From Crossiella equi (GTDB taxonomy: Bacteria; Actinomycetota; Actinomycetes; Mycobacteriales; Pseudonocardiaceae): a DNA stretch of 64,000 nt. Made by a program: the position numbers and the translations under genes. The stretch covers positions 5,193,786 through 5,257,785 of the forward strand of contig NZ_JAGIOO010000001.1 of assembly GCF_017876755.1 (NCBI RefSeq). The letters are read 5' to 3'. Below are positions 1 to 64,000 of the stretch, piece after piece (position 1 is the first letter of the stretch; each line of letters starts with the position of its first letter). The notes beneath the pieces were generated by a model, which worked only from the letters and a program-made list of their open reading frames with translations, had not been told where the DNA came from and did no database searches.

Positions 1-1
1 C

Positions 2-709
2 CCGCACCTGGACCGCCTGGCCCGGTCCGCGCACATGCTGGAACTGCCCGAGCCCTCCACCGAGCAGTGGGAGCACGCCACCAAGGCCGTCATCGACGCC
101 TGGGACTGGGCGGCCAAGCCGGAGATGGCGCTCAAGCTCGTCTACAGCCGGGGCCCGGAGTTCGGCGAGGGCACCACCTCCTACGCCATGGGCCTGGAGA
201 TCGGCCAGAAGGTCGTCCAGCGCCGCACCGACGGCGTCGCCGCCCTCACCCTGGCCCGGGGTTTCGACCCGGCCGAGGCCGAGCGCTCGCCGTGGCTGCT
301 GCTCGGCTCGAAGTCGCTGTCCTACGCGGTGAACATGGCCGCGATCCGGTACGCCGAGGCCAACGGCGCGGACGAGGTGGTCTTCACCGCCAGTGACGGC
401 AGCGTGCTGGAGGGCCCGACGGCCAACGTCGTGGTGGCCAACGGCCGCACCCTGCGCACCACCCCGCCGGTGATCGGCATCCTGCCCGGCACCACGCAGG
501 CCGCCCTGTTCCGCGCGGCGGAGAAGGCGGGCTGGCAGACGGTGATCGAGCCGATCCAGGCCGAGGAGCTGCTCACCGCGGACGGCGTCTGGTTCCTCTC
601 CAGCGTCCGCCGGGTCACCCAGGTGCGCTCGATCGACGGCAAGGCCATCGCGGCCAGCCCGGAGCTGCACGCGGAGCTGACCGACCTGTACGAGTCGAAC
701 TACCGCTGA
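2..709 (+). CDS. pabC: aminodeoxychorismate lyase-like PLP enzyme, 5' end cut by window
   Basis: Class IV PLP-dependent aminotransferase-fold enzyme, most likely 4-amino-4-deoxychorismate lyase, which releases p-aminobenzoate for folate synthesis in the cytoplasm. The frame is open from base 2 and the first visible residues read H-L-D-R-L, the usual motif near residue 40 of the family, so only a short N-terminus is missing. The PLP lysine is in GSKSLSY at about residue 104 of the visible part, followed by the conserved EGPTANV loop and the PPVIGILPGTT segment. It matches Rv0812 in a conserved gene order. A branched-chain or D-amino-acid aminotransferase role is possible, because these subfamilies are hard to separate by eye. 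It meets the next gene tail to tail with a 10-base overlap. Confidence 0.82.
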   Translation, partial: PHLDRLARSAHMLELPEPSTEQWEHATKAVIDAWDWAAKPEMALKLVYSRGPEFGEGTTSYAMGLEIGQKVVQRRTDGVAALTLARGFDPAEAERSPWLLLGSKSLSYAVNMAAIRYAEANGADEVVFTASDGSVLEGPTANVVVANGRTLRTTPPVIGILPGTTQAALFRAAEKAGWQTVIEPIQAEELLTADGVWFLSSVRRVTQVRSIDGKAIAASPELHAELTDLYESNYR

Positions 710-1305
710 CGCTCGAAGCGCACCCGGTCACCGGGGGCGAGCAGTGCGGGCGGGTCGCGGTCGACGTCGAACAGCGTCACCGCGGTCCGCCCGATCAGGC
801 GCCAGCCGCCGGGCGAGGAGCGCGGGTAGGCCCCGGTGTACTCCCCGGCGATGCCCACCGAGCCCGCGGGCACGGCCTCGCGCGGGGACTCCAGGCGGGG
901 CTGGCGCAGTGCCTCGGGCAGGCCGGTGAGGTAGCCGAAGCCGGGCGCGAACCCGCAGAAGGCCACGGTGTACTCGGCGCCGGTGTGCAGCTCGACCACC
1001 TCGGCGGTGCTCAGCCCGGCCGTGCGGGCCACCAGGTCCAGGTCCGGGCCGTCGTAGGCCACCGGCAGCACCACGTCCCGGCCCACGCGCGGCGGCGTGG
1101 CCTGGTGCACGGAGGCCAGCACGGCGCGCACCGGGTCCAGCGAGGCCCCCGGCCGCACCTCGACCAGCACCGTGCGCGCGGCGGGCACCAGCTCGACCAG
1201 GTCAGGCAGGTCGGCGGCGCTCAGCGCGGCGTGCACGGCCTGCACGGTGGCCGCCGAGTCGAGCTCGACGAGCACCGCGCGGGCACCCGCACGCAGCAGG
1301 CGCAT
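700..1305 (-). CDS. pxpB: 5-oxoprolinase subunit PxpB / KipI family protein
   Basis: A protein of 201 residues of the KipI / allophanate hydrolase subunit 1 family. With PxpA and PxpC these proteins make an ATP-dependent 5-oxoprolinase. The diagnostic segment CGFAPGFGYLTGLP lies in the C-terminal half, followed by the proline-rich P-R-x-x-P-R run and the GEYTGAYP stretch. The usual partner PxpC (KipA) is not next to it, so the gene may work with partners elsewhere or have another role. Its ATG directly abuts the stop codon of the upstream nitrobindin gene (TGA-ATG), which suggests translational coupling within one transcript. Confidence 0.8.
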   Translation of the reverse strand: MRLLRAGARAVLVELDSAATVQAVHAALSAADLPDLVELVPAARTVLVEVRPGASLDPVRAVLASVHQATPPRVGRDVVLPVAYDGPDLDLVARTAGLSTAEVVELHTGAEYTVAFCGFAPGFGYLTGLPEALRQPRLESPREAVPAGSVGIAGEYTGAYPRSSPGGWRLIGRTAVTLFDVDRDPPALLAPGDRVRFERQR

Positions 1306-1947
1306 TCAGCCGACGATGCGCTGGAGCCGGGCCGACAGGTGCGGCTGCATGTCCTGGCCGACCATGGCGCGCTCGTCCACGTAGGCCAGGTCGCCGCCCT
1401 CGACGATGCCGTACAGCCGCTGGCTCGCGGTGACCTCCTTGGCACCCTCGGTCCGCACGACGGCGTCCGTGGCGATCTCCCAGGAGGTCTGGTTGCGCGG
1501 CTTGCCGTAGTACATCTCGAGGATGCCGCTCTGGTGGGCGAGCAGGACCTCGATGGTGTCGTCGGCCTGGATCCGCCACCAGCCGACCTCGCGGGCGGCC
1601 GGGCGCAGGACGGAGCCGTCGGCGTTCAGCAGCCACGAGCGGGACTCGTAGTGCAGGAACGGGCGGCCGTCGTGCGCGAAGGTGATCTGCTGGCCGAAGC
1701 GCTGCGGTTCGCCGTCCAGGGTGCTGTAGTCCACGACGCCCTCGCCGCGCCACACGCCCACCAGGGGCAGCAGCGCGAGCAGCTGGTCGTTCAGCTCCGG
1801 ACCGAGCCGCAGGTTCGCCGTGTCGGCGGGCACCGGCAGGTCGTCAAACTGCGGCAGGTTGAGACCACGGGTCAGCGCGGCGCGCTGCTCCGCGGCCTGG
1901 ATGGCGGCGTCACCGCTGCCGGGCTGGGGTGAGTTCGGGTCCGTCAT
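1306..1947 (-). CDS. nitrobindin-family heme-binding beta-barrel protein
   Basis: Nitrobindin (UPF0678 / THAP4-like) protein of 213 residues. Family members form a ten-stranded beta barrel that binds ferric heme and isomerises peroxynitrite to nitrate. The signature G-x-W-x-G-x-G is present as GVWRGEG around residue 67, and the GxLExYYGKP and W-E-I-A-T-D stretches also fit. It corresponds to Rv0813c in the same genomic context. The N-terminal 25 residues are low in conservation and probably disordered. It lies between a tiny membrane peptide gene (3-base gap) and pxpB (no gap), so the three appear co-transcribed. Heme binding is inferred from the family. Confidence 0.85.
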   Translation of the reverse strand: MTDPNSPQPGSGDAAIQAAEQRAALTRGLNLPQFDDLPVPADTANLRLGPELNDQLLALLPLVGVWRGEGVVDYSTLDGEPQRFGQQITFAHDGRPFLHYESRSWLLNADGSVLRPAAREVGWWRIQADDTIEVLLAHQSGILEMYYGKPRNQTSWEIATDAVVRTEGAKEVTASQRLYGIVEGGDLAYVDERAMVGQDMQPHLSARLQRIVG

Positions 1948-1950
1948 GGG

Positions 1951-2049
1951 TCAGCGCTGGTCGGAGTACAGCCGGTACACCACGTATCCGGCGAACCACA
2001 TGATCACCAGGCTGGCCGCCACGAGCAGGCCGGTGAAGAAGATTTCCAC
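1951..2049 (-). CDS. small single-pass membrane peptide
   Basis: A 32-codon gene starting at GTG. Residues 3-26 form one hydrophobic helix (FFTGLLVAASLVIMWFAGYV), followed by a short basic tail ending Y-S-D-Q-R. It stops three bases before the nitrobindin start codon, which argues for a real, co-translated gene. I do not recognise a named family, and function is unknown. The same frame is open further upstream, but that part is Pro/Arg-rich and looks like non-coding shadow, so the short GTG start is preferred. Confidence 0.5.
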   Translation of the reverse strand: MEIFFTGLLVAASLVIMWFAGYVVYRLYSDQR

Positions 2050-2113
2050 AGCGAGGCAGCATAACGGCCAGGGCGGCCGGGCACCTGCCCAGCCGCCCCG
2101 GTGGTGACGAGGA

Positions 2114-2731
2114 TCAACAGCCCCAGTAGCCGCGGATGGAGACCACGTCGCCCAGCGCCTTCCAGGTCTTGGCCCCGACGATGCCGCTGTCATTGATGCC
2201 GACCTCGCGCTGGAACTTCTTCACCACGTCCACGAGCTGGCCCTCGTAGTAGCCGTCCCGGCCGCCCTGCCACTCCCAACCGCCGGTGGCGCGGCCCGCG
2301 GTGTCGAACAGCTGGTTCACCGCGTCCGGGGTGTGGTCACCCGGGTGGAGCTGCTGGCCCGCCGGGTAGAGGTTCTCGGTGCGGTACTTCGGAAGGACGC
2401 CCACCAGCTTCTGCCAGGTCGTGCTGCCGACGGTGCCGCTGTCGTTGATGCCGTGCTTGCGCTGGAAGTCCTTCACGGCGGTCAACGTGTTGTCGGCGTA
2501 GAGCCCGGTGCCGGTGAGCGGGTAGCCGAGCTCCTTGAGCCGGAGCTGCATGCCCTTCACCTCGGGACCCCGGTCGCCCGGGTTCACCTGCGGCAGGGTC
2601 GCCGCGTAGGCGGCGGAGCTCTCCGGGCTGGAACAGGCCGAGGCCTGCTCGGCACCTGCCGTGGACGAAAGGCCGATGGTGGTCAGAGCCAGCATTGCCA
2701 GAACCATTCCGCGTGCAGCCCACTTGCGCAT
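2114..2731 (-). CDS. secreted protein with two peptidoglycan-binding domains
   Basis: Secreted protein of 205 residues. It has an N-terminal signal peptide (basic start, hydrophobic core, cleavage near the AGA at residues 25-27) and two PG_binding_1 repeats at about residues 50-115 and 125-200. Each repeat carries the typical pattern VKxFQRxxGINDSGxVGxxTW: first at the VKDFQRKHGINDSG stretch, again at VKKFQREVGINDSG. No catalytic domain is present, so it probably only binds cell-wall glycan or acts as an inhibitor or adaptor. It is monocistronic, with its own upstream region of about 260 bases. Confidence 0.82.
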   Translation of the reverse strand: MRKWAARGMVLAMLALTTIGLSSTAGAEQASACSSPESSAAYAATLPQVNPGDRGPEVKGMQLRLKELGYPLTGTGLYADNTLTAVKDFQRKHGINDSGTVGSTTWQKLVGVLPKYRTENLYPAGQQLHPGDHTPDAVNQLFDTAGRATGGWEWQGGRDGYYEGQLVDVVKKFQREVGINDSGIVGAKTWKALGDVVSIRGYWGC

Positions 2732-2855
2732 GACAAATCCCCCAAAGAATGAGTGAGTGTGAATTCCCCTGTTGTCGCAGCTCGGTCAAGCTGCGGTGTT
2801 GTCCCAGCCAGCACTCATGACGTGTTGCCCCCAGGTGTAGCTACCCCCATGCGTT

Positions 2856-2873
2856 CCCGGGCTTTTGCCCGGG
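2856..2873. repeat. GC-rich hairpin upstream of the peptidoglycan-binding gene
   Basis: A perfect 7-bp inverted repeat (cccgggc / gcccggg) with a TTTT loop lies about 125 bases upstream of the peptidoglycan-binding protein start. It could be a regulator site or a small terminator. No promoter boxes could be assigned with confidence around it. Confidence 0.4.
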
Positions 2874-2929
2874 GCGCTGACGTCATGAACACGCTTGGTC
2901 GAGGAATCCGGTTGCCTTGGGGTGGGCAT

Positions 2930-2976
2930 AAAAAAGTGGTCCCGATCACGCCATTTCTGGCGCAACCGGGACCACT
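2930..2976 (-). terminator. rho-independent terminator of the sulfur operon
   Basis: Read on the minus strand, AGTGGTCCCG pairs with CGGGACCACT around an inner GCGCCA/TGGCGT helix, followed directly by a run of six T residues. It lies 15 bases after the stop codon of the SseC-like gene and closes the DUF4395-cysA-sseC transcript. Confidence 0.9.
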
Positions 2977-2990
2977 CGTGGAGCGTCTTT

Positions 2991-3299
2991 CTAGACCACC
3001 GCGACCTCAAGGCTGTGCAGCCCGGGGCCGTCCGCGCGCACCTCGGCCTGGCCGGTGCCGGTGCGGTGCAGCGCCCGCACGGTCCAGTCGCCGGGGGCGG
3101 CGAAGAAGCGGAAGTCGCCCTCGGGGGAGGAGACGACCTCGGCGGTGAACTCGCCGGAGGAGTCGAGCAGGCGCACGAAGGCGCCGCCGACCGGGGAGCC
3201 GGAGCTGATGACCTTGCCGGTCAGCACGATCTCCTTGCCCGCGTCGATGTTGGCGGGCAGGGTCGCACCCTGCACGGGCGCGCCGCAGCTGTCACTCAT
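2991..3299 (-). CDS. sseC: DUF1416 protein, SseC family (sulfur metabolism)
   Basis: A 102-residue DUF1416 protein, the SseC family of actinobacteria, almost always encoded directly after a rhodanese. It starts at ATG with the sequence MSDSCGAPVQG, containing a conserved N-terminal Cys-Gly pair. It then has a carboxypeptidase-regulatory-like beta-sandwich pattern (VLTGKVISSGSPVGGAFVRL, then the GDFRFFAAPG and WTVRALH strands). The start lies 11 bases after the cysA stop, so the two are co-transcribed. The biochemical role is unknown. A link to thiosulfate sulfurtransferase function is inferred from constant neighbourhood (Rv0814c next to Rv0815c). Confidence 0.85.
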   Translation of the reverse strand: MSDSCGAPVQGATLPANIDAGKEIVLTGKVISSGSPVGGAFVRLLDSSGEFTAEVVSSPEGDFRFFAAPGDWTVRALHRTGTGQAEVRADGPGLHSLEVAVV

Positions 3300-3310
3300 G
3301 GTCGTCTCCC

Positions 3311-4150
<840 letters not shown>

Positions 4151-4196
4151 CTGACGCGGCTCCTCTGTATCTCTGCTTTGGCTTGCTGTGGACGAA

Positions 4197-4628
4197 CTAG
4201 GTGCTCTTCGCCGGGGCGAACCGGCGGATCAGCAGGTACATCTCGCAGCCCAGGCACAGGCCGAACGCGGCGTTCAGCAGGGCGGCCACGAGGGCGCCGG
4301 AGGTCGCCACGACCCCGAGCGTGGTCAGCCCGCTCGCGTAGCCGATGGTGCCGACCAGCGCGAAGACGAAACCGACGCCCTGGGCGAACCGGAGCGGCTC
4401 CGGTGCCTCCCGCTCGGAGGTGGGCTTCAGCCGCGGCCGGATCGCCTTGCGGAACAGCTCGCCGTACGGGTTGAGCCGCAAGCCGATGAACGCGCACATG
4501 GCGAAGATGACGGTCTGGGCCGCGAGCAGCTGCCAGACCCCGGTGAGCAGCACGATGACCAGCACGAGGCTGGTCATCCACGCGGTGAACCGGGGACCGC
4601 GAGGGTCAACGGGCACGTCGCCGGGCAT
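4197..4628 (-). CDS. DUF4395 membrane protein, first gene of the sulfur operon
   Basis: A 143-residue integral membrane protein of the DUF4395 family. Four hydrophobic helices are visible (about 15-35, 38-52, 84-105 and 107-130). The family signature is present: an N-P-Y-G turn after helix two and the C-terminal C-L-G-C-E-M-Y motif with two cysteines. DUF4395 proteins sit in thiol or sulfur operons, and a role in sulfur transfer or thiol redox at the membrane is inferred only from this. The start is ATG at 4628 with a perfect AGGAGG seven bases upstream. That SD lies inside a hairpin (4635-4673), so initiation is probably controlled. Confidence 0.85.
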   Translation of the reverse strand: MPGDVPVDPRGPRFTAWMTSLVLVIVLLTGVWQLLAAQTVIFAMCAFIGLRLNPYGELFRKAIRPRLKPTSEREAPEPLRFAQGVGFVFALVGTIGYASGLTTLGVVATSGALVAALLNAAFGLCLGCEMYLLIRRFAPAKST

Positions 4629-4634
4629 GGGGGA

Positions 4635-4673
4635 CCTCCTGACGGTGGGACATGGGATGACGTCCGTCAGAGG
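4635..4673 (-). promoter_or_regulatory. hairpin sequestering the DUF4395 Shine-Dalgarno
   Basis: On the minus strand CCTCTGACGG (4673-4664) can pair with CCGTCAGGAGG (4645-4635) with one bulged G and an 18-base loop. The 3' arm contains the whole AGGAGG of the DUF4395 gene. This would block initiation unless upstream events, such as translation of the leader peptide, alter the fold. Confidence 0.65.
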
Positions 4674-4732
4674 CGGTTATCGGCACATCCGCGCACCGGG
4701 TGCAGCGGGGAAGCCGGACTAATCCGCCTGAG

Positions 4733-4807
4733 TCAGCCGAGGCGACACAGGCTGCTGTCCACGCGGCAGTTGTCCACCGCGCGTCGTTGGGTCAGCAGCA
4801 CGTACAT
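4733..4807 (-). CDS. leaderless cysteine leader peptide (attenuator ORF)
   Basis: A 24-codon gene, ATG to TGA, ending about 105 bases before the DUF4395 start. It contains the L-L-x-x-R-R-A-V-D-x-C-R core typical of actinobacterial 'putative leader peptides', with cysteines at residues 14 and 21. Such short Cys-containing ORFs are known to act as cysteine-responsive attenuators of sulfur operons. A TANNNT -10 box (TAGCCT, 4820-4815) lies seven bases before the ATG, the spacing expected for a leaderless mRNA. The full arrangement here is promoter, peptide, SD hairpin, DUF4395, cysA, sseC, terminator. Regulation by cysteine is inferred and not shown by the sequence itself. Confidence 0.75.
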   Translation of the reverse strand: MYVLLTQRRAVDNCRVDSSLCRLG

Positions 4808-4814
4808 GCCAGCG

Positions 4815-4820
4815 AGGCTA
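4815..4820 (-). promoter_or_regulatory. -10 element for the leaderless sulfur-operon transcript
   Basis: TAGCCT on the minus strand fits TANNNT and is separated from the leader-peptide ATG by exactly seven bases, placing the transcription start at or next to the ATG. No convincing -35 hexamer was seen. Confidence 0.5.
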
Positions 4821-4863
4821 CTCGCGGTGCCCGCTGTTCGGGAGGGGCGTCCACTGGATGGGA

Positions 4864-5289
4864 CTAGCCGAGCAGTGGCCTGAGCGCCGCCAGCAGCTCC
4901 TCGCGCTTGGGCAGTCCCGAGACGCGGAACAGCTCCCGCTCCCGGGCGTCCACGACCAGCGTGGTCGGGGTGCGCAGCACCTTGAGCCGCTCGGCCAGCT
5001 CGGGCCGCTCGGTGATGTCCAGCTCGACGTGCCGCAGCCGCGGCTCCTGCCGGACCACGTCGCTGAGCAGCACCTTCGTGTGGCGGCACGGGGCGCAGAA
5101 GGTGGTGGACAGCTGCACGAGCGTGATCGCGGGGGACTCGGCCAGCACCGCGCGGATCTCCTCGGGCAGCGCGGGTGCCCGCTCGGCGGGCACGGACCTG
5201 CGCACCTTCCCGTTCCGCCACCGGTACAGCAGGCCGAGCGCGGTGGTCAGCGCCACCACGCCCAGCACCACCCACACCTCGGTCGTCAC
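4864..5289 (-). CDS. membrane-anchored thioredoxin-like protein
   Basis: A 141-residue thioredoxin-fold protein with one N-terminal membrane helix (about 4-22, then the basic R-W-R-N-G-K-V-R-R stretch). The thioredoxin domain starts near residue 48. The redox motif is C-A-P-C in STTFCAPCRHTK, and the cis-proline is in LRTPTTLVV. It corresponds to the ThiX/Rv0816c position in mycobacteria. The GTG start overlaps the stop of the LmeA-like gene by four bases (GTGA), so the two are translationally coupled. It probably reduces a thiol at the membrane; topology is not certain from sequence. Confidence 0.82.
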   Translation of the reverse strand: MTTEVWVVLGVVALTTALGLLYRWRNGKVRRSVPAERAPALPEEIRAVLAESPAITLVQLSTTFCAPCRHTKVLLSDVVRQEPRLRHVELDITERPELAERLKVLRTPTTLVVDARERELFRVSGLPKREELLAALRPLLG

Positions 5290-6095
5290 TGGCCACCCCG
5301 GTTCGGCGCGGCCCCGCCGCCCAGCAGCACGTCCTTGGCCCGGCCCTCCACGACCAGCGCGCCCTGCTCGGCGCGCACCGCGGTCGGTACCACGGTGAAC
5401 GGCAGGCCGCCCGGGTTGATGCGGGTGCTGAACGCCCGCCGGATGAGCCGGTCCACCGCGGGCGGCAGCGGCACCTCGCCGGTCTCGTTGCTCACCCGCA
5501 GGCGCTTGGGCGAGACCTCGATCTGGTTGTCCACCAGCGACAGCACGCCGACCACGATGACCGTGGTGCGGGTGCCCGCGATGTCGGTGCTGCCGGTGAG
5601 CTTGACCGGCGCGGTCTTCTCGTCCACCGGCGGCTTGCTGGTGGGCGTGATCAGGTCGCCGTTGGGCTTGCGGTCGTAGAGCTCGTCCAGGTTGGCCGGT
5701 TCGATCTTGAGGTCGTTGACGTTGATCAGCTTGCCGACCTCGCTGGCCATCAGCTTGACCCGGCCGGTGACCTCGTCGATGCGCACGTTCTGCGCCTCGC
5801 CGGACAGCAGCTCCGACAGCGGCGCGCGCACGTGCCGCAGGGTGGCCTCGACCTCGACGTTGTTCAGCTCGGCCACCGGCACCCCGCTGGCCTTGACCTC
5901 GACCTCGCGGTAGTCGCCGACCAGCGCCTGGTAGAGGAAGGGGAAGCCGTTGACGCGGACCGAGGGGTCCTCGCTCAGCTTGAGCTGGGCGCGCAGCCTC
6001 TGGGACACCTGGTACTCCGCGGCGGCGGCCGCACCGAAGTCGGCGGCGACCAGCAGGCCGATGAGCACGACCAGGACGATGGCTAGCTTCTTCAC
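5286..6095 (-). CDS. LmeA-like phospholipid-binding protein (DUF2993)
   Basis: A 269-residue DUF2993 protein. An N-terminal signal or anchor helix (AIVLVVLIGLLVAADFG) is followed by a TULIP-like fold with long amphipathic strands and the conserved VNGFPFL motif around residue 50. In mycobacteria LmeA is a periplasmic phospholipid binder needed for lipomannan maturation. The context equals Rv0817c. The gene overlaps the thioredoxin gene by four bases, so they form a two-gene unit. Lipid binding is inferred from family membership. Confidence 0.8.
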   Translation of the reverse strand: MKKLAIVLVVLIGLLVAADFGAAAAAEYQVSQRLRAQLKLSEDPSVRVNGFPFLYQALVGDYREVEVKASGVPVAELNNVEVEATLRHVRAPLSELLSGEAQNVRIDEVTGRVKLMASEVGKLINVNDLKIEPANLDELYDRKPNGDLITPTSKPPVDEKTAPVKLTGSTDIAGTRTTVIVVGVLSLVDNQIEVSPKRLRVSNETGEVPLPPAVDRLIRRAFSTRINPGGLPFTVVPTAVRAEQGALVVEGRAKDVLLGGGAAPNRGGQ

Positions 6096-6123
6096 GAGGA
6101 CCCGTTCCGCGTCTTGGGGGCAA

Positions 6124-6930
6124 CTACTCCCTGGACGAGGGTAGCCCGCTCGCGGTTGCGCCGACCCAGGCGCGGATCCGGTCGGCCAGCTCCGGGGTGA
6201 GCGCCGACTCGGCGTGCCCCATGCCCTCCTCCAGCCACAGCTGCGAGCCGGGGGCCGCCCGGTGCATGGCCGCGGCCTCGGTGGCCGGGAAGTAGGTGTC
6301 GGCGGTGCCGTGCACGAACAGCAGCGGGGTCGGCGCGATGCGCGGGGCCAGCTCGATCGGCGAGGGGTGCACCTCGGTCCACCGCTCGCCCAGGCGCACG
6401 CGCAGCGCCAGCCGTCCGAAGACCGGGCCGCCGGGCAGCTCCAGCAGCTGGTTCACCCGGCGCATCGCGGGCGTCTCGCGCACCCACCAGCGCGCGGGCG
6501 GGCTGACCGCGACCACCGAGTCCGGGCGGTCCCCGGGCTCGGCGAGTGCCGCTTGGCGTATTGCCACGGACGCACCGAGTGAGCAACCCAAAGAGGAAAC
6601 ATGAATGTAACCGAGGCCCCGGAGATGGCGAATTCCCGCCTCAACGTCGAATCGTTCGGTCAATCCCACACTGGATTTCCCGCCGGAACGGCCGTGCCCG
6701 CGAAGATCGATTCCCAGCACGGTGAACCGGGATGCCAAGCGCCGCAACAACCTTCGCACGTCAGGGCGCCCGGTGTGCTTGGTGAAGCCGTGCGCGACGG
6801 TGATCGCGATCCCGGTGTCCCGCCGTTCGAACAACACGCCGTTCAGGCGTACTCCATCCGAGGTCAGGAGTGTGACTCCGGTTTCCTGCACTGTTGTCAC
6901 AGCTGCCATGCCGAGTATTCTCCCCGTCAT
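6124..6930 (-). CDS. alpha/beta hydrolase
   Basis: A cytoplasmic alpha/beta hydrolase of 268 residues. The nucleophile elbow is G-C-S-L-G with Ser117, the oxyanion region is TVAHGFTKH, the acid is probably the Asp in VHGTADTYFP, and the histidine is in EEGMGHAES. The family acts on carboxylic esters or similar substrates, which cannot be guessed here. Initiation could be at ATG 6930 or at the internal ATG eight codons later. It lies 28 bases upstream of the LmeA-like gene on the same strand and is divergent from glnR, sharing a 77-base promoter region. Confidence 0.78.
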   Translation of the reverse strand: MTGRILGMAAVTTVQETGVTLLTSDGVRLNGVLFERRDTGIAITVAHGFTKHTGRPDVRRLLRRLASRFTVLGIDLRGHGRSGGKSSVGLTERFDVEAGIRHLRGLGYIHVSSLGCSLGASVAIRQAALAEPGDRPDSVVAVSPPARWWVRETPAMRRVNQLLELPGGPVFGRLALRVRLGERWTEVHPSPIELAPRIAPTPLLFVHGTADTYFPATEAAAMHRAAPGSQLWLEEGMGHAESALTPELADRIRAWVGATASGLPSSRE

Positions 6931-7007
6931 CCAGCGGCAATGGCGCCGAAGCCTGACTACGACGCGCGCCCGGTTCGTCCCGGGGAGCGTGGAAAGGAGG
7001 CGGCGCC

Positions 7008-7742
7008 ATGACCAGCGTGGAACTGCTTCTGCTGACCACGGACCGCGACCCGGAGTCCGTGCTCCCGGCTCTCGCCCTGCTGCCGCACCAGGTCCGCCCG
7101 CTCGTGCCCGACGTCTCCGCGCTGCTGGAGGCCGGTCCGCACGACGCCGTCCTGGTGGACGCGCGCACCGACCTGGTCGGCGCCCGCAGCCTGTGCCGCC
7201 TGCTCACCAGCAGCGGTGTGGACGTGCCGGTGATCGCCATCGTGAACGAGGGCGGCCTGGTCGCGGTCAGCGCCGACTGGGGCATCGACGAGATCCTGCT
7301 GCCCGGCGCGGGCCCGGCCGAGGTGGACGCGCGCCTGCGCCTGGTCCGCTCGCGCAAGGCCGCCACGCACCGCGGCAACGACGGCGCACTGGTGCTCGGT
7401 GAGCTGTTCATTGACGACACCACCTACACCGCCCGCCTGCGCGGCCGCCCGCTTGAACTGACCTACAAGGAGTTCGAGCTGCTCAAGTACCTCGCCCAGC
7501 ACGCGGGCCGGGTGTTCACCCGGGCGCAGCTGCTGCAGGAGGTCTGGGGCTACGACTTCTTCGGCGGCACCCGCACGGTCGACGTGCACGTCCGGCGCCT
7601 GCGCGCCAAGCTCGGCCTGGAGCACGAGACCATGATCGGCACCGTGCGCAACGTGGGCTACAAGTTCGTCCGCCCGCCGCGCAACGGCTCGCGCGTGGAG
7701 CTGACCCACGACGAGATCGCCCCGGACTACGTCTCCCACTGA
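7008..7742 (+). CDS. glnR: GlnR-type orphan response regulator of nitrogen metabolism
   Basis: An OmpR-type protein of 244 residues matching actinobacterial GlnR, the global nitrogen regulator. The N-terminal receiver domain is atypical, without the acidic pocket and phosphorylation context of true receivers; Asp51 in VLVDAR is the structural aspartate. The C-terminal winged helix (about 125-225) carries [34 protein letters not shown] and GYKFVRP, nearly invariant in GlnR. An excellent GGAAAGGAGG precedes the ATG. It sits next to mshD, as Rv0818 does next to Rv0819. It binds DNA without a partner kinase in known relatives. Confidence 0.9.
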
Positions 7743-7784
7743 CCCCGGCGCTCCGCTGCCCGCGCAACTACGGTGAGGACCGTG

Positions 7785-8666
7785 GTGCAGATGACGTGGG
7801 CAGCGACGCTGTCCCCTGAGGAAGTCCAGGCCGTGCACGAGCTGGTGGCGGCCGCCGCCGAGGTGGACGGCCGCGCGCCGGTCGGCGAGCACGTGCTGAT
7901 GTCCCTGGGTGGGGAGCACCTGCTCGCCCGCCAGGACAACGGCCAGCTCGGCGGGTACGCCAACCTCGACCGCGACAACGACGGCAACCCCGTGGCCGAG
8001 TTCGCCGTGCACCCCGAGCACCGCCGCAAGGGCCTGGGCCGCGAGCTGGCCGAGTCCCTGGTGGCGCGCGCCGGGCAGGGCCTGCGGGCCTGGGCGCACG
8101 GCGACCACCCGGCCGCCACCCGCATCGCCGACCACCTGGGCTTCCGCCGCGCCCGGGACCTGTGGCGCATGCGCATGACCTTCACCGGCGACCTCCCCGA
8201 CCGCGCCACCCCCGACGGCGTCGACCTGCGCACCTTCCGCCCTGGCCAGGACGAGGAGGCCGTGGTCGCGGTGAACAACCGCGCCTTCTCCTGGCACCCG
8301 GAACAGGGCGGCTGGACCACCGAGGACGTGCTGACCCGCGAGGCCGAGTCCTGGTTCGACGCCAACGGCTTCTTCCTGGCCGAGCGCGACGGCCAGCTGC
8401 TGGGCTTCCACTGGACCAAGGTCCACAGCGCCCGCCCGGACACCGGCGGCGAACCGATCGGCGAGGTCTACGTGGTCGGCGTGGACCCGGCCGCCCAGGG
8501 CGGCGGCCTGGGCCAGGTGCTCACGCTGGCCGGTCTGCGGCACCTCCGGGAGCTGGGCCTGCCCGCGGTGATGCTGTACGTGGAGTCCGACAACACCGCG
8601 GCGATCCGGGTCTACGAGAAGCTGGGCTTCAGCCACTGGGACAGCGACGTCCAGTACTGCGTCTGA
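7785..8666 (+). CDS. mshD: mycothiol synthase
   Basis: Last enzyme of mycothiol synthesis: it acetylates the cysteinyl amine of Cys-GlcN-Ins with acetyl-CoA in the cytoplasm. The protein has two tandem GNAT domains. The first contains FAVHPEHRRKGLGREL, the second VYVVGVDPAAQGGGLGQVLT, and both end in a G-F strand. The length of about 293 residues is normal. I chose the GTG at 7785 because GAGGA lies five bases upstream. GTG 7773 or 7782 and ATG 7791 remain possible. It follows glnR after 42 bases, and Rv0819 has the same neighbourhood. Confidence 0.93.
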   Translation: MQMTWAATLSPEEVQAVHELVAAAAEVDGRAPVGEHVLMSLGGEHLLARQDNGQLGGYANLDRDNDGNPVAEFAVHPEHRRKGLGRELAESLVARAGQGLRAWAHGDHPAATRIADHLGFRRARDLWRMRMTFTGDLPDRATPDGVDLRTFRPGQDEEAVVAVNNRAFSWHPEQGGWTTEDVLTREAESWFDANGFFLAERDGQLLGFHWTKVHSARPDTGGEPIGEVYVVGVDPAAQGGGLGQVLTLAGLRHLRELGLPAVMLYVESDNTAAIRVYEKLGFSHWDSDVQYCV

Positions 8667-8798
8667 CTGGCGCGCTCCGCGCGCGGGTGTTTTCGCTCCA
8701 AGGTCACGCGAACACACAACAGCCACCGACCGGCGGCGCCACACCACGCCCGCACACCGCCACGGCCAGTTCGCGGTCTGGCCGACGCCTCCAACGCC

Positions 8799-8864
8799 GT
8801 ACGGGAGCGGCCAACACGGGGTACGAGCCCGGCCAACACGAGGTACGGGAGCGGCCAACACGGC
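8799..8864. repeat. three tandem 22-bp repeats between mshD and pstS
   Basis: Three units of 22 bp, each beginning GTACG and containing GGCCAACACG, lie at 8799, 8821 and 8843. They differ at only a few positions. The last unit also forms the left arm of the following hairpin. They are in the 457-base non-coding gap between mshD and pstS and do not look like coding sequence. Confidence 0.75.
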
Positions 8865-8891
8865 CGGAAGGTCCCCGGCTTCGTGTTGGCC
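8853..8891. terminator. long hairpin after mshD, possible terminator
   Basis: GGCCAACACG (8853-8862) pairs perfectly with CGTGTTGGCC (8882-8891), and an inner GCCGG/CCGGC helix extends the stem. There is no T-run, so it may be a terminator of the GC-rich actinomycete type or a structural element. It lies about 190 bases after the mshD stop. Confidence 0.5.
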
Positions 8892-9006
8892 GACCCCGGC
8901 GTCCGGTTCGTCCGATAGCGAAACCGTCACGGAGAGCAAACGTGCAGGTCGCGACCAGGTCACGGGACCACACCAACGGGGTGTGAATCGTCACTGAAGG
9001 TGGCTT

Positions 9007-9028
9007 GTTCACCTGCCGTTCACCTGTA
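9007..9028 (+). promoter_or_regulatory. PHO box upstream of pstS
   Basis: Two direct repeats, GTTCACCTGCC and GTTCACCTGTA, are spaced exactly 11 bases apart, about 96 bases before the pstS start. This is the typical actinobacterial PhoP binding site (GTTCACC repeats) that activates pst under phosphate starvation. Regulation by PhoP is inferred from the site and the gene downstream. Confidence 0.85.
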
Positions 9029-9123
9029 CACGGCCGATCGTCCACCCGGGATATCTAGCTTCTCGAATCGAAGGGCGGGGACCGCCGCCGCCCCGTCCCA
9101 GATTCCCGACCTGGAGGATTCAG

Positions 9124-10239
9124 GTGAAGATCAAGAAGCACGCCGCTGTGCTCGGTGTCGTGGCCGCGGGCGCGCTCCTGCTCTCGGCCTGTGGCTCGGA
9201 CAACAACACCCGGCCGGGCGACTCCGGTGCGGCCTCGTCCAGCAACGACGCGGCGGACTGCGGCGGCAAGAAGAAGCTGAACGGCGAGGGCTCCTCGGCC
9301 CAGACCAACGCCGTCGCCGAGTTCACCGCCGACTACGCGGCCAAGTGCGCGGGCTTCGACGTCGCCTACAACCCCACCGGGTCCGGTGCGGGCGTCAAGC
9401 AGTTCAACGCCGCCCAGGTCGACTTCGGCGGCTCCGACTCCCCGTTGAAGTCCGGCGAGGAGACCACCAAGGCCACCGAGCGCTGCAAGGGCAACCCGGC
9501 CTGGCACCTGCCGCTGGTGTTCGGCCCGGTCGCGGTCGCCTACAACGTGCCCGGCGCCAACAGCATCGTGCTCAACGCCGAGGTCACCGCCAAGATCTTC
9601 TCCGGCGCGGTCAAGACCTGGAACGACCCGGCCATCGCCGCCCTGAACAGCGGTGTCAGCCTGCCCGCCAAGCCGATCGTGGTCATCTACCGCTCGGACG
9701 AGTCGGGCACCACCGACAACTTCCAGCTCTACCTCAAGGCCGCCGCCCCCTCCGCCTGGACCAAGGGCGCGGGCAAGGCCTTCCAGGGCGGCACCGGTGA
9801 GGGCAAGGCCAAGTCCCAGGGCGTCGCGGACGCGGTGAAGGCCACCGAGGGCTCCATCACCTACGTGGAGAAGTCCTTCGCGGAGAAGGCCAAGCTGGGC
9901 ATCGCCAAGCTGGACTCCGGCTCGGGCGCGGTCGAGCTGACCGACGCCACCGCGGGCAAGGCCATCGCCGCCGCGAAGGTCAAGGGCTCGGGCAACGACC
10001 TGGTCCTCGACCTCGACTCGCTCTACGCCTCCAAGGAGGCTGGCGCCTACCCGCTCGTGCTGGTCACCTACGAGCTGGTCTGCTCCAAGGGCTACGACGC
10101 CGACACCGCCAAGGCCGTCAAGGCGTTCCTGACCGTCGCCGCGGGCACCGGCCAGGACCGGCTGTCGAAGGTGGGCTACGTCCCGCTGCCCGCCGACTTC
10201 CGCACCAAGGTCCAGGACGCGATCAAGGCAATCGGCTGA
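9124..10239 (+). CDS. pstS: phosphate ABC transporter substrate-binding lipoprotein
   Basis: A 371-residue extracellular phosphate-binding lipoprotein. The signal peptide ends in the lipobox L-L-S-A-C with Cys23. The phosphate-contacting loops of PstS are visible: NPTGSGAGVKQF, DFGGSDSPL and YRSDESGTTDNFQ. The GTG start has GGAGG at good distance. It is the first gene of pstSCAB, preceded by a PHO box, so expression should rise on phosphate limitation. It delivers phosphate to the PstC/PstA channel. Confidence 0.96.
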   Translation: MKIKKHAAVLGVVAAGALLLSACGSDNNTRPGDSGAASSSNDAADCGGKKKLNGEGSSAQTNAVAEFTADYAAKCAGFDVAYNPTGSGAGVKQFNAAQVDFGGSDSPLKSGEETTKATERCKGNPAWHLPLVFGPVAVAYNVPGANSIVLNAEVTAKIFSGAVKTWNDPAIAALNSGVSLPAKPIVVIYRSDESGTTDNFQLYLKAAAPSAWTKGAGKAFQGGTGEGKAKSQGVADAVKATEGSITYVEKSFAEKAKLGIAKLDSGSGAVELTDATAGKAIAAAKVKGSGNDLVLDLDSLYASKEAGAYPLVLVTYELVCSKGYDADTAKAVKAFLTVAAGTGQDRLSKVGYVPLPADFRTKVQDAIKAIG

Positions 10240-10325
10240 CCACCTGACGAGCACGCCCCGCCTCGCGGACCCCACCGGGCCGCGGGGCGCGGGCGTTCCG
10301 CTCACCGGAGACCCCGGAGGCTCCC

Positions 10326-11285
10326 ATCTCCACCACGACTGACGCACCCGCCAAGACGGTGAGACGCCCCGGCGACCGCATCTTCAGCGGCGCCGCGACC
10401 ACCTCCGGCGTCTTCGTCATCGCCCTGATCGCCGCGATCGGCGTGTTCCTGGTGATCCAGGCCGTGCCGTCGCTGTCGGCCAACAACGCCAACTTCGTCT
10501 TCAGCGGCGTCTGGAGCACCACCAACCCCGGCGATCTCCAGTTCGGCATCCTTTACCTGCTCTGGGTCACCGTCGCCACCTCGGCACTGGCCCTGCTGCT
10601 GGCGATGCCGGTCTCGCTGGGGATCGCGCTGTTCCTCACCCACTACGCGCCCAAGCGCCTCTCCCGCGCCTTCGCGTACGTGATCGACCTGCTCGCCGCC
10701 GTGCCCTCGATCATCTTCGGCCTGTGGGGCCTGAAGGTGCTCGGCCCGGCGCTGGTGCCGGTCGCGCAGTGGCTCAACGACTACCTCGGCTGGTTCCCGC
10801 TCTTCGCCCAGGGCAACGTGTCCATCGGCGGCGGCGGCACGGTCTTCACCGCGGGCGTGGTGCTCGCCGTGATGATCCTGCCGATCATCACCGCGGTCAG
10901 CCGCGAGGTCTTCGAGCGCACCCCGCGCGAGCACATCGAGGGCGCGCTGGCCCTCGGGGCCACCAAGTGGGAGATGATCCGCACCACCGTGCTGCCCTTC
11001 GGCAAGGCCGGGTACGTCTCGGCCTCCATGCTCGGCCTCGGCCGCGCCTTCGGCGAGACGGTCGCGCTGTACCTGATCCTGTCCACCACCGCGGCCGCCC
11101 CGCTGCTCAGCTTCTTCGACGGCGGCTCGACCATCGCGTCCAAGATCGCGCTGGACGCGCAGGAGTTCAACAACGCGCTCTCCGCCGGTGCCTACATCGC
11201 GGCGGGCCTGGTGCTGTTCCTGCTGACCTTCGTGGTCAACGCGATCGCCCGCTCGATCGTCGCCGGGAAGAAGGAGTACGCATGA
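10326..11285 (+). CDS. pstC: phosphate ABC transporter permease PstC
   Basis: Inner-membrane permease of the high-affinity phosphate importer, with six predicted helices and the EAA loop (EHIEGALALGATKWEMI). The sequence GRAFGETVALYLIL before the last helices is typical. The start is unclear. The first ordinary start codon is GTG 10359, which has no SD. A perfect GGAGG at 10316-10320 sits five bases before an ATC (10326) that would give xSTTTDAPAK, a typical PstC N-terminus, so AUC may be the true start. The gene overlaps pstA by four bases (ATGA), indicating coupling. Confidence 0.93.
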   Translation: MSTTTDAPAKTVRRPGDRIFSGAATTSGVFVIALIAAIGVFLVIQAVPSLSANNANFVFSGVWSTTNPGDLQFGILYLLWVTVATSALALLLAMPVSLGIALFLTHYAPKRLSRAFAYVIDLLAAVPSIIFGLWGLKVLGPALVPVAQWLNDYLGWFPLFAQGNVSIGGGGTVFTAGVVLAVMILPIITAVSREVFERTPREHIEGALALGATKWEMIRTTVLPFGKAGYVSASMLGLGRAFGETVALYLILSTTAAAPLLSFFDGGSTIASKIALDAQEFNNALSAGAYIAAGLVLFLLTFVVNAIARSIVAGKKEYA

Positions 11286-12196
11286 CCACCGCGACGACCG
11301 ACCTCGACGCGCCCGCCGCGCCGCCTGCCTTCCAGGCGGTCAGCGGCTCGCGCAAGTTCAAGAACGTCCTGGCCACCACCCTGATCGCGGCCGCCTTCGT
11401 GGTCGCGGTCATCCCGCTGGTGTGGGTGCTGTGGTCGGTGGTCTCCCAGGGCATCGAGCCGCTGCTGCGCCCGGAGTGGTGGACCAACTCGCTGCGTGGC
11501 GTGCGCCCGTACGAGGACTTCGGCGGCGCGTACCACGCGATCTTCGGCACCGTGGCGCAAGGCCTGGTCACCGGTGTGCTGGCGATTCCGGTCGGCGTGA
11601 TGGTCGGCATCTACCTGGTCGAGTACGGCCGCGACACCAAGCTCTCCCGGATCACCACCTTCATGGTGGACATCCTCACCGGTGTGCCCTCGATCGTGGC
11701 CGCGCTGTTCATCTACGCCATGTGGATCACGATCTTCGGCTTCAGCCGCAGCGCGTTCGCGATGTGCCTGGCGCTGCTGCTGCTCATGATCCCGGTGGTC
11801 ATCCGCACCACCGAGGAAATGCTCAAGATCGTGCCGAACGAGCTGCGCGAGGCCTCGTACGCGCTGGGCATCCCGAAGTGGAAGACCATCGTCAAGGTGG
11901 TCATCCCGACCGCGCTGTCCGGCATCATCACCGGCATCATGCTCGGCGTCGCCCGCGTCATGGGCGAGACCGCGCCCGCGCTGGTGCTGCTCGCGTACGC
12001 GCCCTACATCAACTTCAACATCTTCGAGGGCAACATGGCGAACCTGCCGCTGCTGATGAACGCGGAGTTCGCCAACCCCGAGGCCGCAGGGTTCAACCGC
12101 ACGTGGGGCGCCGCGATGACCCTGATCCTCATCATCATGGTGTTCAACCTGCTGGCGACCGTCGTGTCCCGGCTGTCGGCCATCAAGACCAAGTGA
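11282..12196 (+). CDS. pstA: phosphate ABC transporter permease PstA
   Basis: Second permease subunit, 304 residues with six membrane helices. The conserved PstA segments are present: the [15 protein letters not shown] loop, [14 protein letters not shown], and the EAA loop [18 protein letters not shown] followed by [13 protein letters not shown]. It starts at ATG 11282 inside the pstC stop (ATGA). With PstC it forms the channel driven by PstB. The stop is 16 bases before the pstB start. Confidence 0.95.
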
Positions 12197-12212
12197 GCGG
12201 GCGGTAGGAGAC

Positions 12213-12989
12213 ATGGCCAAGCGCATCGACATCAAGGACCTCAACATCTACTACGGCAAGTTCCACGCCGTGGACGGGGTCACCCTCCAGGTTCCGCCCC
12301 GCAGCGTCACCGCCTTCATCGGCCCGTCCGGCTGCGGCAAGTCCACCGTGCTGCGCTCGCTCAACCGCATGCACGAGGTCATCGTGGGCGCCCGCGTGGA
12401 AGGCCAGGTGCTGCTGGACGGTGAGGACATCTACGCCCCGGCGGTCGACCCGGTGTCCGTGCGGCGCACCATCGGCATGGTGTTCCAGCGACCCAACCCG
12501 TTCCCCACCATGTCCATCCGCGACAACGTGGTGGCCGGGCTGCGGCTGGCGGGAGTGAAGGGCAAGAAGAAGCTCGACGAGGTGGCCGAGCGCTCGCTGC
12601 GCGGTGCCAACCTCTGGGAGGAGGTCAAGGACCGCCTGGACAAGCCGGGCGGCGGCCTCTCCGGTGGCCAGCAGCAGCGCCTGTGCATCGCGCGCGCGAT
12701 CGCGGTGCAGCCGGACGTGCTGCTCATGGACGAGCCGTGCTCCGCGCTGGACCCGATCTCCACGCTCGCGATCGAGGACCTGATCACCGAGCTGAAGAAG
12801 GACTACACGATCGTCATCGTCACCCACAACATGCAGCAGGCCGCGCGCGTGAGTGACCAGACGGCGTTCTTCAACCTCGCCGGGGTGGGCCAGCCCGGCC
12901 GCCTGGTCGAGGTCGACGACACGGAGAAGATCTTCTCCAACCCGTCGCAGAAGGCCACCGAGGACTACATCTCCGGTCGCTTCGGCTGA
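12213..12989 (+). CDS. pstB: phosphate ABC transporter ATP-binding protein
   Basis: ATPase subunit of the phosphate importer, 258 residues. Visible motifs are Walker [10 protein letters not shown] near residue 37, the signature LSGGQQQRL, Walker [13 protein letters not shown] and the switch histidine in VTHNMQQA. It corresponds to M. tuberculosis phoT (Rv0820). The SD is GGAG before the ATG. It is the last gene of pstSCAB and is followed by a strong terminator that also serves convergent phoU. Confidence 0.97.
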
Positions 12990-13010
12990 GGTAGACGACC
13001 CTCGGGAAAG

Positions 13011-13049
13011 CACGAAGGCCCGGTCCTGCAGGGGGACCGGGCCTTCGTG
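13011..13049. terminator. bidirectional terminator between pstB and phoU
   Basis: A perfect 16-bp stem (13011-13026 with 13034-13049, ends CACGAAGGCC / GGCCTTCGTG) with a 7-base loop lies 22 bases after pstB and 12 bases after phoU read from the other side. Its position between convergent genes supports a two-way terminator. Confidence 0.88.
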
Positions 13050-13060
13050 TTGTCTGGGGA

Positions 13061-13714
13061 TCAGTCCTCGCGGCCGGGCATCTTGCCGGTGACCACGAAG
13101 ACCACGCGCCGGGCCAGCGCCACGGCGTGGTCGGCGAAGCGCTCGTAGAAGCGGCCCAGCAGCGTGATGTCGACCGCGGGTGCGACGCCGTGCGGCCAGT
13201 CCTTGTCCATGAGCACCCCGAAGAGGTGCTTGTGCAGGGCGTCCATCTCGTCGTCGTCCTGCTCCAGCTCCAGCGCCAGCTCGACATCGCGCTCGCGGAT
13301 GACGCGCTCGGCCTTGTTGGCCAGCGCCACGGCGACCCGGCCCATCTGGGCGAAGTCCTCGCGCACCTGGTCGGGCAGCACGGGCTGCGGGTGGCGGCGG
13401 CGGGTGGCCTTGGCGACGTGCAGCGCGAGGTCACCCATGCGCTCCAAGTCCTCCGCGGCGTGGATGGCCGCCACCACGATGCGGAGGTCGGTGGCCACCG
13501 GTGCCTGGAGGGCCAGCAGCGCGAACGCCTGCTCCTCCGCGGTGGCTCGCGCCTCGTCGATCTTCTGGTCCTCGTCGATGACCTGTTCGGCGAGGCCGAG
13601 GTCGACGGTCAGCAGCGCTGAGGTCGACTTCTCCATCGCCTTCGCGACGTCGGCGCACATGTCGCCGAGGATGTCGGCGAACCGGTCGAGCTGCTCGTGG
13701 TAGGCCTCACGCAT
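13061..13714 (-). CDS. phoU: phosphate signalling protein PhoU
   Basis: Negative regulator of phosphate uptake, 217 residues, made of two PhoU three-helix bundles. The metal-binding pattern E/D-x-x-x-D is visible in each repeat: [15 protein letters not shown] with [12 protein letters not shown] in the first, and [10 protein letters not shown] with [15 protein letters not shown] in the second. It links PstSCAB activity to the PhoR/PhoP system. It converges on pstB, like phoY2 (Rv0821c) next to phoT. Confidence 0.95.
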
Positions 13715-13808
13715 GACCAAGAGCCTACGTCGCGAGGGTCGCGGAGGCTTCATCCATTGGTGAACCGAGCGTAAACGGGGCCATAACAGGTGGTGCTCAC
13801 ACCCCTGT

Positions 13809-16800
13809 TCAGCTGCAGCTGTTGTCCGCACCGTTCACTGTGGACAGATTGCCGGGCAGCTTGGGCTCAGTCGTCTGCTGACCGGGCGTCTGCGTGCCGC
13901 CACCGCCGGGCTTGACCACCTTGCCGTCGTACTCCGGGCCGAGCACCAGCTGGACGGCGCCGCCCATGCTGGGGTCCGGGACCAGCGTGGCCCCGGGGAT
14001 CGCGGCGGCCAGGGTGCGCGCGGCGTCCCGGCGCTCGTCGGAGAAGCGGATCACCGTCTTGTCCGACGGCGTGGCCGAGGTGCCCTTCTTGACCACCTCG
14101 AAGCCGAGCTCGCTGAGGCCGTTGACCGCCTTGGTCGCGTTGCCCGCCTTGTCCGCGCCGTTGAGCACCTGGATCTTCACCGTCTTCGGGTCGACCAGCG
14201 CGGCCGGGCTCAGGTCCACCGACGGGTTGTTCTGGGCCTGCGGGGCCGGGTTCTGGTTGCTGCCGCTGGCGGGCTTCTCGTGCGGCAGCGGGCTGCCGTT
14301 GATGATGGCCTGGAACAGCAGCTTGGCGTCCTTCTCCCGGAACTCCTCGCGGTACTTCTTGTTGCCCAGCTCCACCGTGCGCACCGGCACCTGCACGAAG
14401 GTCACGCGCCCGGCGTCCAGGCCCTGCAACGAGGTGCCGAGGGTGAGCATCTGGTCGATGCCGATGTTCTCGCCGTAGGTGGCCCCGGCGAAGGCCTTCA
14501 CGAAGTCCTGCAGCCGCGAGGGGTTGGTGAGCACCTCCTGCGACATCGTCTTGCGCAGCAAGGAGGACAGGAACCGCTGCTGGCGCCCGATGCGCTCGTA
14601 GTCGGTCTGCATCTCGCCCTGCACCTTGCGGATGCGCACGTAGCTCAGCGCGGTGTCGCCGGAGATGGTCTGCCGCCCGGTCTGGGTGATCACCGGGCCG
14701 AGCTCGTTGTCGATCAACGGCTTCGGCACGCACACCTCGACGCCCTTGACCGCGTCGACCATGGCCTTGAAGCCGTGGAAGTCGATGCCCACGAAGTGGT
14801 TGATGTTGAGGCCGGACAGCTGCTGCACCAGCTTGGTGATGCACTTCGGCCCGCCGATGGCGTACGAGGAGTTGATCTTGACGCCCTTGACCGGGGGCTT
14901 CATCGTGCCGGAGTACTTGCCGGTCTTGTCGTCCCAGCCCTCGCACGAGGGGACGTTGACCTCCATGTCGCGCGGGAAGGACAGGATGACCACGCGCTTC
15001 CGGTCAGCGGGCACGTGCGCGACCATCACGGTGTCCGCGCGGGCGCCCTTCTCGGACTTCTCGTCACCCACGCCGTCCTCGGCGGTGGCCCCGGCCCGGG
15101 TGTCCGAGCCGATCATGAGGAAGTTCTCGGCGCCGTACTGCTTGTCCTTGTCCTGGATGTCCGCCGCGTCGGGGTCGAGCGCGGACACCTCGCGGATCTG
15201 ACCGTTGACCCACTGCTTGCCCGCCCAGCCGACACCGGTGGCCACCAGCACGATGGCGGACACGGCGGCCACGAGCCCCTTGCCCACGGACGCCAGGCGC
15301 TTGCGGCGCGGGTCCTCGGGCTCCTCCTCGAGCGCTTCCGGCTCGGGCTCGGCTTCGGGCTCGCTCTCGGGCTCCGGTTCCGGCTCGGGTTCCTCGTCCT
15401 CACCGACCAGCTCGGCGTAGGAGACACCCATGGTCTCCACGTCCACGCTGGCACTCAGGCGCCGTTCGAGCAGCTGGGTCTGCTCAGCTGCCTCGGGGGC
15501 GTCGTCCTCAGGCTTCTTTGTGGCGGCCTCCTCGCCCTCGTCTTTTTCCCGGCTCAGGCTGGGGAGCTTGATGTACTGGGTGAGCTTGTTGCGCCGCTCC
15601 CGCTCCTTGGCCTCTATCTCGGCCATCTCGTCGTGCACGGCCGAGAACCGCACGAGGGTGGCGTCGATCTTCCGCCGCTTGTCGTCCATGTCCTCGTCCT
15701 CCGGCGCCTCCGCCGGGTTCGAGGAGGCCGGGGGCGGCGCACCGGGACGAGCGCCGGGCGGCGGCATGCCGGGCCCAGGCCGTCCGGGCGGCCCACCGGG
15801 ACCGCCAACGGGGCCGGGACCGCCGGGGCCAGGGCCGCCGGGCCCAGGACCGCCGGGACCGGGACCAGGACCGCCGGGACCGGGGCCACCGGGACCGCCA
15901 ACCGGGCCGGGCCTACCAGGACCGGGGCCGCCCATGCCGGGGGCGCCCATCGGGCCGCCCGGGCCGGGGCCGGGCCCGCCGGGGCCGCCCATGGGCCCAC
16001 CGGGGCCGAGGGGGCCGGGGCCGTCCGGGCCGGGCCGCCCCTGCGGGGGACGTCCGGCGGGCATCGCGGGACGCGAAGGCTGGTCCAGCGGCGGTCGCCC
16101 GCCCATGGGGCCGGGGCCAGGACCGCCGGGCCCGGGCATGGCGCCCCGGGAGGGCGGGTCGAGCGGCATGGCGCCGCGCGAGGGCGGGTCGAGCGGCATG
16201 GCGCCGCGCGAGGGCGGGTCGAGCGGCATGGCGCCGCGCGAGGGCGGGTCGAGCGGCATGGCGCCGCGCGAGGGCGGGTCGAGCGGCATGGCGCCGCGCG
16301 ACGGCGGGTCGAGCGGCACCGAGGGCCGGGACGGCGGGTCCAGGGGCCCGGGCAAACCCTGCCGGGAAGGCGGGTCCATCGGGCCGGGACCACCGTGGTC
16401 GCCCGGTCCCGGCATGCCGGGCCGCGACATCGGGGCGGGCATCCCCTGCCGGGAGGGGGGATCCATGGGGCCGGGCATGCCCTGGCGTGGGGCCGGGTCC
16501 ATCGGGCCAGGTCCGGGCATGGCGCCGCGCGAGGGCGGGTCCATCGGGTTGCCCTGGTCCACGGGGCCGGGCAGGGGCGGACGTCCGCCCCTCGGGTCCA
16601 TCGGCGGCCTGGCCATGGGCTGGGACGGCATGTCGCCCGCGGCTCGGCGGCCCGGGGGCGGCTCCACCGGCCCGCCGCGCCGCACCGGCGGCTGCGGTGG
16701 CGGTGCCTGCTGCGGCTCGTCCAGTGCGGCGAAGCCGCTGTCGTAGGCCGAGCCGAAGCCCGGGTCGTACCCGACCTCGGCCGGTTCCGGCGGCGGGGCG

Positions 16801-17147
16801 GGACGGCTGCGGCGGCCGCTGCGCGTTGCCGGGCGCGGCGGCGGCAGGTGCTCCTCCTGCGGCGGCATCGGGGGCCTGCTGCGCGGCGGCGCGGGCGGCG
16901 GCATGGGCGGGGCGTTGAACTCGCCCTGCGGCAGGTCGCGCTCCGGCGGCATCGGCCGCGGCAGCTTGTCGGAGGTCCCGGCACCGCCGTGCTTGGCCAG
17001 CAGGTCGGAGACCGAGGTGCCGCCGTCGTCGTCCAGGGAGCGACGGCGCCGCCTGCCCCCCTGGTCCTGGTCGGGGGTTTCGTCGGCGGCTCGGCGACGG
17101 CCTCCGGAGCGGGAACCGTAACCGCCCTCGCGGTGGTCTTCCGGCAC
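13809..17147 (-). CDS. LytR-CpsA-Psr protein with very long Pro/Gly-rich N-terminus
   Basis: An LCP-family cell-wall glycopolymer ligase of 1112 residues, about twice the usual length. The cytoplasmic N-terminus (about 1-480) is rich in Pro, Gly, Arg and Met, with six near-identical ten-residue repeats [10 protein letters not shown] at about 277-336. An acidic stretch follows, then a membrane helix near 620-640 ([18 protein letters not shown]). The LCP catalytic domain covers about 680-880, with ADTVMVAHV, the phosphate-binding SFPRDMEV and YVRIRK...[11 protein letters not shown] LytR_C domain lies near 985-1060 ([15 protein letters not shown]). The GTG start has GAAGGAG five bases upstream. 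Gene order matches Rv0822c. Confidence 0.9.
16138..16317. repeat. six tandem 30-bp repeats inside the LCP gene
   Basis: Six consecutive 30-bp units of the form atggcgccgcgcgagggcgg + gtcgagcggc start at 16138, 16168, 16198, 16228, 16258 and 16288. The middle four are identical. Because 30 is a multiple of three, copy-number change would alter protein length without breaking the frame. Confidence 0.95.
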
Positions 17148-17345
17148 CCGGTCTCCTTCCCCGATCGTGTCTCGAGCTGGGTCAAAATGCAGGGCGAACC
17201 GCACGGGTTGTAACCCCCGACGGATCGCCCGATGCCCGATAGTACGGATTGTGGAAAGAGCAGACGAGTTCGGCTGCGTGCTATGTCACGTCCTGTACGG
17301 AAAATTGCCGAACGCCTTAGCCCGATCGGGCCGTACCGAGCAAGA

Positions 17346-18281
17346 TCAGTTATAGCCGACCTTGCGGGGCTGGGCGACGGCCCGTCGCCCACCGGCTGCT
17401 CCGGCGAGCCGAACGCGACCGTCGTCCTCCCGGTAGGCGACAGCGTTCCGGCCCGACTGCTTGGCCACGTAGAGCAAGCTGTCGGCCCGCAGGAGCTGCT
17501 CCTTGGGATCGGTCGCGGGGGAAGCAGCAGGTGAGCCAGGGCCTTCGTGGGCCAGACCGATACTCACCGTGACGCGCAGGTCCGGGGTCAGCTGGGTCCA
17601 GGGGTACCGTTCGACGCGCGCACGTGCCGCTTCACAGACGGCGACCGCCGTCTCGGTGTTGATGCCCGGCACCACGAGCACGAACTCCTCGCCGCCGTAG
17701 CGGGCGCAGAACGCCCCGTCGGGCAGCCCGTCCTGCAGCAGCTCGACCACGCGTTGCAGCACGCGGTCGCCGATGAGGTGGCCGAAGGTGTCGTTGACCT
17801 GCTTGAAGAAGTCCAGGTCGACCAGCGCGACGGCCAGCCCGCCGTGCTGGCGGTCCTGTTCCCCGAGCAGGCTCAGCAGCCGCTGATCCAGGTAGCGCCG
17901 GTTGTAGCTCGCGGTGAGGCTGTCGCGCAGGCTCTGCTCGCGCGCCTCGGCGTGCTCGCGGCGCAGTCGGTCGACCTCGCGGCGCAGCTGTTCGGGGACC
18001 TGCGGCTCCTCGGCGTGCTCGGAGGAGAGCAGGTCGAGGGCGGAGCGCAGGTGCTGGTACGCCTGGCGCCACTGCCCACGGGAGGCGAACAGCGCGGCGA
18101 TGGACTCGTGTAACTGGACGAGTCCCGCATTGGTCGGCGCGGGCGCCGGTGGCTTGCCCCCGGCGGGCAGGGCGGGCGGCACGGTGGCGGACGAGCGCGG
18201 TGGGGTGGGCGCGGGGCAGACCGGGCGCGCGCCGTCGCGGACCGGATCCGGCTCCGCGATCTCGGGTCGCAGTACGGTCAC
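17346..18281 (-). CDS. GGDEF diguanylate cyclase with TPR-like N-terminus
   Basis: Cytoplasmic diguanylate cyclase of about 311 residues that makes c-di-GMP from two GTP. The GGDEF domain occupies roughly 130-285: RDSLTASYNRRYLDQRL at its start, VDLDFFKQVNDTFGH, and the intact active site R-Y-G-G-E-E-F. No RxxD inhibitory site is evident. The N-terminus is Pro-rich, then helical (VQLHESIAALFASRGQWRQA), like a single TPR. Two GTG starts are possible. GGGAGG is too close to 18290, so the GTG at 18281 (spacing 8) is preferred. Monocistronic. Confidence 0.88.
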   Translation of the reverse strand: MTVLRPEIAEPDPVRDGARPVCPAPTPPRSSATVPPALPAGGKPPAPAPTNAGLVQLHESIAALFASRGQWRQAYQHLRSALDLLSSEHAEEPQVPEQLRREVDRLRREHAEAREQSLRDSLTASYNRRYLDQRLLSLLGEQDRQHGGLAVALVDLDFFKQVNDTFGHLIGDRVLQRVVELLQDGLPDGAFCARYGGEEFVLVVPGINTETAVAVCEAARARVERYPWTQLTPDLRVTVSIGLAHEGPGSPAASPATDPKEQLLRADSLLYVAKQSGRNAVAYREDDGRVRLAGAAGGRRAVAQPRKVGYN

Positions 18282-18527
18282 CGCGTTCACCTCCCTACCA
18301 CGGTGGTGTCGTCGGTTGCGGCGGCACGCTTGAGCCGTGGGACCGGGGCGGTGTCGTATTTCACTTAACTGGTTGACCGTGCTGTGCTCCGTCCCGGTGA
18401 CTCAGCGTGATCCACCGCGCTCTTGGTTGTGTACCCGGAATCGAGGTGCCCGCCCAAGCTGTTCGGCCCTAACCCACCCACTTGGACCAGCAGGAAACTG
18501 CCGGTAGCCCAAGGTGTGTGGGCCCGG

Positions 18528-18983
18528 TCACTCTGAGCGCGGACAGGGTGCGAAACCGTAGGTCGTACTGTCGAGCACGACCACGTGCTGTGACCCGACC
18601 TGGTTGCCGACGGTGGTGTCCGCCCGCCGCGCGGTCACCGAGACGGCCACTACGTACACGCGCCCGCGCGGCACGCCCCGGCCGCCCGCGGGCCACTCCG
18701 GGTCGGGCCTGAGGGTGCTCAGCACGGGCTCCACGAGGAGCACGAGGTCGCCCAGCTCGCACGCGCCCTCCCGGAAGTCCGGGTGCTGGGTCCGGCGCAG
18801 GAAGGCCTGCTGGGCCGCCGTACCGGCCCTGGCGGCGGCCAGGCCCTCGGTGAAGTAGGCGGCCACCAGACCGGCGTCCACGGCCGCCGGGGGCGCGGGC
18901 GATGCGGTGCCGGGCACCCCGGCAGTGCAAGCCGTGACCAGCAGCAGCAGGGCGGACGGCACGGCGCCCAGGCGCACGCTCAC
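18528..18983 (-). CDS. small lipoprotein, unknown function
   Basis: A 151-residue predicted lipoprotein. The lipobox is V-T-A-C after a hydrophobic stretch (GAVPSALLLLV). The rest has four further cysteines or so and ends CPRSE; I recognise no domain. Its GTG overlaps the dusB stop by four bases (GTGA), so it is translated from the dusB transcript. A GTG two codons later is an alternative start. Function unknown. Confidence 0.7.
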   Translation of the reverse strand: MSVRLGAVPSALLLLVTACTAGVPGTASPAPPAAVDAGLVAAYFTEGLAAARAGTAAQQAFLRRTQHPDFREGACELGDLVLLVEPVLSTLRPDPEWPAGGRGVPRGRVYVVAVSVTARRADTTVGNQVGSQHVVVLDSTTYGFAPCPRSE

Positions 18984-20113
18984 CCGCCGGAGTGCATCAG
19001 CTCCGCACCGGCGGGCACCGAGGCGTCCTCGGGGTCGTCCAGCCAGCCCTCGGGCAGCGAGACCTTGCCCGGCGAGCCCTGGCGGCCGCGCGGCCCCTCG
19101 GCGTCGGCGGGGAAGGGCACGTCGTGGGGCAGCTGGGCGAGCAGGTCGTCCAGCTCGGCCATGGTGCTGACCATGGCCAGGCTGCGCCGCAGGTCGCCGC
19201 CGACCGGGAAGCCCCGGAAGTACCAGGCCATGTGCTTGCGCAGGTCGCGGATGCCCTTGTCCGCGCCCATGTGGTCCACGAGCAGCTCGGCGTGCTGGCG
19301 CAGCACCGCGGCCACCCCGCCCAGGTCCGGGCCCTCCGGGACCGGCTGCCCGGCGAACGCGGCGGCCAGGTCGCGGAACAGCCAGGGCCGCCCGAGGCAG
19401 CCGCGCCCGACCACGATGCCGTCGCAGCCGGTCTCGCGCACCATGCGCAGCGCGTCGTCGGCGGAGAAGATGTCGCCGTTGCCCAGCACCGGGATGGTCC
19501 GCACGTGCTCCTTGAGCCGCGCGATGGCCGACCAGTCGGCCTGCCCGGAGTAGCGCTGGGCGGCGGTGCGCCCGTGCAGCGCGACCCACGCGGCGCCCTC
19601 GGCCTCGGCGATGCGCCCGGCGTCGAGGTAGGTGAGGTGCTCGTCGTCGATGCCGATGCGGAACTTCACCGTGACCGGGATGCCCGCGGGCTCGGCGACC
19701 TGGACCGCCGCCCGCACGATGTCGCCGAACAGCCGCCGCTTGTACGGCAGCGCGGCCCCGCCGCCCTTGCGCGTCACCTTGGGCACCGGGCAGCCGAAGT
19801 TCATGTCGATGTGGTCGGCCAGGCCCTCGTCCACGATCATCCGGACGGCCTTGCCCATGTTCACCGGGTCGACCCCGTACAACTGGAGCGAGCGCGGGTG
19901 CTCGTCGGGGCTGAAGGTGATCATGTGCATGGTCAGGGGATCGCGCTCGACCAGTGCCCGGGTGGTGACCATCTCGCAGACGTACAGGCCCGCGCCGTAC
20001 TGGCGGCAGAGCTGCCGGAAGGCCACGTTGGTGATCCCGGCCATCGGGGCGAGCACGACCGGCGGGTCAACCTGGTAGGGGCCGACCCGGAGGGTGGTCA
20101 GACGCTCGTTCAC
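18980..20113 (-). CDS. dusB: tRNA-dihydrouridine synthase
   Basis: FMN-dependent enzyme reducing uridine to dihydrouridine in tRNA D-loops, 377 residues. The TIM-barrel start VVLAPMAGITNVAFRQLC, the catalytic cysteine in MNFGCPVPKV, the K-R-I-G strand (VKFRIGIDDE), the HGRTAAQRYSG motif and the FMN phosphate site (GNGDIF, VGRGCLGRPW) are all visible. The GTG start at 20113 gives xNERLTTLRVGPYQV, typical of actinobacterial DusB. It equals Rv0823c after the LCP gene. Downstream it overlaps a small lipoprotein gene. Confidence 0.94.
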   Translation of the reverse strand: MNERLTTLRVGPYQVDPPVVLAPMAGITNVAFRQLCRQYGAGLYVCEMVTTRALVERDPLTMHMITFSPDEHPRSLQLYGVDPVNMGKAVRMIVDEGLADHIDMNFGCPVPKVTRKGGGAALPYKRRLFGDIVRAAVQVAEPAGIPVTVKFRIGIDDEHLTYLDAGRIAEAEGAAWVALHGRTAAQRYSGQADWSAIARLKEHVRTIPVLGNGDIFSADDALRMVRETGCDGIVVGRGCLGRPWLFRDLAAAFAGQPVPEGPDLGGVAAVLRQHAELLVDHMGADKGIRDLRKHMAWYFRGFPVGGDLRRSLAMVSTMAELDDLLAQLPHDVPFPADAEGPRGRQGSPGKVSLPEGWLDDPEDASVPAGAELMHSGG

Positions 20114-20157
20114 CCGTTCATTGTCCGGCACGCCCGGGCGTGCCGGACCACACCCGG

Positions 20158-20508
20158 TCAGGCCGACAGCAGCCGGTGGGCCTTCGCGGCCGCCTCGCGC
20201 ACCTCGGGCCAGCGCGGATGTGTGAGGTAGGTCTCGTCTGGCGTCGCGGTGCTGTAGGCGTCCAGGATCTCCAGCAGCGGGGTGACCACGGCCTTGACCG
20301 CGCCCGCCTCGCGCTCGTCGCGGAGCAGGTCGCCGACGCTCTCCCGCGGGTCGAAGCGGTCCCACCAGGTGTCGTCGAGCAGCCAGTGCACCGTGTTCGT
20401 CAGGTCGGCCCAGCCGTGGATGTTCTCCGGAGTGATCCCGGCCAGCGCCTCCAGGGCGTTGGCGACGTCGGCCCGGCGGCGTGGGGACTTCACCTCGTGC
20501 GCGCTCAT
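20158..20508 (-). CDS. conserved hypothetical protein, SCO4402-like
   Basis: A 116-residue soluble acidic protein. The pattern WADLTNTVHWLLDDTWW, then VGDLLRDEREAGAV and HPRWPEVREAA resembles the actinobacterial 'SCO4402 family', whose function is unknown; I am moderately sure of that match. No signal peptide or membrane helix is seen. It lies 44 bases upstream of dusB on the same strand and may share its promoter. It is divergent from the lipoprotein gene at 20675. Confidence 0.65.
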   Translation of the reverse strand: MSAHEVKSPRRRADVANALEALAGITPENIHGWADLTNTVHWLLDDTWWDRFDPRESVGDLLRDEREAGAVKAVVTPLLEILDAYSTATPDETYLTHPRWPEVREAAAKAHRLLSA

Positions 20509-20674
20509 CCGCTCATTGTGGAACTGAGGAGGGCAGCATTCGGGTGATGTCAGCGACGCCACACCGAGGATCACCCCACTGGTGCACGTCCGACGATTCT
20601 CGGAGTTGCCGGGACGCGCTCCAGGCTCTGCTGCGAACATCACACCCAGCGCACCGCTGGATGGAGGAACACCG

Positions 20675-21781
20675 ATGAGCCACGCCCGACGCGTCGGGGT
20701 ACTGGTGCTGGCCACGGCCGCACTGCTCTCGAGCTGCGTCCGGGGCACCGTCAGCGGGGTGGCGGAGGCGGGCGACCCGGTGGAGGCCTACGACAAGCGC
20801 GGCTCGGCCCCCCGCGTGGTGCCCAACCCGGGCGGCGAGCTGGTCTCCCTGCTCGGCCTGGAGTCCACCGGCCAGCTGCTGTGCGGGGCCCTGTCCGCGC
20901 CGGAGTGGTCGGAGGTGCTCGGCGGCCCGCTCCAGCTGCGCTGGGTGCAGCGCGGCGGCTGCCAGGCCGAGGGCGGGCACCAGACCGTCTACGCCTCGCT
21001 GAGCGCGGACCAGCCGTGCGCGGACGTGCAGCCGCAGCAGGCCACCACCGTGGGCGGCCTGCCCGGCGTCGCGGTCACGGTGGCCTCCACGCGCGAGATG
21101 CTGTGCGTGCCGCTCAACCACTTCGGCAAGGAGAAGGCGGACCGGGAGAAGTACGGCAACGACGACGCCCGCCCGAAGGGCACGCTGCACCTGACCGCGA
21201 ACCCGGGCGAGAACCCGCCGAAGCCGGGCAGGCAGATCCTCGCCGACCTGGGCGAGCGCCTGGTCAAGGCACTGGTGAAGGAGGGCCCGTCGGCCCCGGT
21301 GCCGGGGGAGAAGGGCGCGCTGCCGTACACCCCGTTCCCCCCGCCCGGCAACGCGGGCGTGGTCGACCTGCCGGGCCCGCAGCGGGCGGCGGCGCTGTGC
21401 ACCGCGGTCACCGACGACATGGTCCAGTCGATCCTGGGATTCCCGGTCCGCGAGCGCCAGCTGACCTTCGGCGGCGACTGCACGATCTCCGGCGGCGAGG
21501 TCAACAAGGGCGGCGCCCACACGGTCTGGGTCCAGGTCATCAGCGGCACCCTGGAAGGCCCGGGCAGCCTCTACCGCGGCGAGCCGATCACCGTGGCCGG
21601 CCGCCCGGCCCGCATGGGCAGCGTGCTGAGCGGCACCGGCGTCCTGCTCCAGGACGGCATGGCCAACCTGCTCGCCGTCCGCCTGATGGCCCTGGGCGAC
21701 ACCCGGACCGACGACCAGCGCCGTGCCCTGGAACGCTCCCTGGCCGAACAGCTGGTGCCGAGGCTGCTGGGGCCGATCTAG
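20675..21781 (+). CDS. secreted lipoprotein of unknown function (DUF3558-like size)
   Basis: A 368-residue lipoprotein. A typical actinobacterial signal peptide ends in L-L-S-S-C, with Cys near residue 20. The mature part has two similar halves, each with a pair of cysteines and a QRAAALCTAVTDD / GQLLCGALSAPEW type helix followed by a GGxCxI strand (GGDCTISGGEV in the second half). This internal two-fold pattern is like DUF3558-type cell-surface proteins, but I cannot name the family with certainty. ATG 20675 has GGAGGA eight bases upstream. Confidence 0.7.
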   Translation: MSHARRVGVLVLATAALLSSCVRGTVSGVAEAGDPVEAYDKRGSAPRVVPNPGGELVSLLGLESTGQLLCGALSAPEWSEVLGGPLQLRWVQRGGCQAEGGHQTVYASLSADQPCADVQPQQATTVGGLPGVAVTVASTREMLCVPLNHFGKEKADREKYGNDDARPKGTLHLTANPGENPPKPGRQILADLGERLVKALVKEGPSAPVPGEKGALPYTPFPPPGNAGVVDLPGPQRAAALCTAVTDDMVQSILGFPVRERQLTFGGDCTISGGEVNKGGAHTVWVQVISGTLEGPGSLYRGEPITVAGRPARMGSVLSGTGVLLQDGMANLLAVRLMALGDTRTDDQRRALERSLAEQLVPRLLGPI

Positions 21782-21822
21782 GCCGGGGAACAGATCCTGG
21801 GGGCGCGGAGTTGACCGCAGAC

Positions 21823-22758
21823 ATGCGGGACCGGACTTGGCTGGTGGCGCTGGCCGCCTCGTTGTGGGGCACGGACGCCCTGCTGCGCAAACCCCTCGCG
21901 GAGGCGCTGCCCTCGGCCACGGTGGTGTTCTGGGAGCACCTGATCGTGGTCGCCCTGCTCCTGCCCTGGGTGCCGCGTGCGCTGCGGGCCCTCGGTGGGC
22001 TGGCTTGGTCGCGGCGGCTGGCCGTGGTGGTCATCGGGGTCGGGTCCTCGGCGGTGGCGACCGCGCTGTTCACCGCCGCCTTCCGGTACGGGGACCCGGT
22101 CACGCCGCTCGTGCTGCAGAAGGCCCAGCCCGTGTTCGTGCTGCTGCTGGCGTTCCTGCTGCTCGGGGAACGGCCGAGGGCGCACTACCTCTGGTTCGCC
22201 GTGCCCGCGCTGGCCGGGGCGTGGCTGCTGGGGTTCCGCGACCCGCTGGACGTGCGGGTGAGCGCGGCGGTGCCCGCGCTGCTGGCGCTGGGCGCGGCCG
22301 CGCTGTGGGCGGGCGGCACCGTGCTCGGGCGGCTGGTCAGCGACGACCTGCGGCCGTGGGAGGTGACCGTGCTGCGCTTCACCATCGGTCTGCCCGCGAG
22401 CGCGGCCGTGGTGCCCGCCGTGGGGGCGCCGTTCCTGGTGAGCTGGGGGAATGCCCCGGCACTCGTGCTGCTGGCGGTCGTGCCGGGGCTGCTGGCCCTG
22501 AGCCTGTACTACCTGGGGCTGCGCGCCACTCCCGCGGCGCGCGCCACCCTGGCCGAGCTCGCGTTCCCGGCCACCGCCGCGTTGATCGGCGTCGGCCTGC
22601 TGGGGGCGAGCCTGACCGGGACGCAGTGGCTGGGCTTCGCCCTGCTCGTCGCCTCGGTCACCGCGCTGGGGTGGCGGGAGCGCACGGGGCGCAGCCGCAC
22701 GGTGGTGGTCAGCCCAGGTCCCGTGCCAGCACGTCCTCGTCCGACTCCCGCCGGATGA
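21823..22758 (+). CDS. EamA/DMT-family transporter
   Basis: An integral membrane protein of about 311 residues with ten predicted helices in two EamA repeats. Landmarks are the N-terminal LVALAASLWGTDALLRKPL, the QKAQPVFVLLLAFLLLGERP end of repeat one and the ELAFPATAALIGVGLLG end of repeat two. These proteins export metabolites or amino acids; the substrate is unknown. ATG 21823 is chosen, and TTG 21811 is an alternative. The 3' end overlaps the convergent lysA-like gene by 50 bases, so the last 16 codons are read on both strands. Confidence 0.85.
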   Translation: MRDRTWLVALAASLWGTDALLRKPLAEALPSATVVFWEHLIVVALLLPWVPRALRALGGLAWSRRLAVVVIGVGSSAVATALFTAAFRYGDPVTPLVLQKAQPVFVLLLAFLLLGERPRAHYLWFAVPALAGAWLLGFRDPLDVRVSAAVPALLALGAAALWAGGTVLGRLVSDDLRPWEVTVLRFTIGLPASAAVVPAVGAPFLVSWGNAPALVLLAVVPGLLALSLYYLGLRATPAARATLAELAFPATAALIGVGLLGASLTGTQWLGFALLVASVTALGWRERTGRSRTVVVSPGPVPARPRPTPAG

Positions 22759-24049
22759 CCGGCCGGTAGCCGCCCGCGCCCACGGCGAGCACCGGCGGGC
22801 GGCCGACGAGGTTGTAGTTGGACGCCAGCGAATGGTGGTAGGCGCCCGTGCAGGCCACCGCGAGCAGGTCGCCGCTGCGGATGTCCGCGGGCAGCTGGAC
22901 GTCGCGCGCGATCACGTCGCCCGCCTCGCAGTGCCTGCCCACCACGGTCACCGTCCTCGGGCCCGCCTGGCTGGCGCGGCCGAACATGCGCACCGTGTAC
23001 GGGGCGCCGTAGAGGGCCGGGCGGAGGTTGTCGCTCATGCCGCCGTCCACCGCGACGAAGGTGCGCACGCCGGGCACGTCCTTCACCACGACCACCCGGT
23101 ACAGCGTCACCCCGGCCCGCGCGACCAGCGAGCGGCCCGGCTCTACCACCACGCGGGGCACGGGCAGGCCGTGCGCGGAGCACTCGTAGGACAGCGCGCA
23201 GCGCACCCGGCTGGCGAAGCCCTGCAGGTCGAACTCGTCCTCGCCGGGCAGGTAGGCCACCGCGTGCCCGCCGCCGATGTTGAGCTGGGGCAGCAGCAGC
23301 CCGTGCGCGGAGCGGATCTCCCACAGCAGCGACACCATGCGCCGCACGGCCTGCTCGAAGTCGGCGACCTGGCGCACCTGCGAGCCGATGTGGCAGTGCA
23401 GGCCGACCAGGTGCAGGTTGGGCTGCATCAGCACACGCCGCACGGCCTCGGCCGCGGCGCCGGTGCGCAGGGAGAAGCCGAACTTCTGGTCCTCCACGCC
23501 GGTGGCGATGGCGGTGTGCGTGTGCCCGTCCACGCCGGGGGTCACGCGCACCATGACCTGCTGCGGGTGCCGGGCCAGCACGGCCAGCTGCTCGATCTCG
23601 TCGAAGGAGTCGACCACGATCCGGCCGACGCCGTAACCGATGGCGGCCTTGAGGTCTTCGGGGGTCTTGGCGTTGCCGTGCAGGATGATCCGCTCGGCGG
23701 GGAAGTCCACGGCGCGCGCGACGGCCAGCTCCCCGGCCGAGCACACGTCCAGGGACAGACCCTCCTCCTTGACCCACCGCGCTACGGCCTTGGTCAGCAG
23801 GGCCTTGGAGGCGTACGCGACCTCCATGTCGGGCAGGGTCTGGCGGTAGGCGCGGCAGCGGGCGCGGACCTCGTCCTCGTCCAGCACGTAGGAGGGCGTG
23901 CCGTGCTCGGCGGCGATCCGGCGCAGGGACACCCCGCCGACCACCAGGTCGTTGTCGTCACCGAGGGAGGTCCCCGACGGCCACACCCCGGGCTCGAGGC
24001 GCGAACGCAGCGAGCGGTGCAGCGAGGGTATGAGGTACTCCAGAGTCAC
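22709..24049 (-). CDS. lysA: diaminopimelate decarboxylase
   Basis: PLP enzyme converting meso-diaminopimelate to L-lysine, 446 residues. The Lys-PLP motif is in VAYASKALLTKAV, with GLSLDVCSAGEL, HCHIGSQ, the glycine-rich NIGGGHAVAY and CEAGDVIARD as further family motifs. In the last one the usual C-E-S-G-D serine is Ala. GTG 24049 with GGAGG five bases upstream is the best start. It is not next to argS or thrA, where actinobacterial lysA usually lies, so it could be a second copy or a related carboxynorspermidine-type decarboxylase. Confidence 0.85.
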   Translation of the reverse strand: MTLEYLIPSLHRSLRSRLEPGVWPSGTSLGDDNDLVVGGVSLRRIAAEHGTPSYVLDEDEVRARCRAYRQTLPDMEVAYASKALLTKAVARWVKEEGLSLDVCSAGELAVARAVDFPAERIILHGNAKTPEDLKAAIGYGVGRIVVDSFDEIEQLAVLARHPQQVMVRVTPGVDGHTHTAIATGVEDQKFGFSLRTGAAAEAVRRVLMQPNLHLVGLHCHIGSQVRQVADFEQAVRRMVSLLWEIRSAHGLLLPQLNIGGGHAVAYLPGEDEFDLQGFASRVRCALSYECSAHGLPVPRVVVEPGRSLVARAGVTLYRVVVVKDVPGVRTFVAVDGGMSDNLRPALYGAPYTVRMFGRASQAGPRTVTVVGRHCEAGDVIARDVQLPADIRSGDLLAVACTGAYHHSLASNYNLVGRPPVLAVGAGGYRPVIRRESDEDVLARDLG

Positions 24050-24220
24050 GACGGCCTCCGCGGGCGGTGTTACGGGCACGTTGCCCGCCACCACCGAGAC
24101 AACGCCGCTCCGCCCGCCCCGTCAGCGCCCCCTACGCCTCCTTGACGCGGTGCCGCCGGACGTTGTCGAACCCCTGACGCGCCGCGTGGCGAGGGCCACA
24201 CGGCTGACCTTTCACATTTT

Positions 24221-24237
24221 CCTGAACAGGCTAAACT
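24221..24237 (+). promoter_or_regulatory. palindrome and -10 in front of the MarR-type gene
   Basis: CCTGAACAGG (24221-24230) is a perfect 10-bp palindrome just before TAAACT, a plausible -10 box at 24232-24237. It is 41 bases before the regulator gene, so an autoregulatory operator is possible. Confidence 0.35.
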
Positions 24238-24277
24238 AAATCGCAGGTCAGAGGGGGCGCCGGAGAGGAGCGCGAGC

Positions 24278-24757
24278 ATGCCTGCACCACCCGAGCGCGA
24301 CCCCGAGGCGGTCGCCCGCTTCGTCGAGCGCTTCGCCCTGATCCTCACCGAGGCGGGCTGGCCCCGCATGCCCGCCCGCATCTTCGCCAGCCTGCTGAGC
24401 TCCGACGACGGCACCCGCACCGCCTCCGACCTGGCCGCCCAGCTCCAGATCAGCCCGGCCGCGGTCAGCGGCGGCGTCCGCTACCTCACCGACATCGGCC
24501 TCTCGGTCAAGGAACGCACCCCGGGCTCCCGCCGAGACCACTACCGCGTCCGCGACGACCTGTGGCACGAGTCGCTGATGCGCCGCGACGAACAGATCCA
24601 GCGCTGGATCCAGAGCGTCAAGGAAGGCATCGAGGCCGTCGGCCCCACCACCCCGGCGGGCACCCGCCTGGAGACCACCCGGGACTTCTTCGAGTTCCTG
24701 CACGCCGAGCTCCCCCGGGTCCTGGACAACTTCCGCGCGTCCCAACGCGATACCTGA
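24278..24757 (+). CDS. GbsR/MarR-type transcriptional regulator
   Basis: A 159-residue DNA-binding protein. It has a MarR-like winged helix at about 30-95: FASLLSSDDGTRTASDLAAQ, recognition helix ISPAAVSGGVRYL, and the wing with VKERTPGSRRDHYRV. The C-terminal helices (RDEQIQRWIQSVKEGIEAVG) are a dimerisation region, as in GbsR-like proteins. It is divergent from the lysA-like gene and followed by tRNA-Lys. No effector or transporter partner lies next to it, so its target is unknown. Confidence 0.8.
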   Translation: MPAPPERDPEAVARFVERFALILTEAGWPRMPARIFASLLSSDDGTRTASDLAAQLQISPAAVSGGVRYLTDIGLSVKERTPGSRRDHYRVRDDLWHESLMRRDEQIQRWIQSVKEGIEAVGPTTPAGTRLETTRDFFEFLHAELPRVLDNFRASQRDT

Positions 24758-24792
24758 CACATCCCCCGGCCCGGTGTCGGTAGAGTGTCCCC

Positions 24793-24865
24793 GGGCCGCT
24801 AGCTCAACTGGCAGAGCAGCGGACTTTTAATCCGCGGGTTGTGGGTTCGAGTCCCACGCGGCCCA
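24793..24865 (+). tRNA. tRNA-Lys (anticodon TTT)
   Basis: A 73-base cloverleaf: acceptor GGGCCGC (24793-24799) pairs with GCGGCCC (24858-24864), the D-arm starts GCTC, and the anticodon stem is GCGGA/TCCGC with loop CTTTTAA giving anticodon TTT. The T-arm is GTGGG-TTCGAGT-CCCAC. The discriminator base is A and CCA is not encoded. Confidence 0.97.
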
Positions 24866-25036
24866 TCGACGCGGGCCCTGGTGCTTGCCGCCCTTCGGGA
24901 CGGCTGCGCCGGGGCCCGTTGTGCTGTTCCGGGGGCGACCCCCGGACCCCCGGCCCGTGCGGGCGCTGGGCGCCCGCTCGGCAGGTGGTCGCCTACCTGC
25001 CTTCCCTCCGGTCGTTGGTCAGGTCGGGAAAGGCGA

Positions 25037-25068
25037 AACCCCCAGACCCGTGTGCGGGGCTGGGGGTT
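25037..25068 (-). terminator. terminator after proS
   Basis: AACCCCCAG (25037-25045) pairs with CTGGGGGTT (25060-25068), with further ACCC/GGGG pairing inside. It lies 18 bases after the proS stop codon on the minus strand. No long T-run is present, as is common in GC-rich actinomycetes. Confidence 0.75.
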
Positions 25069-25086
25069 CCGGGGTCAGTCGGCCGG

Positions 25087-26493
25087 TCAGTACGACCGGG
25101 CGATGTACGCGACCAGGTCGGTCTCCGAGGTCGACTCCGGCAGCGTGCCGTCGGGCCGCTGCAGGCACCGGATGCTCAGGCCCTCGCCCAGGCGGCCGGT
25201 GGCCTCGGCCTCGCGGACGACCTCGTAGGCGACCTTCGCCCACCCGGTCTTGCCCGCTTCCAGGGCGTCGGCGAGGGTGGTGACCTCGTGGGTGTTGGCG
25301 TCGCGGCGGGCGATCGCCTCGTTGGCCATGTTCTGCTGGATCTCGGTGAGCAGCTTGGTGGTGGTGCCCGCCACCTCGGACACCTTGACCACGGACTTGT
25401 CGCCCGTGTCGCGGCGGGACAGGGTGACGTTGCCGTCGGCCAGGTCGCGCGGGCCGATCTCCACGCGGACCGGGACGCCCTGGAGCTCCCAGTCGACGAT
25501 GCGGCGGCCGAAGCTGGTCTTGGTGTCCTCGTCCAGGCGGACCCGGACGCCCGCCGCGCGCAGCTCGTCGAGCAGCTGGCGCGAGGCGGCCGCCACCTCG
25601 TCGGAGGCCTTGATCTGGACGATGACCACCTGGTCCGGGGCCACCGCGGGCGGGAGGCGCAGGCCCGCGTCGTCGCCGTGCGCCATGATCAGCGCGCCCA
25701 GCAGGCGGGTGCTGGCGCCCCAGGAGGTCTGCCAGACGTACTCGCGCTGGCCCTTCTCCGACAGGTACATGGTGTCGAAGGCCTTGGCGAAGTTCTGGCC
25801 CAGCTCGTGGCTGGTGGCCATCTGCAGGGCCTTGCCGTCCCGCATCATGCCTTCGAGCGTGTAGGTGTGGATCGCGCCCGCGAAGCGCTCCCGGTCGGTC
25901 TTGGCCCCCGCCCGCACCGGCACGGCCATCAGGTCGCTGAGCACCTCGTGGTACACGCCGTTGTGGATGCGCTGCGCGAAGGCCCGCGCGTCAGCCTGGT
26001 CGACGTGGCAGGTGTGCCCCTCCTGCCACAGGAACTCCGAGGTGCGCAGGAACAGCCTGGGGCGCATCTCCCAGCGCACCACGTTGGCCCACTGGTTCAC
26101 CAGCAGCGGCAGGTCGCGGTAGCTCTGCACCCACTTGGAGAAGCTGTTGTTGATCACGGTCTCCGAGGTGGGCCGCACCACCACGGGCTCCTCAAGCTCC
26201 TTGCCGCCGCCCTGCGTGACGACCGCGAGCTCCGGGCTGAAGCCCTCCACGTGCTCGGCTTCCTTCTGCAGGAAGGAGTACGGGATGAACATCGGGAAGT
26301 ACGCGTTGCGCACCCCGGCCTCGCGGAACCGGCTGTCCAGCTCCTGCTGCAGGCGTTCCCACACGGCGTAGCCGTTCGGGCGGATGACCATGGTGCCGCG
26401 GACCGGGCCGTTGTCCGCCAGCTTGGCCTTGGCGACCACGTCCTGGAACCACTGCGGGAAGTTCTCGTCCTGCGGGGTGAGCACTCGCGACAT
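25087..26493 (-). CDS. proS: prolyl-tRNA synthetase, short (archaeal/eukaryote-like) type
   Basis: Class II aminoacyl-tRNA synthetase charging tRNA-Pro, 468 residues. The absence of the bacterial INS editing insertion between motifs 2 and 3, together with the length, marks the type 3 (archaeal-like) ProRS. Motif 1 appears in MVIRPNGYAVWERLQ. Motif 2 is RWEMRPRLFLRTSEFLWQEGHT-like, of which RTSEFLWQEGHT is clear. Motif 3 is in SWGASTRLLGALIMAHGDD, and the anticodon-binding domain is C-terminal. ATG 26493 is the only sensible start. Monocistronic, with its own terminator. Confidence 0.94.
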   Translation of the reverse strand: MSRVLTPQDENFPQWFQDVVAKAKLADNGPVRGTMVIRPNGYAVWERLQQELDSRFREAGVRNAYFPMFIPYSFLQKEAEHVEGFSPELAVVTQGGGKELEEPVVVRPTSETVINNSFSKWVQSYRDLPLLVNQWANVVRWEMRPRLFLRTSEFLWQEGHTCHVDQADARAFAQRIHNGVYHEVLSDLMAVPVRAGAKTDRERFAGAIHTYTLEGMMRDGKALQMATSHELGQNFAKAFDTMYLSEKGQREYVWQTSWGASTRLLGALIMAHGDDAGLRLPPAVAPDQVVIVQIKASDEVAAASRQLLDELRAAGVRVRLDEDTKTSFGRRIVDWELQGVPVRVEIGPRDLADGNVTLSRRDTGDKSVVKVSEVAGTTTKLLTEIQQNMANEAIARRDANTHEVTTLADALEAGKTGWAKVAYEVVREAEATGRLGEGLSIRCLQRPDGTLPESTSETDLVAYIARSY

Positions 26494-26576
26494 GCGGCAC
26501 AGGCTACCGCTCGCCTCGCGGACCTATCACACCAGGTAAGAGGGGTTGTGGGCCGGAACTCCGGCCCCGCACCCGC

Positions 26577-27431
26577 TCAGTTCTCGACGGTCCAGGCGCG
26601 GCGGATCGTGATGTCACCGGTCATCGTGCGAGCCTTGATCTTGACCTGGCGCAGGGCGTCCTCCTTGGGCTTGTCCCCGAAGAGCAGGTCGTTGTGCACC
26701 CGGCCGACCACGGTGTTGGCGTCGATGTAGGCCGCGGTGCGCTCGCGCAGACCGATCTCCAGGTCCCCGGCCGCGCTCTCCACGTTCACCGCGCCCTCGC
26801 TGACCTCGGCCAGCCGGATGGAACCGTTGGCGGTCTTGGCCCCGACGGTGGACAGCGCGCGGCCGACCGCGAGGTCGCCGTTCGCGCCGTGGTAGCGCAG
26901 GTCCTGGGTGACCTCCTCCACGGTGCTGCTGCCGTTGGCGTTGCGCAGCACCGCGGTGCCGTTGATCCTCCCGGCGCGGATGTCGCCGGAACCGGTGGTG
27001 AGCACGGTGTGCCCGGTGGTCTGACCGACCACGACCCGCCCGGCGGTGGCGTCCAGCTCGGTCTCCCCGGCGCGGTCGACCTCCAGGTCACCGCTGGCGG
27101 TGGTGAACCGGACGGTGCCGAGCTCGCCCTCGGTGCGCAGGTCGGCCAGCGCCGCCTCGCCCTCCAGCCGCGTGCCGGTGGGCACGGCCAGCACCACGGA
27201 CACGGTGCCCGGGCGGCCGAAGACGCGCGGCTTCGGCGTCCGGACGCGCAGCACGCCGTTGCTGAACTCCACCGTGGTCGAGTCCGCGGCCTGCACGTCC
27301 CGGTCCTTGGCGGCCGAGACGGGCAGCACGTCGACCACGGTGTCGGTGCGGTCGGAGGCGGTGACCCGCACGTCCGCGGCGGACAGGTTGAGGATGACGG
27401 TGATCGGCTCGGGGGTCTGGAAAGTAGGCAT
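26577..27431 (-). CDS. DUF4097 beta-strand repeat protein
   Basis: A 284-residue DUF4097 (adhesin-like, right-handed beta-helix) protein. Regular short strands with T-x-x-G/S-G-D-I turns recur: FTTASGDLEVD, LTTGSGDIRAG, YHGANGDLAVG, VESAAGDLEIG, RTMTGDITIRR. There is no signal peptide, so it is cytoplasmic here. The ATG at 27431 with GGCGGAG upstream is the best start. It lies 78 bases downstream of a ribbon-helix-helix regulator gene on the same strand. The same pairing is common in actinomycetes, but the joint role is not known. Confidence 0.8.
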   Translation of the reverse strand: MPTFQTPEPITVILNLSAADVRVTASDRTDTVVDVLPVSAAKDRDVQAADSTTVEFSNGVLRVRTPKPRVFGRPGTVSVVLAVPTGTRLEGEAALADLRTEGELGTVRFTTASGDLEVDRAGETELDATAGRVVVGQTTGHTVLTTGSGDIRAGRINGTAVLRNANGSSTVEEVTQDLRYHGANGDLAVGRALSTVGAKTANGSIRLAEVSEGAVNVESAAGDLEIGLRERTAAYIDANTVVGRVHNDLLFGDKPKEDALRQVKIKARTMTGDITIRRAWTVEN

Positions 27432-27509
27432 GGCTCCGCCCTTCAAGGGTGCTCGGATGTCATCCCCGCAGGTCAGGGGGATGTGAGGGGAAGTGGTGCC
27501 CGGCTGGGG

Positions 27510-28001
27510 CTAGCTGACCCAGCCGGTGAGGCTCTGGCCGACCGGGCCGCGCCGCGACGTGGCCCGCGGTGGCTCCAGCGCGGCCGCCGCGGCCCGGACG
27601 AGCCAGGCGTTCACGGACAGCTTCTCCGCCGCCGCGGCCGCCTCGACCCGCGCCTTGAGCTGCTCGGACAGCCGCAGGTTGATGCGGGACATGGCGCCCT
27701 CGTCGGACTCCGGCTCGACGACCGGGGCCGGTGCCGGGGCGGCCACGACCTCCTCGGCCGGCGGCTTGGTCACCACGAACGCCGGGTTGCCCCCGCGCAG
27801 CCGCAGGTCGACCGACCCAGGAGCCAGGTCCTGGGTGATCTCGCCCGCGGCCGCCGACAGGGCATCCAGCAGGGTCAGCCGCACCGCGGAGTCCAGGGGG
27901 GCGGTCAGGCGCTCGGCGAGCGCCCGGGCCTCCGCCCCACCGGTCTCCGCGGCTACGGCGAGCTCCTGCCGGAGCTTCTCGACGTACAGCGTCAGGTCCA
28001 T
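27510..28001 (-). CDS. HicB/Arc-type ribbon-helix-helix protein
   Basis: A 163-residue protein whose C-terminal 50 residues form a ribbon-helix-helix DNA-binding unit: SRINLRLSEQLKARVEAAAA + SVNAWLVRAAAAAL. The N-terminal part is helical and partly disordered (Pro/Ala-rich linker around 85-105). It is annotated in relatives as HicB-family antitoxin, but no HicA toxin is adjacent. Three 11-bp-spaced copies of ATGGCACCAT lie over its start codon and just upstream, a likely autoregulatory operator. The DUF4097 gene follows and is probably controlled with it. Confidence 0.8.
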   Translation of the reverse strand: MDLTLYVEKLRQELAVAAETGGAEARALAERLTAPLDSAVRLTLLDALSAAAGEITQDLAPGSVDLRLRGGNPAFVVTKPPAEEVVAAPAPAPVVEPESDEGAMSRINLRLSEQLKARVEAAAAAEKLSVNAWLVRAAAAALEPPRATSRRGPVGQSLTGWVS

Positions 28002-28031
28002 GGCACAACTATGGCACCATGATGGCACCAT
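28000..28031 (-). promoter_or_regulatory. three-copy 11-bp operator of the RHH gene
   Basis: Near-palindromic boxes ATGGCACAAC (28000), ATGGCACCAT (28011) and ATGGCACCAT (28022) repeat with an exact 11-base period, one helical turn, so all face the same side of DNA. The first box overlaps the start codon of the ribbon-helix-helix gene. Tandem half-turn-related boxes are typical RHH operators. Confidence 0.7.
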
Positions 28032-28135
28032 CGCAACCCTGATTTGGCTCAGGGTGGCATCAGGGACGAGTTATCCCCGGGTGTGGACAGGTCTGTGGAT
28101 AACTTCGAACGGACGTTCGAAGGCACCATGGAGCC

Positions 28136-28561
28136 ATGGACGCGTTGACGAGCCTCCCCGACGGCCTCGGCTGGACCGCGCACGCCGAGCGGCACTTCAC
28201 CCCGGGCCACACCGCGGTGCTGGTGGTCGACCTGGACCGGTTCCACCAGGTCAACGACGAGCAGGGCCACCAGGCCGGTGACCGGGCCCTGCGCGCGGTC
28301 GCGGGCCTGCTGCGCACCCACCTGGAGGCGGGCGACCTGCTGGCCCGGATGAAGGGCGACGTCTTCCAGGTCCTCACCGGCCGGCACGGTGTGCTCACCC
28401 GTGCGGACGCCCTGCTCGCGGCCGCCCGGGACCAGGGCATCGCGCTGTCGGTCGGCCTGGCCACCTTCGGTGCCACGGTGGTCGAGCTGGAGCAGTCCGC
28501 ACGCGAGGCGCTGCGCCGGGCCAAGGACGCGGGCGGCAGCCAGGTGCGCGTGGCGTCCTGA
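28136..28561 (+). CDS. degenerate GGDEF-domain protein
   Basis: A 141-residue single-domain protein of GGDEF fold. The early conserved segment VVDLDRFHQVNDEQGHQAGD is intact, but the catalytic GG(D/E)EF signature is replaced by M-K-G-D-V-F. It is therefore very unlikely to make c-di-GMP. It may bind GTP or c-di-GMP as a receptor, or act by protein contact. No sensor or membrane part is present. It is divergent from the RHH gene and its stop is one base from that of the convergent GAP-family gene. Confidence 0.78.
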   Translation: MDALTSLPDGLGWTAHAERHFTPGHTAVLVVDLDRFHQVNDEQGHQAGDRALRAVAGLLRTHLEAGDLLARMKGDVFQVLTGRHGVLTRADALLAAARDQGIALSVGLATFGATVVELEQSAREALRRAKDAGGSQVRVAS

Positions 28562-28562
28562 C

Positions 28563-29267
28563 TCAGCGCCCGGAGTTCGGCACGTACCAGCCGAGCTCCA
28601 CCGCGAAGTACGCGATCGCGTTGTGCGCCAGGACGAACCCGACGATCGCCAGGATCCACTGGATGCTCTTGCGCGCGTTCGCGGACAGCTTCTCCCGCCA
28701 CCGGTCCAGCCGCGCCCGCGCGCGCTCGCCGAGCAGCCGGTGCACGGCCAGCAGCACCAGCTCGGGCAGCACCATGATCACTACGTACACCAGGAGCAGC
28801 GGCAGCCACGCGGTGACGGCGAGACCGTTCGTGGTCATCAGGCCGATCGCGGCCAGGAACGGCAGCGCGGTGGAGAACTCCAGCACCGACACCACCACGC
28901 CGAGCGCGAACAACGCGGGCAGCCGGTCCGAACCGGGCAGCCGGGACGCCTTGCCCGCGTGCCGGTCCGGGGCCCGCTTGTCCCGGGCGCTGTCCACCCA
29001 GCTCCAGACGAACACGGCCAGCCCGAGCACCCCGGTCACCCCGTAGGCCACCGGCCCCTGGAGGGACCCCGGCGGCAGGCTGCCCAGGCCGAGCATGAGC
29101 AGCACGCCGAGCACGAGGTAGGTGCCCGCGACCGCGCTCAGGTAGACGAGCACCCGCACGGCCACGCGCCCGCCGCGGAGCAGCAGGAACAGCGTGACGC
29201 CGAGGACGGACGGGTTGACGCTGTCCAGCGCGGCGAGGCCGAGCACGGACAAGACCAGCACGAACAC
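28563..29267 (-). CDS. GAP-family (Sap-like) membrane protein
   Basis: A 234-residue membrane protein with six predicted helices, of the actinobacterial GAP / sulfolipid-addressing protein family. The opening VLGLAALDSVNPSVLGVTLFL and the FALGVVVSVLEFSTALPFLAAIG segment are diagnostic; the conserved E-F in helix four and the P-x-L-L-L-V-Y follow. Family members help export cell-envelope glycopeptidolipids or sulfolipid; function here is unknown. A close paralogue lies at 56908-57600. The two share the D-S-x-N-P-S motif and overall layout. Confidence 0.82.
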   Translation of the reverse strand: MFVLVLSVLGLAALDSVNPSVLGVTLFLLLRGGRVAVRVLVYLSAVAGTYLVLGVLLMLGLGSLPPGSLQGPVAYGVTGVLGLAVFVWSWVDSARDKRAPDRHAGKASRLPGSDRLPALFALGVVVSVLEFSTALPFLAAIGLMTTNGLAVTAWLPLLLVYVVIMVLPELVLLAVHRLLGERARARLDRWREKLSANARKSIQWILAIVGFVLAHNAIAYFAVELGWYVPNSGR

Positions 29268-29416
29268 GGTTCCCCCTGAAGACGTACTTCTCCCCGCCGA
29301 CGTGTCTAGCAGCCGAGCCCCGCCGCCGCAGACGAACGTCTGGGATCACGCTGACGAACGGCTTGACCAGTGGCGATGACCCCACGGACGGGCTGGAGAT
29401 CCCTAACGTCGGTGGC

Positions 29417-29929
29417 ATGCGCGGTGATGTGGGGGCACGGAGCGCGATCGCGACTGCCCATCCTGATGTCCGGCTGGTCCTCGACCAGTTCGAGCACCAC
29501 AACGACGATCCTTGCCCTGTCCCGAGCACGGGCCTGACCGTCGACATCGGCCTCGACGCCGAGGACGGGTTCGGCTGCCTGTTGGCGATCGGGGTGCTCC
29601 TGGTCAAGCTGGTGACGTTCTCCTGGCTCTTCCGGCCACGCCAGCCGGTGCGGCAGCGCGGTGACCGGAACAGCGCGGCGGCCTCGCTGCGCAAGAAGAC
29701 GGCTCGGTGGTCGGGGCGTGGTTGCCTGCTGGCCATCGGCCCGGACTGGGTGCGACTGTTCACCGCCGACCAGGACGGGCCGCGGGTCCGGTGGACCGGG
29801 CTGAGCGTGGGGCACACCGTGCGTGGCGGGCTGCTGCGGCTCACCTTCCCGGACCGGTCCTGGGCCGAGCTGCCGATCACGCCCTCGCAGGAGGGCGAAC
29901 TGCGCCGCAACGACGAACTGGGGGCCTGA
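29417..29929 (+). CDS. hypothetical protein, tandem paralogue A
   Basis: A protein of about 170 residues (a TTG at 29363 would add 18). It has one hydrophobic segment (FGCLLAIGVLLVKLVTFSWL) and a C-terminal domain of about 70 residues beginning with CLLAIGPDWVRLF and ending LPITPSQEGELRRN. That C-terminal domain is visibly related to the one in the next gene (LGIGETWAASF ... LPLTPGQVWALRN), so the pair arose by duplication. The stop overlaps the next ATG by one base. No known family recognised. Confidence 0.6.
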   Translation: MRGDVGARSAIATAHPDVRLVLDQFEHHNDDPCPVPSTGLTVDIGLDAEDGFGCLLAIGVLLVKLVTFSWLFRPRQPVRQRGDRNSAAASLRKKTARWSGRGCLLAIGPDWVRLFTADQDGPRVRWTGLSVGHTVRGGLLRLTFPDRSWAELPITPSQEGELRRNDELGA

Positions 29930-30474
29930 TGGACACCGAGTTGACCCGCAACGAGGTCGTGGCCACCCGGGCGATCAGGCGGGTGCACGCCGACACGCTG
30001 CTGGCGGTCGAGTTCGAGCGCCGCCCGAAGTTCCGCGTGCCGGGGGTGCAGCCGCCGCCCGACGCCGAGGAGAAGGCGGCGGAACGGCGCTGGTGGCACG
30101 TGCTCGCCTACGTCCTGCTGCTGCCCGTCCTCTTCGTGCTCGACCCGGGCGGCTTCGGCAACCCCTGGCGGCCCAGGCAGCAGGTGCGCGGTGCGAACGG
30201 GGACGCGATGTCGGTGCGGTTGTGGTGCACCCCGCGCACGGTGGGCACCGGCGGGCAGTCCCGGCGGGCCTGGCTCGGCATCGGCGAGACCTGGGCGGCC
30301 TCCTTCGTGGCCGCCCCGGGCGGGGCCGTGGTCCAGCAGGAGTTCCCGGTCCGGTCCGCGACCGTGACCGGACCTCGCTGGCGGCCGTGGCTGACGGTGG
30401 TCTTCGAGGACGGGTCCTCGCTACGGCTGCCACTCACCCCTGGGCAGGTGTGGGCGCTGCGGAATCCGTGCTGA
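29929..30474 (+). CDS. hypothetical membrane protein, tandem paralogue B
   Basis: A 181-residue protein with a basic N-terminus, one membrane helix near 60-78 (WHVLAYVLLLPVLFVLDPGG) and a C-terminal beta-rich domain related to that of the preceding gene. Overlapping stop and start (TGATG) show translational coupling to paralogue A. Its last 41 bases overlap the convergent CobW gene. Function unknown; the pair may be a membrane-associated two-component unit such as an immunity or sensor pair, which is only a guess. Confidence 0.62.
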   Translation: MDTELTRNEVVATRAIRRVHADTLLAVEFERRPKFRVPGVQPPPDAEEKAAERRWWHVLAYVLLLPVLFVLDPGGFGNPWRPRQQVRGANGDAMSVRLWCTPRTVGTGGQSRRAWLGIGETWAASFVAAPGGAVVQQEFPVRSATVTGPRWRPWLTVVFEDGSSLRLPLTPGQVWALRNPC

Positions 30475-31486
30475 GCAGCGCCAGCACGCGCAGCATGGCC
30501 CGCTCGTCCGTGGTCCCCGGCGCCTGGTCCACACACGCGGTGAGCCCGGCCAGCACCTCGGCCTCGTCCAGGTCGGTGCCGATCAGCACCAGCTGGTTGC
30601 GGCGGATCTCCTTGCGGGGCCACGGATCGGCGGTCAGGCGCAGGTGGCTGCCGACGGTGTGCAGGGTGAAGCGGCGGTCGTCCGGTCCGAAGTGGACGAA
30701 CCCCTTCACCCGGTACACCCCGGCGGGGCGGTGGGTGAGGAAGTCCAGGAGGCGCATCGGGTGCAGCGGTCCGTCCGCGCTGAAGTCCACGGTGCCGTAC
30801 TCGGTGTGCAGGTGCTCGTGGTGGTGGTCGTGCTCCTCGCGCAGCAGCTCGTCGATGGTCAGCTGCCGGGCCACGGACAGGTCCTCGGGCACGGCCTCGT
30901 GGTCGAAGAGCAGGCGGGTGTCCACACGGCCGTGCTCGGCCGGGACCACCGGTGTGCCGGGCGCCAGGTGCTCCAGCTCGTTGAGCAGCAGCAGGCGGCC
31001 GGTGTCGTCCACGCGGTCGACCTTGTTCAGCACCACCAGGTCGGCCAGCCGCAGGTGCTTGGCCAGCTCGGGGTGGCGCTCCAGGGTGGCCTCGAACTCG
31101 GCCGCGTCCACCACCTCGACCAGCCCGCCGTAGGTCAGGTGCGGGTTCTCGCTGGCCACGACCATGCGCACCAGCGTCTGCGGCTCGGCCAGGCCGCTGG
31201 CCTCGATCACGATCACGTCCAGCGCGCCGGGCTTGGCCAACCGGTCCAGCAGCTCGTCCATCTCGCTGGTGTCCGCGACGCAGCACAGGCACCCGTTGGA
31301 CAGCGACACCATGGCATCGGCCTGGCCCGCGACCAGCATCGCGTCGATGTTGACCCGCCCGAAGTCGTTGACCACCACCCCGATGCGCGCGCCCTGGTCG
31401 TTGTGCAGGAGGTGGTTGAGCAACGTGGTCTTGCCCGCACCGAGGAACCCGGCGACGACGATGACCGGGATCAGCTTCTTGGCCAC
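30434..31486 (-). CDS. CobW/COG0523-type metal-chaperone GTPase
   Basis: A 350-residue G3E GTPase that inserts zinc or another metal into client proteins. Walker A is VAGFLGAGKTTLLNHLL. The metal-binding C-x-C-C is in LSNGCLCC, followed by E-A-S-G-L-A-E-P and the NKVD guanine motif (VVLNKVDRVDD). A His-rich loop, E-E-H-D-H-H-H-E-H-L-H, near residue 225 supports zinc handling. The CobW C-terminal domain ends at about 335. The GTG start overlaps the 3' end of the frameshifted prenyltransferase-like gene by 16 bases. No Zur box was identified. Confidence 0.9.
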   Translation of the reverse strand: MAKKLIPVIVVAGFLGAGKTTLLNHLLHNDQGARIGVVVNDFGRVNIDAMLVAGQADAMVSLSNGCLCCVADTSEMDELLDRLAKPGALDVIVIEASGLAEPQTLVRMVVASENPHLTYGGLVEVVDAAEFEATLERHPELAKHLRLADLVVLNKVDRVDDTGRLLLLNELEHLAPGTPVVPAEHGRVDTRLLFDHEAVPEDLSVARQLTIDELLREEHDHHHEHLHTEYGTVDFSADGPLHPMRLLDFLTHRPAGVYRVKGFVHFGPDDRRFTLHTVGSHLRLTADPWPRKEIRRNQLVLIGTDLDEAEVLAGLTACVDQAPGTTDERAMLRVLALLSTDSAAPTPAQG

Positions 31487-32444
31487 GCCCCGAGTGTGGC
31501 ACGTCCACCCCGGACCGCCGCCGTGGCCAAGAGCACGGCACCGGCGGTCCAGGTGGTCTGCTCCTCCGGCCACAGCACGTCGTTGGCGAACTGGTAGCCG
31601 GTCCAGTACCCGCCGTCCGGGCGCGCAGCCTGCGCAGGTCGTGCAGCAGCGCACCGGCCCGCGCGGTGTCCCCGCGCAGCGCCAGGGTCAGCGCCAGCTC
31701 CGCGGTCTCCCCGCCGGTCACCCAGGGCTGGTCGTGCACGCAGCGCACCCCGAGCCCGGGCTCGACGAACCGGTGCCACCCGGCGGCGAGGTCGGCGGCG
31801 GCCTCGGCATCCGTGCGCGCCCCGCACAGCACCGGGTAGTACCAGTCCATGGCGTGCGGTTTGACCAGGAACAACGCCGGGTCCGCCAGGGCCTGCCGCA
31901 ACCGCCGGGCGGCGTCAGCCCAGTCCGGTTCGGCGGTGCCCAGGCGCCGGGCCAGGTTGAGCGCCGCCCAGAGCGAGTGGTGGATGCTGGCGCAGCCGGT
32001 GCGCAGGGCCGACGTGCACGTGCTGCCGTCCGGGCGGCGGTGCCAGCCGACCGTGCCGTCCGGCGCCTGGAGCTCCAGCACGAACCGGATCGCCGCACGC
32101 ACGGCTGGCCACAGCTCGCGGGCCAGCCGGAGGTCGCCGGTGTGCCGGAGGTGGTGCCACACGCCGACCGCGAGGTAGCTGCTCCGGTTGGTGTCCCCGG
32201 TCGGGTCGGTGACCACGCCGTGCCGGTACTCGGCGGCGAACGAGCCGTCCGGCCGCTGCAGCCCGGCCAGCCAGCGCAGTGCCCGGGCGGCCTGCGCGTG
32301 GTGGCCCGCGGTGTCCAGGCCCATGGCCGCCTCGACGTGGTTCCACGGGTCGAGCTGCCCGCCGCCGTCCCACGGGATCGCGCCGCTGTCCAGCTGGTGG
32401 GCGAGGATCCAGCGGGCGGTGGCGGCCAGCTCCTCCGGGGTCAC
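31471..32444 (-). pseudogene. prenyltransferase/terpenoid-cyclase-fold protein, frameshifted near its 3' end
   Basis: An alpha/alpha-barrel protein of the prenyltransferase/squalene-oxidase repeat type, often found after a GT4 glycosyltransferase and a methyltransferase in actinomycetes. Repeats such as LDPWNHVEAAMGL, LAGLQRPDGSFAAEY and LELQAPDGTVGWH are visible. The GTG start overlaps the methyltransferase stop by four bases (GTGA). Up to about 31625 the frame is continuous (LLHDLRRLRA). The homologous ending (DGGYWTGYQFANDVLWPEEQ) is in the -1 frame and stops at 31471. A one-base loss near 31614-31624 explains this. It may be a true mutation or a sequencing error; unrepaired, the frame would run on antisense-free into cobW. 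Confidence 0.7.
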
Positions 32445-33142
32445 GCCGGTTTCACCGCGTAGACCACGAGACTCTTGCCGACCAGGGGGTTGAGCAGGCG
32501 GTCGGCGGCGCGGGTCAGCCGGTTGCCGTGCATGATGTCCCACTCCAGGAACCGGTGGTACCGGCGCACGAACGGCCGCTCGCCGACCGCGCACAGCAGC
32601 CACCAGTACGGCACGTGCAGCGCGTGCGCGTGGTGCCCGCCGACCGGGCGCAGACCGTGCCGCCGCAGCATCCGGAGCAGGCCGCCGCGGCGGTAGATGC
32701 GCACGTGCCCGCCCTCGACCTCGTGGTACTCCCGGGACAGGGCCCAGCACACGCGCTCGGGCAGCCAGCGCGGCACGGTCACCGCGAGCAGGCCGCCGGG
32801 CGCGAGCACCCGAACCAGCTCGGCCAGCACCGCGTGGTCGTCCGGCACGTGCTCCAGCACCTCGGCGGCGATGACCTTGGTGAACGAGTGGTCCGGGAAG
32901 GGCAGCCGGTTGCCGTCCCCGCGCACCTGCCAGGCTCGCGCCCCTGGCGGCACCTGGTGCTCGGCCGCCATCGCGTCGCACCAGTCCCGCACGTGCTTGA
33001 GCTCGGTGGCGTCCAGGTCGAGCGCGACCACCTGCCCGCCGCGCCGGTACGCCTCGTAGGTGTGCCTGCCCCCGCCGCAGCCGAAGTCCAGCACCCGGTC
33101 CCCGGCCTGGACGGAGAAGCGGTCGTAGTTGACGGTCAGCAC
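32441..33142 (-). CDS. class I SAM-dependent methyltransferase
   Basis: A 233-residue Rossmann-fold methyltransferase. SAM motif I is VLDFGCGGGRHTYEAYRRG, motif II ends in VVALDLD, and the post-motif is AAEVLEHVPDDHAVLAEL followed by LAPGGLLAVTVPRW. The length and the small-molecule-type C-terminus suggest a substrate made by the neighbouring glycosyltransferase pathway. Its GTG overlaps the glycosyltransferase stop by seven bases, and its own stop overlaps the prenyltransferase-like gene by four, so the three form one coupled operon. Substrate unknown. Confidence 0.85.
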   Translation of the reverse strand: MLTVNYDRFSVQAGDRVLDFGCGGGRHTYEAYRRGGQVVALDLDATELKHVRDWCDAMAAEHQVPPGARAWQVRGDGNRLPFPDHSFTKVIAAEVLEHVPDDHAVLAELVRVLAPGGLLAVTVPRWLPERVCWALSREYHEVEGGHVRIYRRGGLLRMLRRHGLRPVGGHHAHALHVPYWWLLCAVGERPFVRRYHRFLEWDIMHGNRLTRAADRLLNPLVGKSLVVYAVKPA

Positions 33143-34364
33143 ATCAGCTCTTTCCGGGAGGCTCGGTAGTGCGCGGCGGTGGCTTCGGCGGTGCGCGGCC
33201 AGGTCAGCCCGGCGGCCCGGCGCACCCCGGCCGTCCCGAGCCGTTGGCGCAGCTCGGGTTCGGTGAGCACGCGGCGCAGTGCGGCGGCCATGGCCTCCGG
33301 GTTGGCGGGCGGGACGAGCAACGCGGCCTGGTCCCGTCCGACCACCTCGGGCAGTGCGCCGGCGGTCGTGGTGACCAGGGGCGTACCGCAGGCCATGGCC
33401 TCGGCGGCGGGCAGGGAGAACCCCTCGAACAGTGACGGCACGCACACCGCGTCCGCCGACCGCACCAGCCGGGCGAGTTCCGCGGTGGACAGTCCAGGGG
33501 CGAACCGCACGGCCCCGGCCAGCAGTGGGTGCCCGAGCAGCTCGGCGGCAGGACTGTCCGCCTTGGGCGCACCGACCACGACGAGCTCGGCGGGCACAGC
33601 CGCTCGAAGCCGGAGCAGCGCTTCGAGCAGCGTGCGCAACCCCTTGATGGGCACGTCCGCGCTGGCCGTGGTGACGATCCGCCCGGGCACCCGACCCGGC
33701 TCGGGGTGGAACACCGAGTGGTCCACCCCGAGCGGTACGACGTGCACCCGCTCAGCCGGGACGCCCATGCGCCGCACGATGGCGGCTTTCGAGGCCTGGG
33801 ACACGGTCAGCACCCGGTCGGCCCGGCGTGCGACCCGGTTCTGCATCTCCACGAAGCGGTGCCACCGCACGGCCCCGTCCCGGTGGGCCCCGGTGGTCGA
33901 GGCGACCTTGAAGTCGCGGTCGATGGCCAGCGGGTGGTGCACGGTGGCCACCAGCGGCAGGCCCAGCCCGAGCAACCCGTACCCGAGCCCCTGGTTGTCG
34001 TGCACGACGTCGAACTCGCCGCGGCGGGCCCGCAGCACGCCACGCACCCGCAGGGAGAACGACAACGGCTCGGGATAGCTGCCGCGCCACCGGAACTCCA
34101 GGTACTCCACCCAGTCCGCGAACCCCCGCACCCGGCTGACCGGCGGCAGGGTGAAGGGATCGGGTTCACCAAATTGTCCAAAGTGGACAATTTGGTGAGT
34201 GGGATGCCGTCGTCCAGCTCGGGGTAGGGCGGCCCGGCGAAGACCTCCACATGGTGCCCGAGATCGCGCAGGGACCGGCTGAGGTGCCGCACGTACACGC
34301 CCTGGCCACCGGAATGCGGGGCACCGCGGTAGCAGAGCAGCGCGACCCGCAATGGCCGGGTCAC
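33136..34364 (-). pseudogene. GT4-family glycosyltransferase, frameshifted at an inverted repeat
   Basis: A GT-B fold glycosyltransferase of family 4. The N-terminal acceptor domain starts at GTG 34364 (xTRPLRVALLCYRGAPHSGG) and runs to about residue 60 (PELDDGIPLTKL). The rest, including TVHHPLAID, VLTVSQASKAAI, PLGVDHSVFHPEP and the donor-site VPSLFEGFSLPAAEAMACG, is in the frame one base earlier, down to the stop at 33136. The switch lies at a perfect 15-bp inverted repeat (34166-34198). In this state only a short peptide would be made, unless the ribosome shifts or the sequence is wrong. First gene of the GT-methyltransferase-prenyltransferase set. Confidence 0.75.
34166..34198. repeat. 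perfect AT-rich inverted repeat inside the glycosyltransferase gene
   Basis: TCACCAAATTGTCCA (34166-34180) and its exact complement TGGACAATTTGGTGA (34184-34198) flank a 3-base loop AAG. The segment is far more AT-rich than its surroundings and lies exactly where the glycosyltransferase reading frame breaks. Confidence 0.95.
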
Positions 34365-34392
34365 GCGGGGACCTCACTCGCGCAGGCGCTCC

Positions 34393-34629
34393 TCATAGAA
34401 CACCCACCGCCCGGCGTGCGCTGGCCCGTCGGAAGGCCTCGACCAAGGCCGTGTCCAGCTCGTCGGCGTCGGGGTCGAGCACGTAGGGCTTGTCCAGTGC
34501 CGGGAGGCAGTCCCCGATGCCGGGGGTGGTGAGGTGCTCGGCGAGGCGCTTGACCTTCGGCTCCAGACCGGCCAGCGGCTTGCCGCACTGCGCCCCGATC
34601 ACCAGCACCAATCGCTCCACGTCGACCAA
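34393..34629 (-). pseudogene. N-terminal fragment resembling a caspase-like conflict protein
   Basis: A 78-residue reading frame. Its pattern RLVLVIGAQCGKPLAGLE, then LTTPGIGDCLPAL and ELDTALVEAFRRA resembles the first strand and helices of actinobacterial caspase-like (metacaspase) or effector-associated proteins. It ends abruptly at a stop before the catalytic His and Cys, so if the match is right only a remnant is left. It faces away from the adjacent hydrolase fragment. My family assignment is from pattern memory and is weak; it could also be a small independent gene. Confidence 0.35.
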
Positions 34630-34681
34630 GATCTACCACGGGACCCGCCCCGGGCAAGCGGTCCGGCTACGGTGCACCCAG

Positions 34682-35056
34682 GTGGGACCGGAGACGGAGG
34701 TCGTGGTCGCACACTCGCTGGGCACCGCCGTGGCCTACGAGGCCCTGCACCGGCTGGCCCGCCCGTTGCCGCTGCTGGTCACCCTCGGGTCGCCACTCGG
34801 GCTGCGCACCGTCGTCTACGACCGCCTGCGCCCGGCGCCCCCGCACGTGCCACCGCTGCTGCGCCGGTGGGTGAACGTGTTGGACCGGGACGACCTGATC
34901 GCCGCCCGCGCGGACCTCACCGAGCTCTTCCCCGGATCCGGCGCGGTGCTGGAGCCGCACCGCCTGGTGGACAACGGCCGCACCCCGCACGCGGCGGAGG
35001 CGTACCTGACCAAACCGGAATCCGCTGGACCGGTGGGCGAGACCCTGCGCGGTTAA
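34682..35056 (+). pseudogene. truncated duplicate of the downstream alpha/beta hydrolase
   Basis: From VGPETEVVVAHSLGTAVAYE onward the translation runs in parallel with the C-terminal half of the intact hydrolase at 35067 (VGPETKAVVAHSLGAVVAYE). The VTLGSPLGLR, VYDRLRP and VNVLDRDDL segments are also shared. The N-terminal half is absent and the upstream sequence is unrelated, so this is a partial gene copy with the nucleophile A-H-S-L-G still present. A GTG at 34682 could start a 124-residue product, but folding without the N-terminal strands is unlikely. It ends 11 bases before the intact copy. Confidence 0.7.
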
Positions 35057-35066
35057 CCTCGGACGC

Positions 35067-35945
35067 ATGGCAGAGATCGTTCTGGTGCACGGCACGGGCC
35101 AGGAGCGCTACGAGCCGGGGTCCCTGGAAGCCGCCCTGGTCGCGGCCCTCACCGACGGGCTGCGCGCCGCCGGGTACGACGACGACCTCGCCGGGCGGGC
35201 GCGCCTGGCCAACTACTCGGGCCTGTTCGCCGCCCGGGCCCAGGAGGAGCTGGACCGGGAGGAGGAGCAGGTCGTCGCGGGCCTGCTCGGGCAGGTGCTG
35301 GCCGGTGCGGCGGAGCGCGGGGCGGAGGAGGCGCAGCGCCAGGTCGCGGGCCAGGCGGTGGCCGTGGTCGACCAGGCGCTGGCCAGCCCGGACGGCCCCC
35401 TGTCGGTGCTGCGCCCCCTGGTCGACGCCGCCTGGACCATGGGCGACCCGGCCCAGCTCGGCCTGACCGGCGCCAAGGAGTTCTTCTGGGGCGACCTCGC
35501 CCAGGTGGCCCGGTACCTGCTGGACAACCGCATCCGCGAGGCGGCCACGACCGAGGTCGCCGAGCTGGTGGGCCCGGAGACCAAGGCCGTGGTGGCGCAC
35601 TCCCTGGGCGCGGTGGTCGCCTACGAGGCCCTGCACCGCCAGCCCCACCCGGTGCCCCTGTTGATCACCCTGGGCGCCCCGCTGGGCTTCCGGGGCGTGG
35701 TCTACGACCGCCTGCGTCCGCAACCCGCCCGCGTACCACCGGGCCTGCGCCGCTGGCTCAACGTCCTGGACCGCCGCGACCTGGTCGCCGCCTCCGTCGA
35801 ACTGGCCCCGCGCTTCCCCGGGGACGCGGGCGTGGTCGAGCCCAACCAGTACGTCGACAACGGCTCCGAACCCCACTCGGCCAAGGGCTACCTCGCCCAG
35901 GTGGCCACGGGTCGCCCGGTCGGGGAGGCACTTCGCGCGGAGTGA
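35067..35945 (+). CDS. alpha/beta hydrolase next to a STAND protein, possible effector
   Basis: A 292-residue serine hydrolase of the lipase/esterase type. The oxyanion strand is at the very start (MAEIVLVHGTGQERYEPG), an Ala/Glu-rich helical insertion covers about 60-130, and the nucleophile elbow is A-H-S-L-G near residue 175, followed by LITLGAPLGF. There is no signal peptide, so it would act in the cytoplasm or on the inner membrane face. It lies 37 bases upstream of the STAND/TPR gene in the same direction, and a truncated copy precedes it. In NLR-like systems such hydrolases serve as toxic effectors. That role here is inferred from context. Confidence 0.78.
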   Translation: MAEIVLVHGTGQERYEPGSLEAALVAALTDGLRAAGYDDDLAGRARLANYSGLFAARAQEELDREEEQVVAGLLGQVLAGAAERGAEEAQRQVAGQAVAVVDQALASPDGPLSVLRPLVDAAWTMGDPAQLGLTGAKEFFWGDLAQVARYLLDNRIREAATTEVAELVGPETKAVVAHSLGAVVAYEALHRQPHPVPLLITLGAPLGFRGVVYDRLRPQPARVPPGLRRWLNVLDRRDLVAASVELAPRFPGDAGVVEPNQYVDNGSEPHSAKGYLAQVATGRPVGEALRAE

Positions 35946-35981
35946 CCCGCAGGTCACGGGGTGTGTGTAGGGTCGGGTGAC

Positions 35982-37922
35982 GTGGCGGAGCAGCGGAACT
36001 CCCTCGACGGCGACAACAGCGGGCTGGTCGTGCAGGCGAGGGACGTCCACGGCGGCGTGCACTTCCACAATGCGCCGAGGTACGAGCCGCCGGACACCCT
36101 GCCCGGGATGACCGCCCACTTCGTCAACCGCGACGAGCAGCGCGCCGCCATGAGCGCCCGCTACGACGAGGCCGTGGGCGGGGGCCGGGTGTGCCTGCTC
36201 GCCTTGCTCGGGCAGGACGGCGTCGGCCGCCTGAGCACGGCCGTCCAGTGGCACCGGGAGACCCCGAAGCGCTTCCCCGACGGTCAGCTGCACGTGCGCC
36301 TGGGCGCCGCCGACCGCTCCGACCCGGAGGCCATGGGCGAGCGGCTCGGTGAGCTGCTGGTGCTGCTGGGCATCCCGGCCACCGAGCTGCCGCCCACGCC
36401 AGACGGCCGCCGGACCGCACTGCTCAACAAGACCTCGGGCAAGCGGGTGTTGCTGGTGGTGGAGAACGTCACCTCGGCAGGCCAGGTGGCCTGGTTCCAG
36501 CTCAACTCCCCAGGGGCGGCCGTGGTCGTCACCGCCGAGCCGAACCTCGCCGCTGGCCTGAGCCGCCGCGACTACCACCCGGTCCTGTTCGCGGGCCTGG
36601 CCCAGCCGCACCGGCTCGACCTGTACCGCAGCCTGCTCGGCCAGGTCGCGACGCAGGTGCCCGGGCTGGAGCGGTTGGCGGCCCGATACAGCGGACTGCC
36701 GATGGCGATCCGGATGATCGCCGCCACCCTGACCGCCAAGCCGAAGCGGGTGCACACGGTGCTCCGGCGCTTCGAGGCGCTGGGGCTGGCGGCCGTCGGA
36801 CCGGAGGAGGCGGAGGACGTGGGCAGATCCTTCGACGACAGCTACGCCGCGATGGAGGAGGAGCGGCAGACCGCGTACCGGCGGCTGGCCGGGCACCCCG
36901 GCCTGTCCTTCGACCCGGCCGCGGCCGAGGTGCTCCTGGGTGAGGACGCGGAGATCCTGTTGGAGGAGCTGGGCATTCCGCTGGAGGGCGGCCGCTACCA
37001 GCTGGACGACCTGGTGTGGCGCCACGCCGCCAGCCTGGCCACTCCGGCCGACCGCGACCCGGCCGCGGTCGTGCGGCACTACCTGCACAACACGGTCATC
37101 CGCGACGCCTGCCTCACCCAGCGGCCCCGGACCGGGCCGCTCTTCGCCCAGCTCGCCCCGACCACGGATGAGGCCGAGGCCAGGGCCTGGCTCACCCGGA
37201 ACCGCGAGGCCTTGCGCGGTGCGGTGCTGCTGGCCGAGGAGCACCGCCTGGACGAGGAGACCTGGCAGCTGTGCGAGGCGCTGTGGGGGCTCTACCACCA
37301 GTACGGGCACTACGACGATTGGATCAAGACGCACGAGGCGGGCCTGACGGCGGCCCGGCGCCTCAGGAACAACGCCGCGATCATGCGCATGGCCGGTCAG
37401 CTCGGGTCGGCGCACTTCGCGCAGGAGGAGTACGACCGGGCCGACGAGCTGTTCGCCGAGCAGTACGACCACGCCGTCCTGGCCGGGGACGGCTCGGGGC
37501 AGCAGAGCGCCCGGGAGTGGCGGGGCAAGGTCGCCGCCAAGCTGGGGGACGTGGCGCGGGCCGACCACTGGTTCCAGGAGTCCTGGCAGGCCACCGAAAC
37601 CGTGGTCCCCGAGAACGCCCGCCCCCGCACCTTCGCCCTGCTGCACCTGCAACTGGGCCGCCTGCACGGTTCGGTGGAGCACCTGCGCGCCGCCCAGGAG
37701 TACTTCGACACCACGGCCGAGAAGGACAACCAGGCCAAGGCGGCCTTGGAGCTCGGTCGCCTGCAGGGCGCGGCGCCGCTGCTGCGGGCCCTGGAGCTGT
37801 TCACCGCCACCGGATCGCCGGGCGGCCAGCTCAACACCGCCCGGGAACTGGCCAAGCTGGACAGCCGGTACCAGGACCTGGTGGTCGAGCTGGAGATCAG
37901 GCTGGGCCAGCGGCCGGGCTGA
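35982..37922 (+). CDS. STAND (NB-ARC-like) TPR protein with N-terminal amyloid-type motif
   Basis: A 646-residue NLR-like protein. Residues 6-28 hold a short motif, core L-V-V-Q-A-R-D-V-H-G-G-V-H-F, like the amyloid signalling motifs of bacterial NLRs. An NB-ARC-like region follows: FVNRDEQ (47-53), and a P-loop G-Q-D-G-V-G-R-L-S at 77-85 with Arg in place of the Walker lysine. The Walker-B-like strand is VLLVVENV, and GLPMAIRMIAA corresponds to the GLPLA motif. TPR-like helices fill the C-terminal third. The altered P-loop suggests weak or no ATP hydrolysis. GTG 35982 is favoured because GTG 35961 adds residues unlike the family. It shares 26 bases with the convergent gene. Confidence 0.8.
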   Translation: MAEQRNSLDGDNSGLVVQARDVHGGVHFHNAPRYEPPDTLPGMTAHFVNRDEQRAAMSARYDEAVGGGRVCLLALLGQDGVGRLSTAVQWHRETPKRFPDGQLHVRLGAADRSDPEAMGERLGELLVLLGIPATELPPTPDGRRTALLNKTSGKRVLLVVENVTSAGQVAWFQLNSPGAAVVVTAEPNLAAGLSRRDYHPVLFAGLAQPHRLDLYRSLLGQVATQVPGLERLAARYSGLPMAIRMIAATLTAKPKRVHTVLRRFEALGLAAVGPEEAEDVGRSFDDSYAAMEEERQTAYRRLAGHPGLSFDPAAAEVLLGEDAEILLEELGIPLEGGRYQLDDLVWRHAASLATPADRDPAAVVRHYLHNTVIRDACLTQRPRTGPLFAQLAPTTDEAEARAWLTRNREALRGAVLLAEEHRLDEETWQLCEALWGLYHQYGHYDDWIKTHEAGLTAARRLRNNAAIMRMAGQLGSAHFAQEEYDRADELFAEQYDHAVLAGDGSGQQSAREWRGKVAAKLGDVARADHWFQESWQATETVVPENARPRTFALLHLQLGRLHGSVEHLRAAQEYFDTTAEKDNQAKAALELGRLQGAAPLLRALELFTATGSPGGQLNTARELAKLDSRYQDLVVELEIRLGQRPG

Positions 37923-39402
37923 TCCCGTCCCGCACCAGGGCGACCGCCGCCGCGACCGGATCGCCCGCGACCGTCCACTCGCGACCGTCCTGGTGCCGGA
38001 TCTCGTTGCCGTGAACGAAGACCAGGCAGCTCGGCAACGCGTCGAAGGACAGCTCGTCCCGGTCCCCGAGCAGCACCTCGGCGGTCAGCCGGGTCGTGCG
38101 GTCCGGGTGGCGGACGTGCGCGACCAGGATCGGGTCGGCCAGCGCCGGGGCGTCCAGCGAGCGGCCGCGCTGCACGTCCGCGCCGTAGCGGCCGTGCGGG
38201 GTGTGCAGCCAGGCGCGGGTGGTGGCCGTGAGGGGCTGGAAGTCCGGGGACAGCACCGGGACCAGGGCCGGGGAGTCGGGCTCCGGCAGGCCCAGCAGCC
38301 CGTAGGCCAGGGTGCGGTGGCGGGCGGCGGCCTCGTCCGGATGGCTGGCGACCAGGTCGGCGACCGCGCGCAGGTCCGGCGGGGTGGCCAGCACCGACTC
38401 CAGCTGCGGGCGCAGCGGGCGGCGGGGGTCCAGCCTGGGGGCCGTCCGGCCCAGGACGTCCACGCACGTGCCCGGCACCACCTCGTGGTCCGGGAACGCC
38501 GCCAGCGCCACCGGGTGGCCCAGCGCCGCTCCGTACGTGGTCACCGCGCCGTGGTCGCCGACGACCAGGTCCGCCGCGACCAGTGCCGCACCCCAGCCCT
38601 CCAGGGGCGGGACCAGGAGCAGGCCCGAGCGCAGGCAGTCGGCCAGCCACAAGCGCAGCTGGTGGGTGCCGTGGCCGTGCCAGACGTGCGGGTGCACGAT
38701 GCCCGCCACCAGCCAGGACTCGTCCAGCTCGGCCATGACCTGGCGGAACAGCGCGGGCCACGAGCCGAACACCGAGGAGCCGTTCCAGGTCGAGGAGATC
38801 ACCAGGAGGCGCTGGTCCGGACCCACGCCCAAGTGGCGGCGGTAGCGGTCGCGGAGGAAGGTGCTGGCGCGCAGGCGGTCCAGGCACGGGTCGCCCGCCA
38901 CGGTCGCGGTCGGCAAGGCCTCCGGGACCTCGCGGGCCAGGCGGGTGTGCTGTTCGGCGTGGGTCAGGACAAGGGCGTCCGGGATGACCTCATCCTCGTG
39001 CAGCAGCCAGTCGCGCGAAAGGCCGTAGGCCGACGCCGACAATCCGATTTCCGATTTCCGATTTCCGATTTCCGATTTCCGGGCCGATTTTTTAGTGTAT
39101 CCAACCCCGTGCGAAACGATCATCAGTTGCGCGGCGAGTCTGCGCAGCTCACCCCGGTGGTTCGCGGTGACCGCCAGGTCGAACTTCCGCTCCAGTGCCT
39201 CCGGCCAGGAAATCGCCCGCACGCCGAGCGCCTCGAAGGTCTCCGCCACGCCGTCCGACACCACCGACACCTCGGGACAGGTGAACAGCAGCTCCACCCG
39301 GAGGTCGGAGTCGAACAGCGGCACCAGGTCGAGCAGCCGGTTGGCCGAGGCGACGGTGTGGACGACGAACAGCACCTTCCGGGTGTCCTGGCGCGTGGAC
39401 AT
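37897..39402 (-). CDS. GT-B-like uncharacterised protein containing a heptanucleotide repeat
   Basis: A 501-residue protein. The first 110 residues resemble the N-terminal half of a GT-B or CDP-glycerol-transferase fold (VLFVVHTVASANRLLDLVPL, then VSHGVGY). The second half has VISSTWNGSSVFGSWPALF, GIVHPHVWHGHG and VVGDHGAVTTYGAALGHPVAL, the pattern of a nucleotide-sugar or CDP-polyol binding site. No close family could be named. At residues 108-122 the gene contains 5.6 copies of a 7-bp repeat coding for K-S-E-I-G-N-R units, next to a run of six A. Unit gain or loss would break the frame, so the gene may be phase variable. It overlaps the STAND gene tail to tail by 26 bases. Confidence 0.72.
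   Translation of the reverse strand: MSTRQDTRKVLFVVHTVASANRLLDLVPLFDSDLRVELLFTCPEVSVVSDGVAETFEALGVRAISWPEALERKFDLAVTANHRGELRRLAAQLMIVSHGVGYTKKSARKSEIGNRKSEIGLSASAYGLSRDWLLHEDEVIPDALVLTHAEQHTRLAREVPEALPTATVAGDPCLDRLRASTFLRDRYRRHLGVGPDQRLLVISSTWNGSSVFGSWPALFRQVMAELDESWLVAGIVHPHVWHGHGTHQLRLWLADCLRSGLLLVPPLEGWGAALVAADLVVGDHGAVTTYGAALGHPVALAAFPDHEVVPGTCVDVLGRTAPRLDPRRPLRPQLESVLATPPDLRAVADLVASHPDEAAARHRTLAYGLLGLPEPDSPALVPVLSPDFQPLTATTRAWLHTPHGRYGADVQRGRSLDAPALADPILVAHVRHPDRTTRLTAEVLLGDRDELSFDALPSCLVFVHGNEIRHQDGREWTVAGDPVAAAVALVRDGISPAAGPA
39043..39081. repeat. heptanucleotide tandem repeat (TCCGATT, 5.6 copies)
   Basis: Five complete TCCGATT units at 39043, 39050, 39057, 39064 and 39071 plus TCCG lie in the coding sequence of the gene at 37897-39402, and a T6 run follows at 39088-39093. 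Seven is not a multiple of three, so each slipped unit shifts the frame. Confidence 0.97.
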
Positions 39403-39520
39403 GTCCAGACCTTAACCGCGTGGCCAGTTCCGGACGGTGGGCCGAGCTCGACCGGGCACAGCGCCGGGTGTGCGCTGACGGCGGATTGACCCCGGCGCGG
39501 CTGGGCCGATCATCACAGGT

Positions 39521-41284
39521 ATGCGGTGGCGACGGGTGGCCTCGGTCCTGGTGCTCACGACCTTCATCAGCGGCGTGCCGCCCGTCGCCACCGCGGCGCC
39601 GACGGCGGACCCGGTGTGCGCCAACAGTTGCGACGGCCTCGATCCCAGCCGGGCGCAGCGCGAGACGTTCCCGGTGCCGGAGAAGCGGATCAACGGCAGA
39701 CGCGTCGTCCTGCACGTCTCCGACCCGGACGCGATGGCCTGGGCGAGCATCGACGACGGCCGCCCGGGCGACAAGGTCTGGCTGGACCGCTCCTGGGACG
39801 GCGGCCGCACCTGGGACGGCCTGCTCGGCCTGGCCTCGATCCCCGGCCCCTGGACCGGTACCCGCACGCTGATGTTCAACCGCGCCGACCCGGTGCGCCA
39901 CCGCCGCGGCCTGCTCCGCGCGTGCGGTGACGCCAACGGCGTGACCTGCACCGACTGGCTGCACCCGGTGGTCTGCGCGCAGTTCTGCGACGGCCGCGAC
40001 GCCGCCCTCGCGGACAACCCGGTGAGCCCGGTGCCCACCGCCTCGATCCGCGGCCGCACGGTCACCCTGCACACCGACCGCGCGGGCCTGGCCTTCGCCT
40101 CGCTCTCCGGTCGCCGCACGGGCGACGAGGTGTGGCTGGACCGCTCCTGGGACGAGGGCCGCACCTGGCCGGACGGCGGCTCGCTGGGCCGCACGACCAC
40201 GGGCCGCACCACGATGGTCAACGTGAGCGACCCGGCCGCCCGGCTGTACGGCGGCGCGGTGCGGGCCTGCGGCCGGGCCGCGGAGGGCCAGGAAGGCGCC
40301 TGCACGGCTTGGGCGCGCCCGGCCCAGGACCGGGTCGGCGCGGCCGGGGACGCCCTGCTCTGGTGGTACGACCCGCACCAGGCCTGGTGGCGGTACAGCT
40401 GGTGGAACAGCGCGGTGACCACCCACGCCCTGATCGACTCCGGCCGCTACCCGTGGCTGGCCGACCGCGTGTTCGAGACCAACAAGGGCCCGTTCCCGGC
40501 GGGCCAGCGCGGTACCGACCCGATCGAGGGCAACTTCATCAGCCGCGCCGTCGACGACGCGGGCTGGTGGGGCCTGGCCTGGCTGGCCGCCTACCGGCAG
40601 ACCGGCCAGCGCAAGTACCTGGACTCCGCGCGCGGCATCGCCGAGTACATGCACGGCTTCTGGGACACCACGACCTGCGGCGGCGGGGTGTGGTGGGACC
40701 GCGAGCGCACCTACAAGAACGCGGTCACCACCGGCCTGTACCTGCGCTTGTCGGCCGAGCTGGGGGACGCGACCTGGCTGGCCCGCGCCCGCACCGGCTG
40801 GGACTGGTTCGAGCGCAGTGGCATGGTCAACGCCGACGGCCTGGTCAACGACGGCCTGCACCAGTGCCGCAACAACGGCCAGACCGTCTGGTCCTACAAC
40901 CAGGGCCTGGCCCTGGGCACCGCGACGATCCTCTGGCGCACCACGGGCGAACGGCGCTACCTGGACTCCGCCCGCCGCCTGGCCACCGCCGCCACCACGC
41001 GCCCGGAGCTGACGGTCAACGGCGTCCTCACCGAGTCCTGCGACCAGCCGGGCCGCAGCTGCGACGACAACCAGCGCCAGTTCAAGGGCATCTTCCTGCG
41101 CTACTACGCGGAGTACGCCCGCGCCACCGGCTCCGGCGGCGACTACCTGACCCGCCAGACCACCTCGCTGTGGACCACCGCCCGCGACCCGCTCAACCAC
41201 CTGGGCCAGCGCTGGGCAGGCGGCGCCCCGGACGGCAACTGGCGCAGCCATGCCAGCGCGTTCGCGGCGCTGGTCGCGCACTGA
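39521..41284 (+). CDS. secreted glycoside hydrolase family 76 (alpha-1,6-mannanase-like)
   Basis: An exported 587-residue enzyme. The signal peptide (RRVASVLVLTTFISG) ends near the AAPTA site at about 30. Residues 35-290 are two similar modules of about 120 residues, each with C-x-x-x-C-D-G at the front, a GD-x-VWLDRSWD core and a final RACG...C-T-x-W. The GH76 (alpha/alpha)6 barrel follows. Its two catalytic aspartates are D345-D346 in RAVDDAGWWGLAW, and repeat motifs such as CGGGVWWDRERTYKNAVTTGLYL are typical. It may cut alpha-1,6-mannan of fungal walls or the cell's own lipomannan. Divergent from the repeat-bearing gene; monocistronic. Confidence 0.88.
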   Translation: MRWRRVASVLVLTTFISGVPPVATAAPTADPVCANSCDGLDPSRAQRETFPVPEKRINGRRVVLHVSDPDAMAWASIDDGRPGDKVWLDRSWDGGRTWDGLLGLASIPGPWTGTRTLMFNRADPVRHRRGLLRACGDANGVTCTDWLHPVVCAQFCDGRDAALADNPVSPVPTASIRGRTVTLHTDRAGLAFASLSGRRTGDEVWLDRSWDEGRTWPDGGSLGRTTTGRTTMVNVSDPAARLYGGAVRACGRAAEGQEGACTAWARPAQDRVGAAGDALLWWYDPHQAWWRYSWWNSAVTTHALIDSGRYPWLADRVFETNKGPFPAGQRGTDPIEGNFISRAVDDAGWWGLAWLAAYRQTGQRKYLDSARGIAEYMHGFWDTTTCGGGVWWDRERTYKNAVTTGLYLRLSAELGDATWLARARTGWDWFERSGMVNADGLVNDGLHQCRNNGQTVWSYNQGLALGTATILWRTTGERRYLDSARRLATAATTRPELTVNGVLTESCDQPGRSCDDNQRQFKGIFLRYYAEYARATGSGGDYLTRQTTSLWTTARDPLNHLGQRWAGGAPDGNWRSHASAFAALVAH

Positions 41285-41307
41285 TCGTGCGGGGCCGGTG
41301 ACACCGT

Positions 41308-41517
41308 GAGCAGACTGGGATCACCCGCCGCTGGTTGACCGAGCACCCACGCCTGATGCTGATCGAGGGCGCGAAACACAGCCCACGGGACAACCCCGGC
41401 GAACGCATCCGGGCCGGGCTGAAACACCACATCGCCACCACCGCGCCCGCCATGATGGCCAGCCAGTCCGTGACCCGCTCGGCCTCGGCCGCGACCGCAC
41501 CACCGAACAGAACCTGA
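41308..41517 (+). pseudogene. IS630-type transposase C-terminal remnant
   Basis: The translation includes RRWLTEHPRLMLIEGAKHS and P-R-D-N-P-G-E-R-I-R-A-G-L-K-H-H, which is the end of the IS630/Tc1-mariner catalytic domain (strand, N-P-x-E-R with the last DDE acid, then the LKHHIA helix). The N-terminus and the terminal inverted repeats are missing, so it is a decayed fragment. It occupies most of the 300-base gap between the GH76 gene and the small motif protein. Confidence 0.65.
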
Positions 41518-41584
41518 CCACCGCCGCACCCTGGACCAGCCCCTGGCTACCCGAAGGTTTCGGACAAGACAGATGGCCAGGTGC

Positions 41585-41944
41585 TCAGCGCTGCCCGCCG
41601 TAGTTGATGTCGCCCTTGATGTCCCGGGCCTGGATGGCCATGCCGTGCACCGTGCCGGTGATCACGTTGGACACGCCGCCCGCCGCCACCTGCGGGTTGA
41701 TGTTGATCTTCTGCCACTCCTCGCGCAGCGCCTTCTTGAAGGCCGGGTCCTCCTGCTCGGCCTCCTCCAGCGCCCCGGCCAGCCTGCGCACCTCCTTGGA
41801 GTCCTCCGCGGCCCGCTCCGAGGACTCCAGCATCAGCGTGGCCACCTCGTCCCCGGCGAACTTCTGCTTCACCAGCTCGTAGAGGTGCACGAAGCCCTTG
41901 GTGGCCAGGGCGGCGGCAATGGAGACGAGCACGGGCTCCGGCAT
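41585..41944 (-). CDS. small helical protein with C-terminal amyloid-type motif
   Basis: A 119-residue protein. Residues 4-80 are predicted helical: a hydrophobic N-terminal helix (VLVSIAAALATKGFVHLYEL), then charged helices rich in Glu/Lys. Residues 93-115 form a glycine-punctuated motif with core M-A-I-Q-A-R-D-I-K-G-D-I-N-Y. It aligns without gaps to the N-terminal motif of the STAND protein at 35982. The layout (helical domain plus C-terminal motif) resembles membrane-active HeLo/Bell-type effectors and the many actinomycete proteins of this kind. A downstream executor or adaptor role in an NLR-like pathway is inferred. ATG 41944; divergent from the histidine kinase. Confidence 0.75.
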   Translation of the reverse strand: MPEPVLVSIAAALATKGFVHLYELVKQKFAGDEVATLMLESSERAAEDSKEVRRLAGALEEAEQEDPAFKKALREEWQKININPQVAAGGVSNVITGTVHGMAIQARDIKGDINYGGQR

Positions 41945-42071
41945 GGGCTTGCTCCTGTCGCGGCGGTGACGTTCGGTGGTCGAGGTGGCACCGAGGGTAC
42001 CCGGCGGTGTCCACGGCCGGATGACTTTCGGCAGTACCCGCCCCCGACGCCCGGTTTGTAGCCTCGCGGGC

Positions 42072-43604
42072 GTGCGAACCACCTGGACCCGGCCGATGCT
42101 GGTCATGGACCTCGTGCTGTGGCTGGGCCTCGGCGCGGCGGCCGCCAGCGGCGTGACCACGCCCCGGGACAGCCCCTGGTACTGGCCGGTGCTGGGCTTG
42201 GTGCTGCTCATCGCCGGGGTCGCCGTGCTGGTCAGCCGTCGCAGCCCGGTGCTCGCGGTCGCCATCGCGCTCGCCGCCACCTCGTGGACGCTGGAGTTCA
42301 TCTTCCTGCTGACCGCGCTCAGCTTCCTCGCGGGCAGGCGCCCGGCCCGGGGCTCGCCGGTGCTCGCGGGCATCGGCCTGGCCCTCGCGGTCGGCGCGGT
42401 GGTGGTGTTCCTGACCACCCAGCCGATCGGCGAGCTGTTCAACGCGGTGGTGTTCTCGCTGCTCGCGCTCATCTTCCCGGTGCTGGCGGGCCGCTGCGCC
42501 CGGCTCTACCAGGACCTGGTCTCGGCGGGCTGGCGCCGCGCGGAGCAGCTGGAGAGCGAGCAGCGCATCCTCGCCGACCGCGCCCGCCTGCGGGAACGCG
42601 CCCGAATCGCCCAGGACATGCACGACTCCCTCGGCCACGAGCTGAGCCTGATCGCGCTGCGCGCCGGGGCGCTGGAGATCGCGCCCGACCTCAGCGAACC
42701 GCACCGCACCGCGGCCGGGGAGCTGCGCGGTACCGCCACCACGGCCACCGAACGCCTGCGCGACATCATCGGCGTGCTCCGCGATGAGACCGATCCGGCA
42801 CCGCTCGAACCGGTGAACGAGGAGGTCGGCGAGCTGGTCGCCCGTGCCCGTGCCTCCGGCCTGGACGTCGAGCTGACCACCACCGGCGCCGCGGTCCTGC
42901 CGCCCATGGTCGACCGCGCGCTCTACCGCGTGGTCCAGGAGGCACTGACCAACGCCACCAAGCACGCCCCCGGCGCCTCGGTGCACGTCCAGGTCGCGCA
43001 CGGCGACCGCCGCACCGCCGTCTCCGTGGTCAACGAGGCCCCCGCCGCGCCGCCTGCGTCCCCGGCCTCCGGACAGCGCGGGCTCACCGGGTTGCGCGAA
43101 CGCGTGCGGCTGGCGGGTGGCACGCTCACCGCGGGCCCGTACGAGGGCGGGTTCCGGGTCGCCGCGCAGCTGCCGCACCGGGGCGGTTCCGTGCCGCCGA
43201 GGGAGGACCCACCCGAGCAGTCCGAGTCGGCCACCCAGTTCGAGCAGGCCCAGCGCCGGGTGGTGCGCGGAGTGCTCACCGCGATCTTCGTACCGCTGGG
43301 CATCGCCGCGCTGCTCACCATGGCGCTGCTGGGCTTCTACCTCTACGTCACGGTGAACGCGGTGCTCAAGCCCGCCCAGTTCGCACAGCTCCAGGTCGGC
43401 CAGACCCTCGCGCAGGTCGAGGACCTGTTGCCGGACCTGGAGATGCGCGACCCGCCCGCCGAGCTGGGCCTGCCCACCCCGGCCGGGGCGCGCTGCGCCT
43501 ACTACCGTTCGTCCACCGGGGTGTTCAACCGAGTCGACGTGCACCAGCTGTGCTTCGCCGAGGACCGCCTCGTGCTCAAGCACGTGATCCGTTGGGGGAA
43601 CTGA
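42072..43604 (+). CDS. NarL-type sensor histidine kinase with extra C-terminal domain
   Basis: A 510-residue two-component sensor. Four or five membrane helices (about 10-140) precede the HisKA_3 dimerisation domain with the phospho-acceptor His184 in RIAQDMHDSLGHELS. The HATPase follows (VVQEALTNATKHAPG and the GLTGLRERV G-box). After the kinase core, near residue 390, there is a further membrane helix (LTAIFVPLGIAALLTMAL) and an exported-type domain of about 80 residues with FAQLQVGQTLAQVEDLLP, similar in pattern to BamE/SmpA folds. That extension is unusual. The start of the regulator follows the stop without a gap. Confidence 0.85.
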   Translation: MRTTWTRPMLVMDLVLWLGLGAAAASGVTTPRDSPWYWPVLGLVLLIAGVAVLVSRRSPVLAVAIALAATSWTLEFIFLLTALSFLAGRRPARGSPVLAGIGLALAVGAVVVFLTTQPIGELFNAVVFSLLALIFPVLAGRCARLYQDLVSAGWRRAEQLESEQRILADRARLRERARIAQDMHDSLGHELSLIALRAGALEIAPDLSEPHRTAAGELRGTATTATERLRDIIGVLRDETDPAPLEPVNEEVGELVARARASGLDVELTTTGAAVLPPMVDRALYRVVQEALTNATKHAPGASVHVQVAHGDRRTAVSVVNEAPAAPPASPASGQRGLTGLRERVRLAGGTLTAGPYEGGFRVAAQLPHRGGSVPPREDPPEQSESATQFEQAQRRVVRGVLTAIFVPLGIAALLTMALLGFYLYVTVNAVLKPAQFAQLQVGQTLAQVEDLLPDLEMRDPPAELGLPTPAGARCAYYRSSTGVFNRVDVHQLCFAEDRLVLKHVIRWGN

Positions 43605-44264
43605 GTGATCCGAGTCGTGCTCGCCGACGACGAGGCGGTGATCCGCGCCGGGGTGCGCGCGATCCTCGCGGTGGACCCGGAGATCGAGATCGTCGGCGAG
43701 GCCGCGGACGGGCACGCGGCGGTGGAGCGCGTCCGCGAGCTGCGCCCGGACGTGGTGCTGCTGGACATCCGCATGCCCCGGCAGGACGGCCTGGCCGCGT
43801 GCGCGGAGATCCGCCGGGTGGTGCCGGAGACCGCGGTCGTCATGCTCACCACGTTCTCCGAGGACGCCTACATCGCCCGCGCGCTCGGGGACGGCGCCAG
43901 CGGGTTCCTGCTCAAGGCGGGCGACCCCCGCGAGCTGATCGCGGGTGTGCGCGCGGTGGCCGAGGGCGCGGCCTACCTCTCACCCAAGGTGGCCCACCGC
44001 GTGCTCACCGAGCTCAGCGGCGGCCGGATGGCCCGGGGCCCGGCGGCCCGCGAGCAGATCGCCGGGCTCACCGACCGGGAGCGCGAGGTGCTGGCCCTGC
44101 TCGGCGGCGGGCTGTCCAACGCGGAGATCGGGCGCCGCCTGCACCTGGTCGAGGGCACGGTGAAGGCCTACGTCAGCACGATCCTGGGCAGGCTCGGTGT
44201 GCGCAACCGGGTGCAGGCGGCCATCCTGGCCTACGAGGCCGGGCTGGTGCGCGAGCTCTCCTGA
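43605..44264 (+). CDS. NarL/LuxR-type response regulator
   Basis: A 219-residue response regulator, partner of the histidine kinase whose stop it directly follows. The receiver domain has the acidic pair D8-D9, phosphorylatable Asp54 in VVLLDIRMP, Thr/Ser in LTTFS and the invariant Lys in FLLKAGDP. The LuxR helix-turn-helix is at about 150-215 (LTDREREVLALLGGGLSNAE, then VKAYVSTILGRLGV). It starts at GTG. The target genes are unknown; neighbours with cell-envelope roles are candidates. Its 3' end overlaps the convergent PAP2 gene by 34 bases. Confidence 0.92.
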   Translation: MIRVVLADDEAVIRAGVRAILAVDPEIEIVGEAADGHAAVERVRELRPDVVLLDIRMPRQDGLAACAEIRRVVPETAVVMLTTFSEDAYIARALGDGASGFLLKAGDPRELIAGVRAVAEGAAYLSPKVAHRVLTELSGGRMARGPAAREQIAGLTDREREVLALLGGGLSNAEIGRRLHLVEGTVKAYVSTILGRLGVRNRVQAAILAYEAGLVRELS

Positions 44265-44884
44265 AGCCACCGCGCCAGCAGCGGTGTGCCCACGCGCACC
44301 GCGGTGAGCATGAGCACCGGCGCCAGCACCGAGCCGAGCACAAAACCGGCGGCCACGTCGTGCGGGTAGTGCACGCCGAGGAAGACGCGCGAGAAGGCCA
44401 TCAGCACGGCCAGCGGCAGCAGGAACAGCGCGGTGCGCCGCCACGCGCACACCACCGCGGCGGCCGAGGCGGCGGCAATCGTGGCGTGGTTGCTCGGGAA
44501 GGACCAGTCGCCGAACGTGGGGCAGTGCGTGATCAGCGAGGCACCCGCCACCGCCCGGCAGGGCCGTTCCTCCTGGATGAGCAGCTTGAGCACCTCGCTC
44601 ACCGCGTAGCTGCCCGCCACCGCGAACGGGACGGCCAGCGCGGTGGCCACCGCCTTGGGCGCCCGGTCCCGGGCCTGCCAGAACAGGGCGAGGAAAAACG
44701 CGCCGAACACGTACAGACCGGCGTCGGTACCCACCTCGACGAAGGAGCGCACCCACTCGGGCGTGCTCGCTGCGAACGTGGTGACCGCGCGGTAGAGATC
44801 GATGCTCACATCGGGGATCAAGGACACCGCAACGAAACTAAAGATCAACCGCACTGTCCACAGTGCTCGATCGGCAGCGGTCAA
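44231..44884 (-). CDS. PAP2-superfamily membrane phosphatase
   Basis: A 217-residue integral membrane phosphatidic-acid-phosphatase-type enzyme with six helices. The three phosphatase motifs are K-L-L-I-Q-E-E-R-P (C1), P-S-N-H-A (C2, acid/base His) and S-R-V-F-L-G-V-H-Y-P-H-D (C3, nucleophile His). The substrate could be undecaprenyl diphosphate, phosphatidic acid or decaprenylphosphoryl-sugar phosphates, which the sequence does not decide. It starts inside the stop of the membrane gene upstream (ATGA overlap), so the two are coupled. Confidence 0.9.
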   Translation of the reverse strand: MTAADRALWTVRLIFSFVAVSLIPDVSIDLYRAVTTFAASTPEWVRSFVEVGTDAGLYVFGAFFLALFWQARDRAPKAVATALAVPFAVAGSYAVSEVLKLLIQEERPCRAVAGASLITHCPTFGDWSFPSNHATIAAASAAAVVCAWRRTALFLLPLAVLMAFSRVFLGVHYPHDVAAGFVLGSVLAPVLMLTAVRVGTPLLARWLQESSRTSPAS

Positions 44885-45279
44885 CCCTTACTTTCGTCAG
44901 GTGCCGGAGCCCGGACCGAGCGCACCCACGGCTCGGGCTGCGGCCAGCTCGGCAGCAGCGCGACCACCAGCCCGACGATCGCGGCCAGGCCCACCAGCCA
45001 GTTCTGCGCGCCCTCGCCCAGCGCGATCATGCGCGCGCCGGTGAAGAACACCACGACCCCGGCCACCTTCGCCAGGTTCGGCTCGTGCCGCAGCACGTAG
45101 AGGAAGAGGCTGAAGCCCAGCAGTGCCAAGTACTTCAGCGCGTCGTCCCCGTGTGTGCCCAGCGCCAGGCTGAACACCTGGAGACCGAGCAGGAAGTAGG
45201 CGAAGGCCCAAGCACGACCCACGCGGCCGGACGTGCGGCGTGCCCGCCGCCGTACTCGCTCCACCGGATCCGCGCTCAT
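44881..45279 (-). CDS. small membrane protein coupled to PAP2 gene
   Basis: A 132-residue membrane protein. After a basic N-terminus (RVRRRARRTSGRVGR) there are four hydrophobic segments at about 22-40, 48-63, 68-85 and 92-110. No family recognised. The ATG at 45279 is the best start. Its stop overlaps the PAP2 start by four bases, so both are made from one mRNA, which suggests a joint role at the membrane. Confidence 0.65.
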   Translation of the reverse strand: MSADPVERVRRRARRTSGRVGRAWAFAYFLLGLQVFSLALGTHGDDALKYLALLGFSLFLYVLRHEPNLAKVAGVVVFFTGARMIALGEGAQNWLVGLAAIVGLVVALLPSWPQPEPWVRSVRAPAPDESKG

Positions 45280-45581
45280 GGTCTGGGCTACCCCCTCACC
45301 GGGGTTCTCACGCGTCTTCAGCCAACGCTCAGGAGCCGGTTCTAGGGTAGGTCCAGGTCGCGGTGTAGTGAGGACACCGCGACCGCCCAAGCATCCGCGA
45401 CACGGTGTATCGGTTCGCCGTCCGTGTCCGTTACGTCCTTCTGACGTGCGGTTTCTCACCCCCTTTCGGGTAGGTCTTTGTCCGCCTCTTCGGGCAAGCT
45501 CTGCGCATCCCAACCGGATCGCCCGGGGGGACTTGGGATAGTGCCTGCCCCGGCAGGTGCGCACATTTCATGGGGACTCAA
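45280..45581. other. 302-base divergent intergenic region
   Basis: Upstream region for the membrane gene (minus) and the sortase-substrate gene (plus). It contains a small hairpin CCTGCC-CC-GGCAGG at 45544-45557 just before the plus-strand start. No clear promoter boxes, riboswitch or tRNA were seen. Confidence 0.5.
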
Positions 45582-46250
45582 GTGAACAAGCGACTGGGTC
45601 TGCTGACCCGTGCTGTCGCGGGCGCGTCCGCGCTCGCCATCCTCGCCGCGCCGATCGCGCTCGCGGACGAGACGGACCCGGCCTCCGCGCCGGCCACCAC
45701 CACGACCACCAGCGCGGCGGTGCCGACCACCACCACGACGACCAGCAGCCAGCCGGTCACCAGCACGCCGACCACGCCGCCGGGGTCCACCACGACCTCG
45801 CCGCGCACCACGACCCCGAAGCCGACCACCTCCACCAGCGAGAAGCCGGACCCCGAGGGCAAGCCGTGGCAGGACAAGATCTACGGCCTGGTCACCAACC
45901 CGAACGAGCCCACCCAGGCGGCCATCGTCATCGGCTGCGCGGCGGGCAAGCCCACCAACGTCGCCTCCTCGGCCCTGACCATCGAGGAGCCGGTGCAGAG
46001 CGAGGTCGACCCGCGCGTCTACGTCTCGCTGGCCGAGCTCAAGCCGGGTGTGGCGCTGGGCGAGTACCAGATCACCGCGCAGTGCGGCGCCAAGACCCTC
46101 TCCTTCACCTTCCAGGTGATCGGTGAGGAGGAGCCCGGCAAGCCCGGCAAGACCCCGGTCCTGGGCAAGAAGGGCAAGGGCACCAAGAAGACCCAGGTCG
46201 GCTTCACCCCGCGCGGCGGTGTGGAGACCGGCTTCGGCGGCGCTGCCTGA
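45582..46250 (+). CDS. secreted Thr/Pro-rich protein, probable partner of class F sortase
   Basis: An exported protein of about 222 residues. It has a signal peptide (LLTRAVAGASALAILAAPIA), a low-complexity Thr/Pro/Ser stalk at about 35-90 typical of wall-spanning regions, and a beta-rich domain with two cysteines (IVIGCAAGK ... ITAQCGAKT). The basic tail holds F-T-P-R-G-G-V-E-T-G-F-G-G. The ending resembles the P-x-G-x-x-x-T-G-x-G tails of proteins encoded next to class F sortases; no LPXTG or final membrane helix exists. GTG 45582 with GGGGA five bases upstream is preferred over ATG 45570. It is eight bases before the sortase gene. Confidence 0.72.
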   Translation: MNKRLGLLTRAVAGASALAILAAPIALADETDPASAPATTTTTSAAVPTTTTTTSSQPVTSTPTTPPGSTTTSPRTTTPKPTTSTSEKPDPEGKPWQDKIYGLVTNPNEPTQAAIVIGCAAGKPTNVASSALTIEEPVQSEVDPRVYVSLAELKPGVALGEYQITAQCGAKTLSFTFQVIGEEEPGKPGKTPVLGKKGKGTKKTQVGFTPRGGVETGFGGAA

Positions 46251-46258
46251 GGTCTGAC

Positions 46259-46855
46259 ATGTCGTCCAAGCGCACGGGCGGTCGCGCACTCGCGGCCGTC
46301 CTCCTGCTGGGCACCGTGCTGCTGGGGGCCTGTGGTGGCGGCGAGCCCGCCGCCCAGTCCCCGGCACCCGCGGTGAGCAGCTCCGCCACCGCGGCGGCGG
46401 GCAACACCAAGCTCAAGCCGACCGACGTGCGCATCCCGAAGATCGCCGCCGAGTCCTCGCTGATCAGCACCGCGATCAACCCGGACGGCACCCTCGAGGT
46501 GCCCAAGGCGGACAAGCCCATGCAGGCCGCCTGGTACCGGATGAGCCCGGTGCCCGGCGACAAGGGCCCGGCGATCATCCTCGGCCACGTCGACGGCAAC
46601 AAGCAGCCCGGCATCTTCTACAAGCTGCACGAGCTCGCACCCGGCGACGAGATCTTCGTCAAGCGCAGCGACGGCAAGGAGGTGAAGTTCGTCGTGGCCA
46701 CCAAGGAGCAGCAGCCCAAGGAGCAGTTCCCCACCGAGGCCGTCTACGGCGACACCACCGACCCCGTGCTGCGCCTCATCACCTGCGGCGGCGCCTTCGA
46801 CAAGGCGGCGCACAGCTACAAGGACAACGTGATCATCTCGGCCAAGCTGGCCTGA
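46259..46855 (+). CDS. class F sortase (lipoprotein type)
   Basis: A 198-residue class F sortase, an extracellular transpeptidase-fold protein. The signal peptide ends in L-L-G-A-C (Cys25), so it is lipid-anchored rather than held by a helix. The core has VRIPKIAAESSL, the active-site His110 in ILGHVDG and Cys176 in RLITCGG. The position of the catalytic arginine appears as Lys188 in S-Y-K-D-N-V-I. An Arg would be expected, so activity may be altered. The neighbour at 45582 is the likely substrate or partner. Confidence 0.85.
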   Translation: MSSKRTGGRALAAVLLLGTVLLGACGGGEPAAQSPAPAVSSSATAAAGNTKLKPTDVRIPKIAAESSLISTAINPDGTLEVPKADKPMQAAWYRMSPVPGDKGPAIILGHVDGNKQPGIFYKLHELAPGDEIFVKRSDGKEVKFVVATKEQQPKEQFPTEAVYGDTTDPVLRLITCGGAFDKAAHSYKDNVIISAKLA

Positions 46856-47026
46856 TCACGAAGGCCCCAGCACGGGGATCGCACCCCGGCAGTCCGCGCC
46901 GTCTGCCGGGGTGCAACTCCTCCCTGGAAGAATTCCGGTTCAAAGGCGTATAACGACGCTGGTCGGTCTGCCAGCCGGTGTGTCACGATCGGACTCCCAC
47001 CCGTGCTGCCGACCTGGGGGCTTCGC

Positions 47027-48049
47027 ATGGACGAGGAGCGGCTGGCCGCGGCGGCGGAGAGCGCTCTGGTTCGCGTTCGCGCCGCTGGCGCGAGCAAGGA
47101 ACAGGCTGAGGACTGCGTGCAGGACGCCGTGGTCGACCTGCTCGCGGCGAGCAGTGCCGTGGAACGGCCGGAGGCCTGGCTGACCACGGTCTCCCGCAGG
47201 CGGTTCGTCGACCTGGTGCGCCGCCGGCAGAGCGAGCAGACCGCGCTGGCCCGCACCAGCGCGCAGGTGCGCATCGGTACCACCGATCCCTCCGATACCG
47301 TCGCCGACCGCGACCAGGCGCGCTGGATGGCCGCCGCCCTGGCCGAGCTGCCCGCCACCACCCGCGCGGTGGTCGACGGGGCGGGCGCGGGGCGGTCCAA
47401 CCAGGAGATCGCCAGCGACCTGGGCCTGTCCGAGCGCTCGGTCGAGTCCCACCTGACCAGGGCCCGCAGGCTGCTGCGCCGCCTGGCCGCCGCCGTGGTC
47501 CTGCCGTTCGGCGTGGCCGTCGCGAGCCTGTGGCGCACGCTGGGCGCGGGCAAGGTGGCCACCGCCAAGGTCGCCGTGGCCACGGTCTCGGTACCCCTCG
47601 CGGTCGGCACGGTCGTCCTGCTGCCCTTCACCAGCACCCCGACCCCGGTGCCGCCGCCCCTGGCCATCGTCGAGCAGGCCGCCCCGGAACAGGCCGAGCC
47701 CCCGCCCGACCTCCCGCCCCCACCCCCGGCCGGTACGAAGCCCGGTGGCGGCACCGCCCAGGGCAGCGGTACCCCGAACGGCGCCCCGGCGGACAGGCCA
47801 GCCGGGCACCGCCCGGACAAGCCCGGCCGCGACAAGGGCAACAAGCCTGAGTACGCGGGCAAACCCGGTTCCTGGGGCAAGTCCAGGCAAGAGGGCAAGC
47901 CGAGCCACGTCGGCCACCCGGACCGCCTCGGCGAGCGCCCCCGCGCCGGTTCGCCCAGGCCCGGGTCGGCCCGGGGCGGCGGCCACCACGACCGCACCGC
48001 GGGCGAACCCGGCCCGGGCAGGCCGCGGCGAGGCGGCAACCCCCACTGA
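47027..48049 (+). CDS. membrane-fused ECF sigma factor
   Basis: A 340-residue protein. Residues 1-150 are a sigma-70-like ECF factor with region 2 (EDCVQDAVVDLLAA ... WLTTVSRRRFVDLVRRRQ) and region 4 helix-turn-helix (RSNQEIASDLGLSERSVESHLTRARR). Next come hydrophobic segments around 155-200 (AAAVVLPFGVAVASLW and VSVPLAVGTVVLLPF), then a 140-residue Pro/Gly/Lys-rich tail that would lie outside the cell. No separate anti-sigma gene is next to it, so the fused tail may control release. ATG 47027 is preferred; GTG 47003 would add eight residues. Confidence 0.75.
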   Translation: MDEERLAAAAESALVRVRAAGASKEQAEDCVQDAVVDLLAASSAVERPEAWLTTVSRRRFVDLVRRRQSEQTALARTSAQVRIGTTDPSDTVADRDQARWMAAALAELPATTRAVVDGAGAGRSNQEIASDLGLSERSVESHLTRARRLLRRLAAAVVLPFGVAVASLWRTLGAGKVATAKVAVATVSVPLAVGTVVLLPFTSTPTPVPPPLAIVEQAAPEQAEPPPDLPPPPPAGTKPGGGTAQGSGTPNGAPADRPAGHRPDKPGRDKGNKPEYAGKPGSWGKSRQEGKPSHVGHPDRLGERPRAGSPRPGSARGGGHHDRTAGEPGPGRPRRGGNPH

Positions 48050-48060
48050 GCCACCGGGAA

Positions 48061-48101
48061 CCTCCCCGTCCGCGGCCCACGCGCTGCCGCGGCCGGGGAG
48101 G
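48061..48101 (+). terminator. hairpin after the ECF sigma gene
   Basis: CCTCCCCG at 48061 pairs with CGGGGAGG ending at 48101, with inner CGCGGC/GCCGCG pairing. It starts 11 bases after the sigma-factor stop codon and fits a GC-rich terminator. Confidence 0.65.
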
Positions 48102-48114
48102 CGACCGGTGCCCC

Positions 48115-48162
48115 GTCACGGTGGGGTCGGTGTCAGGGCCCCGATCCCGACCCCACCGTGAC
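48115..48162. repeat. 48-base palindromic element, copy 1 (between convergent genes)
   Basis: GTCACGGTGGGGTCGG pairs with CCGACCCCACCGTGAC; the loop holds GGCCCCGATC. A closely similar element with the same GGCCCCGATCCC loop is at 48839-48886. Here it lies between the 3' ends of two convergent genes and may terminate both. Confidence 0.8.
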
Positions 48163-48170
48163 GCCCAGGA

Positions 48171-48620
48171 TCACACCGCGATGACGGCGAACGCCGACGA
48201 GGACGCCTCGGCGTAGACGGTGGTGGCGGGCGCGAACACCCGCAGGGTCAGCGAGGTCTCCACCCGCAGGGCCAGCGTGAAGGTCCCGTTCGGGCGGCAC
48301 TGGGTCGGGCTGCCCAGGTTGACCCACAGCCCGGCACTGGTCTGGGACTGCAAGAGCACCGAGCCGAACAGCTGCGCCGACCGCCCACCCGCGAGCTCCT
48401 CGAGGTTGCCCTCGACCTTGAACTCCGCACCCTTCTTGACCTTGTTCTGCTTCTTGGCCTGGTGCTTGACCTTGACCTTCTTCGGCGCCTGCACGACCGC
48501 CGAGGAGCCGGGAGCCGCCGAGGCGGCGGCCGGGACGAGGGCCACCGCCCCCACCGCGACCAGCAGCGCCATGACCAGGCGGAGGAACCGGGACCGGAAC
48601 ACTGAGAACGTCTCGCTCAT
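48171..48620 (-). CDS. secreted hypothetical protein
   Basis: A 149-residue exported protein. The signal peptide (FLRLVMALLVAVGAVALVPA) ends near A-S-A-A-P. A highly basic linker follows (KKVKVKHQAKKQNKVKKG), then a beta-rich domain with one Cys (PTQCRPNGTFTLAL). The lysine-rich stretch after the signal peptide suggests contact with teichoic or nucleic acid polymers. No family recognised. The ATG at 48620 is the first good start. It is flanked by two copies of a palindromic element. Confidence 0.65.
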   Translation of the reverse strand: MSETFSVFRSRFLRLVMALLVAVGAVALVPAAASAAPGSSAVVQAPKKVKVKHQAKKQNKVKKGAEFKVEGNLEELAGGRSAQLFGSVLLQSQTSAGLWVNLGSPTQCRPNGTFTLALRVETSLTLRVFAPATTVYAEASSSAFAVIAV

Positions 48621-48838
48621 GCCTTGACCCCAACCAACCGGACCGCCCACCGCCACCCGGAGATCCACTTTGGCCCCGGCCGGGTGACGAAGTCCGAAGA
48701 TTTTTTGCGGGTAACCGTCATCTCGTACGACAGACAGGTGGTGGAGGGCGCGCCAGCACGCGCTGCGTTCCACTGGCTACCGGACGTCACCAGGTCGTGG
48801 TTCTCGCGCTGCCCCGAACTGGCGAGCACCGGTGTCGG

Positions 48839-48886
48839 GTCACGGTGGGGCCGATGATCATGGCCCCGATCCCGGTTCCACCGTGT
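48839..48886. repeat. 48-base palindromic element, copy 2
   Basis: CACGGTGG (48841-48848) pairs with CCACCGTG (48878-48885) around a loop that again carries GGCCCCGATCCC. It lies in the 350-base gap between the secreted-protein gene and the subtilisin gene. The first copy is at 48115. The rest of the gap shows no gene. Confidence 0.75.
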
Positions 48887-48926
48887 CCCCCCCTCCCGTC
48901 GAGGCCCAGCCCAGCCGAGACGCGAA

Positions 48927-48958
48927 ACGCCCCGCGAGCCCGAGGGCTCGCGGGGCGT
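48927..48958 (-). terminator. terminator after the subtilisin gene
   Basis: ACGCCCCGCGAGCC (48927-48940) pairs perfectly with GGCTCGCGGGGCGT (48945-48958) with a CGAG loop. It lies 15 bases after the S8 peptidase stop codon on the minus strand. Confidence 0.85.
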
Positions 48959-48973
48959 CCGGGGAACTGCTGC

Positions 48974-50713
48974 CTACTTGGCGAACTCCGCGCCACGCGT
49001 CACGGCGTTCCACGCGTCCACGATGCCGTGCCCGTAGAACCCGTTGAACTGCGTGGTCCCCTCACAGGTGGCCGTGAACTCGTCGGAGCGGCCCTCCTTC
49101 AGGTAGTCCACGGTGCGCGGGGTGGGGCAGGGCCGCTTGGTCGCGGTCTTGTACAGCACGTTCTCGACCTTGTCCGGGTCCAGGGTCAGGGTGCCCGGGT
49201 GCTTGCGGTCGTTCTTGCCGTACTGGCTGACGATCAGGGCGGCCACGCCCGCGGCGTGCGGGGAGGCCATCGAGGTGCCCTGGAGGTAGTTGTAGTAACC
49301 GACCTTGTCGCCCTGGACGTACTTCTTCACGCCCGCCTTGACACCGGCTTCGGTGATGTTGCCGTCCGCGTCGACCACGCCCTCCGCCTGGAGCACGTTC
49401 TTCGGGTAGGTCGACAGGATGCGGTTCTCGTTCGCGTTGAACCACGGGGTGCCGTAGTAGTCGCGGGTGTAGCCACCCGGCGCGGCGACCGAGATCTGCT
49501 CGAGGCCGTAGTTGGAGAAGTCCGACTTCTTGCCCGACGGGCCGAGGCTGGACACACCGATGGTGTGCGCGCCCTCGACCGGCAGGTCGAAGCAGCTGCC
49601 GTTGTCGATCGGCCGCTCGTGGGTGTTGCCCGCCGGGAAGTTCGGGCTGGACTTGTCCGTGCGCGGCTTGCCCAGGTCCTCGTGGTTGTTGCCCAGCGCG
49701 CCGACCAGCGTGACGCCCTTGTTGTGCGCGTAGTTCAGGGCGCGGTTGATCGCCTTGATCGTGGTGCGCTGCTCGAGCTGCTGCTCGGGGGTGTCGGCCG
49801 GGTTGGCCACGCAGTTGAACGCCCACGGGTCGACGTAGAAGGACATGTTGACCACGTCCAGGCCCGCGTCACCCGCGTAGGTGAGGGCGTCGACGACCGG
49901 CTGCAGGAAGAAGTAGCCGGAGTCCTGGCCGCCGCGGATGTTCACCAGCGTCACGTTCGGTGCGACGCCGGAGACACCGAAGCCGTTGACCGCCGCACCG
50001 ATGGTGCCCGCGACGTGCGTGCCGTGGCCGCTGTCGTCGTGGTCGTTGGGGTCCACGCAGCCGCGGTACTCGCAGGGGCCGTCGACCTCGGCGCCGTTCT
50101 CGTCGTAGGGCAGGTCCTGGGTGAAGTTCCGGGACAGCTCCTTGGAGAAGTTCGGCGCGATGTCCGGGTGACTGCCGTCCACGCCGGTGTCCAGGATGCC
50201 GACCATCACGCGCTTGTCACCCGGCTGCTTGGTGCGGGCCAGGTCCGAGCGCAGCATCTTCACGCCCCACAGCGCGTCGTCCATGGGGTCCATGCCCGAG
50301 GCCGACGGCTGCGCCTTCTCGGCCGGGGCGGGCTTGGCCGCGCTCTCACGCTCGACCTTGTCGCGCTTGGCCTTCTCCAGCTTCTGCTGGGGGGCCTGGC
50401 CGACCGGACGGGCCCGGGTCGCGCCCGCCACGTCCTTGGCCTGCGCGACCTTGGTGATGAAGCCCTGCTGCGGGGCCCGCACGACCAAGGCGCCGACCGC
50501 GGCGTTCTCCTTGGTCACGGTGCCGCCCGCGGCCTGGATCGCGCGCACGGCGGCTTCCCGGTTGCCGCCGTCGGCGACCAGCACGGTGTAGTCGGACTGG
50601 GCCTGGGATGCCGTGCCCGCGGCACCCGCCTGGCCCCCGGCCAGCACCAGCGTTCCGGCTACCACCGGAACGGCCAGCCCGGCCGTCAGGATTTTCTTGA
50701 CCTTCACGTTCAT
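48974..50713 (-). CDS. secreted S8-family serine peptidase (subtilisin-like)
   Basis: An exported 579-residue protease. The signal peptide (LTAGLAVPVVAGTLVLAG) is followed by an I9-like propeptide with YTVLVADGG and VVRAPQQGF. The catalytic domain begins near 150. The triad is visible: Asp in VGILDTGVDGSHPD, His in DDSGHGTHVAGT and Ser in GTSMASPHAAG; the oxyanion Asn is in GALGNNHED. It is likely autoprocessed and acts outside the cell on proteins. The SD GAGGAGG stands five bases before ATG 50713. The gene is divergent from a LysR regulator, which may control it. Confidence 0.93.
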   Translation of the reverse strand: MNVKVKKILTAGLAVPVVAGTLVLAGGQAGAAGTASQAQSDYTVLVADGGNREAAVRAIQAAGGTVTKENAAVGALVVRAPQQGFITKVAQAKDVAGATRARPVGQAPQQKLEKAKRDKVERESAAKPAPAEKAQPSASGMDPMDDALWGVKMLRSDLARTKQPGDKRVMVGILDTGVDGSHPDIAPNFSKELSRNFTQDLPYDENGAEVDGPCEYRGCVDPNDHDDSGHGTHVAGTIGAAVNGFGVSGVAPNVTLVNIRGGQDSGYFFLQPVVDALTYAGDAGLDVVNMSFYVDPWAFNCVANPADTPEQQLEQRTTIKAINRALNYAHNKGVTLVGALGNNHEDLGKPRTDKSSPNFPAGNTHERPIDNGSCFDLPVEGAHTIGVSSLGPSGKKSDFSNYGLEQISVAAPGGYTRDYYGTPWFNANENRILSTYPKNVLQAEGVVDADGNITEAGVKAGVKKYVQGDKVGYYNYLQGTSMASPHAAGVAALIVSQYGKNDRKHPGTLTLDPDKVENVLYKTATKRPCPTPRTVDYLKEGRSDEFTATCEGTTQFNGFYGHGIVDAWNAVTRGAEFAK

Positions 50714-50862
50714 TGCCTCCTCGACGTGACCGCGCTGGACACCACGGGGTGCAGGCGGCACGCTCCTGGAACGAACTGCGGTTATGCGCCGGGCGCATTG
50801 CAGCAGCGGCCCAACTGCAAGCGGAAATACCAACGGGTGACGAAGATTGATGCAGGGTGAGC

Positions 50863-51819
50863 ATGGATATCGAGTTCCGGCATCTTAAGGCGTTCCGGGT
50901 GCTCGCCGAGGAGCTGAACTTCACCCGTGCCGCGGCGCGTCTGGGTGTACCGCAGTCCGGTCTGTCCAGGCAGGTCCAGCGCCTGGAGCGGGCCCTGGGC
51001 GTCAGCCTGCTGCGCCGCAACACCCGTTCGGTGGCGCTCACCGCGGCCGGGCACGCCCTCTACACGCACGCCCGCCGGGCCGAGGAGCTGGCCGAACAAC
51101 TGCACGCCGACGTGCTCAAAGCCGGGAACGGGCAGGTCAGCCTGCGCCTGGCCACCTTCCCGATCGGGGTGGCCGAACTGACCGCGCTGCTCACCGAGGC
51201 ACTGCCCGACGTCCAGGTCGGCACGCTCACCACGGCACCCGACCTCGCCGTGCAAGCACTCGAACGCGGAGATGTCGATCTTGTGGTTGGCTACAGCCCG
51301 CCGGGGGCGCAACCCTCGTTACCGCCGGGTGCCCAAGCCGAAATTCTGTTGCATGAACCGATTTACGTCGCCCTTTCGGCCGGGCACCGGTGCGCCGGGG
51401 CGGACGCCGTGCACCTGGCCGAACTGGCTGTGGACAGCTGGGTCGCCCCGCCCGCGGACACCGCTCTCGCCCAGGTCTGCTCGGCCGTGTTCGCCTCCGC
51501 CGGGATCCGCCCGCACGTGCTGCACGTGGCCGACTCGGCGAACACGGTCCGCAACCTCGTCGCCGCAGGGCAGGCGGTCAGCCTGGCCACCCCGCTGGCG
51601 GGCGCCTGGCCGGACGACGGCGTGCGCGTGCTGCCGGTGGACCCACCCGTGCACCGCCCGGTGTGGGCGGCGTGGCTGCGCAGGCTGCCCGCCGAGGTGG
51701 TGGACGCCGCGCTCATCGCCACCTGCACCCACTACGCGGGCCTGGCCGCGAAGGCCGGTGACTACTGGGAGCGTGCGCGGCGGGACGGTCTGCTGCGGGG
51801 CCGGTATTGGAACTCGTGA
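50863..51819 (+). CDS. LysR-family transcriptional regulator
   Basis: A 318-residue LysR protein. The N-terminal winged helix-turn-helix is typical (MDIEFRHLKAFRVLAEELNF, AARLGVPQSGLSRQVQRLE, LLRRNTRSVALT). The C-terminal periplasmic-binding-like effector domain runs from about 90 and contains LATFPIGVAELTALL. The ligand is unknown. GTG 50857 is also possible, but ATG 50863 is at better distance from AGGGTGA. It is divergent from the S8 peptidase gene with a 149-base shared upstream region, the usual layout for a LysR target. Confidence 0.9.
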   Translation: MDIEFRHLKAFRVLAEELNFTRAAARLGVPQSGLSRQVQRLERALGVSLLRRNTRSVALTAAGHALYTHARRAEELAEQLHADVLKAGNGQVSLRLATFPIGVAELTALLTEALPDVQVGTLTTAPDLAVQALERGDVDLVVGYSPPGAQPSLPPGAQAEILLHEPIYVALSAGHRCAGADAVHLAELAVDSWVAPPADTALAQVCSAVFASAGIRPHVLHVADSANTVRNLVAAGQAVSLATPLAGAWPDDGVRVLPVDPPVHRPVWAAWLRRLPAEVVDAALIATCTHYAGLAAKAGDYWERARRDGLLRGRYWNS

Positions 51820-51882
51820 AACGAGCACCTCGGCTCTGAAAAACTGAAGAGATCCTCAGCGACGCCCAGTACGGTCGTTGAC

Positions 51883-52560
51883 ATGACCACCACGGCCGAC
51901 GTGGCCGCCCACGGCGTCGGCCGGGGCCGGCGCAACTACCTGGCCGCCGAGTTCGTGCTGGTGTTCTTCGGTGTCGTCACGCTCTACTGGCTGTTCACCA
52001 TTCCGGGCGGGCCCATTCCGCTGCTCGTGGTGCTCGGTGTCGGCTCGGTGGTCTACCTGCGCCGTCAGCCCGACTTCGACCGGGCCAGCTTCTGGCGCGC
52101 GGGCGCGGTGCGGGCGCACCTGCCGAAGATGCTGTTGCTGTGGGGCGCGACCGCGGCGCTCGGCCTGGTCTGCCTGTGGCTGTTCAGCCCGGAGCGGCTG
52201 TTCGAGCTGCCCAGGAACAACCCCACGACCTGGCTGTTCATCATGGTGTTCTACCCGCTTCTGTCGGTGTACCCGCAGGAACTCATCTTCCGGTCGTTCC
52301 TGTTCCACCGGTACGCTCCCGTGTTCGGCAACGGCCTGGGAATGGTCGCCGCCAGTGCCGTGGCCTTCGGTTTCGTGCACATCATCTTCGGGAACGTGTT
52401 GAGCGTGGTACTCACCGTCATCGGCGGGGGGATCTTCGCCAACCGATACCGCCGGACCGGGTCGGTGTTCGCGGCCTGGGTCGAGCACGGGCTCTATGGG
52501 CTCCTGGTCTTCACCATCGGGTACGGAGATTTCTTCTACCACGGCGCGGCCGGTCGCTGA
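51883..52560 (+). CDS. CPBP-family intramembrane protease
   Basis: A 225-residue membrane protein with seven or eight helices of the CPBP (Abi/CAAX-processing) family. Motif 1 is P-Q-E-L-I-F-R, with Gln in place of the first Glu of the EExxxR consensus, a known variant. Motif 2 is F-G-F-V-H-I-I-F and motif 3 is a conserved Asn/His near VEHGLYGLLVF. These proteins cleave substrates within the membrane or give self-immunity to bacteriocins. It follows the LysR gene by 63 bases on the same strand, but co-transcription is uncertain. Confidence 0.82.
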   Translation: MTTTADVAAHGVGRGRRNYLAAEFVLVFFGVVTLYWLFTIPGGPIPLLVVLGVGSVVYLRRQPDFDRASFWRAGAVRAHLPKMLLLWGATAALGLVCLWLFSPERLFELPRNNPTTWLFIMVFYPLLSVYPQELIFRSFLFHRYAPVFGNGLGMVAASAVAFGFVHIIFGNVLSVVLTVIGGGIFANRYRRTGSVFAAWVEHGLYGLLVFTIGYGDFFYHGAAGR

Positions 52561-52690
52561 AGTCTTTATCATTCTGCAACCACCTCACACGAACTGGTCA
52601 CGTCCACGTTGCCCACCCACCTGGAAATTTGACTTCCCGCCCGTTCGGTTATTTACTGCCACGAGCCACCTATCAAACGGGGAGTGCCAA

Positions 52691-53032
52691 ATGGCGGAGA
52701 AAGTCACGGTCGAGCTGGTGGACGACCTCGACGGCACCAAGGCCGAGGAGAGCGTCTCCTTCGGGCTGGACGGCGTCGACTACGTCATCGACCTGTCCGC
52801 GGACAATGCCTCTGCGCTTCGGGACGCCGTTGCCGCTTACGTCGCCGCGGCCCGGCGCACCGGTGGTCGCAAGCAGCGCACCGCCCGTGGCGGCGGCGCC
52901 AAGGCGGCCGGTGAGCGCGACCGCAACCAGGAGATTCGGCAGTGGGCGCGCACCCAGGGCCACCAGGTCTCCGAGCGCGGCCGCATTCCGCAGGAGCTCG
53001 TGGTGAAGTTCCAGGAAGCGCACGCTTCCTGA
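52691..53032 (+). CDS. lsr2: Lsr2-family nucleoid-associated protein
   Basis: A 113-residue H-NS-like silencer that bridges AT-rich DNA. The N-terminal oligomerisation domain (AEKVTVELVDDLDGTKAEES, GLDGVDYVIDL) and the C-terminal DNA-binding domain are intact. The AT-hook-like R-G-R lies in VSERGRIPQELVVKF, preceded by EIRQWARTQGH. Between them is a basic linker (RTGGRKQRTARGGG). ATG 52691 is clear. Its upstream region is more AT-rich than average, as for autoregulated lsr2 genes. A large inverted repeat follows the gene. Confidence 0.94.
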   Translation: MAEKVTVELVDDLDGTKAEESVSFGLDGVDYVIDLSADNASALRDAVAAYVAAARRTGGRKQRTARGGGAKAAGERDRNQEIRQWARTQGHQVSERGRIPQELVVKFQEAHAS

Positions 53033-53063
53033 TCTGGGGTAACCGAGCGCTGTCGCGAAGGGC

Positions 53064-53177
53064 AGGTCGTGCCCGCCGGATCGCGAGCGCGCCTTTCGGG
53101 CTGAGGTCGTCCCCGGCTGCGTTGCCGAGAACGACCTCAGCCCGAAATCCGCGCTCGCGATCCGGCGGGTACCACCT
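53064..53177. repeat. long inverted repeat (about 46-bp arms) after lsr2
   Basis: Left arm 53064-53110 and right arm 53131-53177 are complementary over about 46 bases with only four or so mismatches. The inner 39 bp (CCCGCCGGATCGCGAGCGCG... to ...GGGCTGAGGTCGT) have two mismatches. The loop is 20 bases. It fills the space between the 3' ends of convergent lsr2 and the MBL-fold gene. Confidence 0.92.
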
Positions 53178-53194
53178 GGTCTGACCAGAACCGG

Positions 53195-54031
53195 TCAGAC
53201 CACGCCTTCGCGGCAGCGCTCGAACTCCGTCGGGTCGTGGGCGGAAAACACCTGAATCCGCCCCGCCTCAGCGCTCGCCAGGGCGTGCAGGCGCCGCTGG
53301 TTGTCCAGACGTTTTGTCCGGTTGATCTCCACCAGCGATTGGAATAGGTCCAGCCCCGGCGTCCCGCGAGACGGTCGGGCATTGACCTCGCCGCGGAAGA
53401 AGTACGCGTCCCCGGCATGCAACAGCCACCGGTCCCCGGGCTGTGCCACCGCGACTCCGCTGTGCCCGTGGGTGTGTCCGGCCAGTGGAATCAGCAGGAT
53501 CTCCGGTGGCAGTCCGTCGAGTTGCCGAACGGCCTCGAAGCCGAACCAACGATCGCCCTCGCGGGCCGTGTATCGGGCCCAGTCGGGACCGTGTGCCCAT
53601 TGCGCCGGGACATAGCGCCCGCGTTCCCCCACGGTCCGCCTGGCCATTGCCGCCTCGTATTCGTCCTCGTGGACGTGCACCTTGGCGTGCGGGAAATCCG
53701 AGATGCCACCGGCGTGGTCGACGTCCAGGTGGGTGAGCACGATGTGCCGGACGTCCTCGGGTGAATAACCCAGCCGGACCACCTGGCGCACCGCGGTTTC
53801 CGCCTCCACCAGCCGGGGCCGGGTGGTCAGCTTGAACAGCGCGCCGAGGCGGGCCGGGTTGCGGACGTCGGTCAGCCCGAGCCCGGAGTCCACCAGCACC
53901 AGGCCCTGCTCGGTCTCGACGAGCAGGACGTGTGCCACCAGCCGGGCAGCCCGGTGCGGGGGCGCGTCTCCGTTGATCCAGCGGCCGCCCAGCGGCGTCA
54001 TCGTCGCGCAGTTGAGGTGGTGGACCCGCAT
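53195..54031 (-). CDS. metallo-beta-lactamase-fold hydrolase, lactonase-like
   Basis: A 278-residue MBL-fold enzyme. The metal motif is T-H-L-D-V-D-H-A-G-G near residue 102 (HxxxDH variant), with a later His in AGHTHGHSG and Asp in LLHAGDAYFF. The N-terminal VLLVETEQGLVLVDSGLGL is typical of the quorum-quenching N-acyl-homoserine lactonase / AhlD group. It may open lactones, and the gene lies 1.3 kb from gamma-butyrolactone signalling genes, which makes butyrolactone turnover a thought, not a result. ATG 54031 is the start. Confidence 0.85.
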   Translation of the reverse strand: MRVHHLNCATMTPLGGRWINGDAPPHRAARLVAHVLLVETEQGLVLVDSGLGLTDVRNPARLGALFKLTTRPRLVEAETAVRQVVRLGYSPEDVRHIVLTHLDVDHAGGISDFPHAKVHVHEDEYEAAMARRTVGERGRYVPAQWAHGPDWARYTAREGDRWFGFEAVRQLDGLPPEILLIPLAGHTHGHSGVAVAQPGDRWLLHAGDAYFFRGEVNARPSRGTPGLDLFQSLVEINRTKRLDNQRRLHALASAEAGRIQVFSAHDPTEFERCREGVV

Positions 54032-54136
54032 GCGCCCGTGTGTACCAGCCTGGACGGCCGCGCCGTTGCACCGTCGACCGACTTGTGATGTGTCGCCGCC
54101 CCTTCGGCCGGTCCGCCGGCCGCCGCGCCGGTCTAG

Positions 54137-54631
54137 CTAGCGCAGCCGTTCGCGGATGCGGTGCAGCGCGGACTGGGTCGCGCCGACCGTGGTGCGCAGC
54201 TCCTTGGCGATCTCGGTGTGCGGCAGGCCGTCGGCGAAGAGCAGCAACAGGTTGCGGTCCCGGGTGGAGAAGTCCCGCAGGCGCCTGCGGAAGTACTTGC
54301 CCTCCATCCGGTCGTGCACCCGCTCGGTCGGGTCCTCCGGGGTGCCCGGGCGCAGCCGGGGGTGGTCGAAGAGCACAGCGTCCTGCCGCGCCCGTGTCCG
54401 TTCCTCGGCGCACAGCCGCCGCACCACGAGCACGAGGAACGCCTGCAGGCGCTCCGGCGCCACCCGGCCGAGCTCGGCGGCCTGGGTGAGCGCCTCGTGC
54501 ACCACATCCTCGGGCTCGCAGCCCGGCGGGCAGCCCCGCTGGGCCAGGCCCAGCAGAGCCGGTCGCAGCCGCAGGCACTCCTGCCAGTCGACGGCGGTGT
54601 CCCCGCCGGGGCCGTGCCGCTTCTCGCGCAT
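54137..54631 (-). CDS. ECF-type sigma factor
   Basis: A 164-residue sigma-70-like factor with region 2 (ALLGLAQRGCPPGCEPEDVVHEALTQA, of which PEDVVHEALTQA is most typical) and region 4 HTH (LLLFADGLPHTEIAKELRTT + GATQSALHRIRERLR). No anti-sigma gene is adjacent. It is in the same direction as the ScbR-like gene, 43 bases downstream of it, so it may be transcribed with it and placed under butyrolactone control. Target promoters unknown. Confidence 0.82.
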   Translation of the reverse strand: MREKRHGPGGDTAVDWQECLRLRPALLGLAQRGCPPGCEPEDVVHEALTQAAELGRVAPERLQAFLVLVVRRLCAEERTRARQDAVLFDHPRLRPGTPEDPTERVHDRMEGKYFRRRLRDFSTRDRNLLLLFADGLPHTEIAKELRTTVGATQSALHRIRERLR

Positions 54632-54674
54632 GGCCCCACCCTGCCTCCCGGCGTTGGAGCGCAGCTGGGGCGGA

Positions 54675-55361
54675 TCAGGTGATACCGGCGGTTTGTCGGG
54701 GGACGAAGACCTCGTCGTCCTCCTGGCCCGGCGGACCCACCCGCAGACCGGGCAGCTCCTCCGCGCGCACCAGCGCGGGCAGCCACAGCCGCCACAGCTC
54801 GGTGAAGCGCGCCTCCAAGTCGTCGTGTCCGCTGCTCGCCCGGGACAGCAGCTGGGTGCCGGTGAACGCGGCCACGAGGCACTCCGCGGCCTCTCTCGGG
54901 TGAACTTCAGGGCGGAGCTGACCCGCCGAGACAGCCAAGATCAGCAGTTCGCGCACCATCGTCACCCAGCCGTGGAACTGGCCCCCGGCCTCGCGGTCGA
55001 ACAGGTCCGCCTCGAACAGCAGCCGCACCCCGACCCGGGCGCGCACGTCGGTGCGTAGGCGGCTGCCGAACTCGTGGGACAGGTCGATCAAGGTCTGCAG
55101 GGGGCTCAACGGCTGTTCCGCCAAATGGCCGCGCACTTCGTGCCAAAGACGGAGTTGCGTCTCGATGAGCGCCACGGCCAGTGCTTCCTTCGAGGGAAAA
55201 TGGCAGTACAACGCTCCCTTTGTGACACCCGCACTTGCGCATACGTCGGTGAGATTGGTACCGAGAAATCCCTTCCGGTCGAAAGTGTTCGCCGCTGCCA
55301 GCAGCAGGCTTTGCTTGGTGCTGCTCGATTGTTCACGCTTGAACATCGACTGCTCCGCCAT
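54675..55361 (-). CDS. ScbR/ArpA-type gamma-butyrolactone receptor (TetR family)
   Basis: A 228-residue TetR-fold repressor. The HTH (LLLAAANTFDRKGFLGTNLTD, VCASAGVTKGALYCHFPSKE) fits gamma-butyrolactone receptors. So does the ligand domain, with FGSRLRTDVRARVGVRLLFE and the C-terminal FTELWRLWLPALV. It would release DNA on binding a butyrolactone and derepress antibiotic and development genes. It is divergent from an afsA-like synthase gene, the classic receptor/synthase arrangement. An ARE-like half-site lies between them. ATG 55361 is the start. Confidence 0.85.
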   Translation of the reverse strand: MAEQSMFKREQSSSTKQSLLLAAANTFDRKGFLGTNLTDVCASAGVTKGALYCHFPSKEALAVALIETQLRLWHEVRGHLAEQPLSPLQTLIDLSHEFGSRLRTDVRARVGVRLLFEADLFDREAGGQFHGWVTMVRELLILAVSAGQLRPEVHPREAAECLVAAFTGTQLLSRASSGHDDLEARFTELWRLWLPALVRAEELPGLRVGPPGQEDDEVFVPRQTAGIT

Positions 55362-55382
55362 CCAGGTGTTCTTGCCGTCGAA

Positions 55383-55404
55383 AGTAATCGCTCTACCGGT
55401 ATGT
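55383..55404. promoter_or_regulatory. ARE-like operator between receptor and synthase genes
   Basis: TACCGGTATGT (55394-55404) matches nine of eleven positions of the known ArpA-type half-site GGYCGGTWYGK. The opposite half is weak (about six of eleven). It lies in the short gap between the divergent ScbR-like and AfsA-like genes. Confidence 0.5.
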
Positions 55405-55442
55405 TGGCCGACATGTTGCGGTTGGGCAACGAGCAGGTACCT

Positions 55443-56387
55443 GTGAGCAATGAACCACTATTTGTTGCACTCGGAATGAGTGGAGAGGAGGGGTTCGACA
55501 CGACCGTACCGCGCCGTCTGGTGCACCGCGAGGCCGTCGCCGAGGTGCTGCTCACCCGGTGGGTTCGCAGACGCACCGGCGAGTTCTGGATCTGCGCGCA
55601 ACTTCCGCGCGCCCATGCGTTCTACCAGTCACAACAGGGGAGTGCCGATCCGCTGCTGGTGCTGGAGACGATTCGACAGGCAGGGCTGCTGGTGGCACAC
55701 CTCGGTGCCGGTGTCCCGCTCGAGGACCGGTTCGTGATGAGGGGCATGAGTTACGCGGTGGATTCTTCGGCGTTGCGGGTGCGCGACCGGCCAGTGGACG
55801 TCCAGTTGCTTCTCCGAACACGGGATGTCCGGGTACGCCCGGGGCACACGAGTGCACTCGGCATCGAGGTCGAGCTGTACCGGGACGGGCGGCGCTTCGG
55901 GCAGGGCAGCGGATCGATGGGCACCTTCCCGCCCGCGGTCTACACGCGGCTGCGCCCGCCGAGGGTGCCCGCACAGGCCACGGCCGGGTTGCCGGTGCCC
56001 ATCGACCCCGTCCGAGTGGGCCGGAGGGATCCCGCCGATGTGGTCCTGAGCAGGGGGAACGCCGGGAACCGGTGGTTGCTGCGGGTGGACACCCGGCACC
56101 CGGCGCTGTTCGACCACCCGGTCGACCACGTGCCCGGCATGGTGGTCTTCGAGGCCATGCGCCAGGCCGTGCACGCGCTGGCCGGACCGGGCTACCTGGC
56201 GTCCTGCCAGGCTCGCACGACCCGGTTCGTGGAGTTGGACGAGACGGCCGCCGGAAATGTCGAGGTGCACGCGCTGGCGGCGTCCGGGGGCCTTTTCTGG
56301 ACCGCGGTGGAACAGCACGGAAAACGTGCGGCGAGCGCGGTCTGGCGACTTTCCGGCAACGGCGGACAATTCGGGCCGGTGTCATGA
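55443..56387 (+). CDS. AfsA/ScbA-type gamma-butyrolactone synthase
   Basis: A protein of about 314 residues with two AfsA (hotdog) repeats. The first has VPRRLVHREAVAEVLLT, PLLVLETIRQAGLLVAHLG and a GVPLEDRFVM stretch. The second has WLLRVDTRHPALFDHPVDHV + PGMVVFEAMRQAVHALA, with the glutamates in ETIRQA and EAMRQA as expected catalytic residues. It joins a beta-ketoacyl chain to dihydroxyacetone phosphate, the first step to A-factor-type signals. GTG 55443 is used; ATG 55401 or 55413 would overlap the operator. The stop overlaps the next ATG (ATGA). Confidence 0.88.
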   Translation: MSNEPLFVALGMSGEEGFDTTVPRRLVHREAVAEVLLTRWVRRRTGEFWICAQLPRAHAFYQSQQGSADPLLVLETIRQAGLLVAHLGAGVPLEDRFVMRGMSYAVDSSALRVRDRPVDVQLLLRTRDVRVRPGHTSALGIEVELYRDGRRFGQGSGSMGTFPPAVYTRLRPPRVPAQATAGLPVPIDPVRVGRRDPADVVLSRGNAGNRWLLRVDTRHPALFDHPVDHVPGMVVFEAMRQAVHALAGPGYLASCQARTTRFVELDETAAGNVEVHALAASGGLFWTAVEQHGKRAASAVWRLSGNGGQFGPVS

Positions 56388-56806
56388 CGGCACGACACCC
56401 GTCGACCCTGGAGATGGTGCAGCGGCTGCTCACCCGATTCGGCGCGCAGGACGCGGCCGGGGTCGCTCAGCTGTTCCACCTGGACGCGCAGTGCCACTCC
56501 TCGGAGATACCGGGAGACCCGTGGCCGTCGAAATCCAGGGGGCGCCGCGAGATCGAGGCGTTTTTCCTCACCGTGTTCCACCGGCTTGAATTCCAGGCGG
56601 TGACCGTGCGAAAGGTTCTGGTCGACGGGGACGACGCCGTGGTGTTCGGCGGGGGCAGGTACCGGGCCACCGGCACCGGCCGCACGTTCAGCCAGGATTT
56701 CGCGGTGAGCGTTTCGGTGCGCGGCGGCCTGATTCAGGAGTACCGGGTCGTCGAGGACACGCTGGCCATCTCCATGGCACTCGGCCGGGCGTATCCGATT
56801 TACTGA
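56384..56806 (+). CDS. NTF2-like (SnoaL-type) protein coupled to the AfsA gene
   Basis: A 140-residue protein with an NTF2/ketosteroid-isomerase fold: a starting helix (MVQRLLTRFGAQDAAGVAQL), F-H-L-D-A-Q-C after it, GRREIEAFFLTVFHRLEF and a final GGLIQEYRVVEDTLAIS strand-helix. Members are isomerases, cyclases or small-molecule binders. Its ATG overlaps the afsA-like stop by four bases, so it probably serves the same pathway, for example in maturing the butyrolactone. That link is inferred. A strong terminator follows after eight bases. Confidence 0.78.
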   Translation: MTARHPSTLEMVQRLLTRFGAQDAAGVAQLFHLDAQCHSSEIPGDPWPSKSRGRREIEAFFLTVFHRLEFQAVTVRKVLVDGDDAVVFGGGRYRATGTGRTFSQDFAVSVSVRGGLIQEYRVVEDTLAISMALGRAYPIY

Positions 56807-56813
56807 TGTGTGC

Positions 56814-56849
56814 AGGTCGGGGCCACTGTGACCAGTTCGGCCCCGACCT
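56814..56849 (+). terminator. terminator after the AfsA operon
   Basis: AGGTCGGGGCC (56814-56824) pairs perfectly with GGCCCCGACCT (56839-56849), followed by TCTTC. It starts eight bases after the NTF2-like stop codon. Confidence 0.9.
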
Positions 56850-56907
56850 TCTTCGGGGGAGCATGTAGGGTTTGCCCGGATTCGCCGAAGAACTCCGGGA
56901 GACCAGC

Positions 56908-57600
56908 GTGACCTTCCTGTGGGCCGTGTTCGGGCTAGCGCTCGTCGACAGCATCAACCCTTCGGCTCTGGCCGTCACCATCTACTTGCTGCTCTCCGGC
57001 AAGGAACGCCCCACGGCGCGGGTGCTGACGTACATCGCCGCCATCTTCACGACCTACCTGGTCTTCGGCATCCTGCTGATGTTCGGCCTCAACGCGATCT
57101 TCACCAGCCTGGGTGACGCGCTGAACTCGCCGTACGCCTACATCATCCAGTTCGTCGTCGGTCTGCTGATGCTGTACTTCGCCATCTGGCCGCCGAAGAA
57201 GAAGGAGGACGCGCCGCGCGAGCGCATGCCCAAGACGCAGCGCCTGCCCGCCGTCTTCGCACTGGGCGTCACCATCACCGCGGTCGAGTTCGTCACCGCG
57301 CTGCCCTACATCGCCGCGATCGGCCTGCTGACCCAGCAGGATCTCGGCGTTGTGCAGTGGCTGCCCATCCTGCTCGCCTACAACGCGATCTTCATCCTGC
57401 CGCCGCTGTTGCTCCTGGTGGCCTACCAGCTCTTCGGCAACAAGATCCGCCCGCGCCTGGAGCGCTTCCAGGAGAAGTTCCGCAAGAACAGCCGGGACAC
57501 CTGGCTCTGGATCCTGGGTATCGTCGGCTTCCTCATCACGCGCAACGCGTTCGGCTTCTTGATCAAGTACTACAACATCATCCCGCCGAACAACGACTGA
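56908..57600 (+). CDS. GAP-family (Sap-like) membrane protein, second copy
   Basis: A 230-residue six-helix membrane protein of the GAP family and paralogue of the gene at 28563. Shared marks are the opening GLALVDSINPSALAVTIYLL, FALGVTITAVEFVTALPYIA and the final helix after a basic R-P-R-L-E-R-F-Q-E-K-F loop. A cytosolic loop near 95-115 is Lys-rich (PKKKEDAPRERMPK). GTG 56908 has GGGAGA five bases upstream and is preferred over TTG 56872. The SRPBCC gene starts 11 bases after its stop, so both are likely in one operon. Confidence 0.82.
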   Translation: MTFLWAVFGLALVDSINPSALAVTIYLLLSGKERPTARVLTYIAAIFTTYLVFGILLMFGLNAIFTSLGDALNSPYAYIIQFVVGLLMLYFAIWPPKKKEDAPRERMPKTQRLPAVFALGVTITAVEFVTALPYIAAIGLLTQQDLGVVQWLPILLAYNAIFILPPLLLLVAYQLFGNKIRPRLERFQEKFRKNSRDTWLWILGIVGFLITRNAFGFLIKYYNIIPPNND

Positions 57601-57611
57601 CGGAGGCGGCC

Positions 57612-58085
57612 ATGGGGGCACCGGCGAGCGCCGAGGCGACGATCGAGGTCAAGGCCACCCCGGAGGCGGTCTACGCCTTGGTCTCGGACGTGCCCAACCA
57701 GCACCGCTTCACCCAGGAGTGCCGGGGCGCCGACTGGCTGCCCCCGGCTACCGGTCCGGCCCCGGGCGCCCGCTTCCGCGGCCACAACCAGGCGGGCAAA
57801 GCCCGCTGGAGCACCACCTGCCGCATCACCGCCGCGGACCCGGGCCGCCGCTTCACCTACCGCGTGACCGGCGGCCCCATCAAGGTCGCCACGTGGAGCT
57901 GGACCATCGAGCCCACCCCCGACGGCTGCCGCGTCACCGAGTCGATCACCGATGAGCGCGCCGCGTTCTTCCGCTGGTTCTTCGGCCTGGTCGTGGGTGT
58001 GAAGGACCGGGGCGCGCACAACCAGCGCAACATCGAGAAGACGCTGGCCTCGCTCAAGGAGCTGGCGGAGAGCCCGGCGAGCTGA
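57612..58085 (+). CDS. SRPBCC-family (polyketide-cyclase/START-like) protein
   Basis: A 157-residue protein of the SRPBCC superfamily. It begins with SAEATIEVKATPEAVYALVS, the usual first strand and helix, continues with RFRGHNQAGKARWSTTCRI and RFTYRVTGGPIKVATWSW strands, and ends with a long C-terminal helix (RNIEKTLASLKELAE). It forms a hydrophobic pocket for a lipid or aromatic ligand. The ligand is unknown. It follows the GAP-family gene and overlaps the convergent TetR gene by 32 bases. Confidence 0.82.
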   Translation: MGAPASAEATIEVKATPEAVYALVSDVPNQHRFTQECRGADWLPPATGPAPGARFRGHNQAGKARWSTTCRITAADPGRRFTYRVTGGPIKVATWSWTIEPTPDGCRVTESITDERAAFFRWFFGLVVGVKDRGAHNQRNIEKTLASLKELAESPAS

Positions 58086-58707
58086 GCCCCAGCTCCTCCC
58101 ACAGCCGCGCGAAGCCGTCCAGCATCAGGCGCAGGGCCAGCTCGAACGCCTCCGTGTCGATCTCGGTGTGCGACCGCAGCAGATGCGCCTGGGCGAGGTT
58201 CGGGTAGCGCTCGGCGTACACGCGCTCATCGTCGACGAAGCCCTCCGCGAACGAGCCGATGGCCGCCCCGAAGACCAGGTACTTGGTGGCCGCGCCGATC
58301 ATGGTGGCGTAGCGGGGCGGCCAGCCCGCCGAGACCAGGCCGCCGTGCACCGAGTCGGCGAGCTTGAGGCCCGACTCCCGGGTGCCCGGACCGGCGGAGA
58401 GCAGCGGGACGATGTTGGGGTGGCGGGCCAGGACCGCGCGGTAGGAGCGCAGGTAGACCGTCATCGCCTCGCGCCAGTCCAGCTGGCCGAAGCCCGACAG
58501 GTCGACCTCGGCGGCCAGGCCGTTGGCCACGTCCTGGAGCAGCTGCTCCTTGGTGCGCACGTGGTTGTACAGCGACGCCGCCTGCACCCCGAGCCGGTGG
58601 GCCAGGCGGCGCATGGTCAGCGCCTCCAGCCCGTGGGTGTCGATCAGCTCCAGCGCGGTCGTCCGTATCCGGTCGACCGACAGCAGCGGGGCTGGGGGTC
58701 TTGGCAC
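58054..58707 (-). CDS. TetR-family regulator of the acyl-CoA degradation operon
   Basis: A 217-residue TetR repressor. The HTH is at the N-terminus (TTALELIDTHGLEALTMRRL, AHRLGVQAASLYNHVRTKEQ) and a TetR_C-type ligand domain follows. It is divergent from the acyl-CoA ligase operon. The 160-base gap holds a perfect 9-bp inverted repeat, AAAACTAAC-acg-GTTAGTTTT, a typical TetR operator. The ligand is probably an acyl-CoA or a substrate of the operon (inferred). Confidence 0.88.
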   Translation of the reverse strand: MPRPPAPLLSVDRIRTTALELIDTHGLEALTMRRLAHRLGVQAASLYNHVRTKEQLLQDVANGLAAEVDLSGFGQLDWREAMTVYLRSYRAVLARHPNIVPLLSAGPGTRESGLKLADSVHGGLVSAGWPPRYATMIGAATKYLVFGAAIGSFAEGFVDDERVYAERYPNLAQAHLLRSHTEIDTEAFELALRLMLDGFARLWEELGLSSPGSPPAP

Positions 58708-58788
58708 CGTTGCTCCTCGTGGGCGAGTGCAGTTCGACTTCCTGCCTCTGTGTCTTGCCGATCGCTCTCCGCAGTCCTAGCCTCGGGG

Positions 58789-58809
58789 AAAACTAACACG
58801 GTTAGTTTT
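58789..58809. promoter_or_regulatory. palindromic TetR operator
   Basis: AAAACTAAC (58789-58797), spacer ACG, GTTAGTTTT (58801-58809): a perfect 21-base palindrome, unusually AT-rich for this genome, between the divergent TetR gene and the acyl-CoA ligase gene. Confidence 0.85.
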
Positions 58810-58867
58810 CGGCGGGCAGCCCCCGCGCGGGCACCACCACGACGATGAAGTCTCGGAGGCCGGACGG

Positions 58868-60403
58868 ATGACTCTCTCGCTGGCGATGGTCCTCGCCGAG
58901 TCGGCGCGGCTGCACCGCGAGCGGATCGCCCTCGTGCAGGGCGACCAGCAGCTCACCTACCCGGAGCTGTGGGAACGGGCCCAGCGGCACGCCGCGGCCC
59001 TGCGCGACCTCGGCGTGCGGGAGGGCGACCGGGTGGCCATCGTCGCCCCCAACGTCATCTCCTTCGCCGAGTCCTACTACGGCGTGCTCGCCGCGGGCGG
59101 GGTGGTCGTCCCGATCCCGCTGCTGCTGGTCCCGGACGAGGCCGAGTACCTGATCTCGCACGCCAAGGCCAAGCTCGTGCTCTGCCACGTCTCGCAGCTG
59201 GAGCTCGGCGCCCCGGCGGCCCAGGCGGCGGGCATCGAGCTGCTCACCCTCGGCCCGGCCACCCCGGAGCACCGCTCGCTCACCGAGATCGCCGCGGGCA
59301 CCGAGCCGCTGCCGCGCTTCGTGACCAGGGCCCCGGACGACCCGGCCGTGGTCTTCTACACCTCGGGCACCACCGGCCGCCCCAAGGGCGCGGTGCTCAC
59401 CCACCTGAACCTGGTCATGAACGCCACGGTCAGCGCGTTTGACGTCGACAAGATCGAGCCGGGCGAGTCAATGCTCGGCTGCCTGCCGCTGTTTCACATC
59501 TTCGGCCAGTCCAGCGCGCTCAACGCCTGCTTCCGCGCGGGCGCCAAGCTCGTGCTCCAGCCGCGCTTCGACGCCGAGGAAGCGCTTTCGATCATGCGGG
59601 AGCACGACATCGCGATCTTCCAGGGCGTGCCGACGATGTACCTGCGGCTGCTGGAGATCACCGAGGGCCGGGACGACCTGCCCCAGCTGCGCGGCTGCGT
59701 CTCCGGCGGCGCGCCCCTGCCGGTGTCCGTGCTGGAGGCCTTCGAGGCCCGCTTCGGCACCGAGATCCTGGAGGGCTACGGCCTGTCCGAGACCTCCCCG
59801 ACCGCCACGGTCAACCAGCCGGTGTTCGGCGTGAAGCCGGGCAGCGTCGGCCACCCGATCTGGGGCGTCGAGGTCGAGATCGCGGACCCGGGCAACGACG
59901 AGGAGATCGTGTTCCTCCCGGTCGGCGACCAGGGCGAGATCGTCATCCGCGGCCACAACGTCTTCGCGGGCTACCTCGACAACCCCGAGGCCACGGCAGC
60001 GGCGGTGATCGACGGCTGGTTCCGCACCGGCGACATCGGCGCCAAGGACGAGGAGGGCTTCATCTCCATCGTCGACCGCAAGAAGGACTTGATCATCCGC
60101 AGCGGGTTCAACGTGTACCCGCGCGAGGTCGAGGAGATGCTCATGCGGCACCCGGCGGTGTCCGAGGTGTCGGTGATCGGCCTGCCGGACGAGCGCAGCG
60201 GCGAGGAGGTCTGCGCCGTGCTCGTGCTCCGGCCGGGCCAGTCCGTGGCCGAGGAGGAGGTCGTGGCCTGGTGCCGCGAACGCCTCGGCAGCCACAAGTA
60301 CCCGCGACGCGTCGTCGTGGTCGACGAACTCCCCCTCGGCCCCAGCCACAAGGTGCTCAAGCGCGAGCTGCGGGACTGGGTCGTGCAGGGCAAGGTCAAG
60401 TGA
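58868..60403 (+). CDS. long-chain acyl-CoA ligase (AMP-forming)
   Basis: A 511-residue adenylate-forming enzyme that activates a fatty acid or similar carboxylate to its CoA thioester. The P-loop is Y-T-S-G-T-T-G-R-P-K-G. Then come LPLFHIFGQ, the EGYGLSETSP motif, the hinge WFRTGDIGAKDEEGF and the catalytic Lys in GPSHKVLKREL. It is the first gene of an operon with SDR, acyl-CoA dehydrogenase and MaoC hydratase, under a TetR regulator. The exact chain type cannot be read from sequence; medium/long fatty acids or steroid side chains are likely. Confidence 0.9.
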   Translation: MTLSLAMVLAESARLHRERIALVQGDQQLTYPELWERAQRHAAALRDLGVREGDRVAIVAPNVISFAESYYGVLAAGGVVVPIPLLLVPDEAEYLISHAKAKLVLCHVSQLELGAPAAQAAGIELLTLGPATPEHRSLTEIAAGTEPLPRFVTRAPDDPAVVFYTSGTTGRPKGAVLTHLNLVMNATVSAFDVDKIEPGESMLGCLPLFHIFGQSSALNACFRAGAKLVLQPRFDAEEALSIMREHDIAIFQGVPTMYLRLLEITEGRDDLPQLRGCVSGGAPLPVSVLEAFEARFGTEILEGYGLSETSPTATVNQPVFGVKPGSVGHPIWGVEVEIADPGNDEEIVFLPVGDQGEIVIRGHNVFAGYLDNPEATAAAVIDGWFRTGDIGAKDEEGFISIVDRKKDLIIRSGFNVYPREVEEMLMRHPAVSEVSVIGLPDERSGEEVCAVLVLRPGQSVAEEEVVAWCRERLGSHKYPRRVVVVDELPLGPSHKVLKRELRDWVVQGKVK

Positions 60404-60417
60404 GGAGAGGGAAACAC

Positions 60418-61173
60418 GTGGGAACTCTGGATGGGCGCGTCGCGGTCGTGACGGGTGCGGCACGCGGGATCGGTGCCGCCACCGCCCGCACGCTCGCCGC
60501 GCGCGGTGCCGCCGTGGCCGTGGTCGACCTGGACGCCGCCTCCACCGAGGCCACCGTCAAGGCGATCACCGAGGCCGGGGGCAAGGCCATCGGGCTCGGC
60601 GCGGACGTGACCAGCCGCGAGCAGGTCACCGCCGCGTTCAGCCAGGTCGTCGCCGAGCTGGGCAGCCTGGACATCCTGGTCAACAACGCCGGGGTGACCA
60701 GGGACAACATGCTCTTCAAGATGACCGACGACGACTGGGACACGGTCATGGCCGTGCACCTGCGCGGCGCGTTCCTGTGCAGCCAGATCGCCCAGGGGCA
60801 CATGGTGGAGAAGCAGTTCGGCAAGATCGTCAACCTGTCGAGCGTCTCCGCGGACGGCAACCGGGGCCAGGCCAACTACGCCGCGGCCAAGGCGGGCCTG
60901 CAGGGCTTCACCAAGACCCTGGCGATCGAGCTGGGCAAGTACGGCATCAACGTCAACGCCATCGCGCCGGGCTTCATCGAGACCGACATGACCGCGGCCA
61001 CCGCGGCCCGCGTCGGCGTGGACTTCGAGCAGTTCAAGAAGGCCGCCGCCGAGTCGGTGTCGATCAAGCGCACCGGCCGCCCGGAGGACATCGCCAACGC
61101 CGTGGCCTTCCTCGTCAGCGAGGAGTCCTCCTTCATCACCGGACAGATCCTCTACGTTGACGGCGGTCGCTAG
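60418..61173 (+). CDS. short-chain dehydrogenase, FabG-like
   Basis: A 251-residue SDR of the classical type. The NAD(P) site is T-G-A-A-R-G-I-G, then LVNNAGVTRDN, the catalytic Ser in NLSSVSADG, and Tyr/Lys in A-N-Y-A-A-A-K. D-L-D after strand two suggests NAD preference. In this operon it would act as the 3-hydroxyacyl-CoA dehydrogenase step. GTG 60418 has GGAGAGGG seven or so bases upstream. Spacing to the ligase is 14 bases and to the dehydrogenase 16. Confidence 0.92.
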   Translation: MGTLDGRVAVVTGAARGIGAATARTLAARGAAVAVVDLDAASTEATVKAITEAGGKAIGLGADVTSREQVTAAFSQVVAELGSLDILVNNAGVTRDNMLFKMTDDDWDTVMAVHLRGAFLCSQIAQGHMVEKQFGKIVNLSSVSADGNRGQANYAAAKAGLQGFTKTLAIELGKYGINVNAIAPGFIETDMTAATAARVGVDFEQFKKAAAESVSIKRTGRPEDIANAVAFLVSEESSFITGQILYVDGGR

Positions 61174-61189
61174 AAAGGCTTGTGGGACA

Positions 61190-62359
61190 ATGGATTTCTC
61201 CCTCAACGAGACCGAGCGCGACATCCGCGACTGGGTCCGCAACTTCGTCAAGAAGGAACTGATCCCGCTGGAGCCCGAGGTGCTCCGCCGGGAGCGCGCG
61301 GGTGAGCCCGGCATCACCTGGGCCGAGATGTCCGAGCTCCAGCAGAAGGCCAAGGCCGCCGGGTTCTGGGGCATCCAGACCCCGGAGGAGTACGGCGGCA
61401 TGGGCCTGGGCGCGGTGATGACCGCGCTGGTGGAGGGCGAGCTGGGCTACAGCTTCGTGCCGTTCCACTTCGGCGGCGAGGCCGACAACATCCTCTACGC
61501 GGGCAACGCCGAGCAGCAGGAGCGCTACCTCAAGCCGACCATCGCGGGCGACCGCGTGTCCTGCTTCGCCATCACCGAGCCGGGCGCCGGTTCGGATGCC
61601 AAGGCGATCCGCACCTCGGCCGTCAAGGACGGCAACGAGTGGGTCATCAACGGCGAGAAGACCTTCATCACCAAGGGCAACGAGGCCGACTTCACCATGG
61701 TCTTCGCGGTCACCGACAAGGAGAAGGGCGCCAACGGCGGCGTCACCTGCTTCCTGGTCGACCGCGACATGGGCTGGAAGTCCGAGCCCATCGCGACCAT
61801 GGGCGAGTGGGGCCCGGCCGCGCTGGTCTTCGACAACGTGCGCGTGCCCGAGGAGAACGTGCTCGGCGAGGTCGGCATGGGCTTCGCGCTGGCCATGAGC
61901 TGGATCGGCCGCGGCCGGTACCTGCTGCCCGCCCGCGCGCTCGGCGCCTGCCACCGGCTCGCCGAGATGGGCATCGAGTACGCCAACACCCGCGAGACCT
62001 TCGGCGAGAAGCTCGCCGAGCGGCAGGCCATCCAGTGGATGATCGCCGACTCCGCGGTGGAGATCGAGGCGCTGCGCTGGCTGGTGCTCTCCTCGGCCTG
62101 GCAGGTCGACGCCGGGCTGGACTCCCGCCAGGCGCAGTCCATGGCCAAGCTCTACGGCGGCATCAAGGCCAACGAGATCGTCGACCGGATGCTCCAGATC
62201 CACGGCGGCATGGGCTACACCAAGGAGCTCCCGCTGGAGCGCTGGTACCGCGAGCTGCGCCTGCTGCGCATCTACGAGGGCACCGACGAGATCCAGCGCC
62301 GCACCATCGCCAGGAACCTGTTGAAGGGCCACGCGTCCGTGCGTGGCGCACTCGGCTGA
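61190..62359 (+). CDS. acyl-CoA dehydrogenase
   Basis: A 389-residue flavoprotein catalysing alpha,beta-desaturation of an acyl-CoA. The FAD/substrate segments CFAITEPGAGSDAKAIRTSA and NGEKTFITKGNEADF lie in the middle domain. The C-terminal domain has the QIHGGMGYTKELPLERWYRE stretch and ends I-Y-E-G-T-D-E-I-Q-R-R. The catalytic base position near IYEGTDE/E of the last helix is as in the medium/long-chain group. It follows the SDR gene in the same operon and feeds the MaoC hydratase. Confidence 0.93.
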   Translation: MDFSLNETERDIRDWVRNFVKKELIPLEPEVLRRERAGEPGITWAEMSELQQKAKAAGFWGIQTPEEYGGMGLGAVMTALVEGELGYSFVPFHFGGEADNILYAGNAEQQERYLKPTIAGDRVSCFAITEPGAGSDAKAIRTSAVKDGNEWVINGEKTFITKGNEADFTMVFAVTDKEKGANGGVTCFLVDRDMGWKSEPIATMGEWGPAALVFDNVRVPEENVLGEVGMGFALAMSWIGRGRYLLPARALGACHRLAEMGIEYANTRETFGEKLAERQAIQWMIADSAVEIEALRWLVLSSAWQVDAGLDSRQAQSMAKLYGGIKANEIVDRMLQIHGGMGYTKELPLERWYRELRLLRIYEGTDEIQRRTIARNLLKGHASVRGALG

Positions 62360-62373
62360 GGGGAGCGAGCAAG

Positions 62374-63222
62374 GTGCCCATCGACCTGTCCGCGGTAGGC
62401 CGCACGATCGGCCCGTGGGAGCGCAGCTGGACCGCGAACGAGGCCCTGCTGTACGCGCTCGGTGTGGGTGCGGGCGCCGACGACCCGCTCGCGGAGCTGG
62501 CCTACACCACCGAGAACACCGACGGGGTGACGCAGCAGGTGCTGCCGACCTTCGGCGTGGTGCTGGCCAACTTCAGCGGACCGGCGGAGTCCATCGGCGA
62601 GTTCGACCCGGCCCAGCTGGTGCACGCCGAGCAGGAGCTGGTGCTGCACCAGCCGCTGCCCACCGAGGGCCGGATCTCCCTGCGCCGCACGATCACCGAC
62701 GTCTTCGACAAGGGCAAGGGCGCCCTGGTGGTCAACAAGATCGAGGGCTCCTCGATCAACGGCGAGCCGCTGCTCTCGACGACGTCCTCGGTGTTCATCC
62801 GGGGCGAGGGCGACTTCGGCGGCGAGCGCGGTCCGTCCACCGAGTGGGCCCCGCCGGAGCGCGAGCCGGACGTGGTGCTGGCCTTCCAGACCACGGTCAG
62901 CCAGGCGCTGCTGTACCGGCTGGGCGGCCACGACCACAACCCGCTGCACACCGACCCGGCCTTCGCCGCGCGGGGCGGGTTCGACCGGCCGATCCTGCAC
63001 GGCATGTGCACCTACGGCATCACCGCGCGCCTGCTGATCGGGCACTTCTGCGCGGGCGACGCCACGCGGATGCGCCGGATCTACGGCCGGTTCACCGCCC
63101 CGGTGGTGCCCGGCCAGGAGCTGGTCGTGTCGGCCTGGGCCGAGGGCAACGAGGTCGCCTACCGCACCGAGACCAAGGAAGGCGGCATCGCCCTGGACCG
63201 GGGCGCGTTCACCTTCGCCTGA
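62374..63222 (+). CDS. MaoC-type enoyl-CoA hydratase 2 (double hotdog)
   Basis: A 282-residue (R)-specific enoyl-CoA hydratase of the eukaryotic type 2 layout: an N-terminal degenerate hotdog (YALGVGAGADDPLAELAYTT) and a C-terminal MaoC domain with hydratase motif, Y-R-L-G-G-H-D-H-N-P-L-H-T-D and GFDRPILHGMCTYG. Asp and His of that motif are the catalytic pair. It hydrates the enoyl-CoA made by the neighbouring dehydrogenase. The GTG start lies 14 bases after the dehydrogenase stop. Similar proteins act in mycobacterial fatty-acid or sterol degradation. Confidence 0.9.
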   Translation: MPIDLSAVGRTIGPWERSWTANEALLYALGVGAGADDPLAELAYTTENTDGVTQQVLPTFGVVLANFSGPAESIGEFDPAQLVHAEQELVLHQPLPTEGRISLRRTITDVFDKGKGALVVNKIEGSSINGEPLLSTTSSVFIRGEGDFGGERGPSTEWAPPEREPDVVLAFQTTVSQALLYRLGGHDHNPLHTDPAFAARGGFDRPILHGMCTYGITARLLIGHFCAGDATRMRRIYGRFTAPVVPGQELVVSAWAEGNEVAYRTETKEGGIALDRGAFTFA

Positions 63223-63241
63223 CCAGGCACACTGGCGGTCG

Positions 63242-64000
63242 ATGAGTCGTCACATCCGCCTCCGCGCCACCGGCCACCCGGAGATCAGGGCCACCCACGC
63301 CAAGACGTGGGAGCTGACCCCGGACCGGGAGCTGACCACCCGGGCCACCTGCGTGCTGGGGGTCGGCGCGACCGGCGAGGGCCCGGCCCTGGCCGGTCCG
63401 GTGGAGCTGCGGCTGTCCGTCGGCGAGAGCACCGTGGTCGTCCGGGCCCTCGGGAACCCGCACTGGGTACCCGGGGGCCCGGCCGTCGTCCGGCTCGGTC
63501 CGGCCCGGCTGCCGAACACGCTGGCCACCGATGCCGACCTGTCCTCGGCGGACCTGCCGCGCGAGCTGGCCGCCCGCCTGGCCGACCCGGCCACCGAGAT
63601 CACCGTGGACGTGCTGCCGGTCGCCGACCCGGGCACGCTCGTCCTGTTCGCCGCCACCGGCCCGTCCGCGCGCCTGGACGCCGAACTGGCCGCCGCCGAC
63701 GTGGTGCTGGCCGAGGACGCGGGCGCCCGCGCGCTGGCCCGGCCCCGGGGCTCGGGCACCGAGGGCCGCGTGCTCGTGGTGGCCACCGAGGACCTGCCCG
63801 GCCCCTCGCTCACCCACCGCCCGGCCGCCGTGGAGGTCGTGGGCCTGCCGCCCGGCCTGGCCGCCGCCGCGGCCTCCCCGGTCGCCGCCCCGGTGTTCCT
63901 GGCGCAACCGGGCCGCAAACCCGCCGACAGCCTGCGCAACGCCCCGCTGACCGCCCGCGTGGTGCTGCGCGTGCCCGCGGACTTGGTGCCCAAGGTCCTG
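63242..64000 (+). CDS. DUF371-domain protein, cut by the window end
   Basis: The frame is open from ATG 63242 to the window end (253 codons visible). The first 130 residues resemble DUF371 (COG2090): IRLRATGHPEIRATHAKTWE, L-T-T-R-A-T-C-V-L-G-V-G-A. The following part, from ADVVLAEDAGARALARPRG to LTARVVLRVPADL, is not typical for DUF371 alone and may be a second domain, perhaps of the RsmI/tetrapyrrole-methylase kind by pattern; this is uncertain. It follows the MaoC gene by 19 bases on the same strand and could be the fifth operon member or an unrelated gene. Confidence 0.55.
   Translation, partial: MSRHIRLRATGHPEIRATHAKTWELTPDRELTTRATCVLGVGATGEGPALAGPVELRLSVGESTVVVRALGNPHWVPGGPAVVRLGPARLPNTLATDADLSSADLPRELAARLADPATEITVDVLPVADPGTLVLFAATGPSARLDAELAAADVVLAEDAGARALARPRGSGTEGRVLVVATEDLPGPSLTHRPAAVEVVGLPPGLAAAAASPVAAPVFLAQPGRKPADSLRNAPLTARVVLRVPADLVPKVL

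Follow-up and report, generated by a model that had tools for sequence, protein, structure and literature searches.

A convergent NLR-type locus of Crossiella equi with a BELL-type protein and a candidate phase-variable partner gene

We propose, at a probability of roughly 0.58, that a locus of the soil actinomycete Crossiella equi forms an NLR-type module, for immunity or self-killing, built from three linked genes, and that one of these genes is phase-variable. The locus lies in the window, the 64,000-nucleotide stretch of DNA analysed here, whose numbering is used throughout. It comprises STAND1, an NB-ARC-like protein with TPRs that is the putative sensor, a conserved partner gene with a 7-bp tandem array in its reading frame, and a BELL-type small helical protein that is the putative executor. 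The proposal builds on the motif shared by STAND1 and BELL, on the conserved gene set and gene order, on the arrays with their in-frame and out-of-frame alleles, and on a -10-like hexamer at the array. The first-pass annotation of this DNA described the motif pair and overlooked both the partner gene and its 7-bp repeat. By itself the amyloid pair is one more member of a published class; it is the partner gene that changes the picture.

The motif pair and the proteins that carry it

STAND1 (35982..37922, + strand, 646 aa, GTG start) and BELL (41585..41944, - strand, 119 aa) are present as first annotated, and their separation, put at about 3.7 kb, is 3,663 bp. Residues 6-28 of STAND1 (35997..36065, +) align without a gap to residues 93-115 of BELL (41600..41668, -), with N, G, G, Q, A, R, D and G in common. 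An HMM made from 30 C-terminal motifs of BELL relatives, with the window row excluded, was run against the 559 six-frame window ORFs of at least 60 aa and matched two of them, BELL at 42.1 bits and STAND1 at 21.6 bits, and none of the reversed window ORFs, which confirms that the sharing goes beyond chance. The label "RHIM-like" did not hold, because the window cores, G-M-A-I-Q-A-R and G-L-V-V-Q-A-R, have V/I-Q-A-R where the RHIM/PP core, in the sections of PMC7885112 consulted, reads G-(I,V)-Q-(I,V)-G; an assignment to RHIM, BASS3 or PP was ruled out by these core residues. The pair is probably BASS2-like, an ARD trimer being reported for BASS2 in the consulted part of PMC9815663. Nor could the module be called undescribed, as had been suggested, since the consulted parts of PMC7889193 and PMC8086366 already present the NLR/BELL/BASS arrangement, and the pair is a further member of that type. 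Judged from their sequences, the two motifs would form amyloid, one templating the other.

Homology to STAND/NB-ARC proteins extends across the NTPase and TPR body of STAND1, with NCBIfam matches to HaaT (5e-25, 39-518) and AfsR (2.5e-19, 33-592), both under their equivalog cut-offs, and with weak Pfam TPR matches, also under cut-offs. Pfam NB-ARC was not reported for STAND1; the related STAND2 of relatives passes. The degenerate P-loop noticed in the first pass is real: the Walker A segment GQDGVGRLS (36210..36236, +) has Arg in place of Lys and does not fit the consensus GxxxxGK(S/T). Across the 30 loci that carry the closest STAND homologues, the window's own included, Walker A carries Arg in six, GK in 18, no pattern match in five and a doubtful one in L070; the Arg type is confined to the window, its four Crossiella orthologues and L062.

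The AlphaFold2 model of BELL has five helices between residues 4 and 82, with a mean pLDDT of 81-90 per ten-residue block up to residue 80 and below 50 in the tail (residues 85-116). The first helix is hydrophobic and only 12 residues long, and the C-terminal tail motif is conserved across a 66-row alignment. A solved-structure search with the BELL alignment returned chance-level matches only (best E 0.21); searches for BELL gave no match in phages and one Nocardia record in plasmids. In the mechanism that we propose, the NB-ARC/TPR body of STAND1 would sense a trigger and then expose the N-terminal motif, which would template the matching C-terminal tail of BELL, and the helical head of BELL, once freed, would attack the membrane.

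A conserved partner gene and its repeat array

The partner gene (37897..39402, -, 501 aa) is convergent with STAND1, and the 3' ends of the two overlap by 26 bp. It was found at 29 of the 30 STAND loci mentioned above and at none of 40 random controls, as well as at 17/60 and 22/80 BELL loci (two sets that overlap in part, as do the G-numbered and the named BELL loci). When copies were picked by the partner gene itself, a convergent STAND gene lay within 1.6 kb in 67 of 82, and a STAND ORF was present in 39/40 wider loci. BELL was upstream of only five of these 82 copies, a count that short flanks could have lowered, and the three-gene set is therefore one form of a core of two genes. The strict BELL-type motif was seen in the NLR beside the partner gene at 15 of 40 loci, so the two do not always go together. 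At other loci the genes usually stand as [NLR>][<partner<BELL]; in the window a GH76 glycosyl hydrolase gene (39521..41284, +, Glyco_hydro_76 1.1e-42) is interposed between partner gene and BELL. This gene had no tblastn match at 1e-6 among the 210 loci L055-L264 and is taken as a bystander.

The partner protein perhaps has a GT-B-type fold, as predicted from the sequences of its family. Among 21 family members, weak profile matches were obtained to Glyphos_transf (2/21) and Epimerase_2 (1/21), the best at E 0.0005; neither profile matched the window protein itself, and a solved-structure search with the partner-gene alignment stayed at chance level (best E 0.24). PADLOC gave no match for five proteins, four from the window and the STAND2 of relatives. 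The partner protein, possibly of GT-B type, would act together with the NLR: it could produce or alter the thing that the NLR monitors, or it could arm the response.

Within the partner gene of the window there is a perfect 7-bp tandem array (39043..39081, -; TRF, 100% matches) of 5.57 copies of the unit GGAAATC (coding strand), which leaves the gene in frame. For the family, 179 matches to the C-terminal part of the gene were collected; leaving out 13 without an upstream N-terminal part and 31 repeats gave 135 rows, the set behind the hexamer, third-position, both-sides-open, STAND-adjacency and selection-source counts, and removal of one further repeat (L297, identical to L058) gave 134 distinct copies. 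We scanned each gene and its 200 bp upstream for perfect arrays of at least three copies with periods of 5-15. As a result, 54 of the 134 copies have an array inside the gene, 15 have one at the 5' end and 65 have none; the units are 7, 8 or 10 bp long, and in 72 of 74 perfect arrays the period is not a multiple of three. The sequence of the unit differs by lineage, at one conserved place in the gene. The arrays recorded at L098, L125, L167, L215 and L220 lie at the 5' end of a partner gene; others lie away from it, in L097, L149 and L124 (4 bp), in L114 at 18360 and L194 (7 bp), in L206 (two, 4 bp) and in the control L262 (4 bp).

Reading frames differ between copies with and without an internal array. 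With one, 33 copies are in frame and 21 out; among the other copies 78 are in frame and two out (Fisher 4e-8), where for 5' arrays the start codons, and hence the in-frame state, are uncertain. Decay of the out-of-frame internal-array copies was considered and rejected, because in all 22 rows (two of them the same gene) the frame is open before and after the array and breaks only at the array. Two out-of-frame copies have no array by our threshold; of these, L158 looks decayed and L212 retains about two repeat units. Both states recur however the copies were selected: 7 in and 7 out when picked by BELL, 4 and 3 when picked by STAND, and 21 and 12 when picked by the partner gene, whose score-ranked lists are biased towards in-frame copies; the window copy is in frame.

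Among 15 close pairs of at least 85% identity, with the same-gene pair excluded, eight differ by whole units, four are equal, two differ by part of a unit (5 bp, L308/L322 at 96.2% and L304/L322 at 87.7%) and one differs in the unit itself. Examples of whole-unit change are 6.43 copies (out of frame) against 5.43 (in frame) at 97.4% identity, 6.86 (out) against 5.86 (in) at 94.0%, and 12.29 (in) against 10.29 (out) at 92.8%; all these comparisons are between species, with one genome per species. Two features of contingency genes are thereby found in the family: a repeat of non-3n period within the reading frame or at its beginning, and whole-unit copy differences between close relatives that move the gene between on and off frames. 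In living cells, slippage of the 7-bp array would reversibly switch the partner protein on and off, and we propose that a clonal population would therefore mix armed and disarmed cells. Switching would not be essential to the family, given the 65 of 134 copies that have no array.

Alternative readings of the linkage and of the repeat

Two alternatives concern the partner of STAND1. The earlier annotation placed an alpha/beta hydrolase directly before the sensor, and the adjacency is correct: the gene (35067..35945, +; Abhydrolase_6 E 0.00037, under the curated cut-off) ends 36 bp ahead of the STAND1 start and is preceded by a C-terminal remnant of a second alpha/beta hydrolase (34691..35056, +), which shares 63% identity with the C-terminal part of its intact neighbour and 70-79% with the STAND1-adjacent hydrolases of four Crossiella relatives. 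STAND1 might then act with this hydrolase, the motif link to BELL being vestigial, a view helped by the presence of the hydrolase ahead of STAND1 in 5/5 Crossiella genomes and by the absence of the N-terminal motif in two of the five, which hold the nearest STAND1 orthologues within the genus. We consider this very unlikely. The remaining 25 of the 30 STAND loci showed no such hydrolase (flanks of about 1.4 kb), and it was rejected as a general partner, being a same-genus neighbour only; moreover, the window motif is intact, at 21.6 bits against 15.9 and 12.0 bits in two other Crossiella STAND1 proteins (separate runs), and where the STAND1 motif is missing the locus has a second NLR whose N-terminus resembles the motif by eye and scores below 8 bits with the HMM. 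The most credible of the alternatives, though still unlikely, is that BELL serves as a common executor for many unlinked NLRs of the genome and that its linkage to STAND1 is incidental; the motif profile does have 20 matches in the genome at E up to 10, many of them at NLR N-termini, and the BELL head has a single convincing protein match there. What speaks for the linkage is its persistence in relatives: each of the five Crossiella genomes examined has STAND1 and BELL in convergent orientation, at a distance of 3.7 kb in the window and of about 7.2-7.4 kb in the four others, and in other genera a second motif protein lies near BELL at 16/60 BELL loci against 1/40 controls (the raw count was 17/60, reduced because the L142 flag is probably BELL itself). 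Linked motif pairs are also somewhat more alike than shuffled ones (24 pairs, mean reached in 65/5000 shuffles), in a comparison where relatedness was uncontrolled.

The array, for its part, can be read in two ways that give switching no leading role. It could be mainly a transcription element, an intragenic promoter formed by a -10-like hexamer and the array that yields a shorter product started further downstream or tunes its level, with frame secondary. TANNNT precedes 50/55 internal and 10/15 5' arrays, against 3/65 copies without an array and 1.6% of random control 36-mers; in the window it is TACACT (39094..39099, -), 12 bp ahead of the array, and in several cases a start codon lies only a few bases from a 5' array, as in leaderless genes. 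We nevertheless find this account rather unlikely, since a promoter has no need for an array period that avoids multiples of three, and a consensus scan of the window found no full sigma-70-type promoter at the array. A distinctly unlikely account is an ordinary BASS/BELL/NLR pair with a neighbour gene whose array reflects drift where the protein has a tolerant surface loop, and plays no part in switching. The copies without an array suit it, as does the freely varying loop length at the array site, and the two frames of a broken gene may by chance remain open for some time. Drift within a coding frame should, however, favour 3n periods, and the excess of non-3n arrays speaks against it; 0.80 Mb of random loci gave a single non-3n array (a 4-bp unit, four copies), with one 3n-period array in controls. 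Lineage-specific units at one conserved place are likewise not what drift predicts, nor is the retention of the -10-like hexamer at the third codon positions beside the array (49/54 with an array against 2/21, background 75/702), which points to a DNA-level cassette. We retain the phase-variable module as the preferred reading.

Known systems and what the module may mean

Several published systems resemble the locus in part. In the consulted sections of the papers on NLR/BELL/BASS signalosomes (PMC7889193, PMC9815663, PMC8086366), as in the window, the motif is at the N-terminus of an NLR and the C-terminus of a small helical protein, the host is an actinomycete, the genes are linked and the ARD trimer reported for BASS2 is present. 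The window pair differs in being split by two genes rather than adjacent or overlapping (near-adjacent NLR/BELL pairs occur in its relatives L089, with a gap of 4 between ORFs, and L091, with a gap of 116), and in having the conserved partner with a non-3n repeat; those sections of the NLR/BELL/BASS literature held no description of such a gene at NLR/BELL loci. For STAND NTPases with GT4 domains, the part of PMC8195603 consulted likewise ties a glycosyltransferase domain to STAND, as a proposed effector, but there it is fused and of the GT4 family, whereas the window has a separate convergent gene of a family weakly like Glyphos_transf/Epimerase_2. Targeted hypermutability tied to a conflict system is also seen in the consulted part of PMC10907252, on diversity-generating retroelements in putative conflict-system sensors of multicellular bacteria; the mutagenesis there is by retroelement, and in the window it would be by repeat slippage in the partner gene. 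A precedent for switching is the Pgl phage defence of Streptomyces coelicolor, an actinomycete defence gene to which repeat-length change with on and off states is attributed; as far as the consulted part of PMC4365076 goes, Pgl varies through a G tract in the methyltransferase gene pglX, in contrast to the 7-bp units of the window (8 or 10 bp elsewhere in the family), which lie in a different gene, beside an NLR.

To our knowledge, a repeat-switched NLR/amyloid system would be the first of its kind. Beyond the window, we hold it to be an evenly balanced proposition that actinomycetes have a large family of such modules, a convergent NLR with a GT-B-type contingency gene and sometimes BELL, in which a cassette of hexamer and 7-, 8- or 10-bp array switches the gene, so that each mycelium would be a mixture of armed and disarmed cells. 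If the partner gene does switch, bacterial NLR-type immunity would have a built-in random on/off control. In a defence role, this could be bet-hedging against the cost of self-killing, or it could lessen the pressure on phages to evolve counter-defence, as has been suggested for Pgl in the consulted part of PMC4365076. The many lineages with different repeat units would provide a natural experiment.

The motif shared by STAND1 and the small helical protein

The genome around the window, from a Crossiella (family Pseudonocardiaceae), is a single contig of 9.44 Mb. Within the window, the NLR/STAND-type gene STAND1 (35982-37922, +) and the gene of a 119-residue helical protein (41585-41944, -) encode a common segment of 23 residues, and both open reading frames (ORFs) were found as the first-pass annotation had claimed. 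The build of the latter is that of a BELL-type executor (hereafter BELL): its AlphaFold2 model shows five helices over residues 4-82 and a disordered tail, and in an alignment of 66 rows both the head, which starts with M-P-E-P-[VI]-L, and the tail, which closes near V-V-Q-A-R-D-I-x-G, are conserved. A motif HMM was trained on C-terminal motifs taken from 30 BELL relatives, the window's own row being removed to avoid circularity. Among 559 six-frame window ORFs of at least 60 aa, only two matched, BELL with 42.1 bits and the STAND1 N-terminus with 21.6 bits, and none of the reversed window ORFs scored. The motif segment is real and special.

Of 150 family genomes, 77 have BELL relatives. Named genomes were scanned as well, with 128 confirmed; the best 80 loci, which were kept, lie mostly in Pseudonocardiaceae, with some in Nocardia and a few elsewhere. 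In the window's own genome, a four-row motif profile matched 20 times with E values no higher than 10, many of the matches being NLR N-termini. The motif is C-terminal in BELL, in a STAND/SARP-like protein (L006, G000:C1:890831-890917), which has it at that end and not at the N-terminus, and in a protein of 114 residues with a hydrophobic N-terminal part (L009, G000:C1:2192125-2192211), a possible second executor type. A 224-residue protein that is not an NLR (L010, G000:C1:2557505-2557585) carries the motif N-terminally, followed by several hydrophobic stretches, and a protein without STAND match near a BELL gene (L137, 13415-14641) has a 44-bit motif in its middle.

The module had been called undescribed and its motif RHIM-like, and neither description is supported. 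According to two reports (PMC7889193, PMC8086366), bacterial amyloid signalling (BASS) systems of filamentous actinomycetes have the same motif at an NLR N-terminus and a BELL C-terminus; the window matches this arrangement, since the motif that opens its NLR recurs in the C-terminal tail of its small helical protein. The RHIM core is given as G-(I,V)-Q-(I,V)-G (PMC7885112), and the window motif does not have it. Because an ARD trimer is reported for BASS2 (PMC9815663), BASS2-like appears to be the best label.

A second motif protein was flagged at 17 of 60 BELL loci, or 16 once L142 is taken out, where the flagged protein is probably BELL itself; among 40 random 20-kb control loci, drawn from the same genome set, one had such a protein. 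STAND1 and BELL are also convergent in four other Crossiella genomes, approximately 7.2-7.4 kb apart, with a second NLR, STAND2, between them. STAND2 has a GK P-loop and, by eye, a motif-like N-terminus that scores below 8 bits with the motif HMM; no orthologue was found in the window genome (best match 30%). In the two Crossiella genomes with the nearest STAND1, this protein lacks the N-terminal motif, which counts against a strict one-to-one pairing. Upstream of STAND1, a C-terminal hydrolase remnant (34691-35056) is 70-79% identical to the alpha/beta hydrolases of Crossiella relatives, and the intact hydrolase beside it only 48-53%, as if the original gene had been cut and a divergent copy had taken over.

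A conserved partner gene

Between STAND1 and BELL lies a partner gene (37897-39402, -) that is conserved by tblastn: among the 30 loci with the best STAND1 homologues, the window's own counted, 29 have it, as do 17/60 and 22/80 BELL loci in partly overlapping sets, and none of 40 random loci does. It occurs in 117 of 200 family genomes and in 27 of 296 genomes of the class, own included. When copies were picked by the partner gene alone, a convergent STAND gene lay at most 1.6 kb away in 67 of 82, and 39 of 40 wider partner-gene loci contained a STAND ORF. The usual order elsewhere (for example L098, L101, L108 and L125) is the NLR, the partner gene convergent to it, and then BELL, which shares the partner's strand and precedes it.

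In each of the four other Crossiella genomes the partner gene is present twice, beside STAND1 and beside BELL. In the window the STAND1-side copy alone remains, and it is separated from BELL by a GH76 gene that had no hit in any of 210 loci; this accounts for the 3.7 kb gap between STAND1 and BELL. The sole second partner copy found in the own genome (L274, G000:C1:3703656-3704804) is convergent to an NLR approximately 0.5 kb off (3705307-3707328) that has a weak motif match (E 5.4); L274 was not flagged as carrying an array. Weak matches to Glyphos_transf (2/21) and Epimerase_2 (1/21), both GT-B-type folds, were obtained among partner-family members, and the window protein matched neither.

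Repeat arrays and reading-frame states

The partner gene contains a perfect 7-bp tandem array of 5.57 copies (39043-39081). Internal arrays of relatives lie at the same site, between HGxGYxK and YGLS, and their units differ (AAATCGG, AAACCGG, AAACAGG, AGAGCCC and others; 28 units after rotation). Some family members carry their array at the start of the gene, at its 5' end. Once duplicate entries were removed, 134 copies were available. Internal arrays occur in 54 of them, with a unit of 7 bp in 45, 8 bp in seven and 10 bp in two; 5' arrays occur in 15, with a unit of 7 bp in eight and 8 bp in seven; and 65, about half of the family, have neither. A scan of the whole gene plus 200 bp for perfect arrays (at least 3 copies, periods 5-15) returned periods of 7 (56), 8 (14), 10 (2), 6 (1) and 9 (1). 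In 0.80 Mb of random loci only two arrays were seen (4-9 bp units, at least 4 copies), one a 4-bp run and one of a 3n period, and in five Crossiella genomes all 25 places with three tandem GGAAATC units belong to the partner-gene family. Elsewhere in the window, a 30-bp unit is repeated 6.1 times with 98% matches (16135-16318), a period divisible by 3.

Comparing the frame before and after the array, 33 internal-array copies are in frame, the window's among them, and 21 out, versus 78 in and 2 out for all other copies (Fisher 4e-8). The out-of-frame internal-array copies fill 22 rows (21 distinct genes), and in every row one flank's frame stays open through the array while the other flank's is open from the array onward, so that the array is the sole lesion seen between the conserved parts. 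All array comparisons were between species. Of 16 close pairs (at least 85% identical), one was a gene against itself; the remaining 15 showed a whole-unit difference in eight, no difference in four, a 5-bp difference in two (L308/L322, L304/L322) and a different unit in one (L346/L350). The state changed in pairs 97.4% and 95.3% identical (each 6.43 copies out vs 5.43 in), 94.0% (6.86 out vs 5.86 in) and 92.8% (12.29 in vs 10.29 out).

A -10-like hexamer and the reading of the locus

In the 30 bp ahead of the array, a -10-like TANNNT is present for 50 of 55 internal arrays and 10 of 15 5' arrays, compared with 3 of 65 matching places in copies without array and 1.6% of random control 36-mers; no full sigma-70-type promoter was listed at this site by a consensus scan. 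The 5' arrays of L098, L125, L219, L330, L369 and L372 come after such a hexamer, several with a possible start codon a few bases from the array, a layout resembling that of the internal arrays. The hexamer overlaps Y-[N,T,S]-K codons. Where these residues are present, the middle codon has A or T as its third base in 49/54 array copies vs 2/21 copies lacking an array; for other N/T/S codons in that part of the gene the figure is 75/702. Because this ending prevails in array copies, the hexamer seems to be kept beyond the protein's need, with counts that shared descent inflates.

No account of repeats in NLR-linked genes was found in the open-access literature, covered partly at abstract level and with most subscription journals outside it. 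Phase variation of an actinomycete defence gene has a published precedent in pglX, whose repeat is a G tract (PMC4365076), and STAND proteins with GT4 domains have been proposed as conflict systems (PMC8195603). We read the locus as a putative NLR/BELL amyloid module in which repeat slippage would switch the frame of a partner gene, the product of which is possibly of GT-B type.
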